Shown piece by piece: positions 1-64,000 of a DNA stretch of 64,000 bases. The stretch is taken from NCBI RefSeq assembly GCF_900112205.1, contig NZ_FOKW01000006.1, positions 1-64,000 of the forward strand, read 5' to 3'. How positions within the stretch are numbered: position 1 is the first letter of the stretch; each line of letters opens with the position of its first letter. The translations under genes and the position numbers were made by a program. Below the pieces are notes generated by a model. That model worked only from the letters and a program-made list of their open reading frames with translations. It searched no databases and had not been told where the DNA came from. The DNA comes from Natronobacterium haloterrestre (GTDB lineage Archaea; Halobacteriota; Halobacteria; Halobacteriales; Natrialbaceae).

Positions 1-397
1 CGGTGTACACAGCTGTCGCCTCCTCATTCCTTCCGAAAAGTACCACCGATAAGCCGCCGCAGTCATGCGATTCTTGGCTTAGCTAAAGACGGATGGATAC
101 ATAGAACCTCAATGACGATGTTGAACTTCTTGTTATTGATTTGGATGACCCGATGGCAACGTACGGTAATTCCGACGAAGAACAGCGGTCACTATTATTC
201 AAATCGTCTTATGCGGTTTAGAAAATCGCCAGTGAGGCCTAGTGTGCCTCTGACACTGGTGCACCTCTGACTTGTTAAATGGTGCGTGGCAGATGTCCCA
301 GACCAGTGGGTGCCCACTACGACACGCACCATTCCGTAAACTCCATCCGATTACCATAAATCCATTGACTAGAAACAGTCAGAATCTCACTGGCGAA
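1..397. other. Left edge of island, no intact gene
   Basis: No complete gene is visible. The plus strand at about 10-110 reads like a winged-helix tail (…AILGLAKDGWIHRTS), and after a frame change 105-221 reads as an acidic C-terminus (…DDVELLVIDLDDPMATYG) ending in TAG. Together they suggest a frameshifted remnant of a small HTH gene that enters from outside the window, which is inference only. The rest of the stretch holds hairpin copy A, described separately. Confidence 0.3.
264..333 (+). repeat. Hairpin element, copy A
   Basis: CCTCTGAC is followed by GGTGCGTG (281-288), TGTCCCAGACC (294-304) and CACGCACC (323-330). The outer arms form a perfect 8-bp stem, and AGTGGG/CCCACT (305-318) forms an inner hairpin. 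The same order of blocks recurs in the same orientation near 1,280-1,336. It could be a structured RNA, a terminator-like element or a small mobile repeat. Confidence 0.45.
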
Positions 398-502
398 TCA
401 AAGATAGTTCCCGCAGTCTCTGCACTTCTTTACGTCGCGGAATGGGTCAAACACGGTCTTGATACTTGTCGAGCCACATTCGGGACACTTGCCTGATGCC
501 AT
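398..502 (-). CDS. Small zinc-ribbon protein, 34 aa
   Basis: This is a very short reading frame with ATG start and TGA stop. It carries two CxxC knuckles, CPEC (Cys6/Cys9) and CRDC (Cys27/Cys30), about 17 residues apart, which is the pattern of a single zinc ribbon. Haloarchaea encode many such tiny CPxCG-type zinc-finger proteins. Most have no assigned role, though some affect biofilm, motility or stress phenotypes. It lies alone on the minus strand, downstream of the PadR-type regulator gene. I recognise the fold pattern, not a specific family. The paired CxxC motifs in so short a frame make chance unlikely. Confidence 0.6.
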   Translation of the reverse strand: MASGKCPECGSTSIKTVFDPFRDVKKCRDCGNYL

Positions 503-570
503 ACGCTCCAAGTGAATGAACTTAGCATTCAGTCCTTCGATTTGATTTCAGCAGTGTGAAATAAAACCAG

Positions 571-843
571 TTAGTCAATATACTGGCTCTCCCATTCGCG
601 ACGATTCTCAATCATCTCCTCGCCTTCTTCCGTGATGTCATAGTAATTTGTGCGACGGTCCAACTGTCCTTTCTCGACGAGTTCCTTGTTGACCACTGTA
701 TCCAGATTGGGATACAATCGTCCGTGATTAATCTCAGCACTGTAGTACTGCTCTATTTCGTCCTTTACGTCCTGTCCTGATGGTTGGTCCGCCCCAGCGA
801 TGACGTAGAGCAAGTCCCGCTGAAAGCCTGTGAGGTCGTCCAT
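571..843 (-). CDS. PadR-family transcriptional regulator
   Basis: The 90-aa winged-helix protein matches short haloarchaeal PadR-type regulators. Its N-terminal 'LTGFQRDLLYVIAGADQPSGQDVKDE' type helix-turn-helix is followed by 'GRLYPNLDTVVNKELVEKG' (the recognition helix leading to the wing) and a short C-terminal helix. PadR proteins act as cytoplasmic dimeric DNA-binding repressors. No effector can be inferred from this short form. It is monocistronic with AT-rich flanks. Similar genes are common in haloarchaeal plasmids and islands, where they often act locally. The assignment to PadR is firm; the target is unknown. Confidence 0.85.
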   Translation of the reverse strand: MDDLTGFQRDLLYVIAGADQPSGQDVKDEIEQYYSAEINHGRLYPNLDTVVNKELVEKGQLDRRTNYYDITEEGEEMIENRREWESQYID

Positions 844-1026
844 ATTTATCGCTCAATTTAGATACTCATTGTTATCAAGCAGGTACTGCGAGTTATTCGT
901 TATTTTGAGGGGGCATAGAACAGTTCGCACGCTCTTTTCCGACTCTCGATGAACGGTAAGTACAGGGCAACGAGTAAATGTAGCAGGAACTTCACCCAGA
1001 TAATCACACACCGTTATATTGAGTGA

Positions 1027-1039
1027 GGGAGAATCTCCC
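1027..1039. promoter_or_regulatory. 6-bp dyad just before the start of the 62-aa gene
   Basis: GGGAGA-A-TCTCCC ends three bases before the ATG at 1042. A TATA-like TTATAT near 1,012 is about 28 nt upstream of the ATG, so the transcript would be nearly leaderless and the dyad would sit at the transcription start. It may be an operator; that is inference. Confidence 0.35.
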
Positions 1040-1041
1040 CT

Positions 1042-1230
1042 ATGCCGAATGGGGAACGAAAAAGAGCAATCGCTCAGTGTCGTTCTTGCAGTTCTGCATA
1101 TGCTGTTAACGTCTGGACAGATGGAACGATTCGACCTATTGGAAGAGGAAGCTGTGATTGTGGCTCAACTGAGTTTGAAATTATAGGAAATTCTTCTGAC
1201 ACCTACATCCAGGATGAGAAAAGTGGTTAA
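1042..1230 (+). CDS. Small zinc-finger protein, 62 aa
   Basis: The protein carries CRSC (Cys13/Cys16) and CDCG (Cys38/Cys40), a four-cysteine zinc-ribbon arrangement with about 21 residues between the knuckles. The N-terminus is basic (NGERKRAIAQ), which would suit nucleic-acid binding. The start is supported by a TATA-like element about 28 nt upstream. It is not in an operon; the next 290 bases hold hairpin copy B and no convincing gene. The family is not recognised, and function is unknown beyond zinc binding. Confidence 0.6.
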   Translation: MPNGERKRAIAQCRSCSSAYAVNVWTDGTIRPIGRGSCDCGSTEFEIIGNSSDTYIQDEKSG

Positions 1231-1279
1231 CCGCATTGACCATCACAAAACTGTACTAATCATCTCGGGATTTAATACG

Positions 1280-1336
1280 CCTCTGACAAGGTGGAAGGAA
1301 GCAGTGCGTGGTGTCCCAGACCTATGCCACGCACCA
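1280..1336 (+). repeat. Hairpin element, copy B
   Basis: CCTCTGAC (1280-1287) is followed by GTGCGTGG (1304-1311), TGTCCCAGACCT (1312-1322 region) and CCACGCAC (1327-1334). The arms pair perfectly over 8 bp around a 15-nt loop. Block order and orientation match copy A about 1 kb to the left, but copy B lacks the inner hairpin. Confidence 0.45.
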
Positions 1337-1517
1337 ATTGAAGCTATGAGTGCAACTGTAAGAACATATTGGCTCGCATCTACACCTCAACCACCCTCTG
1401 ATGCCGAAGTCGAAATTATAGATTCCTTTGAAGTCAATAAATAGAATAGACCAAGGTAGCACTAGTTGAATCGAACTGTAAATTACAATAAATAATTTAA
1501 CATGTGTATGTGAATAT

Positions 1518-1715
1518 ATGGATATGCATGACAACCAACTAGTGGCTGAATTTGAAGAAGAGACTGTTGAATTGCTTGCCGAAATGGCAGAGGCAGAGGG
1601 TAATTCCGTCGACGAACAACTCCTCAAGATGATGGCGGTATACACAACTACAAACCTAATTTCCAAGACAGAGAGATTTCAGGAACTGCTAACAGAGCAA
1701 TCTAAAGAAATATAA
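1518..1715 (+). CDS. Hypothetical 65-aa acidic protein
   Basis: This small soluble protein is acidic at the N-terminus and predicted largely helical ('EEETVELLAEMAEAEG', 'DEQLLKMMAVYTTTNLI'). The layout, an N-terminal strand (QLVAEF) followed by two helices, resembles a small RHH-like or antitoxin-like DNA-binding protein. No decisive motif is present, so I do not assign one. It lies 51 bp upstream of the TRAM-domain gene on the same strand and may be cotranscribed with it. The start ATG follows an AT-rich stretch. It is supported mainly by composition and spacing. Confidence 0.45.
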   Translation: MDMHDNQLVAEFEEETVELLAEMAEAEGNSVDEQLLKMMAVYTTTNLISKTERFQELLTEQSKEI

Positions 1716-1766
1716 TATTTTATCAAAACACCTATGTCATCCCTCTTGTAATCCATACGGAAGTCG

Positions 1767-2150
1767 ATGGAATTCTCTGATGACTTACTCTGTCTGTATA
1801 GCGCACAAATCACCGAGCGAAATGGGTCCTACGTAGTTGAGGTGCCTAAGCGTGAGGTTGAAGTCGGTGACGTGCAGAGCGGCGAAGTCTATCGAGCTGC
1901 CATCATCTCTTCTGAATCATCTACCCAAAATGAGCGTAACGAACAAAATGACCGACCCCAGCAACCGCCTGTCGAAGAAGAAGATATTCGAGAGGTGGAA
2001 ATTGAGGATGTTGGTGACCAAGGAGATGGTATCGCTCGAGTCGAGCGCGGCTATGTCGTAATTGTTCCTGGTACAGAGGTCGGTGACCACGTAACTGTAC
2101 GGGTGACAGAGACACGAGAAAACGTTGCATTCGCTGAAGTCATTAACTAA
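1767..2150 (+). CDS. TRAM-domain protein
   Basis: The 127-aa protein ends in a clear TRAM domain (about residues 73-127), with the block 'GDGIARVERGYVVIVPG' and the ending 'ENVAFAEVIN'. TRAM domains are small beta-barrel RNA-binding modules. In haloarchaea, short TRAM proteins are abundant and are thought to act as RNA chaperones like cold-shock proteins. The N-terminal half (YSAQITERNGSYVVEVP) is the usual haloarchaeal leader module, joined by a Gln/Asn/Pro/Glu-rich linker (residues 51-72). It is one of several housekeeping-like small genes on the island and may be a paralog of a core TRAM gene. The family call is secure. Confidence 0.85.
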   Translation: MEFSDDLLCLYSAQITERNGSYVVEVPKREVEVGDVQSGEVYRAAIISSESSTQNERNEQNDRPQQPPVEEEDIREVEIEDVGDQGDGIARVERGYVVIVPGTEVGDHVTVRVTETRENVAFAEVIN

Positions 2151-2169
2151 CGTACCGTTCTTGAATCGG

Positions 2170-2505
2170 TTAGGTATCTACACTTTTCGACAAGCCTTCC
2201 GAAACCCCCTCTAACAGGGCCTCCAACATTGGGTCGTCCCACTGCCGAACGGTTCTATTCCTTGGGTCATACTCAATCACTCCAGCAGCTGCGAGCCGAG
2301 GAAGTGTTGAATGATGTAACTGGATGGCGACCTGTTCTTCAGTTCCGTGCCCCTGTTGGCAGACAACGCTCGCAAGTTCATCAACTGAAGCGACTTCTTC
2401 CGAAGATTCACAAAGGTAAAACAACATATTACGGCAGTGATTATTTGAAAGTGCCGTCAGCAACTTGTCTACCTTTGAAGATTGGTTTGACTGTTGGTAT
2501 CCCAT
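2170..2505 (-). CDS. Winged-helix protein, DUF7344-like
   Basis: The 111-aa protein starts with 'KVDKLLTALSNNHCRNMLFYLCESSEEVASVDELASVV', the usual start of haloarchaeal winged-helix DUF7344 proteins. It continues with 'VAIQLHHSTLPRLAAAGVIEYD', the recognition helix and wing. These are presumed DNA-binding regulators; most targets are unknown. It converges on the TRAM gene with only 19 bp between the stops. The divergently oriented region upstream is AT-rich. Family recognition is by motif order; the regulated gene is not evident. Confidence 0.75.
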   Translation of the reverse strand: MGYQQSNQSSKVDKLLTALSNNHCRNMLFYLCESSEEVASVDELASVVCQQGHGTEEQVAIQLHHSTLPRLAAAGVIEYDPRNRTVRQWDDPMLEALLEGVSEGLSKSVDT

Positions 2506-2651
2506 CCGTACTACCCCGTACTGATTAATCTATCAAATAGCAGCTAGGTGTATAAGTATTACTATGGAGACAAATATCTAAACAAATTGGCTCTCAATAA
2601 AACATCTATATATAGAATAGCATTTGTATATGTTTGATGTGATATATCTTT

Positions 2652-2801
2652 CTATTGGGGCTCAACAGGCTCATTACATTCGGAACATTCAGCAAAGAGC
2701 CGCTCTTTCCCATTGGTCTCAAATTCAACAAGAACTGCTTCACTAGTAATTTCAGTCCCACAAAACGGACAGTTACCAAGTATGCGGGTTGAGTCACTCA
2801 T
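2652..2801 (-). CDS. Small zinc-ribbon protein, 49 aa
   Basis: A short frame with ATG start and TAG stop encodes two knuckles, CPFCG (Cys11/Cys14) and CSEC (Cys39/Cys42), separated by about 24 residues. The intervening segment 'EAVLVEFETNGKERLFAE' alternates like beta strands, as in a zinc ribbon. It is acidic elsewhere. It is the third tiny zinc-ribbon gene in the first 3 kb. It lies 122 bp from the Bax1 gene's stop on the same strand, too far to call an operon. Function is unknown. Confidence 0.6.
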   Translation of the reverse strand: MSDSTRILGNCPFCGTEITSEAVLVEFETNGKERLFAECSECNEPVEPQ

Positions 2802-2923
2802 CTCTCAAAGGGGAAGTTTGGAGCGTGTGACAGAGTATCCAAGCTTCTGTGAATCAATACACAGCAAGGGTGAAATAGCTAATGTTACTGCCGTGAAAGT
2901 AGTTAGCGTGAAGGCGCGACTAG

Positions 2924-4261
2924 TCAGGACATTTCTGTAGCATGCTCGTCAGCTAACTCCACGACATCGTAGACATGGATGCCCGATTTGAACCACAGAA
3001 CACGGTCATCCATCCCCTCAAAATCCTCTGATGAGCAATCTAACCGCTCGGAGACGGCAAGAAGGAGGTTATCAGCATCTGCTTCCCGTATCTTCGTCAG
3101 CCTATCATCGAGGTATTCAGGCGTCCAAAGGCCCACAACTTCCAGAATTGCTCGGCGGCCATCGGGGTGTTCGACTGCGAAATCGGGTATCATCACCTCT
3201 GCGCCCAAGTCCAGCACATCATCCTCTCGGACGAGTTCCCAGTCTGTGTTTGCTCGTTCCCACTTCTGGGCGAGGGTCCGCTCTACGTCGCTGTCAAAAT
3301 CGCCCTGCGAACTGTAGTGGGATGAGAGGTCGTCGGTGTGGTCAAGGTCAAACGCGACAGTGTTCCCTGTAGCCTCGTCGCCGAGAATTTCTGCTTCCAT
3401 CTCCCAACGGTCACAGAGGGGGAGTGCAGGAAGGAAGTTAGCCATCCGAATTCCGTACTTCCGCGACTTAGAGAACAGCGACGCTGGACCGTCAAGTATC
3501 GCCTCGTACCCATCTGCGGCGTCTGTATCCGCTATACGGTTGCCAGCTCCATCTATGGGATAGATACGGTGCATGAGTCCAAACAGCTTGACGTAGCTGA
3601 ACACAGTTCCAAAGGAGTCCCAGACACGAATCTGCATCCGAGTCGCATCATACAGTACCGCCTGTGCGAGCGCTAGGTTGTATCGTGTAAGAAGCCAGTC
3701 AACGGTGATTGCGTCTTCAGCATAGGATTCCTCGCTGTCTCCCGTCAGTTGCGTCGTCGTGGAGGTCTTAGCTGAATCCTCGTGTCCATCGGAAACACGG
3801 TGTCCAAACTGAACGAGGCGCTTGTTGTCGTCGAGGTCTGCATACATCCCACGATAACACTCTTCGAGCGAGATACCCAGTTTATCAGCAACCGTGCTGT
3901 AGACCTCCAGCTTCTGCGTGTCCTCTCCGAGCGTCGGCTGACGGACAATCGGATACGTCTTGTTGGACTTCTGGAATAACAACTGGCGTATATCCTGTGG
4001 TTCGGCTGCTGCAACGGTCTCGAATTCGCACTCGTCCTTCAGCAGCTTTGCCAGCCCTTGTACGATTTTGTAGTCCGTATCTGCGATGGTGAGTTGGTCA
4101 ATTGTCTCCTCCAACTCACCTTTTGGCTCACCTATGTGGTCCTCAAATATCTGGATGAGCTCCGCTGCGGTTTCTCGATACTGTGGGTCGCCCACGTCGA
4201 TGAACAGCGGTTGTACCGTTCCGTTTCGCGTACGAGAGCGAGCGAGGTCAGCCGTCAGCAC
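2924..4261 (-). CDS. Bax1-type endonuclease (DUF790), XPB partner
   Basis: The 445-aa protein opens with 'MLTADLARSRTRNGTVQPLFID', typical of DUF790/Bax1. It ends with a nuclease core, 'IPDFAVEHPDGRRAILEVVG' (about residues 355-378), giving the PD…ExV pattern. Bax1 binds archaeal XPB and cuts DNA next to the unwound region in a nucleotide-excision-repair-like reaction. Length fits the family. The start overlaps the end of the XPB-like reading frame by 14 bp, the usual coupled XPB-Bax1 order. Oddly, the XPB gene here is truncated while Bax1 looks complete. It may be a mobile copy alongside a chromosomal pair. Confidence 0.85.
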   Translation of the reverse strand: MLTADLARSRTRNGTVQPLFIDVGDPQYRETAAELIQIFEDHIGEPKGELEETIDQLTIADTDYKIVQGLAKLLKDECEFETVAAAEPQDIRQLLFQKSNKTYPIVRQPTLGEDTQKLEVYSTVADKLGISLEECYRGMYADLDDNKRLVQFGHRVSDGHEDSAKTSTTTQLTGDSEESYAEDAITVDWLLTRYNLALAQAVLYDATRMQIRVWDSFGTVFSYVKLFGLMHRIYPIDGAGNRIADTDAADGYEAILDGPASLFSKSRKYGIRMANFLPALPLCDRWEMEAEILGDEATGNTVAFDLDHTDDLSSHYSSQGDFDSDVERTLAQKWERANTDWELVREDDVLDLGAEVMIPDFAVEHPDGRRAILEVVGLWTPEYLDDRLTKIREADADNLLLAVSERLDCSSEDFEGMDDRVLWFKSGIHVYDVVELADEHATEMS

Positions 4262-4952
4262 TGGTGCTCACCCCCTGACGACGGCGCGTAGAGACGTACT
4301 GCTCCTTCGTGTTGTCGGTAATGATTTCGTACAGGCGAGCGGGTTGGCGGTCATCTGTGGGGCGTAAAATCCGCCCGAGCCGTTGGGCGTATTGGCGTTT
4401 TGAAGCACTCCCCGAAAGGATGATGCCGACGTTTGCTGCAGGCACGTCGATACCCTCGTCAAGCACCTGCGACGTGACCAGCATCGAGTACTCGCCCGTG
4501 CGGAAGCGTTCCAGAATCTCCGTTCGCTCGTCCGTTTCTGTCTGGTGAGTGATGCATGGAACAACGAACTCTTTGGAGATGTCGTATGCGAAGTCGTTGT
4601 TCGCGGTAAAGATGATGGTGCGGTCATCGTGATGGCGCTTCAGCAGATTATCGAGCGTATCCAGTTTCTTTTCGGCAGTACGGGCTATCTCTTCGGCTCG
4701 TTGCTTCGCGACGAAGGCACGGCGACCTTGCGGGTCGTATGAAGACCGCTTGAGAAACTCCTGATAGCCTCTTTCTTTCCAGATGTCGAAATCGTGGTTG
4801 TCCACGTAGTCGCGATAAATCTGGTACTCCTCATCGTACTTCTCGCGTTCTTCAGAGGAGAGTTCAACCTTCAGATGGATAGTCTTGTACTCGCTGAGAT
4901 ACTCGCCTGCAAGCTCATCGACATTCTCCTCGTAGCATGACGGGCTTGTCGG
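4248..4952 (-). pseudogene. XPB/SF2 helicase, C-terminal half only
   Basis: The frame encodes 'DELAGEYLSEYKTIHLKVEL…' followed by helicase motif IV ('RTIIFTANND'), motif V ('MLVTSQVLDEGIDVPAANVG') and motif VI ('QYAQRLGRILRP'), all typical of XPB helicase domain 2. The damage-recognition region, Walker A and DExH box of domain 1 are absent. Upstream, the frame runs into a stop at 4953-4955 and the DNA no longer resembles XPB. The only in-frame starts are internal, such as GTG at 4805. Without motifs I-III it cannot be an ATPase. The break lies near 4,940, probably from a deletion or insertion. It could still act as a Bax1-binding fragment. Confidence 0.8.
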
Positions 4953-5122
4953 TCAGCGGTTTAAACAATCCAAAAAGTTTGACACATGGTGCTTTCTCAC
5001 ACGGGTTTCACACGGTCCACATGGCTCACCGTGTGCCGACGTACCAGATATAATACCAAATGTCACAGACTAATCGGCCCGGTATTTTAAGTGCAGATAA
5101 TCCTATCCCACTAATATAATAA

Positions 5123-5764
5123 ATGATAGATAAGAGAAAGAATAAAAATCCTATTGATGTTGCAGAAATCGACGGTGAGCTTGTGGACGCAATAATCGAA
5201 TTGGAACTGGACGAATTCATTATCGAAGCGGGCAGGGAATATGGAAGAAGTCTACTAGGAGACACTGTGTTGGCATATGTCGAGATTGGACGTACTCAAC
5301 AAGACGATGAGGAGGTCTTGTTCACCGTTGCCCACACAGTAGGTCAAGATTGGATAGTTATCCGCGAGATTCCAGGTCTCCATCGGACAATCCTCGGTCG
5401 TTTCGAAAACGCCTATGGCGCTATTGGTATTGTTAGGCAACACCACCCTGCAACTGACCCACTACGGGGTTCGACACCAACGTATCCAGAATGGCTGATT
5501 GAGAAGGTCAATCTTGAACTCGGAGCTATTCTCAAAGAACGCGAGTTGATGGAGTGCGTTGTTGAGGTTGATACAGAAGCCCAAGAAATCGTTCTCAGTA
5601 GCAACAACCGTAGTCCAAAGGTCCACCTCAGTAGTGATACTGACTCAGAATGGAAAGCCAGCATATCCCATGAATACGGTTTTGAGACGTTAGGAGCGTG
5701 GGAGAACCTTGACGCTGCAATTGATGAAGTAGAAACAAAGATACAGACGGGTGAGACCCAATGA
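5123..5764 (+). CDS. Unknown 213-aa protein, first gene of a coupled pair
   Basis: This is a soluble acidic protein I do not recognise. The N-terminal segment (about 15-45) is helical; the middle has alternating hydrophobic strands ('VLFTVAHTVGQDWIVIREI', 'AIGIVRQHH'). The C-terminal half has 'LMECVVEVDTEAQEIVLSS' strands. A TATA-like TATTTTAAG about 30 nt upstream supports the ATG at 5123. Its stop overlaps the next gene's start (ATGA), so the two are translationally coupled. The pair sits between the XPB-Bax1 remnant and the BREX-like operon, on the opposite strand to both. A defence-related role is possible only by location. Confidence 0.65.
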   Translation: MIDKRKNKNPIDVAEIDGELVDAIIELELDEFIIEAGREYGRSLLGDTVLAYVEIGRTQQDDEEVLFTVAHTVGQDWIVIREIPGLHRTILGRFENAYGAIGIVRQHHPATDPLRGSTPTYPEWLIEKVNLELGAILKERELMECVVEVDTEAQEIVLSSNNRSPKVHLSSDTDSEWKASISHEYGFETLGAWENLDAAIDEVETKIQTGETQ

Positions 5765-6204
5765 CTGCTATTCCAGAACCTGACTTCCCTTCCAAGGAAG
5801 GAGAGCCAACTATTGGCGAGAACATACAATTCGTTGAGGGGGGTGGTGACCTCCAAATTGAGGATAAGACACTGATTGCGCCAGAGTTCCTTGGCTCTGA
5901 CTACGGGTGGACACGCCTCCAGTCTGCCGCCTTCTCTCCCGAATCAGAGTCGCAAACAGCGAGTGCAACGCTTGTCTATGGCGAAACACGCAGAGTTAGA
6001 TTAACGTACGCGGATGATGGCCATGTCATCACTATTGATGTTGAGTTTGACAAGGAACGAGATGGACAGATGTGGCAACGGGCAGCACGAGAGGTGTATG
6101 ATGACTTTGAAGTGGCTTTTGCAAGATACTCCGAGGTAGTTAAAACAGGAATCGTGAATGTGTCTCCTATGGAGATGGGTTCACCATCTCACCAATTCAA
6201 TTGA
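5761..6204 (+). CDS. Unknown 147-aa protein, second gene of the pair
   Basis: This acidic, strand-rich protein has an N-terminal proline-rich segment, then 'APEFLGSDYGWTRLQSAAFSPE' and a beta-hairpin-like 'ASATLVYGETRRVRLTYADDG'. It ends in a helical tail ('WQRAAREVYDDFEVAFARYSEVV'). It has no signal peptide or membrane segment. It overlaps the upstream gene by 4 bp (ATGA), implying coupled translation and probably a shared complex or process. The family is not recognised. It converges with the small last gene of the BREX-like operon 95 bp downstream. Confidence 0.6.
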   Translation: MTAIPEPDFPSKEGEPTIGENIQFVEGGGDLQIEDKTLIAPEFLGSDYGWTRLQSAAFSPESESQTASATLVYGETRRVRLTYADDGHVITIDVEFDKERDGQMWQRAAREVYDDFEVAFARYSEVVKTGIVNVSPMEMGSPSHQFN

Positions 6205-6298
6205 TTTGTTAAATTATAAATATGGTAAACTCTGCAACTCTTTCGTCACGTAGGCTTCTCAAAGACTCCACCGGTGAAAACCGGTTCAACGCAGAGCC

Positions 6299-6688
6299 TT
6301 ATTTACGAGCGACTGCGTGACCAGGACCGACAACACGCGGTTCCTCCACAAAGAGATTCCCAACAGGAAGGTACACCGCGTCGCCGCCGCGTTCAATACG
6401 CACTGTGAATACGTCGTCATCTACGAGGTCGCCATCGAACACGAACTGAACGGCTTTCGGGCCACGGAACGACCCGCTTTCCCGAAGGACGTCGCGGAGT
6501 TCACGGACACCCTCATTGAGTTCGTCTTCGTCAGTCTCGTGGAGGAGGTCCTCGAGGCCAGTCACTGTAAGTCGGGGCGGGAGCGAGCCATCGGTAGCGA
6601 GTCGGCGGAAGAACGCCAATGCTGGCAGCTCCTCCTTGGTGTCCTCAATACGGTCGGTCACGAGATTGTAGCCGGCGTTGAGTGACAT
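6299..6688 (-). CDS. Unknown 129-aa protein, last gene of BREX-like operon
   Basis: A soluble protein of unknown family: an N-terminal helical region (1-65, 'YNLVTDRIEDTKEELPALAFFRRLA') with a Leu/Glu-rich middle, and a C-terminal beta-rich part ('AVQFVFDGDLVDDDVFTVRIE'). It starts 2 bp after the stop of the DUF1156 methyltransferase and is evidently cotranscribed with it. Its GC-rich codon use matches the ends of that gene. It does not resemble BrxA, BrxB or BrxF in any motif I can see. It may be a small accessory subunit peculiar to this operon layout. Confidence 0.7.
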   Translation of the reverse strand: MSLNAGYNLVTDRIEDTKEELPALAFFRRLATDGSLPPRLTVTGLEDLLHETDEDELNEGVRELRDVLRESGSFRGPKAVQFVFDGDLVDDDVFTVRIERGGDAVYLPVGNLFVEEPRVVGPGHAVARK

Positions 6689-6690
6689 GG

Positions 6691-9390
6691 TCAGAATTGG
6701 GAGAGGCTCATTTCCATCACGTTCTCGTAGCGGTCGTCACCCGTGGCGTCGGCGAGGAACTCGGCGAGCTCTTGCAGGTCGTCACTCTTCCACTCACTGA
6801 GATACTCGGACGTGTTCTGGTCGGTCTTGTAGAGGTGATAGAGGTACTGCACCTTGTCGATGTCCAGAAGTGCGTCCGAGTCCACGTTGTCACCACCGAG
6901 TGTCTGCTGGGTACCGTTCCCGTTCTGGCTGAGTTTCCGCTCGATGTGGTGTACTCGCTCGTCGGCAGAGACTGGCTCCTTCGTGTCACGCGGTCCCTTG
7001 ACGAGTTTCTCGTCCTCGAGGTCGCTGACGTTCAGGTTCTTCGCGAGCAGTTGTTTGTTGAGGTCGTCGTAGCCCTCGGGACCTCGCTGAACGAAGGCAG
7101 CGTACGCCTCGCTTATCGAGTCGATACTTGCCGGGAGGTTAACCGACCCCTCGAGTACCTGTTCGATGATGGAGTCCACGGTCTCGAGCGCCTCGTCGAT
7201 GCCAGCCTGCTCACCTTCAGAGTAGACGTTCGGGTAGTGACGAGAGTAGAAGTACATACACTTGCCACGGAGAATAACACCGAGGTCTGCCTTCGAGAGG
7301 TCCTCGTGTCGCTCTCGTTCTTCGGCAGCCATGTCTTGCAACTCGAAGAAGAGATTCTGCCGAAGCTCCGTAAGCGTGATTTCCTCATCGACTTGCTCCT
7401 TGTTGGCGAATACGAGGATGTCGTACTCTGCGTTATCAAGTTCAGAGATGTGTGGACTGTTCGGCATCTCCGACTGCACCGGGTACGCACCGGTGATAGT
7501 GAATCCACTCTCAATGAGGGCTTCGAGAATCACCGACCACGCTTCGTTCTCGTTGTGGTGATAGGTAAAAATCATCTCACCATCAGACTTCAGAACGCGG
7601 TGACACTCCGAGAAGACATTAGCAAGCGATTTGACAAAGAACTCCTCGTCCTTGTTTGCTTTCTCGTTAGCGACTATCTCTCGGGCTTTCGGCACTAGTT
7701 CAGGCTGGAACTCATCATATTCCTCTTTTAGACATTGGTGTAGCCAAACGTAAAAATAATCAGATAGTTTTGAATACTGGACGTTGTCGTAGTATGGTGG
7801 GTCAGTAATGATGTAATCTACGGATTCGTCATCTTCATTGATTCGCTCTGCTGTTGAGCAGTTTAGCTCCTTTACACGGTCTTCCTCAATTGATTCGTTC
7901 TCAATATAGAACTGCTCAACGTCACCTGTTTTTTGATTTTTCACTTTCTCAAATGGTCTCTCACAGTATTCCTTCGCTCTCAAAACTTTCTCAAAGAAGT
8001 TCTCGAGAGCGTTACGGCTCCCGTGACTATTGATTGGGTTCCCTTCAATCGGTTGTACACGTGGGATATAGGCATGACGCTCGAAAACGTGTCCTGAGAT
8101 TGAATAAGTGATACCCCATTTTACTAATTTCCCGTTGTATTCTAGATTATTTGAGACAGCTGTGACAAGGAATTCGGCGATATTTTGTGCATCTGCGTCA
8201 TCAAATTCCTTCTCCCGAGTTTTCCAAGCCCGGTCAAATAGTAGTCCAAATGTTAGAAGATGACGGTCTGTGAATATTTCATTAAATTGGTCGTAATTGT
8301 AGTTACGGAGAGCTCCTGTCGTCATCGCCATTCCCTCAGGAATCCTCTGATTTGGAATCGGTAAGTCTTCCCGAAGGCTATCAAAATGCTCCTTCGCAGA
8401 CTCAACTAATTCTGCATCCTTTGAATCAAACTCTTTGAATTTCTTGTCACCATGCGGGTCAACATACTGAAGGGCAAATCGGTCAAATTCCGGATTTTCA
8501 TCCTTTCTCTTCAACGTTTCTTTGATGTCGTGTTTGTGCCCGTTAGAACACGTGTATTTGCCCCATCCAGCGTTCCCATCACTCGGGTCAAATTCATGCC
8601 CACAGTTCGGACAAACCTCGTTTCCGTCCTCTGAGACCGTTACCTGCTCCCCAGCTTCAACCGTGACTGTTGTTCCTTCGTCAAGTCCTTTATCTCGGTC
8701 TTCCAGTTCGATAATACGGTCGTTGCAATCCTGATTGGGGCAGTACAGCACACCCGGACTGGTCTTCTTTGTTCTGGACAATTCATAGCGCGGGAACAGT
8801 TGAACTTCTTCGCCACATGTTAGGCAAGGGATTCGCTGTGCCTGGAAGTAATACAAGACTTCACACTCTTGCCCCGTCTCTGGGTCGATGGTAGTGTAGT
8901 AGTCTCCAAGTTCCTCACGGACCTCCTCCAGAATTCGGTTGAACTCGCGTTCGAGAACGTCGAGGTTCACGTCGTCCATCGACTTCTTCTCGGTCCACCA
9001 CGCGACCGGATTGAGTTCGTAGCCGATGACATCTGCACCAAGCCGGTTGCTCTCGACGAGCGTAGTCCCGCCTCCTGCGAAGGGGTCAAGGACAGTCACA
9101 TCGCGGTCGATGTGTTCGTCGTCCGGGTTGATTTTCGGGTCGTAGGAGTCAATGTACAGTCCGTCATGAGTCCCGCTCGACCGCCGCGTAAGGATGTCGT
9201 CTTTCGTAATGGTGTCATCCGTCATTGCTGCGAGAGCAAGAGAACGAAACGTCGAACCGGGACGACGCGCCCACCACTTATGGAGTGAGTAGATGGGACG
9301 GTACACGTCACGCCGGTAGGTTTCCTTCTCTGCCAGTGCGTCCATAAGGTTCAGCGGGAGTTTGTCCCAGGTTTCGATTTCGTCAGTCAT
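6691..9390 (-). CDS. DUF1156 DNA methyltransferase (PglX-like) with zinc clusters
   Basis: The 899-aa protein opens with 'RRDVYRPIYSLHKWWARRPGS', the DUF1156 signature. SAM-binding motif I is 'LDPFAGGGTTLVE' (about 101-113), and the catalytic motif 'TDPPYYDNVQYSK' lies near 530. This [D/N/S]PPY type fits an N6-adenine or N4-cytosine methylase. Four zinc-knuckle pairs lie at about 190-285 (CLTCG, CPNQDC, CPNCG, C…H.H). DUF1156 methylases serve as PglXI in type 3 BREX and occur in other defence islands. The gene follows the PglZ gene by 9 bp. Base composition is mosaic: about 7,700-8,900 is clearly AT-richer than both ends, suggesting exchange of the central part. The self-DNA modification role is inferred. 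Confidence 0.88.
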   Translation of the reverse strand: MTDEIETWDKLPLNLMDALAEKETYRRDVYRPIYSLHKWWARRPGSTFRSLALAAMTDDTITKDDILTRRSSGTHDGLYIDSYDPKINPDDEHIDRDVTVLDPFAGGGTTLVESNRLGADVIGYELNPVAWWTEKKSMDDVNLDVLEREFNRILEEVREELGDYYTTIDPETGQECEVLYYFQAQRIPCLTCGEEVQLFPRYELSRTKKTSPGVLYCPNQDCNDRIIELEDRDKGLDEGTTVTVEAGEQVTVSEDGNEVCPNCGHEFDPSDGNAGWGKYTCSNGHKHDIKETLKRKDENPEFDRFALQYVDPHGDKKFKEFDSKDAELVESAKEHFDSLREDLPIPNQRIPEGMAMTTGALRNYNYDQFNEIFTDRHLLTFGLLFDRAWKTREKEFDDADAQNIAEFLVTAVSNNLEYNGKLVKWGITYSISGHVFERHAYIPRVQPIEGNPINSHGSRNALENFFEKVLRAKEYCERPFEKVKNQKTGDVEQFYIENESIEEDRVKELNCSTAERINEDDESVDYIITDPPYYDNVQYSKLSDYFYVWLHQCLKEEYDEFQPELVPKAREIVANEKANKDEEFFVKSLANVFSECHRVLKSDGEMIFTYHHNENEAWSVILEALIESGFTITGAYPVQSEMPNSPHISELDNAEYDILVFANKEQVDEEITLTELRQNLFFELQDMAAEERERHEDLSKADLGVILRGKCMYFYSRHYPNVYSEGEQAGIDEALETVDSIIEQVLEGSVNLPASIDSISEAYAAFVQRGPEGYDDLNKQLLAKNLNVSDLEDEKLVKGPRDTKEPVSADERVHHIERKLSQNGNGTQQTLGGDNVDSDALLDIDKVQYLYHLYKTDQNTSEYLSEWKSDDLQELAEFLADATGDDRYENVMEMSLSQF

Positions 9391-9399
9391 GATTACCTC

Positions 9400-10317
9400 T
9401 TAGGTGTTGATTCGCAGAACGGGGGTCATGCACTCTGCAAGGCTGAAGCCACCGTGTTTGATTCTTTTCGATGCGCCACGTTTCGTCGGCGTGTAGTATC
9501 CCTTGACCACGTAGTAACCGCCGACGCGTTCGATAACTCCTGCCTCACGAAGCTGGTCGAACGCATATCCGTCTTCGACCTCGCGGAAGCGACTGCTGAA
9601 CTTGTTCTTGAGCGCCTCCGCATCGCTGTCGGAGAGTACGTAGGGATTCGTGTCGTGAACGTTGACGTACCCGTGGTCACTGGTTACAAGAAACTCGTTG
9701 TGGACGCTCTCGTTCACGATGTCTTCCAGCAGCCCCTTTACGTCCTCGTAGATGTCACCCATTTCCTCCGACGAGTAGTGTCCTTTGAAGGACTCCTCGA
9801 GCCGGCGGTCGGGATGGCGCGTCCACACGAACTCTGGGTCTGTGCCAGGCAACTGCGGTACGTCGAGGTCGCCGACGAATCGGTAGTCGTCTCGGTTGAC
9901 TGCTGACGGGCTATGTGCGTCAAACCATTCCCGGCAGATGAACTTCGTCTCCGAGGGGAGTCGCTCGATTGGTGCCCAATCCAGCGTCACATCCCAGCCG
10001 TTGTCTTCCGGGAGCTCGCGCAAGAGTTGGAACCCCTCTCGGAGACTCAGCGCGTCCATGATGACGCCACATCCGGAGTCCAGTCGCGTAATGGGATGGT
10101 CACCCATCGACTCTTTCAGCTCGTCATACAATTTAGGTTCTTGGGTGTCCAAGTGGTGCTCCAGCGAACGCGTCTTGTACTCGGCAGCGAGGTTCTCACC
10201 GACGAGTGCATTCGGTTGCGACCAGATACGGCGGAGACACTCGAAGGCACCATCGAGAACGGACTCCCGCCGGACGAGAGCCGCAAGCTCGTCCGCACCG
10301 TAGAGTTCGTCACTCAC
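9400..10317 (-). CDS. Short PglZ-domain protein (alkaline phosphatase fold)
   Basis: The protein carries PglZ landmarks: 'RLDSGCGVIMDALSLREG' (Asp80), 'VTSDHGYV' (Asp214/His215) and 'KHGGFSLAECMTPVL' (His288). PglZ belongs to the alkaline-phosphatase superfamily and is the hallmark of BREX/Pgl phage-defence systems. At about 305 aa it is far shorter than the usual 700-900 aa and is essentially the PglZ domain alone. I chose the GTG start at 10,317 because it overlaps the ATPase stop (GTGAGTGA, 8 bp) and gives a natural start (MSDELYGADE). The longer frame, from 10,383, would add a basic, unlikely leader. The metal-binding residues look kept, so it may be active. Confidence 0.85.
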   Translation of the reverse strand: MSDELYGADELAALVRRESVLDGAFECLRRIWSQPNALVGENLAAEYKTRSLEHHLDTQEPKLYDELKESMGDHPITRLDSGCGVIMDALSLREGFQLLRELPEDNGWDVTLDWAPIERLPSETKFICREWFDAHSPSAVNRDDYRFVGDLDVPQLPGTDPEFVWTRHPDRRLEESFKGHYSSEEMGDIYEDVKGLLEDIVNESVHNEFLVTSDHGYVNVHDTNPYVLSDSDAEALKNKFSSRFREVEDGYAFDQLREAGVIERVGGYYVVKGYYTPTKRGASKRIKHGGFSLAECMTPVLRINT

Positions 10318-13177
10318 CTTTCTCGACCTCCATCCAGACCTCGAACGAGGCGTCATCGGGAACGTCCAGCCGGAGGAGCACATCGTTCAGAAGTGCATCC
10401 CTCGATAGCGGCTCCTCCGGTGAGATTATCAGCGTCTCGTCAACCTCAACCTGGTCAGCGAGACTGTCAGCATCGAGACCTCGGCTTGCCACACCGTCGG
10501 CAGCCAGTGTTCCCGTATAGGACAGACTGACCGTGTGAATCGTCCATTCGATACCGAGTTCGCGTTCCAGTGTGTCGATAAGGCTCGGCTTGTCGTCGGC
10601 GTCCAACGCTCCCATTACCGGGAATCGTGTAGTCGTCGTGCCTTCCAGGTCTTCTTCCTCGACCTCGTCTTTCAACTCTTCGAAGGTCTGGACGAGTTCA
10701 GTGGCGTCTCCCCCCTCAACAGTGACTTTTCCTTCCTTGATGTCCGAGGCGTCGAACTCGAAGCCGCAGTCGCAACTCGTGCCCTGTAATTCGTCTCCGC
10801 ATTGCGGGCACGTGAAGATTTGTCCTGCACCGGATGTTCCTCCACTGCCCTCATCGGTTTCGGAACTCGAGGTAGTTCCGCCAGAAGACGTACTACTCGT
10901 TCCCGTGCCTCCTACTGAGGTCGAGTCAACAGTAATCGTCGCTGTCGCATCGTCGTCGTCTTCCTCCTCAACAGTCTGAACGTAGTCCTCGTGAACGAGG
11001 ACCGTATCATTCCCGATGCTCCCGACGCGCTCACCGAAGTACGTCCCGACCTTGATGACTTCGTCGCGACAGAGCGACTGGATAGCGTCCTTGAGCTCCT
11101 GTTCGTCCGTCAGCGTCGTGTACTTGGTATTCCGGTAGAAGTCGTTGAGGAGATGCTGGTACTGGATACCGCCACCTTCTGCCTCCTCAACGGCATCTTT
11201 CACCTCGGAACGAACCTGACTACTGTCGGGCCGAATCTCCTCGAGGGTAGCCGTGTAGAAGTCCATGTTCCCGCTCACGGAGATGTCCTGCGGGACGAGA
11301 CCTCGTTCGGTGGACGTGTGGACGGTCCCGTACTTGTCCCGAACGCGGTCGCGAAGGTTTTGGTAGTTTTGGTCGTGGATGTCGTCGAAGCCGTCTGGGA
11401 GTACCTCCTCCTCGTGGTCCAGCTGTTCACCAGCAACCACTTTTCGGGCGAGCTCCCTGATTCCAGTGTTTGAGTCTACGCTGGAGCGTTGCTGTGGCGT
11501 AACGAGGACGAGGGTGTTGTTGAACTCACGTTCTTGGCCCGTCGTGAGTTCCTCGAACTGCTGGTTGTACGCCTGTTGGTTTTGCTTGGCCGACAGAGAG
11601 ACGATGATTTGTAGCGTTTTGTTGTCCGGAATATCCTGTTCGGTATTGACCGGATTGAGGATATGAACGTTGTTGTGACCTTCGAACAGGTCCTCTTTGA
11701 TGAGTCGTTCGACGCGATGAATGGCAGTATTCTTGTGGATGTCCTCGGCCTTCTTTTCGATGCGGGCCGCCGGGTTCTCCTCTGTGTCGAAGGCGTATTC
11801 CCCGTTAATACGGAAGACGTGCCACGCGTGCCCAAAGAGGTCCTCGGTAAACGTCTGAATGATTTCATGAGCGTTCTTGCCCTTCCGCATGGTTCCCATG
11901 AGCATCTGGCGCTTGTTCGCCCCCTCCTCTCCGCCACGGGCAAGACTGTGGAGGAGAACGATATTCAACAACTCCTCGATATGCGGTTCGAAGATTTTCT
12001 CTCCCTCCTGCTCATCGGACGTTGCCTCACCGAGGCGGTGATAATCATTCAGGTACTTGCTAACCAATTCACCGTCGATGAACCGGAACCAACCGGTGTA
12101 CTCGAAGACGTCGATGTCACCAGTGAGGATGAGGTCAACCTCATGGTAATTGTCGGCGAAAATCTCAGTAAGGAGGTGGAGAAGACCGCGAGCGTCCTGG
12201 TGCCCCCGTTGTTCGGAGAACTTGTCCATCAGGGTATCCAGCGCTAGTGGATGGAAAGGATAGTACCGCTCGAGACGGTCTTCCATCTCTTGGTAGTCGG
12301 TGAGTTGAATCTGGCCGTTATTCCGGTACACATCCGCGTACTCCTGCGCTAATGAAGCAAGTCCATCGGGGTCGCTGACATCGCCAACCAGTCGATGTAG
12401 CAGGAATCGAATTTTTTCGTCACGACGACGGGAGAGGTCGTGACGGAACGGGTTAGTCCGTGGAAGAATCGCCTCTACGTCTGCCTCTTCGAACAGGAGC
12501 GAAACGTAGACTGCGAGTGGTGTATCGTCTCGCCCAGCAGCCTCGAGGAGGTTCTGGAGGAACCCGAGGTTATCGTCCTGATAGTCGGACCTACCGCTCA
12601 TTCCGAACCATCGCTCGAACTCGTCGATGAAAACTGCTGTGGGCTGGTCGTCGAGAGCATCCCGTATTTGATGAACGCCCGGTGGGTCGCCCTCTTTCCA
12701 TTCGTCGATGTCGAGGTACTCACCGACCGCGACGTGAAGCCTGTCGTAGTCGCGGTCGAGGTTGAGCATTTGAAGGGCAGCGGTTTGCGCGTTCGAGGGC
12801 AGTGTGGCTTCGATACCATTCTCGGTCAACCACTCCTGACCGATTTCTGGCGATGCGAACAGGTGGTACAGAACGAGCTCGATATGGCTTTTCCCACTCC
12901 CGAATTCGCCACCGATGATGTGCGCACCTTCCGAAACGCTTGAATCGGCATCGAACTTGTCTGCTGTCCGCTCGATGATTGAGGTAAGCGTCTCAGTCGG
13001 ATATGTGATGTTGAGAATTCGTTCAGCATCCTGTTCGGGCGATTCTCTACTGTCGTAGAGATTGTACAGACTGACTTCGTCAAGAAGGTTGTCAGCCGTA
13101 ATTTCTCCGTCCTCTCCCTGGATTTCCTCGGACGGAGTGACGTAGTCAGATATTACGCCGTCTGTCATCTGTCGCAT
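10310..13177 (-). CDS. Large P-loop ATPase, BrxC/PglY or DUF499-like
   Basis: The 955-aa protein has Walker A 'GEFGSGKSH' (residues 90-98) and Walker B 'AVFIDEFERWF' (181-191). The long helical middle follows. A four-cysteine zinc ribbon lies near 785-810 (CPQCG…CDCG), preceded by a Ser/Thr/Gly-rich linker (about 750-780). The segment 'ITYPTETLTSIIERTADKF…' before the P-loop matches DUF499/BrxC-type ATPases of defence operons. It is the first gene of the operon and overlaps the PglZ gene by 8 bp. A TATA-like TTATAAA lies about 40 nt upstream, and GGAG precedes the second Met at 13,168, so either Met could be the start. It likely powers DNA sensing or remodelling for the system. Confidence 0.85.
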   Translation of the reverse strand: MRQMTDGVISDYVTPSEEIQGEDGEITADNLLDEVSLYNLYDSRESPEQDAERILNITYPTETLTSIIERTADKFDADSSVSEGAHIIGGEFGSGKSHIELVLYHLFASPEIGQEWLTENGIEATLPSNAQTAALQMLNLDRDYDRLHVAVGEYLDIDEWKEGDPPGVHQIRDALDDQPTAVFIDEFERWFGMSGRSDYQDDNLGFLQNLLEAAGRDDTPLAVYVSLLFEEADVEAILPRTNPFRHDLSRRRDEKIRFLLHRLVGDVSDPDGLASLAQEYADVYRNNGQIQLTDYQEMEDRLERYYPFHPLALDTLMDKFSEQRGHQDARGLLHLLTEIFADNYHEVDLILTGDIDVFEYTGWFRFIDGELVSKYLNDYHRLGEATSDEQEGEKIFEPHIEELLNIVLLHSLARGGEEGANKRQMLMGTMRKGKNAHEIIQTFTEDLFGHAWHVFRINGEYAFDTEENPAARIEKKAEDIHKNTAIHRVERLIKEDLFEGHNNVHILNPVNTEQDIPDNKTLQIIVSLSAKQNQQAYNQQFEELTTGQEREFNNTLVLVTPQQRSSVDSNTGIRELARKVVAGEQLDHEEEVLPDGFDDIHDQNYQNLRDRVRDKYGTVHTSTERGLVPQDISVSGNMDFYTATLEEIRPDSSQVRSEVKDAVEEAEGGGIQYQHLLNDFYRNTKYTTLTDEQELKDAIQSLCRDEVIKVGTYFGERVGSIGNDTVLVHEDYVQTVEEEDDDDATATITVDSTSVGGTGTSSTSSGGTTSSSETDEGSGGTSGAGQIFTCPQCGDELQGTSCDCGFEFDASDIKEGKVTVEGGDATELVQTFEELKDEVEEEDLEGTTTTRFPVMGALDADDKPSLIDTLERELGIEWTIHTVSLSYTGTLAADGVASRGLDADSLADQVEVDETLIISPEEPLSRDALLNDVLLRLDVPDDASFEVWMEVEKGE

Positions 13178-13380
13178 ATCTCCATTGTTATCAGTTAGTC
13201 TTTCCGACGATAGCTTTTGTTTATAACTTTACTAATATTTCCACACACAAACCGTTCGGGTGAAAATGTACATCACGTATGGTTTCTAAGCTAATGTTTC
13301 GAGTCCGTAGAAGTAATACCTATATTATAGTTGTATGAAATTATAGTCCGTTGTATCTCAAGTGAAGAGCGTGGTTGAGA

Positions 13381-13494
13381 CTATGCCATCTCTTCAGCAA
13401 ACTCGAAGAAGGCATAGAGAAACACACCACCAACAGAAAGTGGAATCATCGCTCCGAGTGCGCCTGCAAACAGGCGGAACATCTGAACGGCCAT
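13381..13494 (-). CDS. Tiny membrane protein, 37 aa
   Basis: This short frame, with ATG start and TAG stop, encodes one long hydrophobic stretch with two glycine-rich parts (about residues 6-31), flanked by a Met/Arg N-terminus and an acidic tail (EFAEEMA). It would span the membrane once. It lies alone between the BREX-like operon's promoter and the HEPN gene. Small membrane peptides of this kind occur in toxin-antitoxin and abortive systems as well as in many harmless contexts. No family is recognised, and the call rests on composition. Confidence 0.45.
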   Translation of the reverse strand: MAVQMFRLFAGALGAMIPLSVGGVFLYAFFEFAEEMA

Positions 13495-13534
13495 GTCCGG
13501 GTCGGCAGTCTGCAACTACTCGTGAGAATTTACG

Positions 13535-14689
13535 TTATTCTACGTTATCTCGATAATCCTCAAAATCAAAGTCAGGATTGAGTTGATACTCATTCTCATC
13601 TATTTTTTGAAGAGGCTCATTTTCACCGGCGAAATTATCCAGTGGTATACGGCGGATTTCAGATAGCTCCCTCGTGAGAGCGAATGTTCTTTGGGCTATC
13701 TCTTCGGCAGTAAGTGTACAATCATAATTCTGGTCAAAGACTCGCAAAATCCAATCGTATCCGACCAAATATTGATATTCGAACCTTTCGGGCGGCTCAG
13801 AATCAATAAACCTGGCGAAGGCGTCGGGGAGACGGCTAATCAGCAATTCTCTAAGAATGTCCTCAGCATTTGTCGCTAACTCGTTCGCAGGAGTAGAGAC
13901 TCTATCTATATCTGCTACATCCTTGCCCTCGTGAACGATTTTATTTCGGGCGGTATACAACTCGTCTATCCTCTCGTTAAGTTCGCTCTCTTCTAAATTA
14001 GAAATTCTGTTGATTGGGACAGTGTTTCTAATTAACTTAGCTACTGCGACTGAGATAGATTGCTGTTTTATTTTCTCACCAAAGAGCTGTCCAATCCTCC
14101 CATGTAGTGTTGGATGTTCGTCTGGGTCAACTGAGTCCAGAGCAGCATCTTTCGCCCTCTCATATGCTCTTTCCTTCTCTTCATCAAAATCTTGTTCGTC
14201 TAATTCAACAAATGCCTCTATACCAGTCCACAATGCCACTAACTTATCTTCTGAAATACTCGTTGCAAGACCGTAATTATACCAATTAAGCGATTGTCGG
14301 GCTTTATCATCGCCATTGAGAACTGATTCTAAGTTTGCTCTCACTTGGTCAGCGGTCTTAATATTCAAATCATCAATAGGGTTGCTGACATCTACCATAG
14401 ATTGATTTGCTGCATCTGCAGGACGGATTCGATAATGTGGACCAAGCAAAATCCCATTTTCCGATACAAATGACAAAATACTCACATCCTTTCTGGCCTT
14501 CTTTTGTAGGCTTCCACGAGCAATATCTCGGGCCTCTTCCCGGTTATCAGCGTCAATTGTATATTGTAAAGCCGCGTTTGCATTTCGATTCTCCCCTCCT
14601 AACGGAATAAGAGTGCCCTCTCCTAACTCACCACCATCCTGGATATTAGCTGGTCCAAGCAGTCGGTACCGAATATTATATTCTGTCAT
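13535..14689 (-). CDS. HEPN-domain protein (ApeA-like), 384 aa
   Basis: The C-terminal half has 'EDKLVALWTGIEAFVE' (about 147-162) and 'ARNKIVHEGKD' (247-257). The latter gives the R-x4-H motif (Arg248/His253) of HEPN ribonucleases. The pattern is closest to Apea-like HEPN proteins, several of which cut RNA in antiviral responses. The N-terminal 120 residues are strand-rich and presumably sense or bind a partner. It is transcribed divergently from the first MBL gene, with 197 bp between them. It has no evident antitoxin neighbour of the MNT type. The HEPN call is good; RNase activity is inferred from the kept Arg and His. Confidence 0.75.
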   Translation of the reverse strand: MTEYNIRYRLLGPANIQDGGELGEGTLIPLGGENRNANAALQYTIDADNREEARDIARGSLQKKARKDVSILSFVSENGILLGPHYRIRPADAANQSMVDVSNPIDDLNIKTADQVRANLESVLNGDDKARQSLNWYNYGLATSISEDKLVALWTGIEAFVELDEQDFDEEKERAYERAKDAALDSVDPDEHPTLHGRIGQLFGEKIKQQSISVAVAKLIRNTVPINRISNLEESELNERIDELYTARNKIVHEGKDVADIDRVSTPANELATNAEDILRELLISRLPDAFARFIDSEPPERFEYQYLVGYDWILRVFDQNYDCTLTAEEIAQRTFALTRELSEIRRIPLDNFAGENEPLQKIDENEYQLNPDFDFEDYRDNVE

Positions 14690-14886
14690 GATTACCTGGG
14701 CTCTCAGTAAATGTTTATAAGTGGCGGTCTACGGTAGTCGTACCTATCTAATCGTACTCTGCTAGGAGAGCTTGGTCCACTACCCCATACAAAGCGATGA
14801 ATTACTGGTACCAATTTGTATGGACTGCTGAAGAGACATTCCAAGAAAAGAAACAAATTGGGTGCCTTCAAACTCTGATATGAGCT

Positions 14887-15903
14887 ATGAGTAGGCAGCC
14901 CAGAGGGACTGAACCGTCTTATATGGAATATCTACAGCGGGGTATCGATTATGTTCGTGACCACCCTGAGCAAGCTGCTGCAGCTGGGTTGGCCGGTCTG
15001 CTACTTTTCGGAGATTCAGACGAAGAGTCGGATTATAATGTCGACTTTGTGTTTTGGGATGTTGAACACGGCGATGCTATGTTCATCGACTCTCCTGAAG
15101 CCAACATCGTGGTCGATTTGGGCCAGCACAAAAATGGTTTTTCTCCAATCAACTATCTGTCGAATAATGGTGTAGAGAGAGTTGACTGGCTTATAATCAG
15201 CCATCCTGATAAGGACCATATTCGCGATATAGCAATACTTGATGACCAGTACGATATTTCGCTCTATTCGTCCCCAGATGAAGCAGCACCATACATCAAG
15301 CATAAAAAAGAATACACCTATCCAAATGACGAAGTGTATCAGACCATCTCGGACAAGTTTTTAGAGTTCGAAGGTAGGCGACTTTCCTATCAAGAACCTC
15401 CAATTGAACGGGGGCAGTTGCGTGTTCACGAGTTTTCGCTTTCCCCCGATGAACTTGGGATGACTCCAGCCAAACAGCTATCTACTGATGAAAAATCTCC
15501 CTCGTTAAATAATCTTAGTATTCTCAATATATTTGAATATAATGGATTTAAATTATCAACAATGGGTGACTTGGAGGAAAAGGGGATTGAACTCTTGTTA
15601 GACCGTGCTGACGTAAGGAGAGCGCTTCAGGGTACTGATGTCTTGGTTGCACCTCATCATGGTCGAGACAGTAGTTATGCTCCACGACTTTTCGACTACA
15701 TAACCCCAGAGATAGTCGCGATTTCAGATGCTGATGGAACTGAATATAGTGCATCTCAAAAATACAGCCATCAAGCAACGGGAAAAACAGTAGAACATCG
15801 AGAAGGAGATTCAACAGTCCGTAATGTCGTTACCACCCGGAAAGATGGGGCAATATACCTCGGGGTAAACTCGAGCAGTGACTATCAGGTGACAATCGAG
15901 TGA
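14887..15903 (+). CDS. ComEC-like metallo-beta-lactamase-fold protein (copy 1)
   Basis: The 338-aa MBL-fold hydrolase has 'FWDVEHGDAMFID', 'IISHPDKDH' (106-111, where the usual second His of HxHxDH is Asp), 'TMGD' (225-228) and 'VAPHHGRDSS' (254-263). This order is that of the MBL domain of ComEC/Rec2 DNA-uptake proteins, but no ComEC channel is present. Residues 25-42 are hydrophobic (AAAAGLAGLLLFG) and may insert in or touch the membrane. It is a clear paralog of the protein at 16,673-17,671; both are adjacent to a four-TM protein. DNA- or nucleotide-hydrolysing activity is plausible but unproven, and the altered His may change metal binding. Confidence 0.8.
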   Translation: MSRQPRGTEPSYMEYLQRGIDYVRDHPEQAAAAGLAGLLLFGDSDEESDYNVDFVFWDVEHGDAMFIDSPEANIVVDLGQHKNGFSPINYLSNNGVERVDWLIISHPDKDHIRDIAILDDQYDISLYSSPDEAAPYIKHKKEYTYPNDEVYQTISDKFLEFEGRRLSYQEPPIERGQLRVHEFSLSPDELGMTPAKQLSTDEKSPSLNNLSILNIFEYNGFKLSTMGDLEEKGIELLLDRADVRRALQGTDVLVAPHHGRDSSYAPRLFDYITPEIVAISDADGTEYSASQKYSHQATGKTVEHREGDSTVRNVVTTRKDGAIYLGVNSSSDYQVTIE

Positions 15904-15961
15904 AGGGGCAGTCCCCTTTAGAACGCACAAGATGGCTGAGAACACAGTTGACGAACAGAAT

Positions 15962-16660
15962 TCAAGAACCAGACCTCCAATGACTGTTATCTCGCTTTTC
16001 TGTTTGATGTATATAGAAGTCAGCTATCGCATATTGGATAAATCGCTTATTCATTTTCTCTTTCCGCTGTCCGAAGACCCAAATACCAATAAGACTCCCA
16101 ATCAGGGCCAAACTAAGAACTGGCCAGGAACGAACAGTCACCAATCCTGTACGCTTTAGCAGGATTCCTATAGTGGTAATGAGAACTGCGATATGCCCTA
16201 CCGCCCACATACTCCGATGAAATGAATGGAGAGCCTGGAACCGTAGAGCACGAGTCGCTGGTGTCGTTTCTATGTAACTTAATAGCAAACGGAACATCTC
16301 ACCATAGTCATCGAAATTCTCAGGGAGGGCAAACTGCCGTTCCATCAAGGGCCAAACTGACTCCTCAACATACGTGATGTCTATCGGCAAGTCACCTACA
16401 TCTTCACCGCGAGTAGCTCGTATGACCTTTCCGAAAAGTTTGGGTGTTCCATCGAGCCAACTAGCTATTACTTGGACAATATGTCCAAAAACAAGAGCAG
16501 AGACTAAGAAAGCACCAGCTCCGAGAGTCCCAGTTGAGGATGATATGAAGTTCTCAACAGGGAAAATAATACTCGGAATCAGTAATACTACTGCGCCGGG
16601 AACTAAGTTGGTGAGAACGTCGTAGAGTTCAAGAGCACGAAAGCTTCGAGCAACAGCCAT
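15962..16660 (-). CDS. Four-TM membrane protein between two MBL genes
   Basis: The 232-aa protein has four hydrophobic segments: about 18-36 (LVPGAVVLLIPSIIFPV), 43-65, 150-167 (GHIAVLITTIGILL) and 177-195 (VLSLALIGSLIGIWVFG). A soluble loop of about 80 residues separates the second and third, giving a 2+2 layout. It starts 12 bp after the stop of MBL copy 2 on the same strand, so the two form an operon. It converges with MBL copy 1. I do not recognise the family. By context it may anchor the MBL proteins at the membrane or act as the effector pore of a defence system. Confidence 0.7.
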   Translation of the reverse strand: MAVARSFRALELYDVLTNLVPGAVVLLIPSIIFPVENFISSSTGTLGAGAFLVSALVFGHIVQVIASWLDGTPKLFGKVIRATRGEDVGDLPIDITYVEESVWPLMERQFALPENFDDYGEMFRLLLSYIETTPATRALRFQALHSFHRSMWAVGHIAVLITTIGILLKRTGLVTVRSWPVLSLALIGSLIGIWVFGQRKEKMNKRFIQYAIADFYIHQTEKRDNSHWRSGS

Positions 16661-16672
16661 TCCATTCTTTAT

Positions 16673-17671
16673 TTAGGTCATCCTCTCATAACGTTTGGTG
16701 GATGCCTTTCGCGAGGAGTAGTCTCGACCAGAGACAGATACCTCCCAGTCATCGGGATTTGAGGCCTTTATACGGATTCTTCCATCGTTTCGAGTTGTAA
16801 TAACATACCTTATATCTGTATTTCCTGTGTCTTCATGTTTGACTTCTACTCCGCTGGCATGGCTACGATATTCTTCTGTAGCCGGGTTTTGAGGGTCACC
16901 TTCATCTGAGAACACCACAAGGTCTGGATTGATATGGTCAACTAAGTCCTCATCGTAACTGCTGTCTCTCCCGTGATGAGGAGCAACCAGAACCTCTGAG
17001 TCCTCAATAGCTGCCATTGCAGTGGAGTTATCCTTCAATTCATCTATACCTTGTGACATTATATCGCCCATCGTCACGTACTGGAAACCGTAAGAATTGA
17101 CGACCGATACCTTACTCAGGTTGTTCAGTTTCTTAAACCGACTACTGCCAAGAGAAGCATCGCTAGTACCAAAGTTATGGAATGTAACTCCGTCCGATGG
17201 AATACCGCCATCGGCTCTGGTTCGTCCTACCGTCCGTTCATCTATTGCCCATGATGGGTCAGATGGCGGTGTCTCAACGTCGCCATCGTACTCATCAAGA
17301 GTATTTAAATAATATTCAGCATCCTCAATGTAGTCCTCATGATTGTTCTCACGTGCCTCTTCTAACCCTTCTTCTACTAACTCTGTTGCCGATTTAGGTC
17401 GTTGTAGAATGCTGGGAGCAAGGCCCAATTCTTCCATCACATCGAGGTCTTCAATATGGTCGTGGTGGGGGTGGCTAATAATTAGATAGTCAATCTTGTT
17501 CACCCCGAACCGACTGTCGTTTATCCACCGAAGGGGTGACCACTCATTCTCACCTGTATTTGCGCCACAGTCGATAACCACGTCTCTATTTCCTGCACTC
17601 ATGTAGGCTGCGCTTCCATGCTCTACGTCCCACACTCGAATATCGAGGACATGATTCGTCTTCTTCGCCAT
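16673..17671 (-). CDS. ComEC-like metallo-beta-lactamase-fold protein (copy 2)
   Basis: The 332-aa protein shares with copy 1 the order 'VWDVEHGSAAYM', 'IISHPHHDH' (full HxHxDH, 67-72), 'TMGD' (200-203) and 'VAPHHGRDSS' (229-238). Unlike copy 1 it keeps the complete metal-binding motif and lacks the hydrophobic N-terminus, so it looks soluble. The C-terminus is basic (SSRKASTKRYERM). It is the first gene of an operon with the four-TM protein. The pairing of one canonical and one altered MBL paralog suggests division of labour. Substrate unknown; beta-lactamase activity is not implied. Confidence 0.82.
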   Translation of the reverse strand: MAKKTNHVLDIRVWDVEHGSAAYMSAGNRDVVIDCGANTGENEWSPLRWINDSRFGVNKIDYLIISHPHHDHIEDLDVMEELGLAPSILQRPKSATELVEEGLEEARENNHEDYIEDAEYYLNTLDEYDGDVETPPSDPSWAIDERTVGRTRADGGIPSDGVTFHNFGTSDASLGSSRFKKLNNLSKVSVVNSYGFQYVTMGDIMSQGIDELKDNSTAMAAIEDSEVLVAPHHGRDSSYDEDLVDHINPDLVVFSDEGDPQNPATEEYRSHASGVEVKHEDTGNTDIRYVITTRNDGRIRIKASNPDDWEVSVSGRDYSSRKASTKRYERMT

Positions 17672-17824
17672 TCAGTTACCATTCATTATGTATGTTTGGT
17701 AAAAAGACTTCCGTGACCAAAGTGAAAGTGAAAATGATTCCCCAGTAGGTACAAATGCATTTTGCGTAACTGGCGTTAACGAAGACGACCGATAACGTCC
17801 GATAACCTCTCCCAGTGGACGAAA

Positions 17825-17850
17825 GGCGGTATCTTTACATTCATACCGCC
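17825..17850. promoter_or_regulatory. Dyad over the serine recombinase promoter
   Basis: GGCGGTAT (17825-17832) and ATACCGCC (17843-17850) are perfect 8-bp arms around TTTACA (17834-17839), the likely TATA box, which lies about 27 nt upstream of the ATG at 17,864. A dimer bound here would block the promoter. Autoregulation by the recombinase is possible. Confidence 0.6.
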
Positions 17851-17863
17851 CTGTACATTGAGT

Positions 17864-18592
17864 ATGAGCGAATCACAGGAAAACACGAATGAACTAACAC
17901 ATAAACACGGAGAAACAGAAGCAAAGCGCGTTGCCCAGTATACCCGAGTTAGTACGGAAGAACAGAATCCCGAACAGCAGCGAAACCGAGTACAGGACTA
18001 TGTCAACTACGAGTATAACGGGGCAGACCAAGTTGAATACGCTGATATTGAAACGGGGACATCAGCTGAAGCCCGAGAACAATTTCAGGAGCTACTCGAT
18101 GACCTTGATGAACTCGACGCTGTAGTAGCTACAAAGCTCGACCGTATTGCTCGGTCAATCCGTGATTTTGAGGACATCATTGTGCAGTTCGAAGAAGCGG
18201 ATACACGACTCGTCCTCACTGACCAACCAATTGGATACGACCCTGATGGAGAGGATGCTATGAGTACGCTGATGAGACAAATTACGGCTGTCTTCGCTGA
18301 GTTTGAGGTCAACTTGATTCAAGAGCGGACGAAGGCCGCAATTCGGGAAATGCGAGCTAACGGCCATAAGTGGGGGCGAGCACCATTGGGTTTCGACAAA
18401 GAAAACGGGAACCTGTATCCAACAGAGGACTTCAACCGAATCTGCTCGGTGTTAGAGCTGGTTGATAACGGTGAGCTGTCTCAGAATAAGGCAGCCTCGA
18501 TGCTGGAAACCTCGCGGACGACGATTCGTCGAGCTACCACTGAGGAAGACCGCCGTGAACTGTACGACCTCCCGACCAAATCGGACCGATAG
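17864..18592 (+). CDS. Serine recombinase (resolvase/invertase family)
   Basis: The protein begins its catalytic domain with 'AQYTRVSTEEQNPEQQ', which includes the nucleophile Ser30. It goes on with 'VVATKLDRIARSIRDFEDI' and 'FAEFEVNLIQERTKAAI', and ends in a small HTH domain ('GELSQNKAASMLETSRTTIRRA'). The size (242 aa) fits a small resolvase or invertase, not a large serine integrase. I chose the ATG at 17,864 over the TTG six bases upstream because it is correctly placed behind the TATA box. Family members cut and rejoin DNA at palindromic res sites, and several dyads lie just downstream (18,866-19,121). It may resolve multimers of the element or invert DNA. Confidence 0.9.
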   Translation: MSESQENTNELTHKHGETEAKRVAQYTRVSTEEQNPEQQRNRVQDYVNYEYNGADQVEYADIETGTSAEAREQFQELLDDLDELDAVVATKLDRIARSIRDFEDIIVQFEEADTRLVLTDQPIGYDPDGEDAMSTLMRQITAVFAEFEVNLIQERTKAAIREMRANGHKWGRAPLGFDKENGNLYPTEDFNRICSVLELVDNGELSQNKAASMLETSRTTIRRATTEEDRRELYDLPTKSDR

Positions 18593-18608
18593 GAGAGATA
18601 ACTTATTT

Positions 18609-18767
18609 CTATTGCCGTCGTTTCGACTTAGCTTCTCGTATCTCTGCTCCGTCTCGGAGTTTATCGGGACACTGTGGGCAGACTCGTGGCTCATCAACAC
18701 CATCAGGAGCAAACACACGGACATATCGCTCCGTAACGTGTGTACCACAGTTCTGGCACTCAGGCAT
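18609..18767 (-). CDS. DUF7563-type small zinc-finger protein, 52 aa
   Basis: A 52-aa protein reads MPECQNCGTHVTERYVRVF…, with knuckles at Cys4/Cys7 and 'CPQC' Cys30/Cys33 and a basic tail (REAKSKRRQ). The start and the CPQCPD block are well known from a very common haloarchaeal family (DUF7563) that is often found near plasmid and island genes. It is probably nucleic-acid binding, given the basic tail. It converges on the serine recombinase gene with 16 bp between the stops. The family call is firm; the role is unknown. Confidence 0.8.
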   Translation of the reverse strand: MPECQNCGTHVTERYVRVFAPDGVDEPRVCPQCPDKLRDGAEIREAKSKRRQ

Positions 18768-18865
18768 CGGACTTGACCACTACCAGTAAATCAGAAATTC
18801 TCAAATATAATACCTATGGCTTAATTTTGGCCATCCAGTGTACCGTTGTTTTCTACGGGACTGTG

Positions 18866-19121
18866 ACTGACAGATGTTGTCAGTAGTAAAATGACCGAAG
18901 CGCCAGAGAACTCCGCTTACACTCCGTTTGTACTAACTTACGTTAGTACACGCTCCGCTACTGCTCCTGGCTTACACTCTTTTGTAAGTGACCAAGGTTT
19001 AAATAATTATCGGAATGTGGGGTAATAAAGAATGGAAAATTACTTCTAATAATATCGTACTCGTACTAGAGAGGGTCTACTGACAGAGGGTGCCCTCCCA
19101 CCACTGACAACATCTGTCAGT
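18866..19121. repeat. Cluster of palindromes between two copies of a 19-bp dyad
   Basis: ACTGACAGATGTTGTCAGT (18866-18884) and its exact reverse complement (19103-19121) flank the region; each has 7-bp internal arms. Between them lie GTACTAACTTACGTTAGTAC (18930-18949, 8-bp arms) and CTTACACTCTTTTGTAAG (18971-18988, 6-bp arms). GCTTACACTC…TTTGTA occurs twice (about 18915 and 18970). The right-hand copy abuts ATATTTA (19124-19130), the TATA box of the coiled-coil gene. No gene is visible in 18,768-19,155. It may be a recombination (res-like), operator or partition site. Confidence 0.6.
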
Positions 19122-19155
19122 AGATATTTAGGGAACTCTGTTCTGCTAGTGACTA

Positions 19156-19692
19156 ATGGCTGATGAGAAAGATGATGCGTCCCGCATAGATGAGATGGAG
19201 GAAAGAATCACGCTGCTAGAATCACGGTTGAACAACGCTATCCGTTCTATTGATAACCTAGAAGAGAGTGTAGATAAGTTGGAAAATGAGAATCGTGAAC
19301 TCATGAAAGAATTAGTTGAGAAGGTCCACACAAGTCAAGAGTTAGAAACTCAACTTTCTGATGCAGAACGCATCTATCACCTCGGATGGGATGAGGTGCA
19401 TGTGAAAGATACTGCTCCAAGAAAACGAGCGATGAGGGTAATAGAGAACTGGAAGGAATGGTCTGATAAAGCGAAAAGCGGGGACAGAATGAAATTCAAT
19501 CAGTTGGTAGAAAGGTTGGATACTATTCTTTCTATAAATGTGGAGTATAAGACAGTATCAAGGGTTGCTGAAGCGATGGAGAGTCTTAGTGACGGAAAAT
19601 TCCGCGTGAAAGAGACTTCAAACGGCAAGATTATCTATCATGACCCCGATAAAACCCCATTCGTTTGGGAGCTCAGTCAGGTAACAGAGTAA
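19156..19692 (+). CDS. Coiled-coil protein of unknown function, 178 aa
   Basis: Residues about 8-75 form a strong heptad-rich coiled coil ('EMEERITLLESRLNNAIRSIDNLEESV'). The C-terminal part (about 85-178) looks like a compact winged-helix-like domain with 'KAMRVIENWKEWSDKA'-type helices and a final beta pair ('KIIYHDPDKTPFVWELS'). Similar coiled-coil plus small-domain proteins are frequent on haloarchaeal plasmids and proviruses, often of unknown role. The promoter carries the 19-bp dyad at its BRE/TATA position, so expression is likely repressed by a dyad-binding protein, possibly itself. Family not recognised. Confidence 0.65.
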   Translation: MADEKDDASRIDEMEERITLLESRLNNAIRSIDNLEESVDKLENENRELMKELVEKVHTSQELETQLSDAERIYHLGWDEVHVKDTAPRKRAMRVIENWKEWSDKAKSGDRMKFNQLVERLDTILSINVEYKTVSRVAEAMESLSDGKFRVKETSNGKIIYHDPDKTPFVWELSQVTE

Positions 19693-19876
19693 CAGGGCAA
19701 CATCTTCTACAATTATTGTGGATTACTAACGGTGTAATCAATAGGGACTCATCCTGCACTCACGGTACACAACGACATCCAGATAGCATACCAACCAAGC
19801 TCTGCAAGGAAGAACACCGCTGCTACATACGCGGCTACTCAAGTAGGGACTAATGAATTTGCTCTCAGAGTTTCTA

Positions 19877-20860
19877 TTAAGGATATACTCTCCGCGGTTC
19901 GTTATCTAGTTCAAACATCTTCGTATTACCTGTCGGAGGTCGAAGATTAAATCCATATGCATGAATTCGTTTCACATCTGTTTCAAAATCCTCTGTTTGA
20001 AACATCTCCTCTCGTACTGATGCTACATCTGGTGTCATTATTTGGACTATGTCAGCTGAGGCGTTTTCAATTTCACTACAGACCTCTTCATAATCCTCTT
20101 CCGACAGTTCTCCTTTGAAAGCATGGACTGTGAGCGTGAGATTATTTGTTATTTGTGTCACAAGGTCGGGAAGGTTATCTTCAAGATTCGTCTTGAAAAA
20201 GTCACCGACGCTTTCGAATTCCTCCAAGTTGCTATCGATTTCCAAGTCTTCCTTCATCATATCATCAGCAATCAGACTGGTGAAATGGGATGGGTAGTGC
20301 AGCAATTCTTCTCTGAGGAGTACTGCCCGCTGAGTCGGCTTGTGTTCAGTTTGTGGCTCGCACCCATACTGACTGTACTCCTGTAAAAGGATGTGTGACT
20401 CTTGGTTGTCTAATTCCTCCCCTGCTTGGTACCGCTCGTAAGTGCGGGTCAGAAGCTCATCACGGTTATCGCGAGTGACAGTGATGTCGGTCTGCACGAC
20501 TGTTTCTGGGGTTTCGAGATTGTCACGGATTGCTTGTTCGAGGATTTGAGTTGCTTGGTGTTGGTCGCTATCCCAGAGACCCCCAATCAGAAACGACAGT
20601 GCGGTTTGGATGGTATCAACATTATAGGAGTCTCCAGCAAATGGAAGCGTTCGTTCTTCCTTGAAGCCATCACTGACTACCTTATTGTCGTCTGTATACA
20701 GCTCATTGAGGAGACAAAGGTCAACTAATCCTTGCTGAGCTCGGCGACGCATGCGGATTTCCGTTTGTGAATCTATTGTATGTTCAGTCCCGTCCATCAC
20801 CGAGGTCAGAACGTCCCTATCGTCCTTTGTGAGAATTCCTCGATACCGTTTCCCTGACAT
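19877..20860 (-). CDS. Unknown protein with haloarchaeal 'RYRGILTKDDR' N-terminus
   Basis: The 327-aa acidic protein starts 'MSGKRYRGILTKDDRDVLTSV', a motif I recall from haloarchaeal HTH-like proteins on plasmids. The following 'MRRRAQQGLVDLCLLNELY' also fits that domain (about 1-75). The remainder is helical and without a motif I can name. The start at 20,860 is preferred over the ATG at 20,881 because a TATA-like TATTTTAATA lies at about 20,880-20,889, placing the transcript start near 20,860. It is transcribed divergently from the four-gene operon at 21,070. Function unknown; a DNA-binding role is guessed from the N-terminus. Confidence 0.65.
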   Translation of the reverse strand: MSGKRYRGILTKDDRDVLTSVMDGTEHTIDSQTEIRMRRRAQQGLVDLCLLNELYTDDNKVVSDGFKEERTLPFAGDSYNVDTIQTALSFLIGGLWDSDQHQATQILEQAIRDNLETPETVVQTDITVTRDNRDELLTRTYERYQAGEELDNQESHILLQEYSQYGCEPQTEHKPTQRAVLLREELLHYPSHFTSLIADDMMKEDLEIDSNLEEFESVGDFFKTNLEDNLPDLVTQITNNLTLTVHAFKGELSEEDYEEVCSEIENASADIVQIMTPDVASVREEMFQTEDFETDVKRIHAYGFNLRPPTGNTKMFELDNEPRRVYP

Positions 20861-20900
20861 ACAACGGTATACGGAGCCCATATTAAAATACCTATTGAAT

Positions 20901-21025
20901 TGTGCTTACCAAACCAAAATATTAGGGTCTATTCCCCCTCTCCAATTATAACTGTTATAACGGCCTATTTAACCTCGCATATATAATCTTACCCCCATAT
21001 AAATCAACTCTAGTTTGTGCTTACC
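20901..21025. promoter_or_regulatory. Divergent promoters sharing TGTGCTTACC
   Basis: TGTGCTTACC occurs at 20901-20910, 11 bp before the TATA box of the leftward gene, and at 21016-21025, 16 bp before TTTATATA (21042-21049) of the rightward operon. A shared site upstream of both TATA boxes suggests a common activator or repressor. Confidence 0.4.
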
Positions 21026-21069
21026 GATTCTAATCGTCAAATTTATATATGTCGCCTCCTCAGCCAAAT

Positions 21070-22125
21070 ATGTCGAACATGACAGCAAGAAAATTGACGG
21101 ATGACATAGAAGCAGCAGTTCGGAACCAGCTCGATGAGTCGTGGAGTGTTGACTCACAAACAAATCTATGGAAGGTCCAGGCGGCGCACACGCCTGTATC
21201 GGCGCGTATCGAAGCACGGCAGGATGGGTCGTTTATCGTTACGAGCTACCGCCACTGCGAATGGGGCGACCAAGGAGAGGTTTCGTGTCTGGCCTCGTAT
21301 GTGGAAGTCCACTCAGAAGATGACGCTGTCGAAGAAATCGTTGAGCGCTGCTGGTCGCTAGAGAACCAGTTTGATGCAACCGAGTCGCTGGGCGTTGATG
21401 TCGCCTCTGTTGAAACAGTAGGCAACGCCCTCGCGGAAACAGAAGCTGTATTCGCAGCAATTCCAGAGGACTACCTTGCTCGTGGCCTCTTCGAAGTAAT
21501 CTACCACGTTCCCGCTGGTGGTGATGACGCAGGTGTCGCCGACGCACTACGCGAGTTTGACGCTGTTGAGATTGGAGGAAAACCGTACCCGATTCGGTTG
21601 AGTAGTGTATTAGCTGCAGAGACTCACCTCTATCGTCGAGTCCCACTGTACGCTGAGGCGATGGCGTATGGCCCGAAAGAGGTCACTGTTGAGGACGGAG
21701 TTCGGCAGGTCACCGAGTTCGTCCAGAACGGCGAGAACCCGACACCATTGCCGTCGGAATCTATTGCTGCGGACAGGCTTGCTGAGGAGCTTGTCGAAGC
21801 TGGTGCCGTTGCAATTGCTGTAGAAACAGAGCTTAGTAGCAAAGATGAACTCTCGCTGAGCGTTTGGATACCTGATGCGACTGCTTACGAGGTCGTTGGT
21901 CAGTACCAAACCATCAGTGTTGAAGGCGACGTGTTAGACCTCAACTTTGAGTTCTGTTGTGTTGGTGGACCGAACTTCCTCCATCGTGTCCCTGTCTATG
22001 CCGATGATGACATCAGCGGTATGGAGCCAGTGCCGATTGATGAGGGAATTTCAAACCTCCAAGAGTACGTTGCATCTGGTTGTCCTCGCTCTGTAGTCAA
22101 TACTCAATGGGGTGAGAAGCGATGA
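21070..22125 (+). CDS. Unknown 351-aa protein, gene 1 of coupled four-gene operon
   Basis: An acidic soluble protein of unknown family. The N-terminal region has 'HTPVSARIEARQDGSFIVTSYRHCEWGD', a beta-rich segment, followed by helices and two further strand-rich blocks ('LSLSVWIPDATAYEVVGQ', 'FEFCCVGGPNFLHRVPVYAD'). Two parts look internally similar: 'YRRVPLYAEAMAYGPKEVTVEDGV' and 'LHRVPVYADDDISGMEPVPIDEGI', suggesting a duplicated domain. I start at ATG 21,070, since TTTATATA covers the upstream ATG at 21,049 and sits 21-28 nt before 21,070. The stop overlaps the next start (ATGA). Role unknown. Confidence 0.65.
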   Translation: MSNMTARKLTDDIEAAVRNQLDESWSVDSQTNLWKVQAAHTPVSARIEARQDGSFIVTSYRHCEWGDQGEVSCLASYVEVHSEDDAVEEIVERCWSLENQFDATESLGVDVASVETVGNALAETEAVFAAIPEDYLARGLFEVIYHVPAGGDDAGVADALREFDAVEIGGKPYPIRLSSVLAAETHLYRRVPLYAEAMAYGPKEVTVEDGVRQVTEFVQNGENPTPLPSESIAADRLAEELVEAGAVAIAVETELSSKDELSLSVWIPDATAYEVVGQYQTISVEGDVLDLNFEFCCVGGPNFLHRVPVYADDDISGMEPVPIDEGISNLQEYVASGCPRSVVNTQWGEKR

Positions 22126-23234
22126 GTACGACCTCGTCGAATCAAGCGAACGCTTGGGATGTCTTGCTTGAACTGCCGACTGATTTGACTGTTCCCTGCG
22201 AATTGAGGGGGAACCCAGAGGAGTACCTCGACGAAATCTTATCTTGTCTCGCAGCACTCCAGCACGGATTAGGTCAACGAAACTGCTGCGGAGCTGGAGT
22301 CCCGTTTGAACTCAACGGTGATACAGAGGTTGAAAGAATTGCTAAGGAGGTTATTGTAGCAAATCTTCCCTATGACTCTCACGTCTTCATATTTCGCGAC
22401 CGTATTTACGCTACCACCGATGTAGACCAATTCGCGGAGCAACTCGTAGATGAGGAACATGAGCGCGTGGCACAGGCGATTAAAGAAAACGGTGCCACAG
22501 CTCGGGATGTACAAGAAAAGTACGGTCAGGTAGATGATTTGGAACCAGAGCCAGTACAAGACCCGTATGAGGAAGTCGCTCTAACTGCAGAGGAAGACCA
22601 ATATCGACATTGGCCAGCCGAGATTGGTGAGTATGAACGCTTCGTGCCCGATTCAACTGACCATCCACCAATACTACCATACGGGAACGGTGAATGGGAT
22701 ACTACAATCCTGTGTATGGCCCCTGAGTTCACTGGTAGTGGCAATTGGAGAGTAATTCAGTTAGATGACTCTCCGAACAACGTGGTCGGACAGGGACTCA
22801 TTTCAGACGACTACAATCCCTTAGAGAGCTATACCGTCCCCAACGAACTGGCAGCTACTGTTGCACTCAGTGCGATAGCTGAGCAACGGGATGATTTAGA
22901 AGAACTGCTTCTCCAATCTCTCGCAGGTATTGACCTCTTTCCAGAGGAAGTTGGTGAGGAAGTCTCAGCTGCATCCATTTCTCCTCGCTGCTCGGAAGAG
23001 TTGATGGTCGTGGTCAGGGATATAATCGCTCTAGAAATCGGTGACCAATACCGTATCGCAATCCATGGTGGAGAGGTACTGGCTATCGATAATATTGATT
23101 CCTTCGTTCAAAACCACGTGTGTGGAATGGAACACGAAGAAGCGGTTTACGAGATTGTCGAAGCCAGTGTGAATCGACGAGAAGCAATTGAAAGTATGCG
23201 GGACATGCTTGGAGGTGGCGAAGATGCCGAGTAG
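22122..23234 (+). CDS. Unknown 370-aa protein, gene 2 of the operon
   Basis: An acidic soluble protein not recognised. It carries 'RNCCGAGVPFELNGDTEVERIAKEVI' near residue 53, a low-complexity acidic middle and 'FTGSGNWRVIQLDDSPNN', which reads like an exposed beta region. The C-terminal 'FVQNHVCGMEHEEAVYEIVEAS' is helical. Parts of its layout echo gene 1 (paired strand blocks with 'YAEQ/FVQN…G' endings), so the two may be diverged relatives. It overlaps gene 1 by 4 bp and gene 3 by 11 bp, so all are translated together. Function unknown. Confidence 0.65.
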   Translation: MSTTSSNQANAWDVLLELPTDLTVPCELRGNPEEYLDEILSCLAALQHGLGQRNCCGAGVPFELNGDTEVERIAKEVIVANLPYDSHVFIFRDRIYATTDVDQFAEQLVDEEHERVAQAIKENGATARDVQEKYGQVDDLEPEPVQDPYEEVALTAEEDQYRHWPAEIGEYERFVPDSTDHPPILPYGNGEWDTTILCMAPEFTGSGNWRVIQLDDSPNNVVGQGLISDDYNPLESYTVPNELAATVALSAIAEQRDDLEELLLQSLAGIDLFPEEVGEEVSAASISPRCSEELMVVVRDIIALEIGDQYRIAIHGGEVLAIDNIDSFVQNHVCGMEHEEAVYEIVEASVNRREAIESMRDMLGGGEDAE

Positions 23235-24066
23235 AGAATACAAGGGCGACCCAATTGATGGAGGGTACCAGCATATTTCAGAACGTGCAGAACGAACTGA
23301 AGTCCCACAGGATAACGCACACGACGGTCAGGAAGAATCGACGCTGCTCTCTGACCTTGACGCGACTCCGTTGCAAAAGGACATCATCGAGGTCGCGATG
23401 GTGATGCCCTCAGCCTCATATACAGACATTCATCAAGCTTGTCAGGACCGAGGTATCAACACAGCATATCAGACGGTACGAGAGACAGTGCAGGATTATC
23501 TTCCAACCAAGAATAAAGAGACCAATCCCTCAGCAACAGACGAACCTAAACCGTGGCGAGATGAGGGCCGACTGCGTGAGTTATACGTCGAACAAGAAAT
23601 GACGATGACAGAGGTTGGCGACGAACTCGGTTGCAGTCATAAAACAATCGAAAATTGGCTCAAAAAGCACGGAATCCCCAAGCGGCCAAAAGGAACTCCT
23701 GAGCTTAAAGACCCTGACTGGCTACGTCAAAAATACCACACTGAAGGACTCACGCTATGTGAAATAGCCGACGAGCTGGAGTTAGCAGACCACACACCCG
23801 TTCTCCGAGGCATGCAAAATCACGGCATCGAGCGACGAGATTCTGGTTATCTCAAAAACACATCTCCCAATCGTAATAAAGTCCCGCGCAAACGGATTAA
23901 AATCAGAGAAATCGCAGCAGAGATGGATGAACCGACCACTGGAGCAGTGTATGAGCGACTCAAGGTAGAAGAATATGACGTTGCCTACGAATATGTCTCA
24001 ACTGTGCTCAACGGGCATTATGACAAGCAAGATGGTATCGCAGAACAGGGTGAGGGCAATGACTGA
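23224..24066 (+). CDS. Multi-HTH DNA-binding protein, gene 3 of the operon
   Basis: The 280-aa protein contains at least two helix-turn-helix units. One is 'LRELYVEQEMTMTEVGDELG' continuing 'CSHKTIENWLKKHGIPKR' (about 107-145), and the other is 'WLRQKYHTEGLTLCEIADEL' (about 158-178). A possible third lies at the N-terminus ('YTDIHQACQDRGINTAYQTV'). The repeated HTH layout resembles homing-endonuclease or transposase DNA-binding arms, yet no catalytic domain is visible. The ATG at 23,224 overlaps the previous stop by 11 bp and is better than an upstream in-frame ATG inside gene 2. Likely a sequence-specific DNA binder for the element. Confidence 0.75.
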   Translation: MPSREYKGDPIDGGYQHISERAERTEVPQDNAHDGQEESTLLSDLDATPLQKDIIEVAMVMPSASYTDIHQACQDRGINTAYQTVRETVQDYLPTKNKETNPSATDEPKPWRDEGRLRELYVEQEMTMTEVGDELGCSHKTIENWLKKHGIPKRPKGTPELKDPDWLRQKYHTEGLTLCEIADELELADHTPVLRGMQNHGIERRDSGYLKNTSPNRNKVPRKRIKIREIAAEMDEPTTGAVYERLKVEEYDVAYEYVSTVLNGHYDKQDGIAEQGEGND

Positions 24067-24406
24067 CTCTCGTGTTGCGAATCCTCATCCGCTGGATTTG
24101 GAGCATGACCGCGTCGTTCTCTCGAATCGAGAGGTCCAAGTCATTCAAAAAGCGCAACACAAATCCTATGAAGAGGTCGGTGAAGACCTTGGAATTGCTG
24201 AATCAACTGTCGGCACATACTACAGCCGTGCAAATTCGAAACTGGGCGAGCAGGTAACTGTGATAGAAGCGATGCTTGACCAGCAACGCAATGCTCGTCG
24301 TGATGAGAATATCGAAGCAGTTGCGCGATACGCGGTAGAACGACTCCGTGACCGAGGTCTTGATGTCAAATTCGAAATCCAAGAGCAAGAAGACAAGAAC
24401 GGATAG
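24059..24406 (+). CDS. LuxR/sigma-4-type HTH protein, gene 4 of the operon
   Basis: The 115-aa protein has one HTH of the GerE/sigma-70 region 4 type: 'LSNREVQVIQKAQ' then 'YEEVGEDLGIAESTVGTYYSRANSKLGE' (about 20-60). A helical tail follows ('ENIEAVARYAVERLRDRGLDVKFEIQ'). It overlaps gene 3 by 8 bp, and the true start ATG (24,059) lies within gene 3's last codons. It probably regulates the operon or another island gene. Such HTH proteins without a receiver domain are common on haloarchaeal plasmids. Family call by HTH pattern only. Confidence 0.75.
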   Translation: MTDSRVANPHPLDLEHDRVVLSNREVQVIQKAQHKSYEEVGEDLGIAESTVGTYYSRANSKLGEQVTVIEAMLDQQRNARRDENIEAVARYAVERLRDRGLDVKFEIQEQEDKNG

Positions 24407-24454
24407 ACGGATAGTTAAAATTCTACAGCGAGTAAACCGAATTCTACAGTCACT

Positions 24455-24583
24455 GTGGATAAACGCAATTTTGGGAGCGTGAACGAGCCACTGAGCGGCG
24501 ATGCAACGGAGTTGATAGAGAAAGCACAGAAAGAATCCGTTATTGACTATTTTGAACACTTCTCAGATATTCGTCAAAGTTGA
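24455..24583 (+). CDS. Doubtful 42-aa reading frame
   Basis: A GTG-started frame gives 'VDKRNFGSVNEPLSGDATEL' and then an acidic helical tail (IEKAQKESVIDYFEHFSDI). Composition looks protein-like, and it follows the coupled operon by 49 bp. Its end overlaps the convergent gene at 24,540 by about 44 bp. It may be a remnant of a larger gene. Weak support. Confidence 0.25.
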   Translation: MDKRNFGSVNEPLSGDATELIEKAQKESVIDYFEHFSDIRQS

Positions 24584-25103
24584 TGTTGTGCTCGCTGTAT
24601 AACTCTGCTGCTGCTTTGAGGTGGGTCTCTGTCACGTCGGCATGCTCCATTAGGTACTCTTGTCTCTCCTCAATACGACCGATGCGGCCTGTGCCTCTAT
24701 TATTGAAGTGGTTTTGAAGTAGCTCCAGCTCAGACCTCAACTCCCGAATTTCAGATTTGAGACGGTTGTTTTCGACTCGCACCTCCTCCAGTTCCTTCCG
24801 CATTTCATCGCGGTCTACAGACTGTGCAGGAGGGCGTGATAGGCCATCTAAATCAGACAAACCGTCTGGGTTGGTCCTGTAGAGATTAGCGTCAGCGACG
24901 TTCTCACGCTTTTCTGTTTCGCACACTACGAGTCCTGCATCGCGCAGTTTGCGGAGCCGCCTCCGAACCTTGCTGTCCGTCACACCGTCATACGAGGTGA
25001 GAGCAGCACTGATACTGGACGTGGACTCCCAAGTCTCTGACTCGCATAGATAAGAGAGAATCCACTGACTTATCCAATCAACATGTACGCCATTATATTT
25101 CAT
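24540..25103 (-). CDS. Winged-helix plus coiled-coil protein
   Basis: Starting at 25,103, the 187-aa protein begins with a winged-helix domain: 'WISQWILSYLCESETWESTSSISAALTS' and 'SKVRRRLRKLRDAGLVVCE' (about 10-65). A coiled coil covers about 95-125 ('EMRKELEEVRVENNRLKSEI…'). The layout, DNA-binding head plus dimerising coil, is typical of plasmid-borne haloarchaeal regulators and partition-type proteins. An upstream in-frame start at 25,256 would add 51 residues without the usual composition, so I prefer the shorter form. No operon partner. Target unknown. Confidence 0.7.
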   Translation of the reverse strand: MKYNGVHVDWISQWILSYLCESETWESTSSISAALTSYDGVTDSKVRRRLRKLRDAGLVVCETEKRENVADANLYRTNPDGLSDLDGLSRPPAQSVDRDEMRKELEEVRVENNRLKSEIRELRSELELLQNHFNNRGTGRIGRIEERQEYLMEHADVTETHLKAAAELYSEHNINFDEYLRSVQNSQ

Positions 25104-25256
25104 ACATTCTGAACGAATCAGATAAGCCCTAAATGGTTTACTCAGGTAATGCACGGCAGACGACGACCGCAACGCGCTTATACTGTCTTTACAGTAGAAC
25201 AGGGGGGAGTTCAACCACTGAAAGCATTGACCCACTTCACGTGAATTGAACCTCAC

Positions 25257-25388
25257 TCACCAACGAGAGAGCGCACCATAGCTGCAGTCAAACGTAATTC
25301 CACACTCAGGACAGTCTCTTTCAACTTTCGATGGCTCGTAGACATCCTGATGGAAGGTTGAGATGATGGGGGCAAGTGATGCTGAGGT
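25257..25388 (-). pseudogene. Remnant of a small zinc-finger gene
   Basis: The frame reads '…STFHQDVYEPSKVERDCPEC' then 'GITFDCSYGALSRW' and a stop. CPEC plus FDC is a zinc-knuckle pattern, yet no ATG, GTG or TTG start is present between the upstream stop and the conserved part. It is probably a decayed or start-lost member of the island's zinc-finger group. Confidence 0.4.
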
Positions 25389-26261
25389 TTAAATACGCTA
25401 CCGAAGCCAACAGCGGTGATGACTCGCTATCGGCTTGGAGACCGTGTTCGTATCGACATCACCTCCTTGGCGACAATACTGCCAAGAGGGAAGAATAGAT
25501 TTCATTAGCTCATCTCTCAGCCATCAGAATGCTCTTTGAATAGCTTCGAATTTCCCAGAGAAAACACACTTGGCGGCTCGTCCGCACGCTTTTCGAGTTG
25601 TTTATTCGTCTGTATCTCGCTGATTGTATCGTATCGGTCTACGGTGGGGGAACGGTGCTAGAGTTCCGAAATTTTTCTTTTTGGAACACAGCGGGATAAG
25701 GAGTATAGACAGGGAGTAAATCGAAAAGCCATTTTGGAGGTAGAGGTGTTTAAACAGTGGAATAGGACAGTGTAGGTAATACGATTGGGGGGAGGTAGAA
25801 ATCCTTCAAAACACTAATTGTATCGATAGGGTACAATAGGACTGCCCTGCATCGTGCTAATTGTATAGCTGACTATACAGTTAGCACTCGCTAACTGTCG
25901 GAAGAACATCGTGTTCTGGAGAAGTAGGGGTGAAATTAGTGGAAAAGAAGTAGCGTCAATTGTGTGGTTAGAAGTACAGTTAGTGCAAAACCTTTCCATC
26001 ACCAGTAGGACCCCGCCGTTGAAAACTAAACAAAACCCACCGTTGAAACTCTCTACACCTAGGTTAGATTTTCACTCTGTCCCTGCCCTACACTCCTTGA
26101 CCCGTCATGTACAGAAAAGAAAAGATTTCTCGACCCTGTTTCACTCCGTGATTCCCCCGTTCGTGACTCCCTCTTCCTGTTGCCACCTTGGAATCAATTG
26201 TGTGAGTTACATACAATAAATCCTGGCCTATTTAACCATCTTGCCCTAAGTATTAATCATA
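25389..26261. other. Long region without a gene
   Basis: No protein gene is supported in about 870 bases. It holds a short dyad (CTTGGC…GCCAAG near 25,470-25,490), T-rich tracts near 25,670, the iteron-like cluster at 25,812-25,986 and, near 26,230, a TATA-like TATTTAA ahead of the next gene. The combination suits a replication or partition region, but this is inference. Confidence 0.5.
25812..25986. repeat. Iteron-like cluster, motif TACARTTAGYRC
   Basis: The motif occurs as CACTAATTGTA (25812-25822, minus), GTGCTAATTGTATAG (25854-25868, minus), CTATACAGTTAGCAC (25873-25887, plus), GCTAACTGT (25890-25898, minus) and TACAGTTAGTGC (25975-25986, plus). The second and third form a dyad with 14 of 15 arm positions matching around CTGA. 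A partial copy (GTACAATAG) lies at 25831. Such clusters bind Rep or partition proteins or repressors. Confidence 0.6.
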
Positions 26262-27416
26262 ATGTCTAAGAACAAATCTGGGGACAATGAATCAGGGGCA
26301 CAGCACATTAATGAGAGCGACTACCCGTCTCACACAATTCTACACGGCACAAATAGCGACAGTAAGCGCGTTACCATGCACAAATGGGCACATGAGGCGG
26401 TGTCCTACGTAGCTTCCGTTCGAAATCGGAAACTCACACAAGGTGTTTTGGCGTATGAATGTCTGCTGTTTTCCTATGATGAGTTAACTGATAGGCTGGA
26501 CTCTGTAGAGTCCAGGTTAAACGAGTCTGCACCTGAAAAGCTTGATTTCGAGGCGTTAGATGAATTGAAGGTTCGAACAGAAGATGAGGCAGAAGAAGAT
26601 ATACGTAGAGGCGTTGAGAACCCTGAAAAGAAGCGTACGCAGGTGAAGGTCTGGCTGCCGCGCCAGGTTATGCAAACGGCACCGTGGCAGCGTGGTTGGG
26701 GTACTCGCCTCGAAGATGCTGTTCGGTCAGTGTACGCGTCGGCATTTTCAGACCGTATGGACCGTATCGAGTGCAAACGGCAGCTAATAGACTATGTGGA
26801 AAACGGTAGGAAACCCACTCATCCCATAGCTGTTGATGTTGTATCTGAGGATATGGGAGCGTACATAGATAGCCCTGAGATTCTCACGGAAGTTATTATA
26901 ACTGACCCTGATGATTACTTCGCTATCTCGGACGATTTGACCCGCGTAAATGAACAAAAAGAGAAGATGTATGAACTATACGAGAACATGCCAACATTAA
27001 ATAAAGGTAATTTTGTGGCTCTACTACAGAAGGCACACGGACACGATTCAGACTACGCAAAAGACCGCGTAGAAAAGTGGTGTGAAGAGTACGAGATTTT
27101 CGACTACGCTCCGATTGATGAAAAGACCGTAACACAGGACAATTTTGCTGAGTTAGCGGATGAGTTGATAGATACAGAGAGGAACGAGGCGGACCTAGTG
27201 AATCAGCTATTTGCCACAGCTGAAGAGGAAGGTGAAGACACCATGTCCTTAGAGGATGTAGCCGAAGTGCTGGAAGAAGGAGGTCTCATTAGAACCGCTA
27301 CTCACAAGACCGCTGGTAAGAAGCTGCAAGAATACGATGAAAGGTACGGTATGACGAGTTTCAGGTATGTTGATAAGGGTGCGGTATACCTCTCGACCTA
27401 TGCACCTTCGGCGTAA
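26262..27416 (+). CDS. Unknown 384-aa protein next to the iteron-like cluster
   Basis: An acidic soluble protein I do not recognise. The middle has a basic-aromatic segment 'KKRTQVKVWLPRQVMQTAPWQRGWG' (about 125-150), and the rest is helical and charged. Residues 275-320 ('KDRVEKWCEEYEIFDYAPID…') and the C-terminal region ('VAEVLEEGGLIRTATHKTAGKKLQEY') read like winged-helix DNA-binding parts. TATTTAA about 30 nt upstream of the ATG supports the start. Its position after a repeat cluster suggests a replication-initiation or partition protein, but no Rep motif (HUH, primase, AAA+) is visible. I leave the function open. Confidence 0.6.
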   Translation: MSKNKSGDNESGAQHINESDYPSHTILHGTNSDSKRVTMHKWAHEAVSYVASVRNRKLTQGVLAYECLLFSYDELTDRLDSVESRLNESAPEKLDFEALDELKVRTEDEAEEDIRRGVENPEKKRTQVKVWLPRQVMQTAPWQRGWGTRLEDAVRSVYASAFSDRMDRIECKRQLIDYVENGRKPTHPIAVDVVSEDMGAYIDSPEILTEVIITDPDDYFAISDDLTRVNEQKEKMYELYENMPTLNKGNFVALLQKAHGHDSDYAKDRVEKWCEEYEIFDYAPIDEKTVTQDNFAELADELIDTERNEADLVNQLFATAEEEGEDTMSLEDVAEVLEEGGLIRTATHKTAGKKLQEYDERYGMTSFRYVDKGAVYLSTYAPSA

Positions 27417-27467
27417 CCCTTCGTGGTGCTGTACTGGTTATCAAGCCAACATGGTTCATTTTCAGTT

Positions 27468-27707
27468 CTAGTTGATTCCGATGAGCAGGTCGAGTACGAG
27501 GAGCAACAGAGTCCAAACTACGAGAATTGGAATCCATAGAATCGAGATACCAGAACCGACCGCTCCAGCGAATACGCCCGTCCAGAAACCGATGTAGTGC
27601 CAAGTCACAATGAAAAATAATACGAAAGGTGTTGTGACGAGAAAGACCAATGCAAATAGCTCAGTCCCGTTTGCATGCCAGATGTGGCTCAAGCCGATGA
27701 TGCTCAT
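27468..27707 (-). CDS. Small membrane protein, 79 aa
   Basis: Two long hydrophobic segments cover most of the protein: about 17-40 (LFALVFLVTTPFVLFFIVTW) and 44-77 (GVFAGAVGSGISILWIPILVV and the following Leu-rich run). The N-terminus is short and polar. It is monocistronic, convergent with the 384-aa gene and 60 bp after the neighbouring 80-aa gene on the same strand. No family is recognised. Small two-TM proteins are common near integrase modules, but no role can be inferred. Confidence 0.6.
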   Translation of the reverse strand: MSIIGLSHIWHANGTELFALVFLVTTPFVLFFIVTWHYIGFWTGVFAGAVGSGISILWIPILVVWTLLLLVLDLLIGIN

Positions 27708-27767
27708 ATAGTATAATTGATGCAGAGCTATTGCAGTTGCAATGAGTTGAACGGCAGCGTTAGGAGG

Positions 27768-28010
27768 TTAGTCATCGTCCCAATCTCCTTGCTTGGCGTG
27801 TTGGAGGTCCCGTTCGAGACGTTCAATCCGTTGCTCTAGAGTTTGTGGGTCGATGTCCGTCAGATGCTGATATTCGGCTGGAATTTGCTCCGTCTGCGCT
27901 TCGAGCATCTTAGAGCCGAAAAAGCCGTTTTGCTGTGCCTCAGCGATGACTGCTGCTTCCTTCGCCCATTTCAACTCCTCCTTCAATTGCTCCGCATCGT
28001 GTTGCCTCAT
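27768..28010 (-). CDS. Acidic helical 80-aa protein
   Basis: The protein is almost wholly helical: 'AEQLKEELKWAKEAAVIAEA' at the N-terminus and 'LEQRIERLERDLQHAKQG' at the C-terminus, each with heptad spacing, joined by a turn around 'IPAEYQHLTDIDP'. It looks like a small antiparallel coiled-coil. It lies between the small membrane gene and the integrase, all on the same strand. No family is recognised; it may be a structural or adaptor protein. Confidence 0.55.
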   Translation of the reverse strand: MRQHDAEQLKEELKWAKEAAVIAEAQQNGFFGSKMLEAQTEQIPAEYQHLTDIDPQTLEQRIERLERDLQHAKQGDWDDD

Positions 28011-28086
28011 AGAACATCACGACAAGACAGAGAAGGAATCAGAATGTCATTCTTACGGTCTCATCTTCTAATAAAGGGAGAGTGGG

Positions 28087-29061
28087 CTACCCAATAACAT
28101 CTCTATAGCTCTCTCGTATGCTTTTTTCCTTGAAAGACAAATAGGCTTCTTCTGTAGTCTCTAAATCAGCGTGTCCGAGCATCTGGCGCAAAAATTCGAC
28201 ATTCCCTCCATCACTAATATATTTTATAGCAAAATTAGAACGGAAGTGCTGCGCAACGTATCTATAGCGCGGGTCTCCCTTTGCATCTGTGAACATAATT
28301 TCTTGAACGCCTGCATCTCTTGCCGTCTGTCGTACAATCCTATTCAGCCAGTTAGGGTGGATTTGCTCACTTCTGAGGCTTACCAACAAATACGGCGACT
28401 CTGAAGCGGGTTTGTAGCGTTTCCTGCCTACGTTCAGGTATTCTGTGAGTAGAGAATCTGTCCTGTTAGTATAATATACGGTCTTCTCTGCACCATCTCT
28501 CTTGGCAATTTGTATATTCTCTATTTTCCGATGTTCTCGACCTTCCTCTATTTGTTTCACGGTCACGCTACACAATTCGGACGCTCTAAGTCCTGTATCT
28601 CTCAATAATTGTATTATTAGTTTATCACGTATAGAGTCAGCTTCCCTTACCATCTGGTCTATTTTGTCAGAATCTAGCTCAATGACGCTCTCTCCTTGTT
28701 CTTCGACCTTCTTAGGGTTCGACGTACTCCATTCATCAGGCTTTATTTCGTCATCATATTCTTTTTCAGCTTCATCTACTGGATTATCTACGATAATCCT
28801 TTCAATTTCTAATGCTCTAAAATAAGCTCCTAAGTGCCTATACATGTTATATGTAGTAACTTTTGTGTAGGTGTTTTTCAGCTTGTTCAAGTATGAAAGA
28901 ATATCAAGTGCTTCAACATTTTCAGGCTCTAAATCTCGCTCCTTCAAAAATACTGCAAAGTGCTTTAGAGTGCTTCTTGCTTGCTTTAACGCATCTTCTG
29001 TATCCATATCACTTGCTATATGGTCTTTGCAACGCTCCCAGTATGGTACGGTCTCTGTCAT
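28087..29061 (-). CDS. Tyrosine recombinase/integrase (XerC/D-like)
   Basis: The 324-aa protein has an N-terminal SAM-like DNA-binding region (1-110) and a C-terminal catalytic domain. Visible residues are Arg159 in 'RDTGLRASEL', Arg274 in 'AQHFRSNFAI', His297 in 'LGHADL' and nucleophile Tyr307 in 'EEAYLSF'. In the HxxR box the usual His position is Gln271 (Q-H-F-R), a minor oddity. Such enzymes integrate and excise mobile elements at att sites. Its gene starts 2 bp after the stop of the RHH-like gene, so they share a promoter at 29,440. Being about 0.4 kb from the GC boundary, it is the likely integrase of this island. Confidence 0.92.
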   Translation of the reverse strand: MTETVPYWERCKDHIASDMDTEDALKQARSTLKHFAVFLKERDLEPENVEALDILSYLNKLKNTYTKVTTYNMYRHLGAYFRALEIERIIVDNPVDEAEKEYDDEIKPDEWSTSNPKKVEEQGESVIELDSDKIDQMVREADSIRDKLIIQLLRDTGLRASELCSVTVKQIEEGREHRKIENIQIAKRDGAEKTVYYTNRTDSLLTEYLNVGRKRYKPASESPYLLVSLRSEQIHPNWLNRIVRQTARDAGVQEIMFTDAKGDPRYRYVAQHFRSNFAIKYISDGGNVEFLRQMLGHADLETTEEAYLSFKEKSIRESYRDVIG

Positions 29062-29063
29062 TG

Positions 29064-29417
29064 TTATTCTGCCAAAGATATTCCATCTACAGCTTCATTC
29101 TGAACTAATGCATCATACAGAAGTTTTCTTACCGTGGCGTCTACAGAATCGCTTAGCTCGGCTTCTGTAAGCTGTTCTTCGTGTGCTTGTTCTACAGCTC
29201 CAGAAATACCATTTATATCTCTCTGCATGCTTTCTAAGAGCCGTACCACTTCGTCTATGTCGTTCAGGTCTCTGTCTGCTTGGGATTCGTTTATGTAGTC
29301 GTTCACTGCGGTTCTGATTAGGTCCGATTTGGTATTGTGTGGCGTTTTCTCTTCATCTACCCACTCAGTCCATTCCGAGAATTGCTCATCTGAAAGCTCC
29401 ACATTCACTTGTGGCAT
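29064..29417 (-). CDS. Ribbon-helix-helix-like partner of the integrase
   Basis: The 117-aa protein starts 'MPQVNVELSDEQFSEWTEWV', a strand followed by helices, and has 'TKSDLIRTAVNDYI', matching the ribbon-helix-helix layout. A Leu/Glu-rich helical tail follows (about 60-117). RHH proteins are small dimeric DNA-binding regulators, including antitoxins and excision factors. The ATG at 29,417 is chosen over the GTG six bases upstream. TTTATATA at 29,440-29,447 lies 23-30 nt before it, giving a leaderless transcript. As first gene before the integrase it may control integrase expression or act as a directionality factor. Confidence 0.75.
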   Translation of the reverse strand: MPQVNVELSDEQFSEWTEWVDEEKTPHNTKSDLIRTAVNDYINESQADRDLNDIDEVVRLLESMQRDINGISGAVEQAHEEQLTEAELSDSVDATVRKLLYDALVQNEAVDGISLAE

Positions 29418-29482
29418 ACTCACCCATTCACAACGACGCTATATAAACTATTACAGATAATATCTGTACTTAGTTTCATACT

Positions 29483-29751
29483 GTGCCGTCAACTACTACG
29501 AGGAGAACGTCCACTCCCACGAGTGGCAGGAGTCGATCGACGTCGAGATGACCCGCTGGGACCGCGAGGAGTACCGCCGGGCGTTCCGGGAGGCCGGCCT
29601 CCGCGTGGCCGAGCAGGACAACATCCCGGACCGGGAGACGACGATCCCGGACGCGTCCGAGTTCCCGACCGAAGACTGGGACACTCGCGAGGACATGGTC
29701 GAACGCTACCGCGAGTACGGGACGCTGCTGACGGTCGGCGTCGCCCCCTGA
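29483..29751 (+). pseudogene. 3' fragment of a SAM-dependent methyltransferase gene
   Basis: From 29,483 the frame encodes 'NYYEENVHSHEWQESIDVEM' and 'REEYRRAFREAGLRVAEQDN', ending at TGA with 'YGTLLTVGVAP'. This is the C-terminal end of a haloarchaeal class I methyltransferase. Everything upstream, including the SAM-binding motifs, is missing, and the frame meets the AT-rich island near 29,480 and a stop at 29,444-29,446. GC content jumps sharply at this point. It is probably the chromosomal target cut by island integration; the 5' part would be beyond the left end of the window if the island inserted cleanly. Confidence 0.75.
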
Positions 29752-29793
29752 TTTCGACTGGAGACCCGTCGGGCCGACTCGGGTGAGTGCCGA

Positions 29794-30168
29794 TCAGCCC
29801 GTGGATTCGGGCGCGTCGGACTGCTCGTCGCTTTCCGCCCGTCCGTCGTCCGATGGCTCCCGCTGTCCCCAGAAGCCCTCGCCTTTCCTCACCTCGAGGT
29901 CGCCGAGTACCTCGGTCTGGCAGGCCAGTCGCAACCCCTCGCGGCCGCGCAGCGGCGGCACCGAGAGCCGCCGTCTTTCGGCCGCCGTCGGTTCGCTCAC
30001 GTCACCCTCGAGTCGAACGGCGCAGGTGCCACAGGTCGCGTGACCGCCGCAATTGAGGGTGTCGGCCATCCCGTTGTGCGGCGACAGTCCCGTTTCAAGG
30101 AGCACGTCCCGGAGGTTCGCACCGCGTTCGCACTCGATCCGTTCGCCCCGGTAGTACACGGTCGGCAT
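29794..30168 (-). CDS. 2Fe-2S plant-type ferredoxin
   Basis: The 124-aa protein has the ferredoxin cysteine set Cys40, Cys46, Cys49 (in 'CGGHATCGTC') and Cys83 in 'LACQTEV', matching plant-type [2Fe-2S] ferredoxins. These are soluble electron carriers in the cytoplasm. The C-terminal 25 residues are acidic and Ser/Asp-rich, typical of haloarchaeal adaptation. It is a single gene, 54 bp from the DUF1684 gene on the same strand. Partner enzyme not evident. It is a short, divergent form compared with the main haloarchaeal ferredoxin. Confidence 0.88.
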   Translation of the reverse strand: MPTVYYRGERIECERGANLRDVLLETGLSPHNGMADTLNCGGHATCGTCAVRLEGDVSEPTAAERRRLSVPPLRGREGLRLACQTEVLGDLEVRKGEGFWGQREPSDDGRAESDEQSDAPESTG

Positions 30169-30222
30169 GAAGTGGCATACGGTACCGAACTACAAAGAGC
30201 CGCGGGGCCGCCGTCGACGGCG

Positions 30223-30831
30223 CTACTCGAAGCGTTCGCCGGCCGGAATCGCGGCCTCGAGCCAGTTCTCCTCGGGCGGGAGCGGGCAGTCGAACGTCTC
30301 GCTGTAGGCACAGAAGGGCGTGTACGCGAGGTTGAAGTCGACGACGAGTTCGTCCCCATCTGTGAGTTCCCGGTCGGGTGCCAGTTCCATGTAGCGGCCG
30401 CCCTGGTAGGTCTGCTGGCCGGTCGTCTTGTCCCGGAAGGGGATGAAAAGCGGCTCCTCCGCCCGATTCCCCTGGGGGCGTTCCTGCTGGTAGGCGGCCA
30501 GCTCCAGGGTAGCGTCCTCGAGGTCCTCGTCCGTGCGCTCGAGGTCGACGGAGAGGGTCACCGTCCACAGATAGCGCATCTCCCGGCCCGCGGTGGTGTC
30601 CATCAGGACGACTTCGGGGTCGTCGTGGACCGTCGCGGTCGCGGTTACGCGGTACTCCGGATCGGGGTCGAAGTAGTCCAGTCCGTCGAACCCGTCCCGT
30701 TCCTCGGGCGGGATCGGCGACTGCGGGTGCTCGGCGAAGAACTCGTTTTTCTCGGCGCGTTTGGCCTCGAGTTCGTCGCGCCACTGGTCGACGTCGAAGT
30801 CGGCGTCGGCGTCGGCGTCCGTCTCGCTCAT
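30223..30831 (-). CDS. DUF1684 family protein
   Basis: The 202-aa protein fits DUF1684: 'KNEFFAEHPQSPIPPEERDGF' at the N-terminus, 'FIPFRDKTTGQQTYQGGRYM' in the middle and 'DFNLAYTPFCAYSETFDCPL' with 'PEENWLEAAIPAGER' at the end. The family is conserved in bacteria and archaea, is beta-rich and has no firm biochemical role. The N-terminal dozen residues are Asp/Ala repeats, a halophile feature. It is soluble with no signal peptide. It lies upstream of the ferredoxin gene on the same strand, possibly cotranscribed. Family call is secure; function unknown. Confidence 0.88.
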   Translation of the reverse strand: MSETDADADADFDVDQWRDELEAKRAEKNEFFAEHPQSPIPPEERDGFDGLDYFDPDPEYRVTATATVHDDPEVVLMDTTAGREMRYLWTVTLSVDLERTDEDLEDATLELAAYQQERPQGNRAEEPLFIPFRDKTTGQQTYQGGRYMELAPDRELTDGDELVVDFNLAYTPFCAYSETFDCPLPPEENWLEAAIPAGERFE

Positions 30832-30941
30832 ACCTCCGATTGTGACCCCACACTCGAGTGCGTTGCGTTCGCGGCGCCGCGCTGTTCACTCGCTGAGAGC
30901 GGGGCGAACCCACTTCCCCGCGCCGGCGCAAGGGGTAGACG

Positions 30942-31571
30942 ATGTGGCCCTGGGAACACGCGCTCGTGGGGTATCTCGCCTACTCGCTGTGCTGTCACGC
31001 CTTCCACCGCGAGTCCCCGGGCGGCCTCGAGGCGTTCGCGGTCGTCGTCGCCTCCGTCCTGCCCGACCTGATCGACAAGCCGCTGGCCTGGGAGTTCGGC
31101 GTCTTCGAGAGCGGGTATGCGCTGGGCCACTCGATCTTCGTCGCGGTCCCGCTGGCGATCGTCGTCGGCTCGCTCGCGCGGGCCTGGGGTCGATCCCGCG
31201 CGGGGCTCGCGTTCGGCCTCGGCTACCTGTTGCACCTGCCCGCCGACGTCGTCGACGGCTACGTCAGGGGCGGCTACCTCGAGTTCGGCATCGTCCTCTG
31301 GCCGGTCGCGCCCGTCGAGACGCCTCCCACGGCCGCTCCGGCGGGCTTTCTCAGCGAGTTCTCCCGGCTGTTCGCCGGCTACCGGGAGCAGTTGCTCGCC
31401 GGTGAACTCTCGACGTACCTGTGGTTGCAGTTCGGGATCGTCGTCCTGACGGCGCTACTGTGGCTCTACGACGGCGCACCGGTCGCCCGCGAGTGTCTGG
31501 CCGGTGGGAAACGGACGCTGGTTTCGCTGGGATCGTCCATCCGTGGGCTACGGGAACGGCGAGAACGGTGA
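30942..31571 (+). CDS. Membrane-bound metal-dependent hydrolase-like protein (YdjM type)
   Basis: The 209-aa membrane protein starts 'WPWEHALVGYLAY' with 'VLPDLIDKP', 'YALGHSIF' and 'GYLLHLPADVVDG', placing His and Asp residues on hydrophobic helices as in YdjM/DUF457 proteins. About four to five TM helices cover 5-25, 35-52, 58-80, 90-110 and 155-175. The family is annotated as metal-dependent hydrolases by motif; a biochemical substrate is not established. It stands alone, divergent from the DUF1684 gene with 110 bp between. A typical haloarchaeal core gene. Confidence 0.8.
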   Translation: MWPWEHALVGYLAYSLCCHAFHRESPGGLEAFAVVVASVLPDLIDKPLAWEFGVFESGYALGHSIFVAVPLAIVVGSLARAWGRSRAGLAFGLGYLLHLPADVVDGYVRGGYLEFGIVLWPVAPVETPPTAAPAGFLSEFSRLFAGYREQLLAGELSTYLWLQFGIVVLTALLWLYDGAPVARECLAGGKRTLVSLGSSIRGLRERRER

Positions 31572-31605
31572 GGAGTTGCGCCGACGAACGTGGTGTCGAC
31601 CTCGC

Positions 31606-31878
31606 TCAGCCGTCCGGTTCGCCCGCGATCGTCACGACGCCGTTGCGGACGGAGACGTCGGTCGCCGACGGCGGAAGATCGAACTCGCACTCGAGTCCCT
31701 GATCGTCCGCGACGACGATGACTCGCGAGTCGACCACGTCGACGGAAAGCTCGTCGCCGGTGGCCCTGTCCCGGCCGAAGTCGACCGCGATGAGGCTCTC
31801 GTCTGTATCGTCGTACTCGAAACTCCGAACGAGCGCGTCGTCACCCTCGGCGTTTCGGAGCGGTTCTGGTACGTTCAC
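31606..31878 (-). CDS. Small Hsp20/DUF7127-like protein
   Basis: The protein has alternating strands 'LIAVDFGRD', 'LSVDVVDSRVIVVAD' and 'LECEFDLPPSATDVSV' followed by 'RNGVVTIAG', the layout of haloarchaeal DUF7127 proteins, which share the alpha-crystallin (Hsp20) core. 'DLPP…V…NGVVTI' matches the ending of small heat-shock proteins. I chose the GTG at 31,878 ('VNVPEPLRNAEGDDALVR'); starts at 31,935 and 31,980 are also in frame, and an ATAAA at 31,960-31,964 could favour 31,935. It is a probable chaperone-like protein; role inferred from fold. Convergent with the upstream hydrolase gene. Confidence 0.65.
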   Translation of the reverse strand: MNVPEPLRNAEGDDALVRSFEYDDTDESLIAVDFGRDRATGDELSVDVVDSRVIVVADDQGLECEFDLPPSATDVSVRNGVVTIAGEPDG

Positions 31879-32030
31879 GTCCGGTTCCAGGGACCAGTGG
31901 ATGGTAAGCCTCCGGCCGGCAACGTCCTGCCACACCTGCGGTCGGGAAGCGACACAACGTTTATCGATCGCCCGGTACACCAGTCAACCATGTTACATTC
32001 TCCCGACTCGTCGACGGGGGTGACGCCGGC

Positions 32031-32987
32031 GTGACCGGGATCGATCGTCGATCGCTTGCGATCTTCCTGGGGACGCTGGCGGTGCTCTCGGGCGCGGTCG
32101 TCGCCGTCTCGCGACTCGCCGGCGTGAGCATGCTCGCGCTCGCGCCCGCGTACATGTTTACGCCGATGCTCGCCGGCATCGCGACCTGCATCGTCGGTCG
32201 GCTGTCGTTCGAGGCGGCGGGACTCAGGCTCCCGCGGGGTCGATTTCGCTGGCTCGCAGTCGCCATCGCCGTCCCGATCGCTCTCGTGTTGCTGGGGACG
32301 GCGATCTCGCTGGGGCTGCCGGGGGTGGAGTTCGTCCCCGACGCGAACCCGCTGACCGGCGAGGGGACCGAGTTCGCCCAGCCACAGGACGGCGAGGCAG
32401 CCCCGGCCGGCCCGTCTCTGCCCGGTTGGCCCTGGAACCTGTTGATCTCGATCGTGGCCGCGGTCGTCTTCGGCGTCACGATCAACGGCGTCTTCGCGTT
32501 CGGCGAGGAGTTCGGCTGGCGCGGCGTCTTCCTGACGGAACTCGCCCCCCTCGGCTTCTGGGGCGCGTCGGCGGTCATCGGCCTCTGCTGGGGGGTGTGG
32601 CACGCACCCGTCATCCTCGAGGGGTACAACTATCCGAACTACCCCGTCGTCGGCGTCGGGATGATGACCGCGGCCTGTCTGGCGATGTCGCCGGTCTATA
32701 CGTACGTCACGATCGAGGCGCAGTCGGTGCTGGCTCCGACCGCGCTGCACGGCACGTTCAACGCCTTCGCGGCGACGATGCTCGTCTTCGCACAGGGCGG
32801 CTCCGAACTCGTCGTCAACCCCGTCGGGGCGGTCGGGATCGCGGTCTTCGGGCTCGCCGCCGTCGGAATCGCTCTCACGGGAACGCCCGCGCTCGAGGGC
32901 GACTGGGCGCTGCCGGTGGAGAGCGAAGCCGGGGACGGCGGCGGCCGGGAGAGCGGGGGCCTCGAGGGGTCGCCGCTCGAGGAGTAG
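32031..32987 (+). CDS. CPBP-family intramembrane metalloprotease
   Basis: The 318-aa protein has the CPBP/Rce1-type motifs 'FGEEFGWRGVF' (about 160-170), 'WGVWHAPVIL' (about 190-200) and 'TALHGTFNAF' (about 238-248). These supply the Glu-Glu, His and His/Asn residues of the intramembrane active site. About eight TM helices are visible. Family members cleave prenylated or bacteriocin-like peptides, or act as immunity proteins. The start is GTG at 32,031. It is a single gene, and the C-terminus has an acidic tail rich in Glu and Gly. Confidence 0.88.
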   Translation: MTGIDRRSLAIFLGTLAVLSGAVVAVSRLAGVSMLALAPAYMFTPMLAGIATCIVGRLSFEAAGLRLPRGRFRWLAVAIAVPIALVLLGTAISLGLPGVEFVPDANPLTGEGTEFAQPQDGEAAPAGPSLPGWPWNLLISIVAAVVFGVTINGVFAFGEEFGWRGVFLTELAPLGFWGASAVIGLCWGVWHAPVILEGYNYPNYPVVGVGMMTAACLAMSPVYTYVTIEAQSVLAPTALHGTFNAFAATMLVFAQGGSELVVNPVGAVGIAVFGLAAVGIALTGTPALEGDWALPVESEAGDGGGRESGGLEGSPLEE

Positions 32988-33129
32988 CGGTCGACGTTTC
33001 GTCTTCCTCGGTGGCGCTGAGACGGCCCGCGTACGACCGGGGATCGGTGCCGAACGGACGTTTATAAGGGAAGCCGCCGCGACTTCGGTCCGTCAACGCT
33101 ATGGACGACCGCCCACGAGTACGCGAAGA

Positions 33130-35508
33130 ATGACGGACTGGCGCTCGATCTTCGGCCACGACGAGCCCTACGACGAGCAGGTCGACGGGATCGAAACCGC
33201 GATCGAGACCGCCCGCGAGGGCGGCTACACCGTCGTCGAGGGGGCCTGTGGCACCGGGAAGACCATGCTCGCGCTGACGGCCGGGATCGACCTCGTGCGC
33301 GACTCCGACAGCGACTACGAGCGCGTCCTCGTCCTCACGAGCGTCAAACAGCAACTGCGCCAGTTCGAGGCGGACCTCGAGACGATCAACGGGAACCTGC
33401 CCGACGACTGGCGGCCCGTCTCGGGGCTCACGCTGGTCGGCAAGGCCGACGTCTGTCCGTACAACCGCGAGGGGGCGGCGGGGATCGACGACGGCAACGT
33501 CTACGACCGCTGCGAGACGCTGCGGGATCGCACCCGCGATCTCACGGGTGAGGGCGGCGAAACGACCGCGAAGAACCTCGCCGCGCGGGCCCGCAGCCAG
33601 CAGATCGGGCTGGCCGACAGCGGCCGCGCGAACAGTGGGACCTACCTCGAGACCGCGGGCGAACCGACGCCCTACCCGCGGGACCTCCCGGAGTACGACG
33701 ACGGCGGCGCAGCCGGGGTCGCCACGGAGTACTGCCCGTTCTACGCGCAATACCTCGAGGACCTCCCGGAAAGCGAAGACGGGACCGGCGACCCGGCCGA
33801 GGCCGTCCCCTACGACTTCACCCAGGCGGGGATGGTCACCCCCGAGGATCTGGTGGCCCGCGCGGCCCGGAACGGCACCTGCCCGCATTCGGTGATGGGC
33901 GCGGTGCTTGGCCAGGTCGAGGTCGTCGTCGGCAACTACTACCACGCGTTCGACCCGCGGACGGTCGGCTCGTTCACGGGCGCGTTGCTCGACGACTCGA
34001 CGTTCGTCGTCTGCGACGAGGCGCACATGCTCGAGCCCCGCGTTCGCGATCTGGTCAGCGACGGGGTCGGGGACCGAACGTTGCGGGACGCCGAGACCGA
34101 ACTCTCGCGGGTCATTCAGCCGGTGAAGTTCGAGCGCGAGGGGCGACGCGCGGAGGGCGGTTCCCAGACCGCCGACGCCGACCTCGTGCGCGCCGAACTG
34201 AACGACAGCGACGTCACCTACGAGGAACTCAACCGCACCCTCGAGTTCATCGGCGACCTCCGGGCGGAACTCGACCGCCGGGTGACGGCCTATCTCGACC
34301 GGAACCACAGGGGGTGGAAATCGAACCTGAACGATCTCGAGGACGACGAGCTCCCCCTGCGCGACCCGGCGGAACCCGCCGAGGACGAGATCACGGAGTG
34401 GGCCCGCGAGGCCGGCTACGGCGACGCCGAGTGGGTCCGCGCCGAAGCCGTCGGGGCCGTCGTCGCCCGGATCCTGAACGAGGCCGAGGACGAGGAGCGC
34501 ACCCGCGCCGCGCCCGCGGTCGGCCGCGTGCTCGGCGAGTGGTACCGCCGCGATCACACCGATTACTTCCGGGAGATCGAACTCGAGCGGACCTGGGACG
34601 ACACCGAACCCGCGGATTCCTGGCGGCGAGCCTACAACGCTCGCCTCGCGCTGCACAACTGCGTCCCGAGCGACGCTATTGGCGAACGGCTCGCGGCCTT
34701 CGGCGGCGGCGTCCTGATGAGCGCCACCCTCGAGCCGATCGACGCCTTCACCGAGGTGACGGGACTGGAGTACCTCGCACGCGAAGAAGACAGGCCGATC
34801 GTCGAGCGCCGCTACGGGCTACACTTCCCCGAGGAGAACCGCGAGAGCTTCGCGGTCGCCGCGCCGAAGTTCACCTACGACAACCGTGGCTATCCGGGCG
34901 AGGAGAACCCGACCAGGACCCACTACGCCGACGCGGTCTCGAAGGTCGCCCGGCTCCCGGGCAACGTCCTCGTCGGGATGCCCAGCTACGCCGAGGCCGA
35001 GTGGATCGCCGGCGAACTCGAGGAACGAGTCGACAAACCCGTCCTGCTCGACGCCTCGAGCGACGACGAGACGACCCAGTCGCTGAAAGCCGAGTTCTTC
35101 GCGGGCGACGGGAAGGTGCTCGTGACGAGCCTGCGCGGGACGCTGACCGAGGGGGTCGACTACAGCGGCGACCGGCTCTCGGCCGCCGTGGTCTGTGGCG
35201 TCCCGATCGTCAACACCTCGAGTCCGCGGACGAGGGCCGTCCGGCGGGCCTACGACGACGCGTTCGGGGACGGGTTCGAGTACGCGCTGACGATCCCTGC
35301 GGTCCGGAAGGCCCGACAGGCGATCGGCCGGGTCATCCGCAGCCCGGCGGACGTCGGAGTTCGCGTCCTGCTCGACGAGCGCTACGCCCGCGATAGCTGG
35401 GACTCGGTTCGAGAATACCTGCCCGACGACGGCGAGTTCCAGTCTGTTAGCTCCGACATGCTCGAGTACGGCCTCGAGCGGTTCCGCTCGCGGCTCGAAT
35501 CGTCCTAA
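33130..35508 (+). CDS. XPD/Rad3-type helicase with Fe-S cluster cysteines
   Basis: The 792-aa superfamily 2 helicase has Walker A 'EGACGTGKT' (37-45) and the DEAH box 'CDEAHMLE' (about 295-302). Cysteines spaced as in Fe-S helicases lie at about 108 (CPYN), 127, 203 (CPF) and 252 (CPHS). The C-terminal half carries 'GVLMSATLEP', 'VLVTSLRGTLTEGVDYSGDR' and 'QAIGRVIRSP' (motifs IV-VI). XPD-like helicases unwind 5'-3' DNA in repair. It starts at the ATG at 33,130. It is monocistronic. This belongs to the Dna2/XPD/Rad3 group common to haloarchaea; the exact paralog role is not clear. Confidence 0.9.
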   Translation: MTDWRSIFGHDEPYDEQVDGIETAIETAREGGYTVVEGACGTGKTMLALTAGIDLVRDSDSDYERVLVLTSVKQQLRQFEADLETINGNLPDDWRPVSGLTLVGKADVCPYNREGAAGIDDGNVYDRCETLRDRTRDLTGEGGETTAKNLAARARSQQIGLADSGRANSGTYLETAGEPTPYPRDLPEYDDGGAAGVATEYCPFYAQYLEDLPESEDGTGDPAEAVPYDFTQAGMVTPEDLVARAARNGTCPHSVMGAVLGQVEVVVGNYYHAFDPRTVGSFTGALLDDSTFVVCDEAHMLEPRVRDLVSDGVGDRTLRDAETELSRVIQPVKFEREGRRAEGGSQTADADLVRAELNDSDVTYEELNRTLEFIGDLRAELDRRVTAYLDRNHRGWKSNLNDLEDDELPLRDPAEPAEDEITEWAREAGYGDAEWVRAEAVGAVVARILNEAEDEERTRAAPAVGRVLGEWYRRDHTDYFREIELERTWDDTEPADSWRRAYNARLALHNCVPSDAIGERLAAFGGGVLMSATLEPIDAFTEVTGLEYLAREEDRPIVERRYGLHFPEENRESFAVAAPKFTYDNRGYPGEENPTRTHYADAVSKVARLPGNVLVGMPSYAEAEWIAGELEERVDKPVLLDASSDDETTQSLKAEFFAGDGKVLVTSLRGTLTEGVDYSGDRLSAAVVCGVPIVNTSSPRTRAVRRAYDDAFGDGFEYALTIPAVRKARQAIGRVIRSPADVGVRVLLDERYARDSWDSVREYLPDDGEFQSVSSDMLEYGLERFRSRLESS

Positions 35509-35559
35509 CGAATCGGAACGTATCGCTCCGACCGGTGGTCCGTGGATCCGTCCCCGTTT

Positions 35560-36120
35560 TCACTCTCGCTCCGACAGCCGTTCTCGATGCCCGTCCTCCG
35601 GCGCATCGGCCGCCGATCGCTTTGTTTCGTCCTCGAGCCGGGACTCGATGCGCCGCTCGAACTCGGCTTCGGATAGCTCACCGCTCTCGTACCGCCGTTT
35701 CAGGTCGACGAACGGATCGTTCGTCGCCGCGGCGTCCGCGTTCGTGACGGACGCGGGTGGTGCATCCGGATCGGTCCCAACGTTCGACGCCGTCCGTTCG
35801 TGGATCTTCGTCCCCCGCGAGTACGCGTCCGCCGACTCCACGTTCCCGATGAGCGAGAGATACACCGGCCAGAGGACGGTCAACGAGAGGGCAAGCGCCG
35901 GCAGCCCCAGCCCGAGGAACGCGGGCAGCCAGAACAACGCGCCGAGGGACACCCCCCATCGCGGGACCTCGAACAGGGCAAGCGCCAGCAGCCAGAGCCC
36001 GGCCGTGCCGACCGTCGACCCGAGGAGCGACCGTCCGAGCCATCCGTCGGGCGTATAGTGCTCGACGAGCGCGTGCCACCGCCCGAGCCGATCGGAGCGG
36101 TCGAACCGTCGTTCACCCAT
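35560..36120 (-). CDS. SHOCT-domain membrane protein
   Basis: The 186-aa protein has two hydrophobic segments at about 30-52 ('LLGSTVGTAGLWLLALALF') and 58-95. Its SHOCT domain at about 138-165 reads 'DPFVDLKRRYESGELSEAEF' followed by 'ERRIESRL'. SHOCT is a short oligomerisation module often attached to membrane proteins in archaea and bacteria. The C-terminal tail is acidic. It converges on the helicase gene. Function of the family is not known; the domain call is clear. Confidence 0.85.
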   Translation of the reverse strand: MGERRFDRSDRLGRWHALVEHYTPDGWLGRSLLGSTVGTAGLWLLALALFEVPRWGVSLGALFWLPAFLGLGLPALALSLTVLWPVYLSLIGNVESADAYSRGTKIHERTASNVGTDPDAPPASVTNADAAATNDPFVDLKRRYESGELSEAEFERRIESRLEDETKRSAADAPEDGHRERLSERE

Positions 36121-36197
36121 ACGTATCGCTTCGTCTACACGACGATTATTGTTACGAAATCTACACTCGTCCGGCGGTACCGGCGATACCGGCGGTA

Positions 36198-36698
36198 CTA
36201 TCGGCGGGGCACGTCGACGGAGCGACGCTCGCGTACCCGTTCTTTGATCTCGCTGCTCGAGTGGAGTCGGTCGCCGTCGGCCTCGAGGCCGCTGGCCCGT
36301 TCGACGCGACAGTCGATCCCCCAGTCGGCGAGCATCGCGGCGACCTCGCGTTCGTCGTGGTGCTGGTCGTGACCCAGCACGAGCACGTCGGGATCGATCG
36401 CCCGGATCGGCACGGAGAAGTCCTCGGGGTGGCCAAGCCGGGCGTGATCGACGACCTCGAGGGCGGCGACGGCGTCGCGTCGCTGTGGGGCGGGGACGAT
36501 CGGAGCCGGTTTGTGGTCGACCGTCTCCGGGCGGGCGACGATTACGTGGAGTTTCTCGCCCAACGCGGCCGCCTCCTCGAGGTAGTGGACGTGGCCGGGG
36601 TGGAGCAGGTCGAACGTGCCCTGGGCGACGACGCGGGTCGGGTCCCTCGCTGGGCTTCTTTCCTGCTCGTGCTCGTGCTCGGACTCGGACTCGGTCAT
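36198..36698 (-). CDS. ribL: FAD synthase (RibL), archaeal type
   Basis: The 166-aa nucleotidyltransferase has '[21 protein letters not shown]', with the HxGH motif (His33/His36), then '[13 protein letters not shown]' and '[13 protein letters not shown]', followed by 'VLGHDQHHD'. It ends with '[13 protein letters not shown]', a classic T/SSSxIK/R signature. Archaeal RibL transfers AMP from ATP to FMN to make FAD. The N-terminus carries a His/Glu-rich extension of about 20 residues. The ATG overlaps the preceding gene's stop (ATGA at 36,695-36,698). Acts in flavin cofactor synthesis. Confidence 0.9.
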
Positions 36699-37006
36699 CC
36701 CGACCCCCGTACCGTGACGGTCGTGGTCGTGGACGTCTCGGTATACAGCGAGTACAGGAGGATAGCGAACCCGCCGGCAGTACAGGAACTCTGTATCGCG
36801 ACGCCGAGCCCGATGCTCCCGCCGATCAGGTGGGCGAGGCCGGCGATGCCCGATCCGGCGACGATGAAGCCGAAGCCGGCGGCCACCGCCCGCAGCGCCC
36901 GAGAGCCGGTTCGGCGGAACGCCCGGTAGGCGAGCCCCGCGACCGCGCCGCCGAGGAGGAGCGTCGCGGCGTTGGCTGCCACGATGAAAGCCGTGTATTC
37001 GTTCAT
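36695..37006 (-). CDS. Small multi-TM protein, DUF7521-like
   Basis: From the ATG at 37,006 the 103-aa protein reads '[20 protein letters not shown]' and has about three TM helices (about 5-25, 38-58 and 65-88). A Thr/Val-rich tail ends it. DUF7521 proteins are small haloarchaeal membrane proteins, often beside regulators. An upstream in-frame start at 37,054 would add an unlikely leader. It overlaps the next gene (FAD synthase) by 4 bp, so the two are an operon. The reason for pairing with ribL is not obvious. Confidence 0.75.
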
Positions 37007-37160
37007 AGCTATCGTATTGGGTGTCGGAAACGGGGATCCGTACCGACTCTCCACGATTCGGATACTTCAGTCGTTCCGTCGCTTCCCAGGTAAGTGGAAC
37101 TGTCGAAGAACACGTTCGGTCAATTGGGGCCCTGTCCGCCCGACCGCCGTCCGCGGAGCG

Positions 37161-37559
37161 TCAATCGTCCACGACGACGCCCCGGTGTCGGCGTTCGTCC
37201 AGGGGTTCGATCGCGAACCCCAGCGACTCGTAGAACGGCCGCACGCCGTCGTCGAACCGCGCGGTGAGCCGTCCCTCTCGTTCGAGTGCGTGTCGGATCA
37301 GCCGGCGACCGAGCCCGTTACCGCGATGGCGACGGCGGACGCCGATGGCGGAGACGTGTGCGCCGCGCTCGCCCTCGATCGGCTCGAGCACGATCGTCCC
37401 GAGGATCCGTTCCTCGTCGCCGTTCCCGTCGCCGGCGACGAACACGTCCCCGGTCTCGATCCGTCCCTCGACGTCGCCGGGTTCGAGCATGGCCGCGTCG
37501 AGGATGCGTCTGACCTCGAGGGCGTCGGCGGACCGGGCGGGACGGACGAACGGCTTCAT
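37161..37559 (-). CDS. GNAT-family N-acetyltransferase
   Basis: The 132-aa protein has the GNAT core 'VSAIGVRRRHRGNGLGRRLIRHAL' region (motif A, Arg/Gly-x-x-Gly/Ala at about 80-90) and ends 'RPFYESLGFAIEPLDERRH'. These proteins transfer acetyl from acetyl-CoA to an amine on small molecules or proteins. Length and strand order fit a single-domain GNAT. It is monocistronic. Substrate cannot be inferred. The sequence next to its start is occupied by the tandem-repeat region upstream of ilvA. Confidence 0.85.
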   Translation of the reverse strand: MKPFVRPARSADALEVRRILDAAMLEPGDVEGRIETGDVFVAGDGNGDEERILGTIVLEPIEGERGAHVSAIGVRRRHRGNGLGRRLIRHALEREGRLTARFDDGVRPFYESLGFAIEPLDERRHRGVVVDD

Positions 37560-37733
37560 GATGGGGGGTCGCTACTCGCAGACGAAACGCCGGCGGGTGC
37601 CGACCGATTGGCTCGCTCCTCGAGGGTGCGACGCGGCTCGAGGGGTGGGATGGGAGGGCTGTCGGCTACCATGTGAGTGGATTCGTTGCCGGCCGCGGAA
37701 AATTGCACGGCTTCCGGTTTCCGGGCTGTCGAG

Positions 37734-37880
37734 TGCCAGATGCCGGGTGTCGAGGGCCAGATGCCGGGTGTCAGGTGCCAGGTGGTGGCTGCCGGGTTCC
37801 AGATGCCAGGTGGTGGCTGCCGGGTTCCAGATGCCAGGTGGTGGCTGCCGGGTTCCAGATGCCAGGTGGTGGCTGCCGGG
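37734..37880. repeat. Tandem repeat array, 21-bp and 28-bp units
   Basis: Two 21-bp units beginning GCCAGATGCCGGGTGT (37735-37776) are followed by three 28-bp units beginning TGCCAGGTGGTGGCTGCC (37776-37859) and a partial fourth (to about 37,879). The 28-bp units are identical. The array lies 70-220 bp upstream of ilvA. No spacers separate the units, so it is not CRISPR. Confidence 0.85.
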
Positions 37881-37950
37881 TGCAGATCACCCCGGCGGCC
37901 GGCCACGGAACGAACCATTATTGACTCGCGCGCAAATATTGCGCCAACGG

Positions 37951-39189
37951 ATGACACGCAGTTCAGACGCCGTCTCGTTCGCCGACGTCGAGGCCGCCCG
38001 CGATCGGCTCGACGACGACTCGGTCGTCAAGCATACGCCCGTCGAACGGAGCACCTCGCTGGACGAACTCACCGGCGGCGAGGTCCACCTCAAGATGGAA
38101 CACCTCCAGTGGACGGGCTCGTTCAAGACCCGGGGCGCATACAACAAGATCGCCCAGACGGTCGAGGAAGGGGAGGCGAACCGCGTCGTCGCGGCAAGCG
38201 CGGGCAACCACGCCCAGGGGGTCGCGCTCGCGGCGACGAAACTCGGCATCGACTCGACCATCGTGATGCCCCGCAGCGCCCCCCAGGCCAAGGTCGATGC
38301 GACCCGCGAGTACGGGGCGGACGTCGAACTCGTCGGCACCGACTTCCGCGAGGCGATGGCCCACGCCCGCGACCTCGCCGACGACGGCGGCGACGTCGAG
38401 TTCGTCCACGCCTACGACGACCCTGCGATCGTCGCCGGGCAGGGCACCCTCGGCCTCGAGATGTACGAGGACCTCCCCGAGGTGGACACGATCGTCGTTC
38501 CGATCGGGGGCGGGGGGCTCATCTCCGGGATCGCGACCGCATTCGCCGAACTCTCGCCCGACACCCGCGTCGTCGGCGTCCAGGCCTCGGACGCCGCGAC
38601 GGTTCCCGACAGCCTCCAGAAGGGGACGCCGGTCTCGCTCGAGTCGGTCGATACGATCGCGGACGGGATCGCGACGGGCGGGATCTCCGATCTCACTCTC
38701 TCGCTGATCGAGGAGCACGTCGACGAGGTGGTAACGGTAACCGACGGGGAGATCGCGCGGGCGATCCTCCTGTTGTTAGAGCGAGCGAAACAGGTCGTCG
38801 AGGGTGCGGGTGCGGCCTCGGTCGCGGCCATCATCAGCGAGGAACTGGACGTGACCGGCGAGACGGTGATGCCGCTACTCTGTGGCGGCAACCTCGACAT
38901 GACGATGCTCCAGACGGTGCTGGTCCACGCCTTGAGCGACCGGGATCAGTTACTCCGGCTTCGGGTGCGGATCGACGACCAGTCCGGGAGGATGGAGGAG
39001 ATCTCGGGTCTGATCGCCAAGCACAACGCCAACATCCGCAACGTTCGTCACGACCGGTCGGCCCCGGAACTCGACGTCGGCGAGGCTCATCTCGTCTTCC
39101 AGATCGAGACCAGCGGCGCGGGGCAGTCGCGGGCGATCATCCGCTCGATCCGGGATCACGGTTACGAGGTCAAACACGTCAACGCCTGA
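37951..39189 (+). CDS. ilvA: Threonine ammonia-lyase (threonine dehydratase)
   Basis: The 412-aa PLP enzyme has 'WTGSFKTRGAYNKI' with Schiff-base Lys59, 'ASAGNHAQGVALAA' (the phosphate/substrate loop) and 'PIGGGGLISGIATA' (the glycine-rich phosphate-binding loop). The C-terminal ACT domain (about 330-410, 'LLRLRVRIDDQSGRMEEISGLI') provides allosteric control. It deaminates threonine to 2-oxobutanoate, the first step towards isoleucine. The start at 37,951 follows from homology. The longer in-frame upstream extension runs through the repeat array and is not credible. Control by isoleucine is known for the family. Confidence 0.92.
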   Translation: MTRSSDAVSFADVEAARDRLDDDSVVKHTPVERSTSLDELTGGEVHLKMEHLQWTGSFKTRGAYNKIAQTVEEGEANRVVAASAGNHAQGVALAATKLGIDSTIVMPRSAPQAKVDATREYGADVELVGTDFREAMAHARDLADDGGDVEFVHAYDDPAIVAGQGTLGLEMYEDLPEVDTIVVPIGGGGLISGIATAFAELSPDTRVVGVQASDAATVPDSLQKGTPVSLESVDTIADGIATGGISDLTLSLIEEHVDEVVTVTDGEIARAILLLLERAKQVVEGAGAASVAAIISEELDVTGETVMPLLCGGNLDMTMLQTVLVHALSDRDQLLRLRVRIDDQSGRMEEISGLIAKHNANIRNVRHDRSAPELDVGEAHLVFQIETSGAGQSRAIIRSIRDHGYEVKHVNA

Positions 39190-39226
39190 CCCCTTCCTGA
39201 CGTCGAAACCGATGGCGAGCTTTCCG

Positions 39227-39466
39227 CTACGCCGAACCGCCCTTGATCAACCGCAACACCGTCACCTCGTCGCTGTCGACCGGCTGATCCTCCGGCACCG
39301 GACGGCCGTCGACCAGGACGCTCACCTCGTGGGGACTGAGATCGACCGCCCCGAGGAGGTCGGCGTAGGTCGGTTCGGCTCGACCGTCCGAACCGCCGGC
39401 AGTGCCGAGTTCCTCGAGGTCGATCTCGTGGGTAGTCTCGCCCTTGACGTCGACGGTGACGCGCAT
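39227..39466 (-). CDS. SAMP2-like ubiquitin-like protein with C-terminal extension
   Basis: The 79-aa beta-grasp protein reads 'TYADLLGAVDLSPHEVSVLV', 'DGRPVPEDQPVD' and 'VTVLRLIKGGSA'. It resembles SAMP2, which is used for protein sampylation and tRNA thiolation. Those proteins expose a terminal Gly-Gly that is adenylated by UbaA. Here two residues, Ser-Ala, follow the Gly-Gly, so it would need trimming. The insert 'GTAGGSDGRAEP' (about 22-33) also lengthens an N-terminal loop. Single gene, convergent with ilvA. The homology is clear; whether it is active without processing is open. Confidence 0.85.
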   Translation of the reverse strand: MRVTVDVKGETTHEIDLEELGTAGGSDGRAEPTYADLLGAVDLSPHEVSVLVDGRPVPEDQPVDSDEVTVLRLIKGGSA

Positions 39467-39529
39467 ACCCCCAGTTACGAGGGCGCGGACTTGAGCGCGT
39501 CGCTCGGCCCCGCTCGGTCCCGCTCGGCG

Positions 39530-40657
39530 TCAGTCGGTCGCCGGTTCGTCGGATCCGACGTCTCCCTCGTATCCGGGTTCCGGTTCCGCCTGCCCTCGCT
39601 CGCGGGCGGTCCGCCGGGGACCGTACAGCGTCGAGGCGAGCGCGCCAAGCCCCAGCAGGAAGATCAGCAGGTTGAGCGGATCGCCGACGTAGGGGACCTG
39701 CCCGAGCACCGCGCCGCCCAGGAGGCCGACGACCAGCGCCAGCCACCGGTTCTCGACGCCGGCGAGCGAAAGCAGCGCCGCGGCGACGGCGAACCGGCCG
39801 TAGACGATCCCGATCCAGATCACGAGCAGGAACGCGAAGGTGCCGACGATCGTCAGCGGGATGCCGATCACGGTGATCGCCGTCGCGACGAGCAGTATCG
39901 GCACCCCGACGAGGACGCCCAGTCCGACCAGCCCGGTCCGGACCGGGTTGCTCGCGACCCGGTCGGCGACGCCGGCCGAGAACCGCGGGAACAGCGCCAG
40001 CAGCACGGCCCCGAGCAACAGGTTCAGCGCGAACGCATACAGCGCGAACACCCACGAGGCCAGGGGCTCGACCGTCGGCGCGAGGTCGCTGCCGACGCCG
40101 ATCGACGAGTCGCGCTCGATCTCGCCCGCGACCGCATCGGTGTTCCCCTCGAGCGAGCCGCCGTACCGGAGGTCACCCTCGAGCGCCGCATTGTCGCCCA
40201 GTCGGATCGTCTCGGCACCGACCGACGCATCGCCGACCACGGTGCCGTCGATCGTCACGGTGGCGGCACCCGCCGAGAGCGTGCCGTCGACCGTCGCGCC
40301 CTCGAGGATCTCGAGGCTGCCCGCGGCCGTTCCGACGTCCCCCCCGACGTCGCCGCCGATCGTTACGGTCCCGCCTACGGCGTCGACGTCGCCCTGTACG
40401 TCGCCGTCGATCCGGACGTCGCCCCCGACTGCCTCGACGTCGCCGGTGACGGTGCCCTCGACGAGGATCGTTCCTCCGATCGCCTCGAGGCCGTCGACGG
40501 TCTCGCCCTCGTCGACGACGATCGTCGCGCCGATCCGGACGTCGGTCCCCGTCTGGGCCACGGGCGCGGTCGCGGCTGCTACAGGCGTCGCACAGACCAG
40601 CGCGGCGAGGACGACCGCGACTGCGATCCGGGCTCGAGATGGTTCCCTGAATGACAT
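39530..40657 (-). CDS. Bactofilin-like (polymer-forming) membrane protein
   Basis: The 375-aa protein has an N-terminal hydrophobic signal-like segment (about 10-30, 'IAVAVVLAALVCATPVAAAT'). Then come short repeated beta-helix units rich in 'V.G.V.GDV…GG', about 40-190, as in bactofilins. Four or five TM helices make up the C-terminal half (about 205-345). It presumably forms a membrane-anchored surface assembly outside the cell membrane; that is inference from the signal and topology. Single gene, divergent from rfcS. Family: polymer-forming cytoskeletal/bactofilin domain. Confidence 0.82.
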   Translation of the reverse strand: MSFREPSRARIAVAVVLAALVCATPVAAATAPVAQTGTDVRIGATIVVDEGETVDGLEAIGGTILVEGTVTGDVEAVGGDVRIDGDVQGDVDAVGGTVTIGGDVGGDVGTAAGSLEILEGATVDGTLSAGAATVTIDGTVVGDASVGAETIRLGDNAALEGDLRYGGSLEGNTDAVAGEIERDSSIGVGSDLAPTVEPLASWVFALYAFALNLLLGAVLLALFPRFSAGVADRVASNPVRTGLVGLGVLVGVPILLVATAITVIGIPLTIVGTFAFLLVIWIGIVYGRFAVAAALLSLAGVENRWLALVVGLLGGAVLGQVPYVGDPLNLLIFLLGLGALASTLYGPRRTARERGQAEPEPGYEGDVGSDEPATD

Positions 40658-40763
40658 GTACGCTACTTCCTCGAGCAGGGCTAAAATACTGTGTGTGCCC
40701 TCGTCGGCGTTCAGGCTGCGGGACCGGGAACGTGGCGGCCCACTCGACGGCGACCTTCGGTCG

Positions 40764-40770
40764 TTTTATT
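40764..40770 (+). promoter_or_regulatory. TATA-like box of rfcS
   Basis: TTTTATT lies 24-30 nt upstream of the rfcS ATG at 40,794. That spacing predicts a leaderless transcript starting at or close to the ATG. Confidence 0.6.
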
Positions 40771-40793
40771 TCCGGGCCGCGCGTTGACCCGGT

Positions 40794-43700
40794 ATGAGCG
40801 AGGCCGACGCCGAGGCGGCGGAGCCGACACCCGGCAAGACCGAGGTCTGGATCGAGAAGTACCGGCCGGACCGGCTCGACGAGATCAAGGGCCACGAGAA
40901 CATCGTCCCGCGGCTGAAACGGTACGTCGAGCAGGACGACCTCCCCCACCTCATGTTCGCGGGGCCGGCGGGCACCGGCAAATGTGTCACCGGTGAAACG
41001 CCGGTACTGACGAACAAGGGTGTTGCCCCGATCTCGGACATCGTCGGGGATAGTGACGGGTTCAAGACGCCGGACGACGACCTCGAGATCCTGACCTACG
41101 ACACCGACGGGACGTTCGAATACGTCGCTCCGTCGTACGTTTTCTCCAAAGACGCGACTGATCTCGTTTCGATCGAGACTCGAGACGGGAACGAGTTCAC
41201 GGTCACGCCGGAACACAAACTTCTCGTCGCGGACGAGACGGGACTCGAGTGGCGAGAGGCTGGATCGCTGTCGGGCGATGAACGGATCGTTCGGCCACTC
41301 GAAACATCACTTACCGACAACCCGTCCACGTCACTCGACTGGCTCTCGTCGATGGACGGCGACCGGACGTTCGTTACGGTCTCGGAGTCGTTCGCCGAGA
41401 AACACGATATTCCGGCCGAAGAAAACTACGTCGGCCAGAAGAAGACGGTGATCGGCTGTCTTCGACGCGGTTATTCGGTCGACGAGATTACCGCTGAGTA
41501 CGATATCGCTCGGAAAACGGCACAAAATTACGCACGAGACGTCTCGATCGATCTCGAGAAGCCATCGACGACCTGTTCACTGGAATATCTTCGGTCGCTT
41601 GGGGTTGCGGAATCGGAACTCCGAACTCACGTCGAATCGGTACAGTATGTCACCCCGTACAACAATCGATCCACTCCGATTACGCCGGCATGGGAACTGA
41701 CCCCTGACCTGGCACGTTTCGTTGGTCTCGCGATCAGTGAAGCACGGATCGAAAACGGTCGAATCAAGTTCTATAACACGGACGACGCGCTCTGCGAGTC
41801 GTTCGAACGGATCGCACGGGACCTGTTCGACGTCGAGACGACCCGTGGCACACACAACGATATCCCGTTCGTCGAACTCCGGACGAAGTCGCTGCATCAT
41901 TTCCTCGAGTCCTGCTTCGATGTCTTCGCCGACTCGTCGGAATCAGCCATCGGTTCGACTATCGTTCACGCTCCTGACGACGTTCGAGCGGCGTTCCTGC
42001 GGTCCGTCTTCGACTCGGAGGCGTACGTCGCGGACCAGGCGACGATCGAACTGACACAGAAAGACGAATCGGTTATTACGCTCTGTTCCTATCTGCTCGC
42101 CTCGTTCGGAGTTCCGACGAGGCGGAAACGCATCGAGAAGACGGCAACGAACGGCTCCCAAACGGAACAGGAGTACCACGCACTGTATATCTCGGGTGTC
42201 TCGGCGCTCTCACGGTTCGAAGACGCGGTCGGATTTACTATCGACTACAAGGGCGATCGACTCGCTGACGCGACGTCAGGCACGGGGAATCCGAACCACG
42301 ATACGATGCCCGCACAGACGGCCGTCGATAACCTCTGTCGAACGCTCGCGTTGAAAAAAGAGCCGCTAGTGACCGAGTCCCTAAACCCTGACACCCCCGG
42401 TCGTGAATCCTACCTCGAGGACATCGATTGCGTGTTGGAGGCCGCGGCCGACCGTCTCGAGACGGCACAACAGGTCAAACGAGAGATCGACCAGGTCCGA
42501 ACTGATATCCGATCGACGACTGCAGTTCCGACGGAGTGGATCGACCAGCGGGAGGCAATGGAACCGCTCGAAGCGCGAAAGGAGGTGGAATCCACGACGG
42601 GGATTCGGACGGACCGTTTGCTGGAATACGCGGACGGGCGACGATCCCCGCCCGCACGGCGCGCCAGCGAGTTGCTCGTTACGCTCGAGTCGCGCGCCGA
42701 AACGCCAGATATCTCCGCAATACAGGAATCGCTTTGCGAGGCGATAGATGCACTCGGCGTCTCGGACAATCGAGTCGCCGAGGGAACGGAGTTACTCGGG
42801 ACGGACGTCCGAAATCTCCTCGAGAACGACGATCACGACCTCGGATCGCTACCGCGGTTCGAGACCGTCGCCGATCGTATTCTCGACGTCGCCGACGAGA
42901 TGTGTTCGATGGAAGTCGTTGAACAATTGGTCACGCTCGATCGGCTTTCACGCGGGACGCTCTATTTCGATCGTGTTTCGAACGTCGAGCAAATTCAGGA
43001 CGAGCGTCGCGTTTACGACCTCACGGTGCCCGGAACGCGAAACTACGTAGCGGGTGACGTGCCAACGGTCATGCACAACACGACCGCAGCACAAGCCATC
43101 GCCCGCGAGATCTACGACGACGACTGGCGGGAGAACTTCCTCGAACTCAACGCCTCCGACCAGCGCGGGATCGACGTCGTCCGCGACCGGATCAAGGACT
43201 TCGCGCGGTCCTCGTTCGGCGGCTACGACCACCGCATCATCTTCTTGGACGAGGCCGACGCGCTCACCAGCGACGCCCAGTCCGCGCTTCGTCGCACGAT
43301 GGAGCAGTTCTCGAGCAACACCCGCTTTATCCTCTCGTGTAACTACTCGAGCCAGATCATCGACCCCATTCAGTCCCGGTGTGCCGTCTTCCGTTTTACC
43401 GAACTGACAGACGACGCCATCGAGGCCCAGGTCCGCGAGATCGCCGCCGAGGAGGGGATCGAGGTGACCGACGACGGCGTCGACGCCCTGGTGTTCGCGG
43501 CCGACGGCGACATGCGGAAGGCGATCAACGGCCTCCAGGCCGCGGCCGTGATGGGCGAGACCGTCGACGAGGACACCGTCTTCGCGATCACCTCCACCGC
43601 CCGCCCCGAGGAGGTCGAAGAGATGGTCGAACACGCCATCGACGGCGACTTCACCGCCGCCCGCGCGGCCCTCGAGGACCTGCTGACCGACCGCGGGCTC

Positions 43701-43883
43701 GCCGGGGGCGACGTCATCGACCAGCTCCACCGGTCCGCGTGGCAGTTCGACATCCCCGAGCGGGCGACGGTCCGACTGCTCGAGCGGCTCGGCGAGGTCG
43801 ACTACCGTATCACGACGGGTGCGAACGAGCGGCTGCAACTCGAGGGGATGCTGGCGTCGCTGGCGCTGGAAGACGAAGAGTAA
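40794..43883 (+). CDS. rfcS: Replication factor C small subunit, interrupted by an intein
   Basis: The 1029-aa product is a 330-aa RFC small subunit plus an inserted 699-aa intein. The extein has '[23 protein letters not shown]' (Walker A), '[11 protein letters not shown]' (Walker B), '[16 protein letters not shown]' and C-terminal collar helices. RFC loads the PCNA sliding clamp onto primed DNA. The intein splits the Walker A lysine from the following Thr-Thr, so it must splice out for function. The gene stands alone. Insertion at the P-loop is a well-known intein site in RFC and other ATPases. Confidence 0.95.
40983..43079 (+). mobile_element. Intein in the Walker A loop of RfcS, 699 aa
   Basis: It begins with Cys64 ('[20 protein letters not shown]', block A) and ends '[12 protein letters not shown]' (block G His-Asn), followed by Thr+1. 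Block B is '[13 protein letters not shown]'. The endonuclease LAGLIDADG motifs look worn: '[13 protein letters not shown]' and '[11 protein letters not shown]', where the usual GDG/ADG acidic position reads Glu. At 699 aa it is larger than most inteins, with an added helical stretch after about residue 530. Splicing residues look complete; homing activity may be lost. Confidence 0.92.
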
Positions 43884-43898
43884 TCGTCCGGTCGGTTC

Positions 43899-44002
43899 AC
43901 TTCCACTTTCACTTCCACTCTCACCTCGACTTTCACCCTCACTTTCACTTCCACTTCCACTCTCACCTCGACTTTCACTTCCACTTCCACTTCCACTTTC
44001 AC
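43899..44002. repeat. Degenerate hexanucleotide repeat, CACTTY family
   Basis: About 104 bp of units close to TTCCAC and TTTCAC, with occasional CTCTCAC/CTCGAC variants, lie between rfcS and the DUF1917 gene. The block 'TCACCTCGACTTTCAC' appears twice. Reading frames through it give only His/Phe or Val/Glu/Lys runs, so it is not treated as coding. Confidence 0.8.
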
Positions 44003-44046
44003 CCCGTTCGGCGAACCTTGTCGTACGCTTCCGTCGAACTCGAGGT

Positions 44047-44589
44047 GTGCGATCACCACTCGATATCACTGACGAGGAGACGTACTGGCTCCGCAGTAGA
44101 GACGTCAGCGACGCCCCGGCTATCGGCGGGGACGCCTACTTCTCGACCCACGACGTGCCCCGGGCGTCGGAGGTCACTGCCGACGACCTGCCCCCCGCCG
44201 ACAGCGAGGCAGTCGCCGAGATCGATCGGGAGGCCCTCGAGACGGAGACGACGATCGGCAAGTGGCAGGTGACGGGGACGGGCGAGCGCATCGCGGAACT
44301 GTGGCCCGAGTTCGTCGCCGACGCGGAGGACGGGATCATCTGGGCCGCGAAAGCGATGACGACCTACGGCTACGACCACCTCGAGATGTACGACGACTAC
44401 CTCCTGACCGTGTACACGCCGAACTACTTCGCGAAGGGCGACGTCGACCGCGTCAGGGATCACATCCGCGAGGGGTACGGGATCACGAAGGAGTTGTACT
44501 ACAAGCCCGACATCTACACGAGAAAGGGAATCGTCGCGGAGTCGGCCGCGGAGTTCGGCCTCTCGGTGCCGGCCCGGTACGTGGCCTGA
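44047..44589 (+). CDS. DUF1917 family protein
   Basis: The 180-aa protein begins 'VRSPLDITDEETYWLRSRD' with a GTG start. Its core 'GKWQVTGTGERIAELWPEFV' and 'GIIWAAKAMTTYGYDHLEMYDDYLL' match DUF1917, found across euryarchaea and in some eukaryotes. The C-terminal part has 'VREGYG'-type helices. Homologs occur as standalone proteins of unknown function. A longer in-frame start would run through the hexamer repeat. It lies 10 bp from the convergent sensor kinase gene. The family is clear; the function is not. Confidence 0.82.
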   Translation: MRSPLDITDEETYWLRSRDVSDAPAIGGDAYFSTHDVPRASEVTADDLPPADSEAVAEIDREALETETTIGKWQVTGTGERIAELWPEFVADAEDGIIWAAKAMTTYGYDHLEMYDDYLLTVYTPNYFAKGDVDRVRDHIREGYGITKELYYKPDIYTRKGIVAESAAEFGLSVPARYVA

Positions 44590-44599
44590 GTCGATCGCG

Positions 44600-46963
44600 T
44601 CAGGTCAGATCGAGCGCGTCGACGCCGCGGAACGCGAAGGCCGTCCCGTCCTCGTCCTCGGCGACGCCGACGTCCCAGCCGTGGGCTGCGGCGATCTCCT
44701 CGACGGCGTCCAACTGGAGGCCCGCCCCCTCCGTGCCGTCGAGTCGACCCGGCGTGGGTGCTTCCTGGCGGCCGTCCGGCCCGTCCTCGTTTGCGGGCCG
44801 GTCGCCGGCCACGTAGAAGCCGTCGTCCGTCGCGCCGACGGTGACGGTGATCGGCTCCGACCCGGCGTCGGCCGTCCGCTCCCCGTCGACCGCCGTCTCG
44901 AGCACGTGTTCGAACAGCTCCCGCAGGCGCACGCGGTCGGCCTCGAGCACGAGGTCGCTCTCGGTGACGAGTCGTGCGTCGCCGGTGTCGACGGTCGCCC
45001 AGGCGCGCCGTGCGACGTCGCTGACCGCGACGGGTTCGGCCTCGTCGGCGTCGGCCAGGTCTTCCAGCGCGGTGAGCCCGGCCTCGAGTTGCTTGTGGGC
45101 GTCGGCGATGGTTCGGAAGTGTTCCTCCTTGCCGGTCTCCTCGGCGAGTTCGAGGTAGCTCCGGGCGACGTTCAGCGGTGCGAGCACGTCGTCGTCGACC
45201 AGTTCGGCGATCGTCTCGAGGCGTTCGGTCGCGGCGGCGTGCTCGAGTTCGCGGCGCTTGCGCTCGGTGACGTCGTCGTAGACGAGCAGTCCGGTTTCCG
45301 TCCGAAGTTCGCCGTCGGCGTCCGCTTCCTCGCCAGCGTCGTCTTCGCCGTCCTCGTCGTCACCCTCTACCACCGTCTCGAGCGGCACCGCGGTCAACAC
45401 GAAATCCCGGACGCCCTCGACCGTCTCGCGGCGGTGGATCAGCAGTTGCCGCTCCCCGGAGCGAAGCGCCGCGGCGAGGGTCTCGGCACGTTCCTCGAGG
45501 CCGTCGGGGACGGTGTACTCGGCGATCGGTTCGCCCGTGAGCGCGTCGGGATCGGCGTCGAACGTCTCCGCGAACGCCCCGTTGACGTCCCGGACGACGG
45601 CGCGACCGTCCTCGAGTTCGTACCTGACCGCGGGGTCGGGCACGTTTTCGAACACGCGCTGGAGCCGGTCGCGTTCGGTCTCGAGTCGTCGAGAGGCATC
45701 GGCCAGCAGGTCGCGCTCGGCCTCGAGCCGTTCCTGCTCGCGGCGGACCCGGTCGCGCTCGTTGATCAGTCCCCGTTCGGTCCAGTTTCGCTCGAGGATC
45801 GTCGCGGCGTACTCACACAGCGACTCGAGGATCTCGAGGTCGGACTCGTCGCTGGACTGGGCGTACCGGTCCGTTTCGACGGTCCCGCCGTCGCTCGCGG
45901 TCGCGCTCTCACCCGTCTCGGGGGAATCCACGACTACCTGCAACACGCCCACGTCGCCGACCGGCACGCTGTACAGCGACCGCGCGTTCTCGCCGGGGCG
46001 CTCGAGGACGTCGTGCAGTCCGAGGTCGATCCGGACGGCGGAGTCGTTCCGGAACGCCCGGCCGAAGGGGCTGTGGACGGGCGTGTCGCCGATCGTCCCC
46101 TCGGGGATCGCCGACGAGGTCGCCCGCGGGACGAGGTCGCCGAACTTGACCGTCGCGATCCAGCAGTACTCGTAGCCCAGCACCTCGACGACCTCCTCGA
46201 TCAGTTGGTCGAAGAGTCGCTCGCGGTCCCGGCAGTCGGCGAGCCGTGCCGCGGCCTCGAGGACGGCGGTGGTTGCTCCGCTCGTCTCGCCGGCGGAATC
46301 GGCGGCGTCGCCGTCGGTGGGGTCGTCGGGGCCGTCTTGGTCCTCGATCCCCGGCCCCGAAGGCGCGTTCGGTCGCGTCCCCTCCACGTCCGAGCGGTCC
46401 GCGACCCGCTCGTCGCCCGGTGGGGGCGCGGGCGTGCCGGTCGGCTCAGATCGCGATCGCGACCCCGATTTCGACCCGGCGCTCGCCGACCCTCCTCCGG
46501 ATCCGGTGCCGGCCGTCGCGACGTCGTGACATGCCCGTTCGATCTCGTCGGCCAGGTGGGAGACCGCGTCGTCGGTCCCGCGCCGGACGTAGCCGTCGAC
46601 CCTGTCGGCGGACCGCGAAGCCGCCGAGGCGTAGGAGTCGTCGGTGAAGACGACCAGCGGCGTCTCCCCGCAGGCATCGGCTACCTCGAGCAGGTCGACG
46701 TTTGCGGTCAGCCCGAAGCCCGGGTTTCCGTCGCCGGTTCGATCCGCCTCGCGCTCGGCGAAGACGACGCAGTCGGCCTCGGGTGCGAACTCGCGGATCC
46801 GCTGGGGGGTCCCGATCGGGTGAACCGTCGGTTCGTCGTCGGTTCCGTCGGTCGTCTCGGCGACCGTTCGCTCGAGCGCCGCCGCTCCCTCGCGGGCCGT
46901 CGCTTCGGTCGTGGCCGCGTAGAGAATCGTTCGGGGGCGGGGACGCGTTGACGAGTGTGCCAT
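44600..46963 (-). CDS. Sensor histidine kinase-like protein lacking key residues
   Basis: The 787-aa protein has a receiver-like N-terminal region (about 1-150), a disordered acidic linker, a GAF domain (about 240-400) and a PAS domain ('LQRVFENVPDPAVRYEL…', about 455-560). Kinase-like helices and an ATPase-like end follow. At the H-box it reads 'VDDDVLAPLNVARSYLEL' where 'SHDLRNPL' is expected, so the phosphoacceptor His is missing. The N-box has 'EHVLETAVDG' (Glu for Asn) and the G1 box has 'YVAGDRPAN' instead of DDGPG. The architecture is that of haloarchaeal light/redox sensors, but kinase activity is unlikely; it may be a pseudokinase scaffold. Confidence 0.85.
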   Translation of the reverse strand: MAHSSTRPRPRTILYAATTEATAREGAAALERTVAETTDGTDDEPTVHPIGTPQRIREFAPEADCVVFAEREADRTGDGNPGFGLTANVDLLEVADACGETPLVVFTDDSYASAASRSADRVDGYVRRGTDDAVSHLADEIERACHDVATAGTGSGGGSASAGSKSGSRSRSEPTGTPAPPPGDERVADRSDVEGTRPNAPSGPGIEDQDGPDDPTDGDAADSAGETSGATTAVLEAAARLADCRDRERLFDQLIEEVVEVLGYEYCWIATVKFGDLVPRATSSAIPEGTIGDTPVHSPFGRAFRNDSAVRIDLGLHDVLERPGENARSLYSVPVGDVGVLQVVVDSPETGESATASDGGTVETDRYAQSSDESDLEILESLCEYAATILERNWTERGLINERDRVRREQERLEAERDLLADASRRLETERDRLQRVFENVPDPAVRYELEDGRAVVRDVNGAFAETFDADPDALTGEPIAEYTVPDGLEERAETLAAALRSGERQLLIHRRETVEGVRDFVLTAVPLETVVEGDDEDGEDDAGEEADADGELRTETGLLVYDDVTERKRRELEHAAATERLETIAELVDDDVLAPLNVARSYLELAEETGKEEHFRTIADAHKQLEAGLTALEDLADADEAEPVAVSDVARRAWATVDTGDARLVTESDLVLEADRVRLRELFEHVLETAVDGERTADAGSEPITVTVGATDDGFYVAGDRPANEDGPDGRQEAPTPGRLDGTEGAGLQLDAVEEIAAAHGWDVGVAEDEDGTAFAFRGVDALDLT

Positions 46964-47463
46964 CGATGACTTCGAACCCGTTGACTATGTGTACTGTCCG
47001 GCGGACCGGGGTAAAGTTTCTCTGGCCGCGTCTGACGATTCTTTCGCAGTGTCTGTCGATATTATACCGCCGATACAGCAGAATATTACGATCGAAGCGC
47101 CGTCAGAACCCCGTTCGCAGCTTCGTCCGAGCGGACAGGCGTCGCCCGGCGGGCGGCGGTTCCCGTTGGGGGGTCGACGGGACCGGCCTCGGCCCGGTTC
47201 GGCGACGGACTCGCGAGCCTGGCGTACCAGGAATCCGAGAGGATCGCGGCGACGAGGATCGAGCGCGGTCGTTTCGCGTTCCTCCACCCGTTAGTTCCCC
47301 GTCGGCTCCCGCTGCGTTCGAATCCCACCGTTACGACGAATTGGTTTTTCCGGCCCACCGCGAGCGGGCCCTCGAGTCGATCCCCGTTCCCGCCGCACGG
47401 CCGATTCTTCCCCGGTGAACGTTGCGGAACTGTTTTAGGCGCTGGCTGGTCAACACACGTGTA
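46964..47463. other. 500-bp gap between the pseudokinase and alaS
   Basis: No gene is supported. The stretch has an AT-rich patch near 47,055-47,095 and, at 47,432-47,437, GTTTTA, which lies 27 nt before the alaS ATG and is its likely TATA box. Codon patterns do not look protein-coding on either strand. It may include untranslated regulatory RNA, but nothing structured was recognised. Confidence 0.5.
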
Positions 47464-50238
47464 ATGAGCGAACTGGCGGACGAGTACCGCCTCGAGTACT
47501 TCGAGGAGGAAGGATTCGTGCGAAAGGAGTGTCCCGAGTGTGGGGACCACTTCTGGACGCGCGACGAAACCCGGGAAACCTGCGGCGAGCCGCCCTGCGA
47601 GGAATACGACTTCATCGGCGAGCCCGGCTTCGACGAGGCGCACAGCTTAGAGGAGATGCGGGAGGCGTTTCTCTCCTTCTTCGAGGAGCACGACCACGAG
47701 CGGATCGACCCCTACCCCGTCGCCGCGAACCGGTGGCGGGACGACGTCCTGCTGACGCAGGCGTCGATCTACGACTTCCAGCCGCTCGTCACATCGGGGG
47801 AGACGCCGCCGCCGGCGAACCCGCTGACGGTGTCCCAGCCCTGCATCCGAATGCAGGACATCGACAACGTCGGCAAGACCGGACGCCACACGATGGCCTT
47901 CGAGATGATGGCCCATCACGCGTTCAATAGCCGGGAGGACGCCGACGCCGAGTACGCCTACGAGGGCGAGGTCTACTGGAAGGACCGGACCGTCGAACTC
48001 TGTGACACCCTGCTCGACGAGATGGGGGCCGACATCGAGGACGTCACCTACATCGAGGACCCCTGGGTCGGCGGCGGCAACGCCGGCCCCGCGATCGAGG
48101 TCATCTACAAGGGCCTCGAGCTCGCGACGCTCGTCTTCATGTGCATGGAGCAAGACCCCGACGGCGAGTACGAACTCAAGGACGGGAACACCTACTCGTT
48201 CATGGACACGTACATCGTCGACACGGGCTACGGCCTCGAGCGCTGGACCTGGATGTCCCAGGGGACGCCGACGGTCTACGAAGCGATCTACCCCGACATG
48301 ATCGACTTCCTCGAGGAGAACGCGGGGATCGAACACACCGACGAGGAAGCGGACCTCGTCGCCCGCGCGGCCCGCCTCTCGGGGAACCTGGACATCGACG
48401 ACGTCGACGACGTCGAGGCCGCCCGCGGCGACATCGCCGACCAGCTCGGCGTCTCCGTCGACGAACTCCGGGACCTCGTCGAACCGCTCGAGGACGTCTA
48501 CGCCATCGCCGACCACTGCCGCACCCTCGCGTACATGCTCGGGGACGGGATCGTCCCCTCGAACGTCGGGACCGGCTACCTCGCGCGGATGGTGCTCCGA
48601 CGGACGAAACGGCTCTGTGACAACGTCGGCGTCGACGCGCCGCTGGACGAACTCGTCGACATGCAGGCCGAGCGCCTGGGCTACGAGAACCGGGACACGA
48701 TCCGTGACATCGTCCGTACGGAGGTCGAGAAGTACCGCGAGACCCTCGAGCGCGGCGGCCGCCGCGTCGAAGCGATCGCGGAGGAGTACGCCGAGACGGG
48801 CGAGCCGATCCCCCACGAGGAACTGATCGAACTCTACGACTCCCACGGCATCCAGCCCGACATGGTCGCGGAGATCGCCGAAGACGTCGGCGCCGAGGTC
48901 GACGTCCCTGACGACTTCTACAGCCTCGTCGCTGACCGCCACGACACGCCCGAGAGCGTCGAGACGGCGTCCGAGGACGAGGACGAACGGTTCGAGGACC
49001 TCCCCGAGACCGAGAAGCTCTACTACGACGACCAGGGACGGACCCAGTTCGAGGCGGTCGTGCTGGACGTCTTCGAGCGCGAGGACGGGTACGACGTCGT
49101 CCTCGACCAGACCATGTTCTATCCCGAGGGCGGCGGCCAGCCCGCAGACACGGGGACGCTCTCGACGGACGACACCACGGTCGAGGTCACGGACGTCCAG
49201 ATCGAGGACGACGTGATCCTCCACCGGACCGACGAGAACCCCGGCAAGGGCGAGTTCGTCAACGGCCAGATCGACGCCGATCGCCGTCGACAGCTGATGC
49301 GCCACCACACGGCGACCCACATCGTCATCCACTCCGCCCGGCAGGTGCTCGGCGATCACGTCCGCCAGGCCGGCGCACAGAAGGGCGTCGACTCCTCGCG
49401 GATCGACCTGCGCCACTACGAGCGGATCACCCGCGAGGACGTCAAGGAGATCGAACGCGTCGCCAACGACATCGTCATGGACAACGGCCAGGTCACCCAG
49501 GAGTGGCCCGACCGTCACGAGGCCGAGGCCGAACACGGCTTCGACCTCTACCAGGGCGGCATCCCGCCGGGCGAGCAGATCCGCCTGATCCACGTCGACG
49601 AGGACGTCCAGGCCTGCGGTGGCACCCACGTCGCCCGCACCGGCGACATCGGCTCGATCAAGGTCCTCTCCACCGAGCGCGTCCAGGACGGCGTCGAACG
49701 AATCACGTTCGCGGCCGGCGAGGCCGCCCTCGAGGCCACCCAGGAGAAAGAGGACGCCCTCTACGAGGCGGCCGAGACCCTCGACGTCTCCCCCGAGGAG
49801 GTCCCCGAGACTGCCGAGCGGTTCTTCGAGGAGTGGAAGGACCGCGGCAAGCGCATCGAGGACCTGAAAGAACAGCTCGCGGCGGCCCGCGCCGGCGGCG
49901 GTGGCGACGGCGAGGAGGTCGAGGTCGGCGACACCGCGGCCGTCGTCGACCGCATCGACGCCGACATGGACGAACTCCGCGCGACGGCAAACGCCATCAG
50001 CGAGGAGGGCAAGATCGCCGTCCTCGGCAGCGGACAGGACGGCGCGCAGTTCGTCGTCTCCGTCCCCGACGGCGTCGGCGTCAACGCCGGCGAGGTCGTC
50101 GGCGAACTCGCCGCCAAGGTCGGCGGCGGCGGTGGCGGCCCGCCGGACTTCGCCCAGGGCGGTGGCCCGGACGTCGAGGCACTGGACGACGCGCTCGAGG
50201 CTGCCCCGGACGTCCTGCGGCAGGTGCTGGACGCCTGA
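47464..50238 (+). CDS. alaS: Alanyl-tRNA synthetase, archaeal type
   Basis: The 924-aa enzyme has the archaeal N-terminal zinc-like region '[21 protein letters not shown]', the catalytic core '[16 protein letters not shown]' and the editing/second domain with '[13 protein letters not shown]' (HxxxH) and '[13 protein letters not shown]' (Cys and His). It attaches alanine to tRNA-Ala and edits mischarged tRNA. The start at 47,464 agrees with a TATA-like box 27 nt upstream, giving a leaderless transcript. Single gene. The C-terminal oligomerisation part ends with a Gly-rich tail, as expected for haloarchaea. Confidence 0.95.
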
Positions 50239-50242
50239 GCGG

Positions 50243-50854
50243 CTAGTCGAGGTCGTCGGTTCCCGGAAGGGTGTGGACGAGCGACCCCTCGAGCGCGTAC
50301 GTCGGGCCGAGGGTTCGTTCCGACTCGAGGGTCGCGTCGACGTCGAGGCGCAGGTCGAACGGGTCCTCGTCCCGCGGCTCCACGAGCAGGTCGAACGTCA
50401 CCGAGCCGCGGCTCCGGAACCCGAGGTCCGAGACGGCGAGCACGGTCGTCTCCGGGTCCTCGCCGGCGCTGAACCTGATCGGCTCCCACGACGAGCCGCC
50501 GGGCCGAGTGAGCGAGAACTCCGGCGGTCGCCCGACGCCGATCGGACGGAGCTCGTACCGTACCTCCTCGAAGCGCGTTCCCTCGCGGTGCCAGACGTGC
50601 AGCCGTATCCCGTACGGGGTTCGGGGTTCGTCGCGGAAGCGCTCGAGGAGCGAGACCGTGGCGAGGCGGTCGCCGTCGTCTCGGTAGACGAGATGCGTCT
50701 CGGTCTCCTCGGCCTCGGTTTCCGGCCGGGAGAGCGTCTGCGCCCGGAGCCCACCGCAGCCGGCGAGGACGGCGGCGATGCCGGCTCCGCTGGTGGCCAG
50801 CAGCCGCCGGCGGGATGGACGGGGCGATCGCGAGGTACCGTCGTGGGGAACCAT
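50243..50854 (-). CDS. Tat-type lipoprotein, unknown function
   Basis: The 203-aa protein starts with 'RPSRRRLLATSGAGIAAVLA' followed by GCGG. The Arg-Arg and 'LAGC' lipobox (about residue 35) predict Tat export and lipid attachment on the outer face of the membrane. The mature part is beta-rich ('YGIRLHVWHREGTRFEEVRYEL'), with an ending 'LEGSLVHTLPGTDD'. No catalytic motif is visible. Haloarchaea encode many such lipoproteins of unknown role. The ATG at 50,854 gives a normal-length signal. It converges with alaS. Confidence 0.8.
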   Translation of the reverse strand: MVPHDGTSRSPRPSRRRLLATSGAGIAAVLAGCGGLRAQTLSRPETEAEETETHLVYRDDGDRLATVSLLERFRDEPRTPYGIRLHVWHREGTRFEEVRYELRPIGVGRPPEFSLTRPGGSSWEPIRFSAGEDPETTVLAVSDLGFRSRGSVTFDLLVEPRDEDPFDLRLDVDATLESERTLGPTYALEGSLVHTLPGTDDLD

Positions 50855-50986
50855 GGGTCCGTGTACTGGCCAGGGAGTATCAATTCTTCGTGAACGCCCG
50901 CCGTCGCGGTCGGAAACCGACCGTATCGACCGGGGGCACGAACCGAAACCGTCGCCTTTCTTCCGCTCGCGCCCCTCGAGACCGAC

Positions 50987-51787
50987 ATGCCGACCGCTTC
51001 GAACGGAGACGTTTCGTTGTTCTACGACCGCGCGGGCGACGGGCCCGGCGACGAGCCCGTCGTCTTCGTCCCGGAGGCCGGCCTCGGCGGCTGGTCGTGG
51101 GGCTGGCAACACGCCGCCCTGGCCGGCCCCTTCGAGGTCGTGGTCTGGGACCTCCGGGGGACCGGCCGCTCGGACGCGCCGCCCGGCCCGTACGACCTCG
51201 AGACGCTCGCGGCCGATCTGGAGGCCGTCCTCGCCGACTGCGGCGCGCGATCGGCCCACGTCGTCGGGCTGGGACTGGGCGGCGCGATCGCGCTCGAGGC
51301 CGCCCGCGACTCGACCCGGATCGAGACGCTGTCGCTCGTCGGGACCGGCCCGCAGGGGACGGCGTTCGACCTCGAGCCCCTGTTCGCGTCGCCGGACGAT
51401 GGGACCGCCATCCGCGAGTCCCTCGAGACCGTCCTCTCGGCGCAGTTCCGTGCGGAACAGCCCGACGTCGTCGACGGCATCGTCGACTGGCGGGCCGACG
51501 GCGACGCCGACCGCGCCGGCTGGGAAGCCCAGGCCGCCGCCCTCGAGGGGTTCGACGCGACCGACTGGCTCGTCGAGGTGACCCAGCCCGCGCGGGTCTT
51601 CCACGGAACCGACGACGACCTCGTCCCGCCCGACGCGGGCCGGGACCTCGCCCGTGGACTCCCCCGCGGCGAGTTCGTGCCGGTCGAGGGCGCGGGCCAC
51701 CTCGCGACGATCGAGCGATCCCGGACGGTCAACGACCTCCTCGCGGGCTTCCTCGAGGAGCACGCGGCGTTGGAACTCGAGGACTGA
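50987..51787 (+). CDS. Alpha/beta-hydrolase fold protein with altered nucleophile elbow
   Basis: The 266-aa protein follows the alpha/beta-hydrolase layout: 'VVFVPEAGLGGWSWGWQHAA', 'VVWDLRGTGRSDAPPGPYDL', 'HVVGLGLGGAIALEAA' and 'GAGHLATIERS'. The nucleophile elbow, usually G-x-S-x-G, reads G-L-G-L-G, so the catalytic serine is a glycine in this reading. Asp ('HGTDDDLVPP') and His ('GAGHL') are kept. Such proteins may be non-catalytic or use a different residue. Single gene, upstream of the AMP-binding protein gene with a 75-bp gap. Substrate unknown. Confidence 0.85.
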   Translation: MPTASNGDVSLFYDRAGDGPGDEPVVFVPEAGLGGWSWGWQHAALAGPFEVVVWDLRGTGRSDAPPGPYDLETLAADLEAVLADCGARSAHVVGLGLGGAIALEAARDSTRIETLSLVGTGPQGTAFDLEPLFASPDDGTAIRESLETVLSAQFRAEQPDVVDGIVDWRADGDADRAGWEAQAAALEGFDATDWLVEVTQPARVFHGTDDDLVPPDAGRDLARGLPRGEFVPVEGAGHLATIERSRTVNDLLAGFLEEHAALELED

Positions 51788-51862
51788 CTCGCCGTTCGTC
51801 CCGGCCCCGCGCTTGCGAGTGACCCCCGCCGTCTTACGGGCTCGCGGCTCGTATCGCCGTCC

Positions 51863-53143
51863 GTGACCTTTTCGCTCGCGCGTCGGGCTGACCGACATCC
51901 CGACCGAACGGCGGTCGTCGACGTTTCGGAGGAGCGGCTGTACGCGCCGGCCGAGACCGTCCACGAGGATCGGCTCTCCTACGCGGAGCTGTCGCGGCTG
52001 GCCGACGCGGTCGCGGGACGGCTGGCCGCTCGCGGGATCGGGGCCGGGGACACGGTCTGTCTCGTCTCGCGGAACCGCGCGGCCTCGCTGGCGACGCTTT
52101 TCGCCTGCCGACGTCTGGGCGCGACGCTCGCTCCGATCTCACACTGGCTGACGCCCGCGACCGTCGAGCGGCCGTTCGCCGTCCTCGAGCCGGATCTGGT
52201 CGTCTCGGAGCGCGCCCAGCGGGACCTCGTGCGATCGATCCCGTTCGACCGGTCGGTGACGTTCGCGGAACTGGCCGAGACGGAGTCGACGGACGACCCG
52301 AACGCGAGTGCGCCCGCGACGGACGACGCGGGCCCGTTGCTCGCGCTCCACGGCGACGGCGGCCGGCCCGTCGCGACCTTCTCCGAAGCGACGCTCGAGT
52401 GGAACTGCGTCTCGGCGATCGTCGCCTGGGGTATCTCACGGACGGACGTCGTTCCGCTCCTCCCTCCGCTGTCCGCCGGCGACGCCCTCGTCCGGGTGGC
52501 CCTCCCGGTGCTGTACGCCGGCGGGGAACTCCTGTTGGATCGCGCGTTCGATCCGGGCGATACGGTGACCGCGATGGCGGAACGGGAGGCGACGCTTCTC
52601 TCCGGGCGTGCCGGCTCGCTCGCGGACCTGGCCGACGACGACCGGTTCCCGGCGGCCCTCGAGTCGGTCGACCGGGTCCTCTGTGAGGGTGCGGTCCCTT
52701 CTGGGGTCCGGGACACCGCTCGAGAAACGGAGACCCCGGTCGCCCGGACGTTCGGCCGCCTCGAGTGTCCGACCGCGTTCGGGGGGCGACTCGACTCGAC
52801 TGCGGTACGCGCCGGCGCCGATCCCGGGCCCGGGGAACCCGCCGTCGGCCCGCCGATGCCCGACTGCCGCGTCCGTCTCGTCGAGGACGGCGAACCGATC
52901 CCCGCCGGTCGGGCCGGCGAGGGGCGACTCGACCTGGCGGGACGGCTCGTCGCCGACGGCTACGTCGGGCCGCCCGGACTCCTCGAGCCGGAAGAGACGG
53001 GTCCCGGAGAAGAGACGGATCCGCTCGAGACCGTGGCGACGGGAGAGGGTCGCCCCCGGTTCTCGGACGGCTGGCTCGAGACCGACCGCCGAGTCCGGCG
53101 GGACGGAGAGGGGAACTACCACCCGATCGCGGTCGAGGATTAG
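51863..53143 (+). CDS. AMP-binding (acyl-CoA ligase-like) protein, degenerate
   Basis: The 426-aa protein resembles the N-terminal domain of MenE-type acyl-CoA ligases: 'LSYAELSRLADAVAGRLAA', 'LFACRRLGATLAPIS', 'EGRLDLAGRLVADGYVGPP' and 'GWLETDRRVRRDGEG'. The phosphate-binding loop that should read like TSGTTGxPK is 'ALHGDGGRPVATFSEATL', and the C-terminal lysine domain is absent. It is short (usual about 500 aa). The start is GTG at 51,863. Inference: a diverged paralog, perhaps non-catalytic, or of a different use. Convergent with the next gene by a 4-bp overlap of stops. Confidence 0.75.
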   Translation: MTFSLARRADRHPDRTAVVDVSEERLYAPAETVHEDRLSYAELSRLADAVAGRLAARGIGAGDTVCLVSRNRAASLATLFACRRLGATLAPISHWLTPATVERPFAVLEPDLVVSERAQRDLVRSIPFDRSVTFAELAETESTDDPNASAPATDDAGPLLALHGDGGRPVATFSEATLEWNCVSAIVAWGISRTDVVPLLPPLSAGDALVRVALPVLYAGGELLLDRAFDPGDTVTAMAEREATLLSGRAGSLADLADDDRFPAALESVDRVLCEGAVPSGVRDTARETETPVARTFGRLECPTAFGGRLDSTAVRAGADPGPGEPAVGPPMPDCRVRLVEDGEPIPAGRAGEGRLDLAGRLVADGYVGPPGLLEPEETGPGEETDPLETVATGEGRPRFSDGWLETDRRVRRDGEGNYHPIAVED

Positions 53144-53928
53144 CGCAGCGTCCGCAGCGTCTCGCCCGCTTCGCGTGCGGCCTCGAGACACTCCTTCGCG
53201 TAGCGGGGGTCGTCGGTCGCGGCGGCCTCGGCGGCGAACCGCTCGAGGGCTTCCCGGAGGGAGTCGCGGGCATCCCCGAGGTCGCCGTCGGCGCTGCCGC
53301 CGGTTCGGGAGCGGCGGGGCCGCGACGGTTCGTGCCCGCGCCCGCCCCTGCCCCCGCCCCCGCTCGACCCGTCGCCGGACCGGGACGACGCCCCGAGCGA
53401 CTGGGCGGTCTCGGCGCGTCGCCGGGCGGCTTCGGCGGTCGCCGGGGAGACGTCCGTGGAGTCGGCGTCCGCCCCGCGGTCGGCTCGGGAGGCCGACTCG
53501 GTCGAACTTTCGTCGGCGGATTCGTCCCGTGACGGCGACGGGGACCGCGCACGCGGCCGGTCCGGCTCGTCCCGGCTCGAGGCGGCGTCGGTCGCCGCGG
53601 CGGCCTCGGCGGGCTCGTCGCGGTCGTCCGCGTCCGTCGCGTCCGCGGGGTCGGCGTCCCGAGAGTCACCGGCGGCGGGGTCCTCGGCGGGCTGGGCCTC
53701 GAGGTCGGTCCCCTGGACGGCCTCGGAGTTGCCGTGACAGCTCGGACAGAAGGTGACGCCGTTTTCCTTGAACAGTGGGTCGCCGCAGGTGCCACAGTGG
53801 GCGTTGGTCATCGTCGCACCCTTCAACAGGAGGTCGCTCATCCGCTGGGTAGCCTCCCGCTCGGCCTTGTCGCGCTCGTACTTCTCCCGAAGTTTCTCGC
53901 GCTCGGCTTCCTTGTCGAAGTCGCTCAT
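53140..53928 (-). CDS. Sjogren's syndrome/scleroderma autoantigen 1 (p27) family protein
   Basis: The 262-aa protein begins with a helical 'KEAEREKLREKYERDKAERE' and has a zinc ribbon 'CGTCGDPLF…VTFCPSC' (about 45-67), the family signature. A long acidic Ser/Ala/Asp-rich low-complexity middle (70-200) leads to a helical C-terminus ('DSLREALERFAAEAAATDDP'). The archaeal family is conserved and of unknown role; the eukaryotic relative is a nuclear autoantigen. It overlaps the AMP-binding gene's stop on the opposite strand by 4 bp. Family call is clear from the ribbon and start. Confidence 0.88.
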   Translation of the reverse strand: MSDFDKEAEREKLREKYERDKAEREATQRMSDLLLKGATMTNAHCGTCGDPLFKENGVTFCPSCHGNSEAVQGTDLEAQPAEDPAAGDSRDADPADATDADDRDEPAEAAAATDAASSRDEPDRPRARSPSPSRDESADESSTESASRADRGADADSTDVSPATAEAARRRAETAQSLGASSRSGDGSSGGGGRGGRGHEPSRPRRSRTGGSADGDLGDARDSLREALERFAAEAAATDDPRYAKECLEAAREAGETLRTLR

Positions 53929-54019
53929 ACTGGTCTAGATGTGCTCACCGGTCGAAAAAGCTGCGAAGGCGGGGACCCGGTCAGTCCCCGCGGGATCGAC
54001 GGCACCGAGCGTTCCCGGA

Positions 54020-54448
54020 TCACTCCGTCCGGCGGTACATCCCCTTCGAGGCGGGTCGGGTCTCCTCGTACCCGAACCGCTCGTAGAAGCCGTCGACGTC
54101 CGCCATGAGGTTGACGTACGCGTTCGGCGGGGCCGTCTCCTCGATGTAGTCCTCGAGGTGCTCCATGATCCGCGTGCCGAGCCCGCGACCCTGGTGGTCC
54201 GGGTGGACGGCCATGTCCGAGAGCTGGTAGACGGTGCCGTCGTCGCCGACGATCCGGCCCATGCCGACGACCTCGCCGGTGGGTTCGTGGACCGCGACGA
54301 CGCCGTACAGCGAGTTCGGCAGCCCCCGTTCGATCCCCTCGAGCGACCGGGACGTCATGCCGGCGGCCTCGCGCAGGCGGGCGAACGTTTCGGGGGCGGG
54401 CAGTTCCTCCCGGATCGCGTACGGATCCGTTCCGTCCGTATCGGTCAT
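54020..54448 (-). CDS. GNAT-family N-acetyltransferase
   Basis: The 142-aa protein has 'LSDMAVHPDHQGRGLGTRIM' (motif A, about 76-95) and 'NLMADVDGFYERFGYEETRP', the usual GNAT end. It transfers an acetyl group from acetyl-CoA to an unidentified acceptor. It is monocistronic, near a second GNAT-unrelated hydrolase gene. Fold and length match small haloarchaeal GNAT proteins. No substrate inference is possible. Confidence 0.88.
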   Translation of the reverse strand: MTDTDGTDPYAIREELPAPETFARLREAAGMTSRSLEGIERGLPNSLYGVVAVHEPTGEVVGMGRIVGDDGTVYQLSDMAVHPDHQGRGLGTRIMEHLEDYIEETAPPNAYVNLMADVDGFYERFGYEETRPASKGMYRRTE

Positions 54449-54483
54449 ATCCGCTGATCGGGTCGGACGTACAAAACTCTGGT

Positions 54484-55260
54484 TTACGCCCTCGACGCGT
54501 GCTCCTTCCGAAAGGTGCGAAGCTCCGCCGCGACCTGACCGGGCGCGGTCTTGACGCCCACGTGACCGACGCCCTCGAGTTCCGCGAGGCGACTCCGGGG
54601 GAGCCGATCGTCGAGCGTCCGGGCGGCCTCGCGGAGGTGCGCCGGTCCGCGCTCGCCGGTCAGGAGGAGCGTCGGCTGCTCGAGTTCGATCTCCGCGGGG
54701 AGGTCGTAGGCCTCGACGGCCGCCGTCTCCCGGATGACCGTCTCGAGGAGGTCGAAGTTCACCTCGTCGGGCCAGATCGGCAACTCCTCGGGCGCGGGAA
54801 TCCCGGCGCCCTCCCGATAGAAGTGTTTCATCGCCGCCTCCCGACCGTCGGCCGCGAACCGTTCCTGCAGCCGGTCGCTGAGGTCGTCGCCGCGGTGGTC
54901 GCCGACCAGCAGCGACGGCTCGTAGAGGACGAGCCGTTCTACCGGGACGTCGCCGGCCGCCGCGAGCGCGACGAGACCGCCGAAGGAGTGGCCGAACACC
55001 GAGACGTCGCCGTCGAGGTCGTCGACGACCGCGCGGAGGTCCTCGACCTCGCGCTCGAGCCCGTACGACTCGGCGTCGCCGCTCCCGCCGCGGCCCCGCC
55101 TGTCGGGAACGACGAGCGTGAAGTCGTTCTCGAGCGCCGGACGGAGGGGATACCAGCCGTGGCGCGTCTCGCTGCTCCCGTGGAGACAGACGAGCGGCGG
55201 CCCCTCGCCGAACGTTTCGTAGCCGATACGAGTACCGTCTGCCGACGTTACCGTCTGCAT
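54484..55260 (-). CDS. Alpha/beta hydrolase
   Basis: The 258-aa protein has 'GPPLVCLHGSSETRHGWYPL' (oxyanion region), 'VVPDRRGRGGSGDAESYGLE', nucleophile elbow 'VFGHSFGGLVALAA' (Ser in G-x-S-x-G) and a C-terminal His in 'GVGHVGVKTAPG'. The catalytic triad looks complete, unlike the paralog at 50,987. It resembles haloperoxidase or lipase-type hydrolases; the substrate is not identifiable. It is single, 35 bp from the acetyltransferase gene on the same strand. Confidence 0.9.
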   Translation of the reverse strand: MQTVTSADGTRIGYETFGEGPPLVCLHGSSETRHGWYPLRPALENDFTLVVPDRRGRGGSGDAESYGLEREVEDLRAVVDDLDGDVSVFGHSFGGLVALAAAGDVPVERLVLYEPSLLVGDHRGDDLSDRLQERFAADGREAAMKHFYREGAGIPAPEELPIWPDEVNFDLLETVIRETAAVEAYDLPAEIELEQPTLLLTGERGPAHLREAARTLDDRLPRSRLAELEGVGHVGVKTAPGQVAAELRTFRKEHASRA

Positions 55261-55330
55261 CGCTGGATATAGCGGTTCGATCCGGTGTCGGGTAGGGCTG
55301 ACTCTCGATCGTCCGGCAGTTTAAGTGAGC

Positions 55331-56017
55331 TCACTCGAGCAGCGGCGGCCACATCGGGGCGACCGTCTCCTCGATGAGTTGCGTCTGAGCGCGGCGCAGG
55401 CGTTCGGACACCGACGACGCCGAAATCCCCAGTTCCGCGGCGACGTCCTCGAGCGACGCGTCCCGTGGGATGTCGAAGTAGCCCAGTTCGTACGCCGTCC
55501 GGAGCGCCTCGCGCTGGCGGTCCGTGAGGCCGTCGCCCGGCGGCTCGGGCTCCCCGTCGCGAGTGAGCCGACGGAGGCGGAAGTAGCCGTTCCGCTGCCA
55601 GAACGTCCGGAACTCGTCGAAGGTCTCCCGGTCGGCGAACCACCCCGTCTGGGTCCAGCCGTCGCCGGTGACTTCGATGCGTTCGATGATGGCGTCGGCC
55701 GTCGCGAGCGCCTCCAGCCCCCGGAGGTCGTCGAGATAGCCCCCGAGCTGTTCCTCCAGGCTGAACGCCGGCATCGCCTGGTAACGTCGCGTCTCGCCGG
55801 CCCGGCCGACCAGCGTGTACTCCGCCACGTCGTCGGCGTCGGCGAGCGCCCGCTCCGTCGCCGTCGGCGACCCGCCGGTTACGGTGACGAGAAACGGCGG
55901 CCGATCGCCGTGGTTGAACTGCAACTCGAGCGTCACCGTCGCCGCCGGTACGGCCGCCGCGACGCCGACGAGCGGGAGTCCCTCGCACGGAAGGTCGAAC
56001 TCGGCTACGAGCCCCAT
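55331..56017 (-). CDS. Bat-type HTH (bacterio-opsin activator-like) regulator
   Basis: The 228-aa protein has the haloarchaeal pattern of an N-terminal ligand-like beta domain (1-150) and the C-terminal HTH_10 motif 'LTDRQREALRTAYELGYFDI' with 'LEDVAAELGISASSVSERLR' (about 175-210). These act as transcriptional activators with unknown signals; Bat itself controls bacterio-opsin. The ATG at 56,017 gives the usual size. Single gene; target unknown. A relative lies at 59,899-60,552 next to a cytochrome P450 gene. Confidence 0.88.
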   Translation of the reverse strand: MGLVAEFDLPCEGLPLVGVAAAVPAATVTLELQFNHGDRPPFLVTVTGGSPTATERALADADDVAEYTLVGRAGETRRYQAMPAFSLEEQLGGYLDDLRGLEALATADAIIERIEVTGDGWTQTGWFADRETFDEFRTFWQRNGYFRLRRLTRDGEPEPPGDGLTDRQREALRTAYELGYFDIPRDASLEDVAAELGISASSVSERLRRAQTQLIEETVAPMWPPLLE

Positions 56018-56055
56018 AGCGAGCGGTAGACGGTCGGACTGAAATACCAGTTGAC

Positions 56056-56532
56056 TTACGATCGGTCCTCGAGCGCCCGCTCTACGGCGTCGACGGCCGC
56101 CTCCGGCGTCTCGACGGTCTCGAGGGCGATCCCGAGGTCCAGATCGGAGACGTCGTGGGTCTCGAGGCCGACGACCGGCCGGTCGTAGATGCCGGCGAAG
56201 CCGATCTCGGTGAGCGTGCCGACGCCGCCGGCGAGCGCGATCACGGCGTCGCCGTTCAGGGCCACGAGCGCGTTCCGGGCGTGGCCGAGCCCGGTCGCGA
56301 TCGGGACGTCGACGTAGTCGTTGGCCGCCGCGCGGTCGTCGCCGGGCAGGATGCCGATCGTCTCCCCGTCCTGGGTTTTCGCGCCGCGACAGACCGCCGC
56401 CATCGTGCCGCCGCGGCCGCCGCAGACGACGGTGTGTCCCCGCGCGCCGAGTTCGCGACCGACCGCGACCGCGAGTTCCCGCTGGTCGTCCGTGATCGCG
56501 CCGCCGCCGATGACGCTGATCCGATGGCTCAT
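56056..56532 (-). CDS. LOG/TIGR00725-like Rossmann protein
   Basis: The 158-aa protein begins '[20 protein letters not shown]' and carries '[17 protein letters not shown]' and '[18 protein letters not shown]' (PGGxGTxxE-like), the signatures of the lysine-decarboxylase-like/LOG fold, TIGR00725 group. Related LOG proteins release cytokinin-type nucleotides; the TIGR00725 proteins are less clear. The start at 56,532 is preferred over 56,562. Monocistronic. The PGG motif reads AGG here, so activity is uncertain. Confidence 0.82.
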
Positions 56533-56685
56533 GGTGGGCATACCGGACCGGAGCCCTATCACCGGTTCGAAACGCGAGACTCGGCGGTACTGGTTCGACG
56601 ATCGACGTATCGAATATCGTCAATTTCGGGCGTACGTGGGGAATCCGACGGATTTAACGCAAGGGCTGGTCCAGTTTTACGTGGT

Positions 56686-57600
56686 ATGACGAAAGTTAGC
56701 GTGGTCGGCGCGGCCGGAACGGTCGGGGCCGCCGCTGCCTACAACATCGCGCTTCGGGACATCGCAGACGAACTCGTGCTCGTCGACATTCCGGACAAGG
56801 AAGACGACACGATCGGGCAAGCCGCCGACGTCAACCACGGCGCTGCCTACGATTCGAACACGACGGTCCGACAGGGCGGCTACGCCGACACCGAGGGGTC
56901 GGACGTCGTCGTCATCACGGCCGGCATCCCGCGCCAGCCCGGCCAGACCCGCATCGACCTCGCGGGCGACAACGCTCCGATCATGGAGGACATCGGTTCC
57001 TCGATCGCCGAGCACAACGACGACTTCGTCACCGTCACCACGTCGAACCCGGTCGACCTCCTCAATCGGCACCTCTACGAGTCGGGCGACCGCGCCCGCG
57101 AGAAGGTGATCGGCTTCGGCGGCCGACTCGACTCCGCCCGGTTCCGCTACGTCATCTCCGAGCGGTTCGACGCGCCCGTCGGGAACGTCGAGGCGACGAT
57201 CCTCGGCGAACACGGCGACGCGCAGGTGCCCGTGTTCTCGAAGGTCCGCGTCAACGGTCAGGACCCCGAGTTCGACGACGACGAGAAGGAGGAACTCCTC
57301 GAGGAACTGCAGACCTCCGCGATGAACGTCATCGAGAAGAAGGGCGCGACCCAGTGGGGTCCCGCCACGGGCGTCGGTCATACGGTCGAGGCGATCCTCC
57401 GCGATACGGGCGAGGTGCTGCCCTGCAGCGTCAAACTCGAGGGCGAGTACGGCCACGAGGACACCGCCTTCGGCGTCCCCTGTAAGCTCGGTGCCGACGG
57501 CGTCGAGGAGATCGTCGAGTGGGAACTCACCGAGTTCGAGCGCAACCAGCTCGGCGAAGCGGCCGAGAAGCTCTCGGACCAGTACGACGAGATCGCGTAA
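56686..57600 (+). CDS. mdh: Malate dehydrogenase
   Basis: The 304-aa NAD-dependent enzyme has '[18 protein letters not shown]' (nucleotide-binding Gly loop, 8-14), '[17 protein letters not shown]' (with the substrate Arg), 'TTSNPVDLL', '[15 protein letters not shown]' and '[14 protein letters not shown]' (catalytic His). The Arg in 'IPRQPG' is as in malate dehydrogenases, not lactate dehydrogenases. It interconverts malate and oxaloacetate in the TCA cycle. A TATA-like TTTAAC lies about 30 nt upstream of the ATG. Typical halophilic acidic surface. Confidence 0.94.
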
Positions 57601-57709
57601 GCGACCGTCGGCTCGACCCCGTTTTTCTACCCCAACCGGACAGCGGCGTCGCCCTCGGGCCCGACGTCGGACCGAAACTACCAATTGGCGTTTCGAACTA
57701 TTCGTTCGA

Positions 57710-58372
57710 GTGACCGGATACGACGCAGTCCTCTTCGACAACGACGGCGTACTCGTCGACCCGCCGCCGGTCGAAACGCAGATCCGGGCCGCACGGGCCG
57801 CGTTCGAATCGGTAGGCGTCGACGACCCCGCCCGCGAGCACGTCACCGGCGTCGTCAGCGGCGTGACCGTCGACTTCCTCCACGAGATCTGTGCGACGTA
57901 CGATCTCGACCCCGAGACGTTCTGGTCGGCCCGCGAGCGCCACGACGAACGGTCCCAACTGGACGAGTTCCGGGACGGGACCCGGAACCGGTACGACGAC
58001 GTCGACGCCGTGACCGACCTCGAGGTCCCCTGCGGCGTGGTGAGCAACAACCACCACTCCACCGTCGAGTTCGTCCTGGACCACTTCGGGCTGGCGGGGG
58101 CCTTCGACACCTACTACGGCCGGGAGATGACGATCGAGAGCCTCGAGTTGAAGAAACCGAACACCCACTACCTCGAGCGGGGCCTGGCCGACCTCGGCGT
58201 CGGGGCCGAGTCGGCGCTCTACGTCGGCGACAGCGAAAGCGACGTGATCGCGGCCGAACGAGCCGGGCTCGAGTCGGTCTTCGTTCGCCGATCACACTGT
58301 CGAGACGTCGATCTCGAGGTCACGCCGACTTACGAGGTCGAGGACCTACACGAGGTAAAACGCCTCACGTGA
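57710..58372 (+). CDS. HAD-family hydrolase (phosphoglycolate phosphatase-like)
   Basis: The 220-aa protein has HAD motif I 'VLFDNDGVLVDPP' (Asp10/Asp12), motif II 'VVSNNHHSTV', motif III Lys 'LELKKPNTHYLE' and motif IV 'YVGDSESDVIAAERAGL'. It is a phosphatase or phosphoglucomutase type with a cap domain (about 25-80). Substrate not clear; resembles phosphoglycolate phosphatase. The start is GTG at 57,710, directly after the mdh intergenic region. Single gene. Confidence 0.88.
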   Translation: MTGYDAVLFDNDGVLVDPPPVETQIRAARAAFESVGVDDPAREHVTGVVSGVTVDFLHEICATYDLDPETFWSARERHDERSQLDEFRDGTRNRYDDVDAVTDLEVPCGVVSNNHHSTVEFVLDHFGLAGAFDTYYGREMTIESLELKKPNTHYLERGLADLGVGAESALYVGDSESDVIAAERAGLESVFVRRSHCRDVDLEVTPTYEVEDLHEVKRLT

Positions 58373-58386
58373 GGGGCGAAAAGGGC

Positions 58387-59817
58387 TTACCGTTTCCGAA
58401 CCCGCATCTCGACCGGTCCGGGATCGAGCGACACCTCGAACGACGGGTCGATCGACGTCGTCACTCGCTCGAGGTCGACGCGTCGAACCATCGTCGCCAG
58501 CGATAGCTGGAGTTCGGTCATCGCGAAGCGCATCCCGATACAGTGGCGCGGCCCGCCGCCGAACGGGAAGTAGGCGTACTCGGGCCGGTCGCCGCCGTGG
58601 AGCACGGATTGGCCGTCCTCGCCGTCCGCGAGCCACCGATCGGGACGGAACGCGTCGGGGTCGGTCCACCAGCGCTCGTCGCGGTGGATGCTGTACATGT
58701 TGAGCTGTACCGTCGTTCCCGACCCGATACGGTAGCCAGCGAGGGTGGTCTCCTCGTGGGGCTCGCGCTGAAGGAAGGGCAATGGCGGGTAGAGACGCAA
58801 CGCTTCCCGACCGACCGCCTCGGTGACGGCCAGATCGGACAGATCTGCAAACGCCGGATCCCGATCCCCGAGGACGGTCGAAACTTCTCGCTCGAGACGC
58901 GATTGAACGTTATTATCGCCGGCCAGCAGCCAGCAGGCGTAGGTCAGTGCGGTCGCCGTCGTCTCGTGGCCAGCGAGCAGGAACAGCAGTAACTGATCCG
59001 TGATCTCCTCGGCGGACGGACTCGAGCCGTCGGGGTACTCGCCGGTCGCGAGCAACGAGAGCAGGTCGTCGCCGTCCGCGTCCGATCGGCGCCGTTCGGC
59101 GACCAACTCCCCGACGAGTTCGGTGACGTCTGCCGTCGCGCGCCGGTACTCGCGTTCGGCCCGGCTGGGGATCCACGACGGAAGGAGGACGCGGACGCCG
59201 AGGAACTCCGAATCGTTGTACGCGCCCATAGCCCGAACCCAGCGCCGCACGCGATCGGTGCGGTCGTCCTCGAACTCGAGGTCGAACAGCGACCGCGTCA
59301 ATGCCCGGAGCGTCAGCGTCGACGCCGCCTCTCGGATGTCGACGACCTCGCCGTCGGACCACTCCTCGAGCAGGCGCACGGTCTCTGCCACCATGTCGTC
59401 CGCGTAGGATCGGATCCGTGCCGGCGTGAACGCGTTCTGGAGGAGCGTGCGTTGTCGGCGCCAACGATCGCCCTCCGCGAAGAACACGCCCTCGATATCC
59501 AGGGCTTCGCCGAACTCGTTCTCGAACTCGCCGCGCCAGAACTCGTCGTCGCGGGAGACGAGGACCTCCTCGACGAGTCCGGGGTCGGAGACGACGACGA
59601 ATTCGCGGTCGAACGCCTCGTATCCGGCAACGTCGCCGTACTCGCGCATCGAGGAGAGGAACTCGAGCGGGTCTCGAGCGAACCCGATGGTGTTGTCGAC
59701 GATCGGAAGCCCGCGCGGACCGGGTGGCGGCGATTCGACTGCAGGTCGCGTCGTTTCGGTATCGTCCGCGTCGGTCGTCGGGTCTCGATCCTTCGCCGTC
59801 GAACGTGGCTCGGTCAT
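58387..59817 (-). CDS. Cytochrome P450
   Basis: The 476-aa protein has the P450 oxygen-binding motif 'LLAGHETTATALTYA' (I helix), ExxR in 'GREALRLYP', and the heme-binding loop 'YFPFGGGPRHCIGMRFA' with the cysteine thiolate near residue 430. It is soluble, without an N-terminal membrane anchor. P450s insert oxygen into substrates using electrons from a ferredoxin. The start at 59,817 (MTEPRSTAKD) follows from the TATA-containing region shared with the divergent regulator. Flanked by a bat-type regulator and a [3Fe-4S] ferredoxin gene, which suggests a self-contained module. Substrate unknown. Confidence 0.93.
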   Translation of the reverse strand: MTEPRSTAKDRDPTTDADDTETTRPAVESPPPGPRGLPIVDNTIGFARDPLEFLSSMREYGDVAGYEAFDREFVVVSDPGLVEEVLVSRDDEFWRGEFENEFGEALDIEGVFFAEGDRWRRQRTLLQNAFTPARIRSYADDMVAETVRLLEEWSDGEVVDIREAASTLTLRALTRSLFDLEFEDDRTDRVRRWVRAMGAYNDSEFLGVRVLLPSWIPSRAEREYRRATADVTELVGELVAERRRSDADGDDLLSLLATGEYPDGSSPSAEEITDQLLLFLLAGHETTATALTYACWLLAGDNNVQSRLEREVSTVLGDRDPAFADLSDLAVTEAVGREALRLYPPLPFLQREPHEETTLAGYRIGSGTTVQLNMYSIHRDERWWTDPDAFRPDRWLADGEDGQSVLHGGDRPEYAYFPFGGGPRHCIGMRFAMTELQLSLATMVRRVDLERVTTSIDPSFEVSLDPGPVEMRVRKR

Positions 59818-59871
59818 ACACCTCCCTTCGAAGCGGACGACTGTCGATACTCGCTCGAAGCACTGAACTTC

Positions 59872-59879
59872 TTTATATA
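59872..59879 (+). promoter_or_regulatory. TATA box of the bat-type regulator
   Basis: TTTATATA lies 20-27 nt upstream of the ATG at 59,899 in the 81-bp gap between the P450 and regulator genes. It points rightward to the regulator. The P450 start lies 54 nt to its left, so the short gap must hold both promoters. Confidence 0.6.
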
Positions 59880-59898
59880 CTACCACCGAACGACCGGT

Positions 59899-60552
59899 AT
59901 GCAGTCGGCAGACCTCACCGTCCGACTTCCGCCGTCGATGCAGTTGCCGGCACCCGAAGACCCGCTCGAGTCGTTCCAGCGCGAGGAGGTCCTTTCCTGG
60001 GAGGTCGACCCCGTGTCCGAGACCGTCCGCTTCCTCTCGCTGGTCGTCGGTGACCCCGGCGCTCTCGGGAACCTGGCCGAAGACCTCGAGTCCGTCCGCC
60101 GGTACGACGTCACGCCGATCGACGCCGACACCTTCTACGGCTACGTCGAGATGGACCTGCGAGCCGCCGACGCCACCGTCATGGGGACGTTCGACGTCCC
60201 CGGACTCGTGATCGTCCCGCCGATGGTCTACACGGGCCGAGAGAACGTTCACGTCACCGTGCTCGGGGAGCCAGCGGCCATGTCGCGGCTGCTCGAGAAC
60301 GCACCCGACGATATCGACGTCGAGGTCACGCGCGTGAGCGAACACCAGCGCCGTTCGGAGACGCTGGCCGGCCGACTCACGGCCCGGCAGTTCGAGGCGC
60401 TGGAGGTCGCCCGCGACGTGGGGTACTACGAGGTGCCACGGAGCGGCGACTTAGCGACGGTAGCCGACGAACTCGGGTGTTCCGAGAGCGCGGCGTCGAC
60501 GTTGCTACGGGCAGCGGAGGCGGAGCTGGTCGACGCGGCGGTACGACGATAA
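59899..60552 (+). CDS. Bat-type HTH regulator beside a P450 gene
   Basis: The 217-aa protein has a beta-rich N-terminal sensor (about 1-150) and the HTH_10 block 'LTARQFEALEVARDVGYYEV' with 'LATVADELGCSESAASTLLR' (about 163-200). It is divergently transcribed from the P450 gene, separated by 81 bp, so it most likely controls it. The ligand is unknown. Relative of the gene at 55,331-56,017. The start is well supported by the TATA box. Confidence 0.88.
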   Translation: MQSADLTVRLPPSMQLPAPEDPLESFQREEVLSWEVDPVSETVRFLSLVVGDPGALGNLAEDLESVRRYDVTPIDADTFYGYVEMDLRAADATVMGTFDVPGLVIVPPMVYTGRENVHVTVLGEPAAMSRLLENAPDDIDVEVTRVSEHQRRSETLAGRLTARQFEALEVARDVGYYEVPRSGDLATVADELGCSESAASTLLRAAEAELVDAAVRR

Positions 60553-60571
60553 GTCGAAAGCCGACCCGGAA

Positions 60572-60817
60572 TCAGGGAATCAACTGTTCTCCGTCGTCGT
60601 CGTAGATCCTGATGGCGTCGACGGGACAGGTTCGGGCGGCGAACTTCGCGTCGAGTTCCGCGTCCTCGGGTACCTCGCGGACGAAGACGCCGTCCTCGAC
60701 CTCCTCGCTGTCCCGGAGGACGGCTTTCCCCTTCGATTTGTCCTCCTCGAAGGCGTCCCACTCGGCGACACACTGGAACATCCCGATGCAGGTGTCCTCG
60801 TCGAATTCGACTTTCAT
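60572..60817 (-). CDS. Ferredoxin with three cysteines, [3Fe-4S]-type
   Basis: The 81-aa protein reads 'VEFDEDTCIGMFQCVAEW' (Cys10, Cys16) and 'ARTCPVDAIRIYDDDG' (Cys64). The spacing C-x5-C…C-P with no fourth cysteine is the form of P450-reducing [3Fe-4S] ferredoxins. The rest is acidic. The ATG at 60,817 gives the standard length. It converges on the bat-type regulator and lies about 0.75 kb from the P450 gene; these likely form a redox pair. The call as ferredoxin is firm; the partner is inferred. Confidence 0.85.
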   Translation of the reverse strand: MKVEFDEDTCIGMFQCVAEWDAFEEDKSKGKAVLRDSEEVEDGVFVREVPEDAELDAKFAARTCPVDAIRIYDDDGEQLIP

Positions 60818-60983
60818 GGCTCGAGATTCGGGCGAGCACCCTAAATCGGTAGCGGTCGTCTGTCCTCCGTATCGACGGTACCGTTTAGTGGCTGCCACCC
60901 GGTCGTTAGGCCATGTTCGATCACCTCAGCCCGCCGAGAGGACCGAGTGATCCGAACCCGTCCGGCGCGGAGGCGAACGGACG

Positions 60984-62438
60984 ATGGTAGACCTCGCCCT
61001 CTCCGGCGCTCGAGTCGGTGCCGCGCTGGTGCTCGTCGCTCTGAACGGGTTCTTCGTCGCCGCCGAGTTCGCGTTCGTCAGGGTTCGCTCGACCGCCGTC
61101 GAGTCGTTGGTCGCGGACGGGAGAACCGGCGCGACGCTGCTCGCCGAGGTAATGGACAACCTGGACGACTACCTCGCCGTGACACAACTGGGGATCACGA
61201 TCGCCTCGCTGGGGCTCGGGTGGATCGGCGAACCCGCGGTCGCGGCGCTCATCGAACCGGCCGTCGGCCCGTTCCTCCCCGAGGGAACCGTCCACCTCGT
61301 CGCCTTCGCGGTCGGGTTCGGCGTCATCACGTTCCTCCACGTGGTATTCGGCGAACTCGCGCCGAAGACGATCGCTATCGCCCGGGCCGAACGGATCGCG
61401 CTGCTGGTCGCCGCGCCGATGAAGGCCTTCTACTACCTGTTCGTGCCGGGGATCGTCGTCTTCAACGGGACGGCAAACGCCTTCACCCGGCTGATCGGGA
61501 TCCCGCCGGCCTCCGAGACCGACGAGACGTTCACCGAGGAGGAACTCCGCATGGCGCTTGCCCGCTCCGGCGAGGAGGGCAACGTCGCCGCGGACGAGGT
61601 CGAGATGATCGACCGGGTGTTCGAACTCGACGACGTCACGGCGCGAGAGGTGATGGTTCCGCGACCCGACGTTCGGAGCGTCCCCGCGGACCTCCCGCTC
61701 GCGGACCTGCGGGACCGGATCGTCGAGACGGGTCACACGCGCTATCCCGTCGTCGACGCGGGCGATCCGGATCGAGTTGTCGGGCTCGTCGACGCCAAGG
61801 ACGTGATTCGGGCGGGGACCCTCGAGGCCGAGGGCGAAGTCGGGGACGGGGACGGGGACGGGGACGGAGACGACCGCACGACCACCGCCGGCGACCTCGC
61901 CCACGATATCCCCGTCGTCCCCGAAACCGTCGCCGTCAGCGATCTCCTCTCGGATCTCCAGCGGGAACGGGCACAGATGGCCGCGGTGATCGACGAGTGG
62001 GGCGTCCTCGAGGGGATCGTCACCGTCGAGGACGTCGTCGAGGTGGTCGTCGGTGACCTCCACGACGAGTTCGACGTCCCCTCGCGGGAGCCGTCGATCG
62101 ACCGCGACGCGAGCGAGGAGGGCGTCGCCGTCGACGGCGGCGTCGCGCTCTCGACGGTCAACGAGGAACTCGGGACTACCTTCGACCACGACGCCGTGGA
62201 GACGATCGGCGGCCTGGTGCTCGCTCGACTCGGGCGGCCGCCCGAGTCCGGCGACCGGGTATCGATCGCGGGCCACGAACTGACCGTGACGGCGGTCGAC
62301 GGCATGCGCGCCTCGACGGTCGTCGTTCGGCCCGAGTCGGGGACGTTCGAGGGCACGGCGGAGTCGGCGACGGACGGAGCGGCCGGCGACGACACTGCCC
62401 TCGAGTCCGAGCGTGCCGAGAGGTCGGAGGGGAGTTGA
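60984..62438 (+). CDS. CNNM/hemolysin-C family membrane protein with CBS domains
   Basis: The 484-aa protein has a DUF21 membrane domain (1-190) with 'ALNGFFVAAEFAFVRVRSTA' and 'VVFGELAPKTIAIARAE'. Two CBS domains follow (about 210-355, 'VMVPRPDVRSVPADLPLADL' and 'AAVIDEWGVLEGIVTVEDVV'), then a CorC-type C-terminal domain (about 375-460). Family members transport or sense divalent metals such as magnesium. A Gly/Asp repeat (GDGDGDGD) sits between the two CBS modules. The start is the ATG at 60,984. Single gene. Function by family: probably metal ion export. Confidence 0.9.
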   Translation: MVDLALSGARVGAALVLVALNGFFVAAEFAFVRVRSTAVESLVADGRTGATLLAEVMDNLDDYLAVTQLGITIASLGLGWIGEPAVAALIEPAVGPFLPEGTVHLVAFAVGFGVITFLHVVFGELAPKTIAIARAERIALLVAAPMKAFYYLFVPGIVVFNGTANAFTRLIGIPPASETDETFTEEELRMALARSGEEGNVAADEVEMIDRVFELDDVTAREVMVPRPDVRSVPADLPLADLRDRIVETGHTRYPVVDAGDPDRVVGLVDAKDVIRAGTLEAEGEVGDGDGDGDGDDRTTTAGDLAHDIPVVPETVAVSDLLSDLQRERAQMAAVIDEWGVLEGIVTVEDVVEVVVGDLHDEFDVPSREPSIDRDASEEGVAVDGGVALSTVNEELGTTFDHDAVETIGGLVLARLGRPPESGDRVSIAGHELTVTAVDGMRASTVVVRPESGTFEGTAESATDGAAGDDTALESERAERSEGS

Positions 62439-62459
62439 GAGGGCGGGAGCCGAGGACAC

Positions 62460-63557
62460 TCAGACGCGCCGGATCACCCAGAGCGCGGCGATGCCGCCGA
62501 CGACGATCACCAGCCAGTAACTCGCGAGCCGGTAGATCGCCACCACCGCGAGCGCGTCGGCCGTCGCGAGCGCCGTCAACGCCGTCAACAGCGCGACGAG
62601 CGTACCCTCGATGGCCGCGAGCCCGCCGGGCAGCGGCGTCGAGCCGGCGATGACGCTCGCCGGGACGAGAAAGCACACGAGCAACGCCGACACCGGCGTC
62701 CCGAGCGCGAGGCCGGCGAAGTACAGCGGGATCGCGAACAGCACCCAGCCGACGTACGCGAACGCGATCGCCGTGACGACGACGCGGGGCGAATCGGCGA
62801 TCACCTCGAGCGACCCGTAGAGGCGGGTGATCCGGTCGCGGACCGACTCGAGCGAGAGCCGGTCGGTTCGGCGGGCGACGGGGGCGAGCGCACGCACGAC
62901 GAGGTCGCGGAGCCGCTCCCGGAACCGCCAGCCGACGACGGCGATGGCCGGCAGCCCCACGGCGAGTGCAGCGAGCAGGACGGCGAACCGTTCGATCGGC
63001 CCCGCGAGCTGGGCGGTAAACAGCAGGTAGCCGAGGCCGAGCCCGCCCGCGGTGAAAAACGGGAGGAGTCGAACCAGGTCGGCCGTGACGACGCTGGCGA
63101 GGCTCTGTTCGAACGTCGCTTCCGTGTCGCGGGCCAGCACGTACGCGATGAACGGTTCGCCGCCGGCCTGTCCCATCGGCGTGACGTAGTTGGCGAACGT
63201 CGCCGCGAAGAACGTCACGATCAGCTTCCGGAACGGGACGGTGACGCCGATCGCCCGGAGGACGACGTGCCAGGTCTTCCCCCAGGCGACGAGACACAGC
63301 AGCGTCGAGACGCAGGCCGCGGCCACCCACTCGAGTTGGGCTGTTCGGAGCCGCGAGACGGTTCGGTCCCAGCCGACGACGGCCCCGAGCAGGTAGACGA
63401 GCACGACCGCCACGAGAAACGCCAGGGCGGTCTTCGCGACCGTCCTGCGATCGCCCCACCCCGCGCCGAGGGTTACGGCCGACTCCTCGTCCCCGTGGGC
63501 GGTCGCCTCGCCGTCGGCGGCGGTATCGGGATCTGGATCGGAATCAGGATCGGACAC
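62460..63557 (-). CDS. Lysylphosphatidylglycerol synthase TM region/flippase-like protein (UPF0104)
   Basis: The 365-aa protein has about eight TM helices. It has the family's 'VTFFAATFANYVTPMGQAGGEP' and 'LVPASVIAGSTPLPGGLAAIEG' blocks. UPF0104/LPG_synthase_TM proteins lie next to glycosyltransferases in archaea and may flip lipid-linked sugars. The GTG at 63,557 (VSDPDSDPDPD) is preferred over the one at 63,611, which overlaps the upstream gene. It begins 24 bp after the stop of the family-2 glycosyltransferase on the same strand; they probably form an operon. Confidence 0.88.
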   Translation of the reverse strand: MSDPDSDPDPDTAADGEATAHGDEESAVTLGAGWGDRRTVAKTALAFLVAVVLVYLLGAVVGWDRTVSRLRTAQLEWVAAACVSTLLCLVAWGKTWHVVLRAIGVTVPFRKLIVTFFAATFANYVTPMGQAGGEPFIAYVLARDTEATFEQSLASVVTADLVRLLPFFTAGGLGLGYLLFTAQLAGPIERFAVLLAALAVGLPAIAVVGWRFRERLRDLVVRALAPVARRTDRLSLESVRDRITRLYGSLEVIADSPRVVVTAIAFAYVGWVLFAIPLYFAGLALGTPVSALLVCFLVPASVIAGSTPLPGGLAAIEGTLVALLTALTALATADALAVVAIYRLASYWLVIVVGGIAALWVIRRV

Positions 63558-63580
63558 GATACTAGAGAGTGTCGCCGGGA

Positions 63581-64000
63581 TCAGGCTCCGGTCTTCGTCA
63601 CCTGGTACCACTCGCCGTCCCAGGTCAGACCGTACTCGAACATCGCCTTCACGGTCAGGACGCCGTGGCCCAGATAGACGAGCGGCGCGAGTGCGATCGT
63701 CCAGGATGGGGGACCGACCCGGCCGTCGACCAGGTCACGGCTCCAGACGCCGCCGATCAGTCCGTAGATCGCGACCAGCGCGGCGATCGCAGAGCCAGGG
63801 TCGAACAACAACAGGAACAGGACGTGTGCGGTGAGCACCAGCAACGTGGCACCCGCGAGAACGGCCCCGACCGCCCGGCCGACCGAGACGACGTCGTCGA
63901 CGTCCATGCCGCCCGTAATCGACTCGACGATCCGCAGGTGTGACACCTGCACGTGACCGATCCGCCACCGCTTTCGCTGCCCCCAGAGGTCCCGAACGGT
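63581..64000 (-). CDS. Family-2 glycosyltransferase, C-terminal part (runs off the window)
   Basis: The frame continues to the right edge, where it reads 'TVRDLWGQRKRWRIGHVQVS', containing the QxxRW motif of processive GT2 enzymes. Four TM helices follow (about 32-50, 55-75 and two near the end), with the end 'YGLTWDGEWYQVTKTGA'. The catalytic GT-A domain lies beyond position 64,000. Such enzymes add sugars to lipid carriers or surface glycans. It precedes the flippase-like gene by 24 bp on the same strand, a frequent pairing. Confidence 0.85.
   Translation of the reverse strand, partial: TVRDLWGQRKRWRIGHVQVSHLRIVESITGGMDVDDVVSVGRAVGAVLAGATLLVLTAHVLFLLLFDPGSAIAALVAIYGLIGGVWSRDLVDGRVGPPSWTIALAPLVYLGHGVLTVKAMFEYGLTWDGEWYQVTKTGA

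Follow-up and report, generated by a model that had tools for sequence, protein, structure and literature searches.

There is no agreed account of how BREX-type systems stop viruses, and the nuclease activity of PglZ is a recent finding that comes from systems of six genes with further candidate effectors. In the genome of Natronobacterium haloterrestre a bare PglZ domain is encoded together with a methylase, one ATPase and a small helper, and this locus raises the question of whether the four genes form a complete system or a fragment of one. A set of this kind would be a much smaller system for asking if PglZ acts as the effector, if there is any need for a helicase and what role an iSTAND protein plays. 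The window, i.e. the whole stretch of DNA that was analysed, makes up the initial 64 kb of a contig of 303 kb in a genome of 4.5 Mb.

Organisation and recurrence of the operon

The locus comprises the following genes:

10310-13177, reverse strand: DUF499-family AAA+ ATPase, 955 aa (relatives' Pfam matches, HmaC match, Walker residues, gene order)
9400-10317, reverse strand: stand-alone PglZ, 305 aa, GTG start (family profile, model search, tree)
6691-9390, reverse strand: DUF1156 amino-methyltransferase, 899 aa (Pfam and PADLOC matches)
6299-6688, reverse strand: small fourth protein, 129 aa, in all loci; probable iSTAND (BrxB/BrxF-like) subunit

The ATPase and PglZ genes overlap by 8 bp, and gaps of 9 bp and 2 bp separate PglZ from the methylase and the methylase from the small ORF, so that the single operon proposed in an earlier note on this DNA is borne out with its coordinates. 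The PglZ ORF opens at 10383; the GTG start at 10317 was chosen as fitting the relatives.

In a survey of the class, PglZ relatives were detected in 34 of 391 genomes. Some of the weakest matches were long PglZ proteins of 810-832 aa, two of which (L062, L063) we take for ordinary BREX. A set of 30 haloarchaeal loci was obtained by reading 20 kb around 29 other loci and adding the window. All 30, from independent genomes, possess the four genes in the same order with the ATPase gene first, and because this order is kept throughout, the arrangement is not due to chance. By ATPase identity the loci divide into two subfamilies, one close to the window (47-89%) and one distant (about 27%), and none of the other neighbouring genes is constant across them. 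A contig search with the single PglZ retrieved nothing, whereas a PglZ alignment as query yielded 17 named loci, a set overlapping the 30, in which the small gene is present too. The neighbourhood survey thus upheld the reduced four-gene system of haloarchaea proposed earlier with respect to gene order, but not its confinement to this group: among methanogen-type, non-halophilic archaea, L111 carries exactly the four genes, and L110 carries them followed by a HerA-type ATPase.

The distribution of the operon is patchy. Plasmid-borne copies occur in Halorubrum lacusprofundi, Halobacterium salinarum, Haladaptatus and Haloplanus, among others, and the carriers include cultured species such as Halorubrum lacusprofundi, with proteins WP_012660078-81, and Haloferax larsenii. 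The operon region has a GC content of 46-58% beside a chromosome of 63-72%, and an integrase is encoded at 28.1-29.1 kb. Searches of viral contigs with the haloarchaeal PglZ and of phages with the bacterial PglZ returned nothing. All four genes are under purifying selection: comparison with close relatives gave dN/dS values of about 0.04-0.12 with saturated dS. Since the same four genes recur and are conserved under low dN/dS, the operon is intact and not a broken fragment, the outcome that the earlier note had named as its refutation.

Relation to BREX and BREX-Related systems

Two motifs of the ATPase were judged over an alignment of 15 relatives:

12887-12910, reverse strand: Walker A GEFGSGKS, residues 90-97, with G90, G93, G95, K96 and S97 invariant
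12620-12625, reverse strand: Walker B acidic pair D185-E186, invariant

Searched singly, the window's ATPase matched no Pfam family. Among its relatives, however, 14 of 15 matched DUF499, which is the main match, and just one of 15 matched DUF6079 (BrxC/PglY). The ATPase also matched the PADLOC model of HmaC (4e-18), while its profile found no match in the PDB. The DUF499 family is kept separate from BrxC/PglY, and BREX-Related (BR) systems are defined as DUF499-centred (Rakesh and Krishnan, NAR 2026, PMC12839542). Accordingly, an ATPase of this family places the locus with the BR systems, closest to Type-3 BR. In the ATPase and methylase trees the archaeal and bacterial systems with a stand-alone PglZ are set apart from Type-1 and Type-2 BR outgroups, on long deep branches with no resolved order among the archaeal lineages.

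Type-3 BR consists of a DUF499 ATPase, a DUF1156 methylase, a nuclease-free SNF2 helicase, a stand-alone PglZ and, in 82% of taxa, an iSTAND protein; 134 archaeal taxa were counted (PMC12839542). The window operon shares with it the DUF499 ATPase, a PglZ without fused domains, a DUF1156 methylase whose insert has conserved Cys pairs (zinc fingers), the small gene after the methylase and the gene order. It differs in lacking the SNF2 (BrxHII-like) helicase gene, as do the other archaeal loci, and in the sizes of the archaeal small protein (129-132 aa versus 165-174 aa) and methylase (about 900 aa versus about 1070 aa).

With Hma, or Type-1 BR (helicase, methylase, DUF499 ATPase), the operon has in common an HmaB-like methylase and an HmaC-like ATPase, but it has no adjacent helicase-nuclease HmaA and possesses PglZ and the small protein. 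The likeness to BREX type 3 extends to a PglZ, a P-loop ATPase and a PglXI-like methylase. In contrast to BREX type 3, BrxA and BrxHII are absent, no profile recognised a BrxF, the ATPase is DUF499 instead of BrxC, and the PglZ has 305 aa compared with about 800 aa including N-terminal domains. Scans of eight proteins at the window locus with PADLOC, NCBIfam and Pfam models gave no match to BrxA, BrxL or other BREX helpers. Judged by its protein families, the operon is not BREX proper and matches Type-3 BR. The BREX/Pgl-like identity assigned earlier therefore holds for the combination of PglZ, ATPase and methylase, but the DUF499 ATPase moves the locus from BREX to BR. This kind of system has been known since January 2026 (PMC12839542). 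Provisionally, the text of that article included, we found no description of a four-gene form without helicase as the normal condition in archaea.

The missing helicase

The SNF2 (BrxHII-like) helicase is listed as core, and Type-3 BR is described as retaining it (PMC12839542). The bacterial relatives compared here, a fairly narrow group of nine loci (Aminobacter, Klebsiella, Tenderia and Ensifer plasmids, five IMG/VR contigs), all show the order ATPase, PglZ (about 330 aa), methylase (about 1070 aa), small protein (165-174 aa) and SNF2 helicase. Klebsiella has two insertions between PglZ and methylase, a SIR2 and an ATP-binding gene. An apparent fusion of iSTAND and helicase in L134 was attributed to an over-extended start, the small ORF being separate. 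The archaeal operon is thus the bacterial Type-3 BR without its last gene: a SNF2 profile run over the flanks of 51 PglZ-bearing loci matched nothing but a 446-aa ORF in L046 and L100, which are one genome, and a weak DEAD-box match in L110.

The system might be completed in trans by a SNF2 helicase whose gene lies elsewhere in the genome, and at least one SNF2-type match was indeed detected in 25 of the 34 carrier genomes. However, these matches lie in ORFs of varied length that are unlinked to the operon save for the ORF in L046/L100, and no SNF2-type match was detected genome-wide in the other nine carriers, including G321, whose operon is closest to that of the window. Hence, a helicase acting in trans seems quite unlikely, although in the 25 genomes with SNF2-type genes elsewhere it may play a part.

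The constant presence of SNF2 in the bacterial kin could also mean that the archaeal loci are degenerate remnants of Type-3 BR or BREX which lost the helicase and no longer function in defence. Insertions disrupt some loci (L060, L051), and a fragment of an XPB helicase lies 1.5 kb downstream of the window operon (4248-4805). We consider such decay highly improbable, given that the four-gene state is found in all 30 haloarchaeal loci across two distant subfamilies as well as in L110 and L111, that the low dN/dS values extend to all genes and that the active-site residues are invariant. Neither the XPB fragment nor the neighbouring Bax1/DUF790 gene (2924-4261) is conserved with the operon, and both were rejected as extra components.

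Exchange of the methylase segment and of the PglZ slot

The DUF1156 methylase predicted earlier was corroborated by direct Pfam matches (N6_N4_Mtase, 4.2e-16; DUF1156, 4.6e-6) and by PADLOC HmaB (2e-42). Its features are:

9064-9087, reverse strand: motif I DPFAGGGT, residues 102-109, with D102, P103, F104, G106-G108 and T109 invariant
7951-8493, reverse strand: hypervariable segment, about residues 300-480, probable target-recognition part
7792-7803, reverse strand: catalytic motif IV DPPY, residues 530-533, invariant

Residues ~300-480 share 47-68% identity with L037 and L038, compared with 68-98% in the other segments, and 77-87% identity with L039. Hence the segment of the window methylase resembles L039, whereas the ATPase and PglZ resemble L037. 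The segment is exchanged independently of its neighbours, as expected for a recognition domain.

Three further haloarchaeal loci (L144, L145, L150) resemble the operon in their ATPase and methylase families and in a homologous small protein (E 2e-12 to 3e-15), but lack PglZ and have McrBC/GmrSD-type genes nearby; we found no published name for loci of this type. In L145, a sister locus, the slot of PglZ between ATPase and methylase is filled by an HNH nuclease, with the small protein downstream.

The swapped methylase segment, the HNH nuclease in the PglZ slot and the patchy occurrence on plasmids and in a low-GC island with an integrase argue for a restriction-like function. The frequent location on plasmids or islands would also suit an epigenetic or plasmid-maintenance module, in which the methylase would be central to regulation or stable inheritance and PglZ would control it. 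This seems very unlikely since restriction systems typically show both an exchangeable recognition segment and effector genes that have been swapped, and antiphage activity has been cited for the related Type-1 BR (Hma) components (PMC12839542).

The stand-alone PglZ

The following PglZ residues were assigned:

9946-9948, reverse strand: T124 in PSET, aligns with the catalytic Thr of PorX (T271), hence with T538 of BREX PglZ
9670-9678, reverse strand: metal-site motif D214-H215-G216, invariant in relatives
9448-9456, reverse strand: H288-G-G motif, invariant, aligns by motif with H741 of BREX PglZ

Like the ATPase, the window PglZ fails in Pfam when searched singly (E = 0.22), but both assignments pass at the family level. 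The Pfam PglZ model was matched by 12 of 16 PglZ relatives, and the family profile matched solved BREX PglZ structures (9nv3, 4e-12; 9zn5, 1.4e-7) and PorX (2.6e-7). According to a Foldseek search with an AlphaFold model of low confidence (pLDDT 55.5), the ten best matches were PorX, followed by BREX PglZ. In the PglZ tree the archaeal stand-alone proteins and the bacterial ones of Type-3 BR form one clade (99/98) apart from the long BREX PglZ. Taken at the level of sequence families, the 305-aa protein is confirmed as a stand-alone PglZ. It is a single domain without the extra domains of BREX PglZ, just as the earlier description of little beyond the domain had it.

The position of the PorX threonine was located by comparing chains (T271V mutant); PorX T272 has been equated with PglZ T538 (PMC12205998). 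In BREX PglZ, T538 is required for nuclease activity, which T538A ablates while reducing BREX defence about 1000-fold, and H741 is a metal-site histidine (PMC12205998). T124, D214-H215 and H288 are invariant across the archaeal and bacterial PglZ relatives.

Oligonucleotides, both cyclic and linear, are substrates of PorX and PglZ (PMC12205998). The compact PglZ of the window, with PorX as its best structural match and devoid of the extra BREX domains, might consequently cleave a nucleotide second messenger or deplete nucleotides and thereby cause growth arrest instead of restricting DNA. Yet BREX PglZ also nicks double-stranded DNA (PMC12205998), the PglZ position of L145 is taken by an HNH nuclease, and no additional gene, hence no nucleotide cyclase, is constant in the loci. 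We regard this alternative as unlikely, though it carries some weight, and consider DNA to be the presumed target of PglZ.

The small fourth protein

The small protein (129-132 aa, with five to eight invariant residues) is encoded in every four-gene locus, with homologs also in L110 and L111, and occupies the slot of the 165-aa gene in bacterial Type-3 BR. It had no significant match in Pfam, PADLOC or NCBIfam and none in a Foldseek search. Over about 103 residues its model (pLDDT 77, only one of five models being good) is similar to AAA+ P-loop domains, with a Z score of 4.9 that falls short of the safe level. When its profile was compared with that of the bacterial 165-aa protein the outcome was borderline (P about 0.04, with a higher score in one of 40 shuffles), and the two share a short 'S..xFLR..LP..VxVxGL' stretch. 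The protein is probably, though unproven, an iSTAND (BrxB/BrxF-like) subunit. The absence of BREX helpers noted earlier thus stands for BrxA, BrxL and a nearby helicase, but a helper may be present in the iSTAND slot.

Proposed mode of action

The operon of N. haloterrestre is probably a complete, mobile, restriction-modification-like defence module and a helicase-less variant of Type-3 BR. The DUF1156 methylase would label the host's DNA at a motif that is specific and exchangeable. The DUF499 AAA+ ATPase and the small P-loop-like (iSTAND) protein may assemble on unmarked or invading DNA and license the complex. The stand-alone PglZ, a predicted metal-dependent phosphodiesterase-fold enzyme, would then act as the effector and nick the invading DNA, which would block its replication. 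With no dedicated SNF2 motor in use, any ATP-driven step would have to come from the DUF499 ATPase.

Whether the operon further represents a minimal four-protein PglZ restriction system which needs no helicase or translocase, an old, stable and widespread archaeal form whose PglZ slot is exchangeable (e.g. for HNH), appears evenly balanced to us. If true, it would be the simplest natural setting with PglZ as the sole effector.

The ORF upstream of the ATPase gene (13535-14689) was rejected as an operon member; a 357-bp gap separates it from the operon and its relatives are absent next to other copies. It shows weak HEPN and DUF4007 signals below the cut-off. Current annotation appears to miss the system, the labels in use being hypothetical protein, alkaline phosphatase and DUF499 protein.

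Gene content of related loci

A sister system of haloarchaea lacks PglZ but has a DUF499 ATPase, a DUF1156 methylase and a protein homologous to the small one. It was represented by the following loci (positions within each locus):
L144, 8896-15227
L145, 8878-19011
L150, 8896-15236
In L145 the position of PglZ is taken by an MTaX1-HNH nuclease, and the small gene is preceded by a GmrSD nuclease.

In the following loci, which have PglZ, additional genes lie between PglZ and the methylase:
L108 (related archaeal locus), 1311-2026, putative nucleotidyltransferase/HEPN toxin-antitoxin pair
L118 (Type-3 BR locus on a Klebsiella plasmid), 12886-15763, SIR2 gene and ATP-binding protein gene
Judging from its sequence, the insert in L108 is probably such a toxin-antitoxin pair.

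Further additions directly follow the small gene, the last of the four:
L110 (archaeal four-gene locus outside haloarchaea), 13182-14366, HerA-type ATPase
L035, L054, L057 and L058 (haloarchaeal four-gene loci), 284-aa ORF, extra Dam-like adenine methylase
Whereas bacterial loci encode an SNF2 helicase in this slot, L110 encodes the HerA-type ATPase, which could act as a substitute motor. The loci with the Dam-like ORF form one sub-branch of the distant haloarchaeal subfamily; in H. lacusprofundi this ORF bears the annotation DNA adenine methylase.

Genomic setting in the window

The GC content shifts sharply from 46-58% in positions 1-31000 to 63-72% in positions 32000-64000. Taking this change together with a tyrosine integrase gene, the operon appears to be carried by an integrated low-GC element:
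28087-29061, tyrosine integrase

A truncated XPB-Bax1 pair adjoins the defence operon, the XPB/Rad25 fragment immediately preceding Bax1:
4248-4805, XPB/Rad25 helicase, C-terminal fragment (185 aa)
2924-4261, intact Bax1 (DUF790) endonuclease

The window also encodes an intein, which contains a LAGLIDADG endonuclease domain:
40794-43883, replication factor C small subunit with the intein insertion
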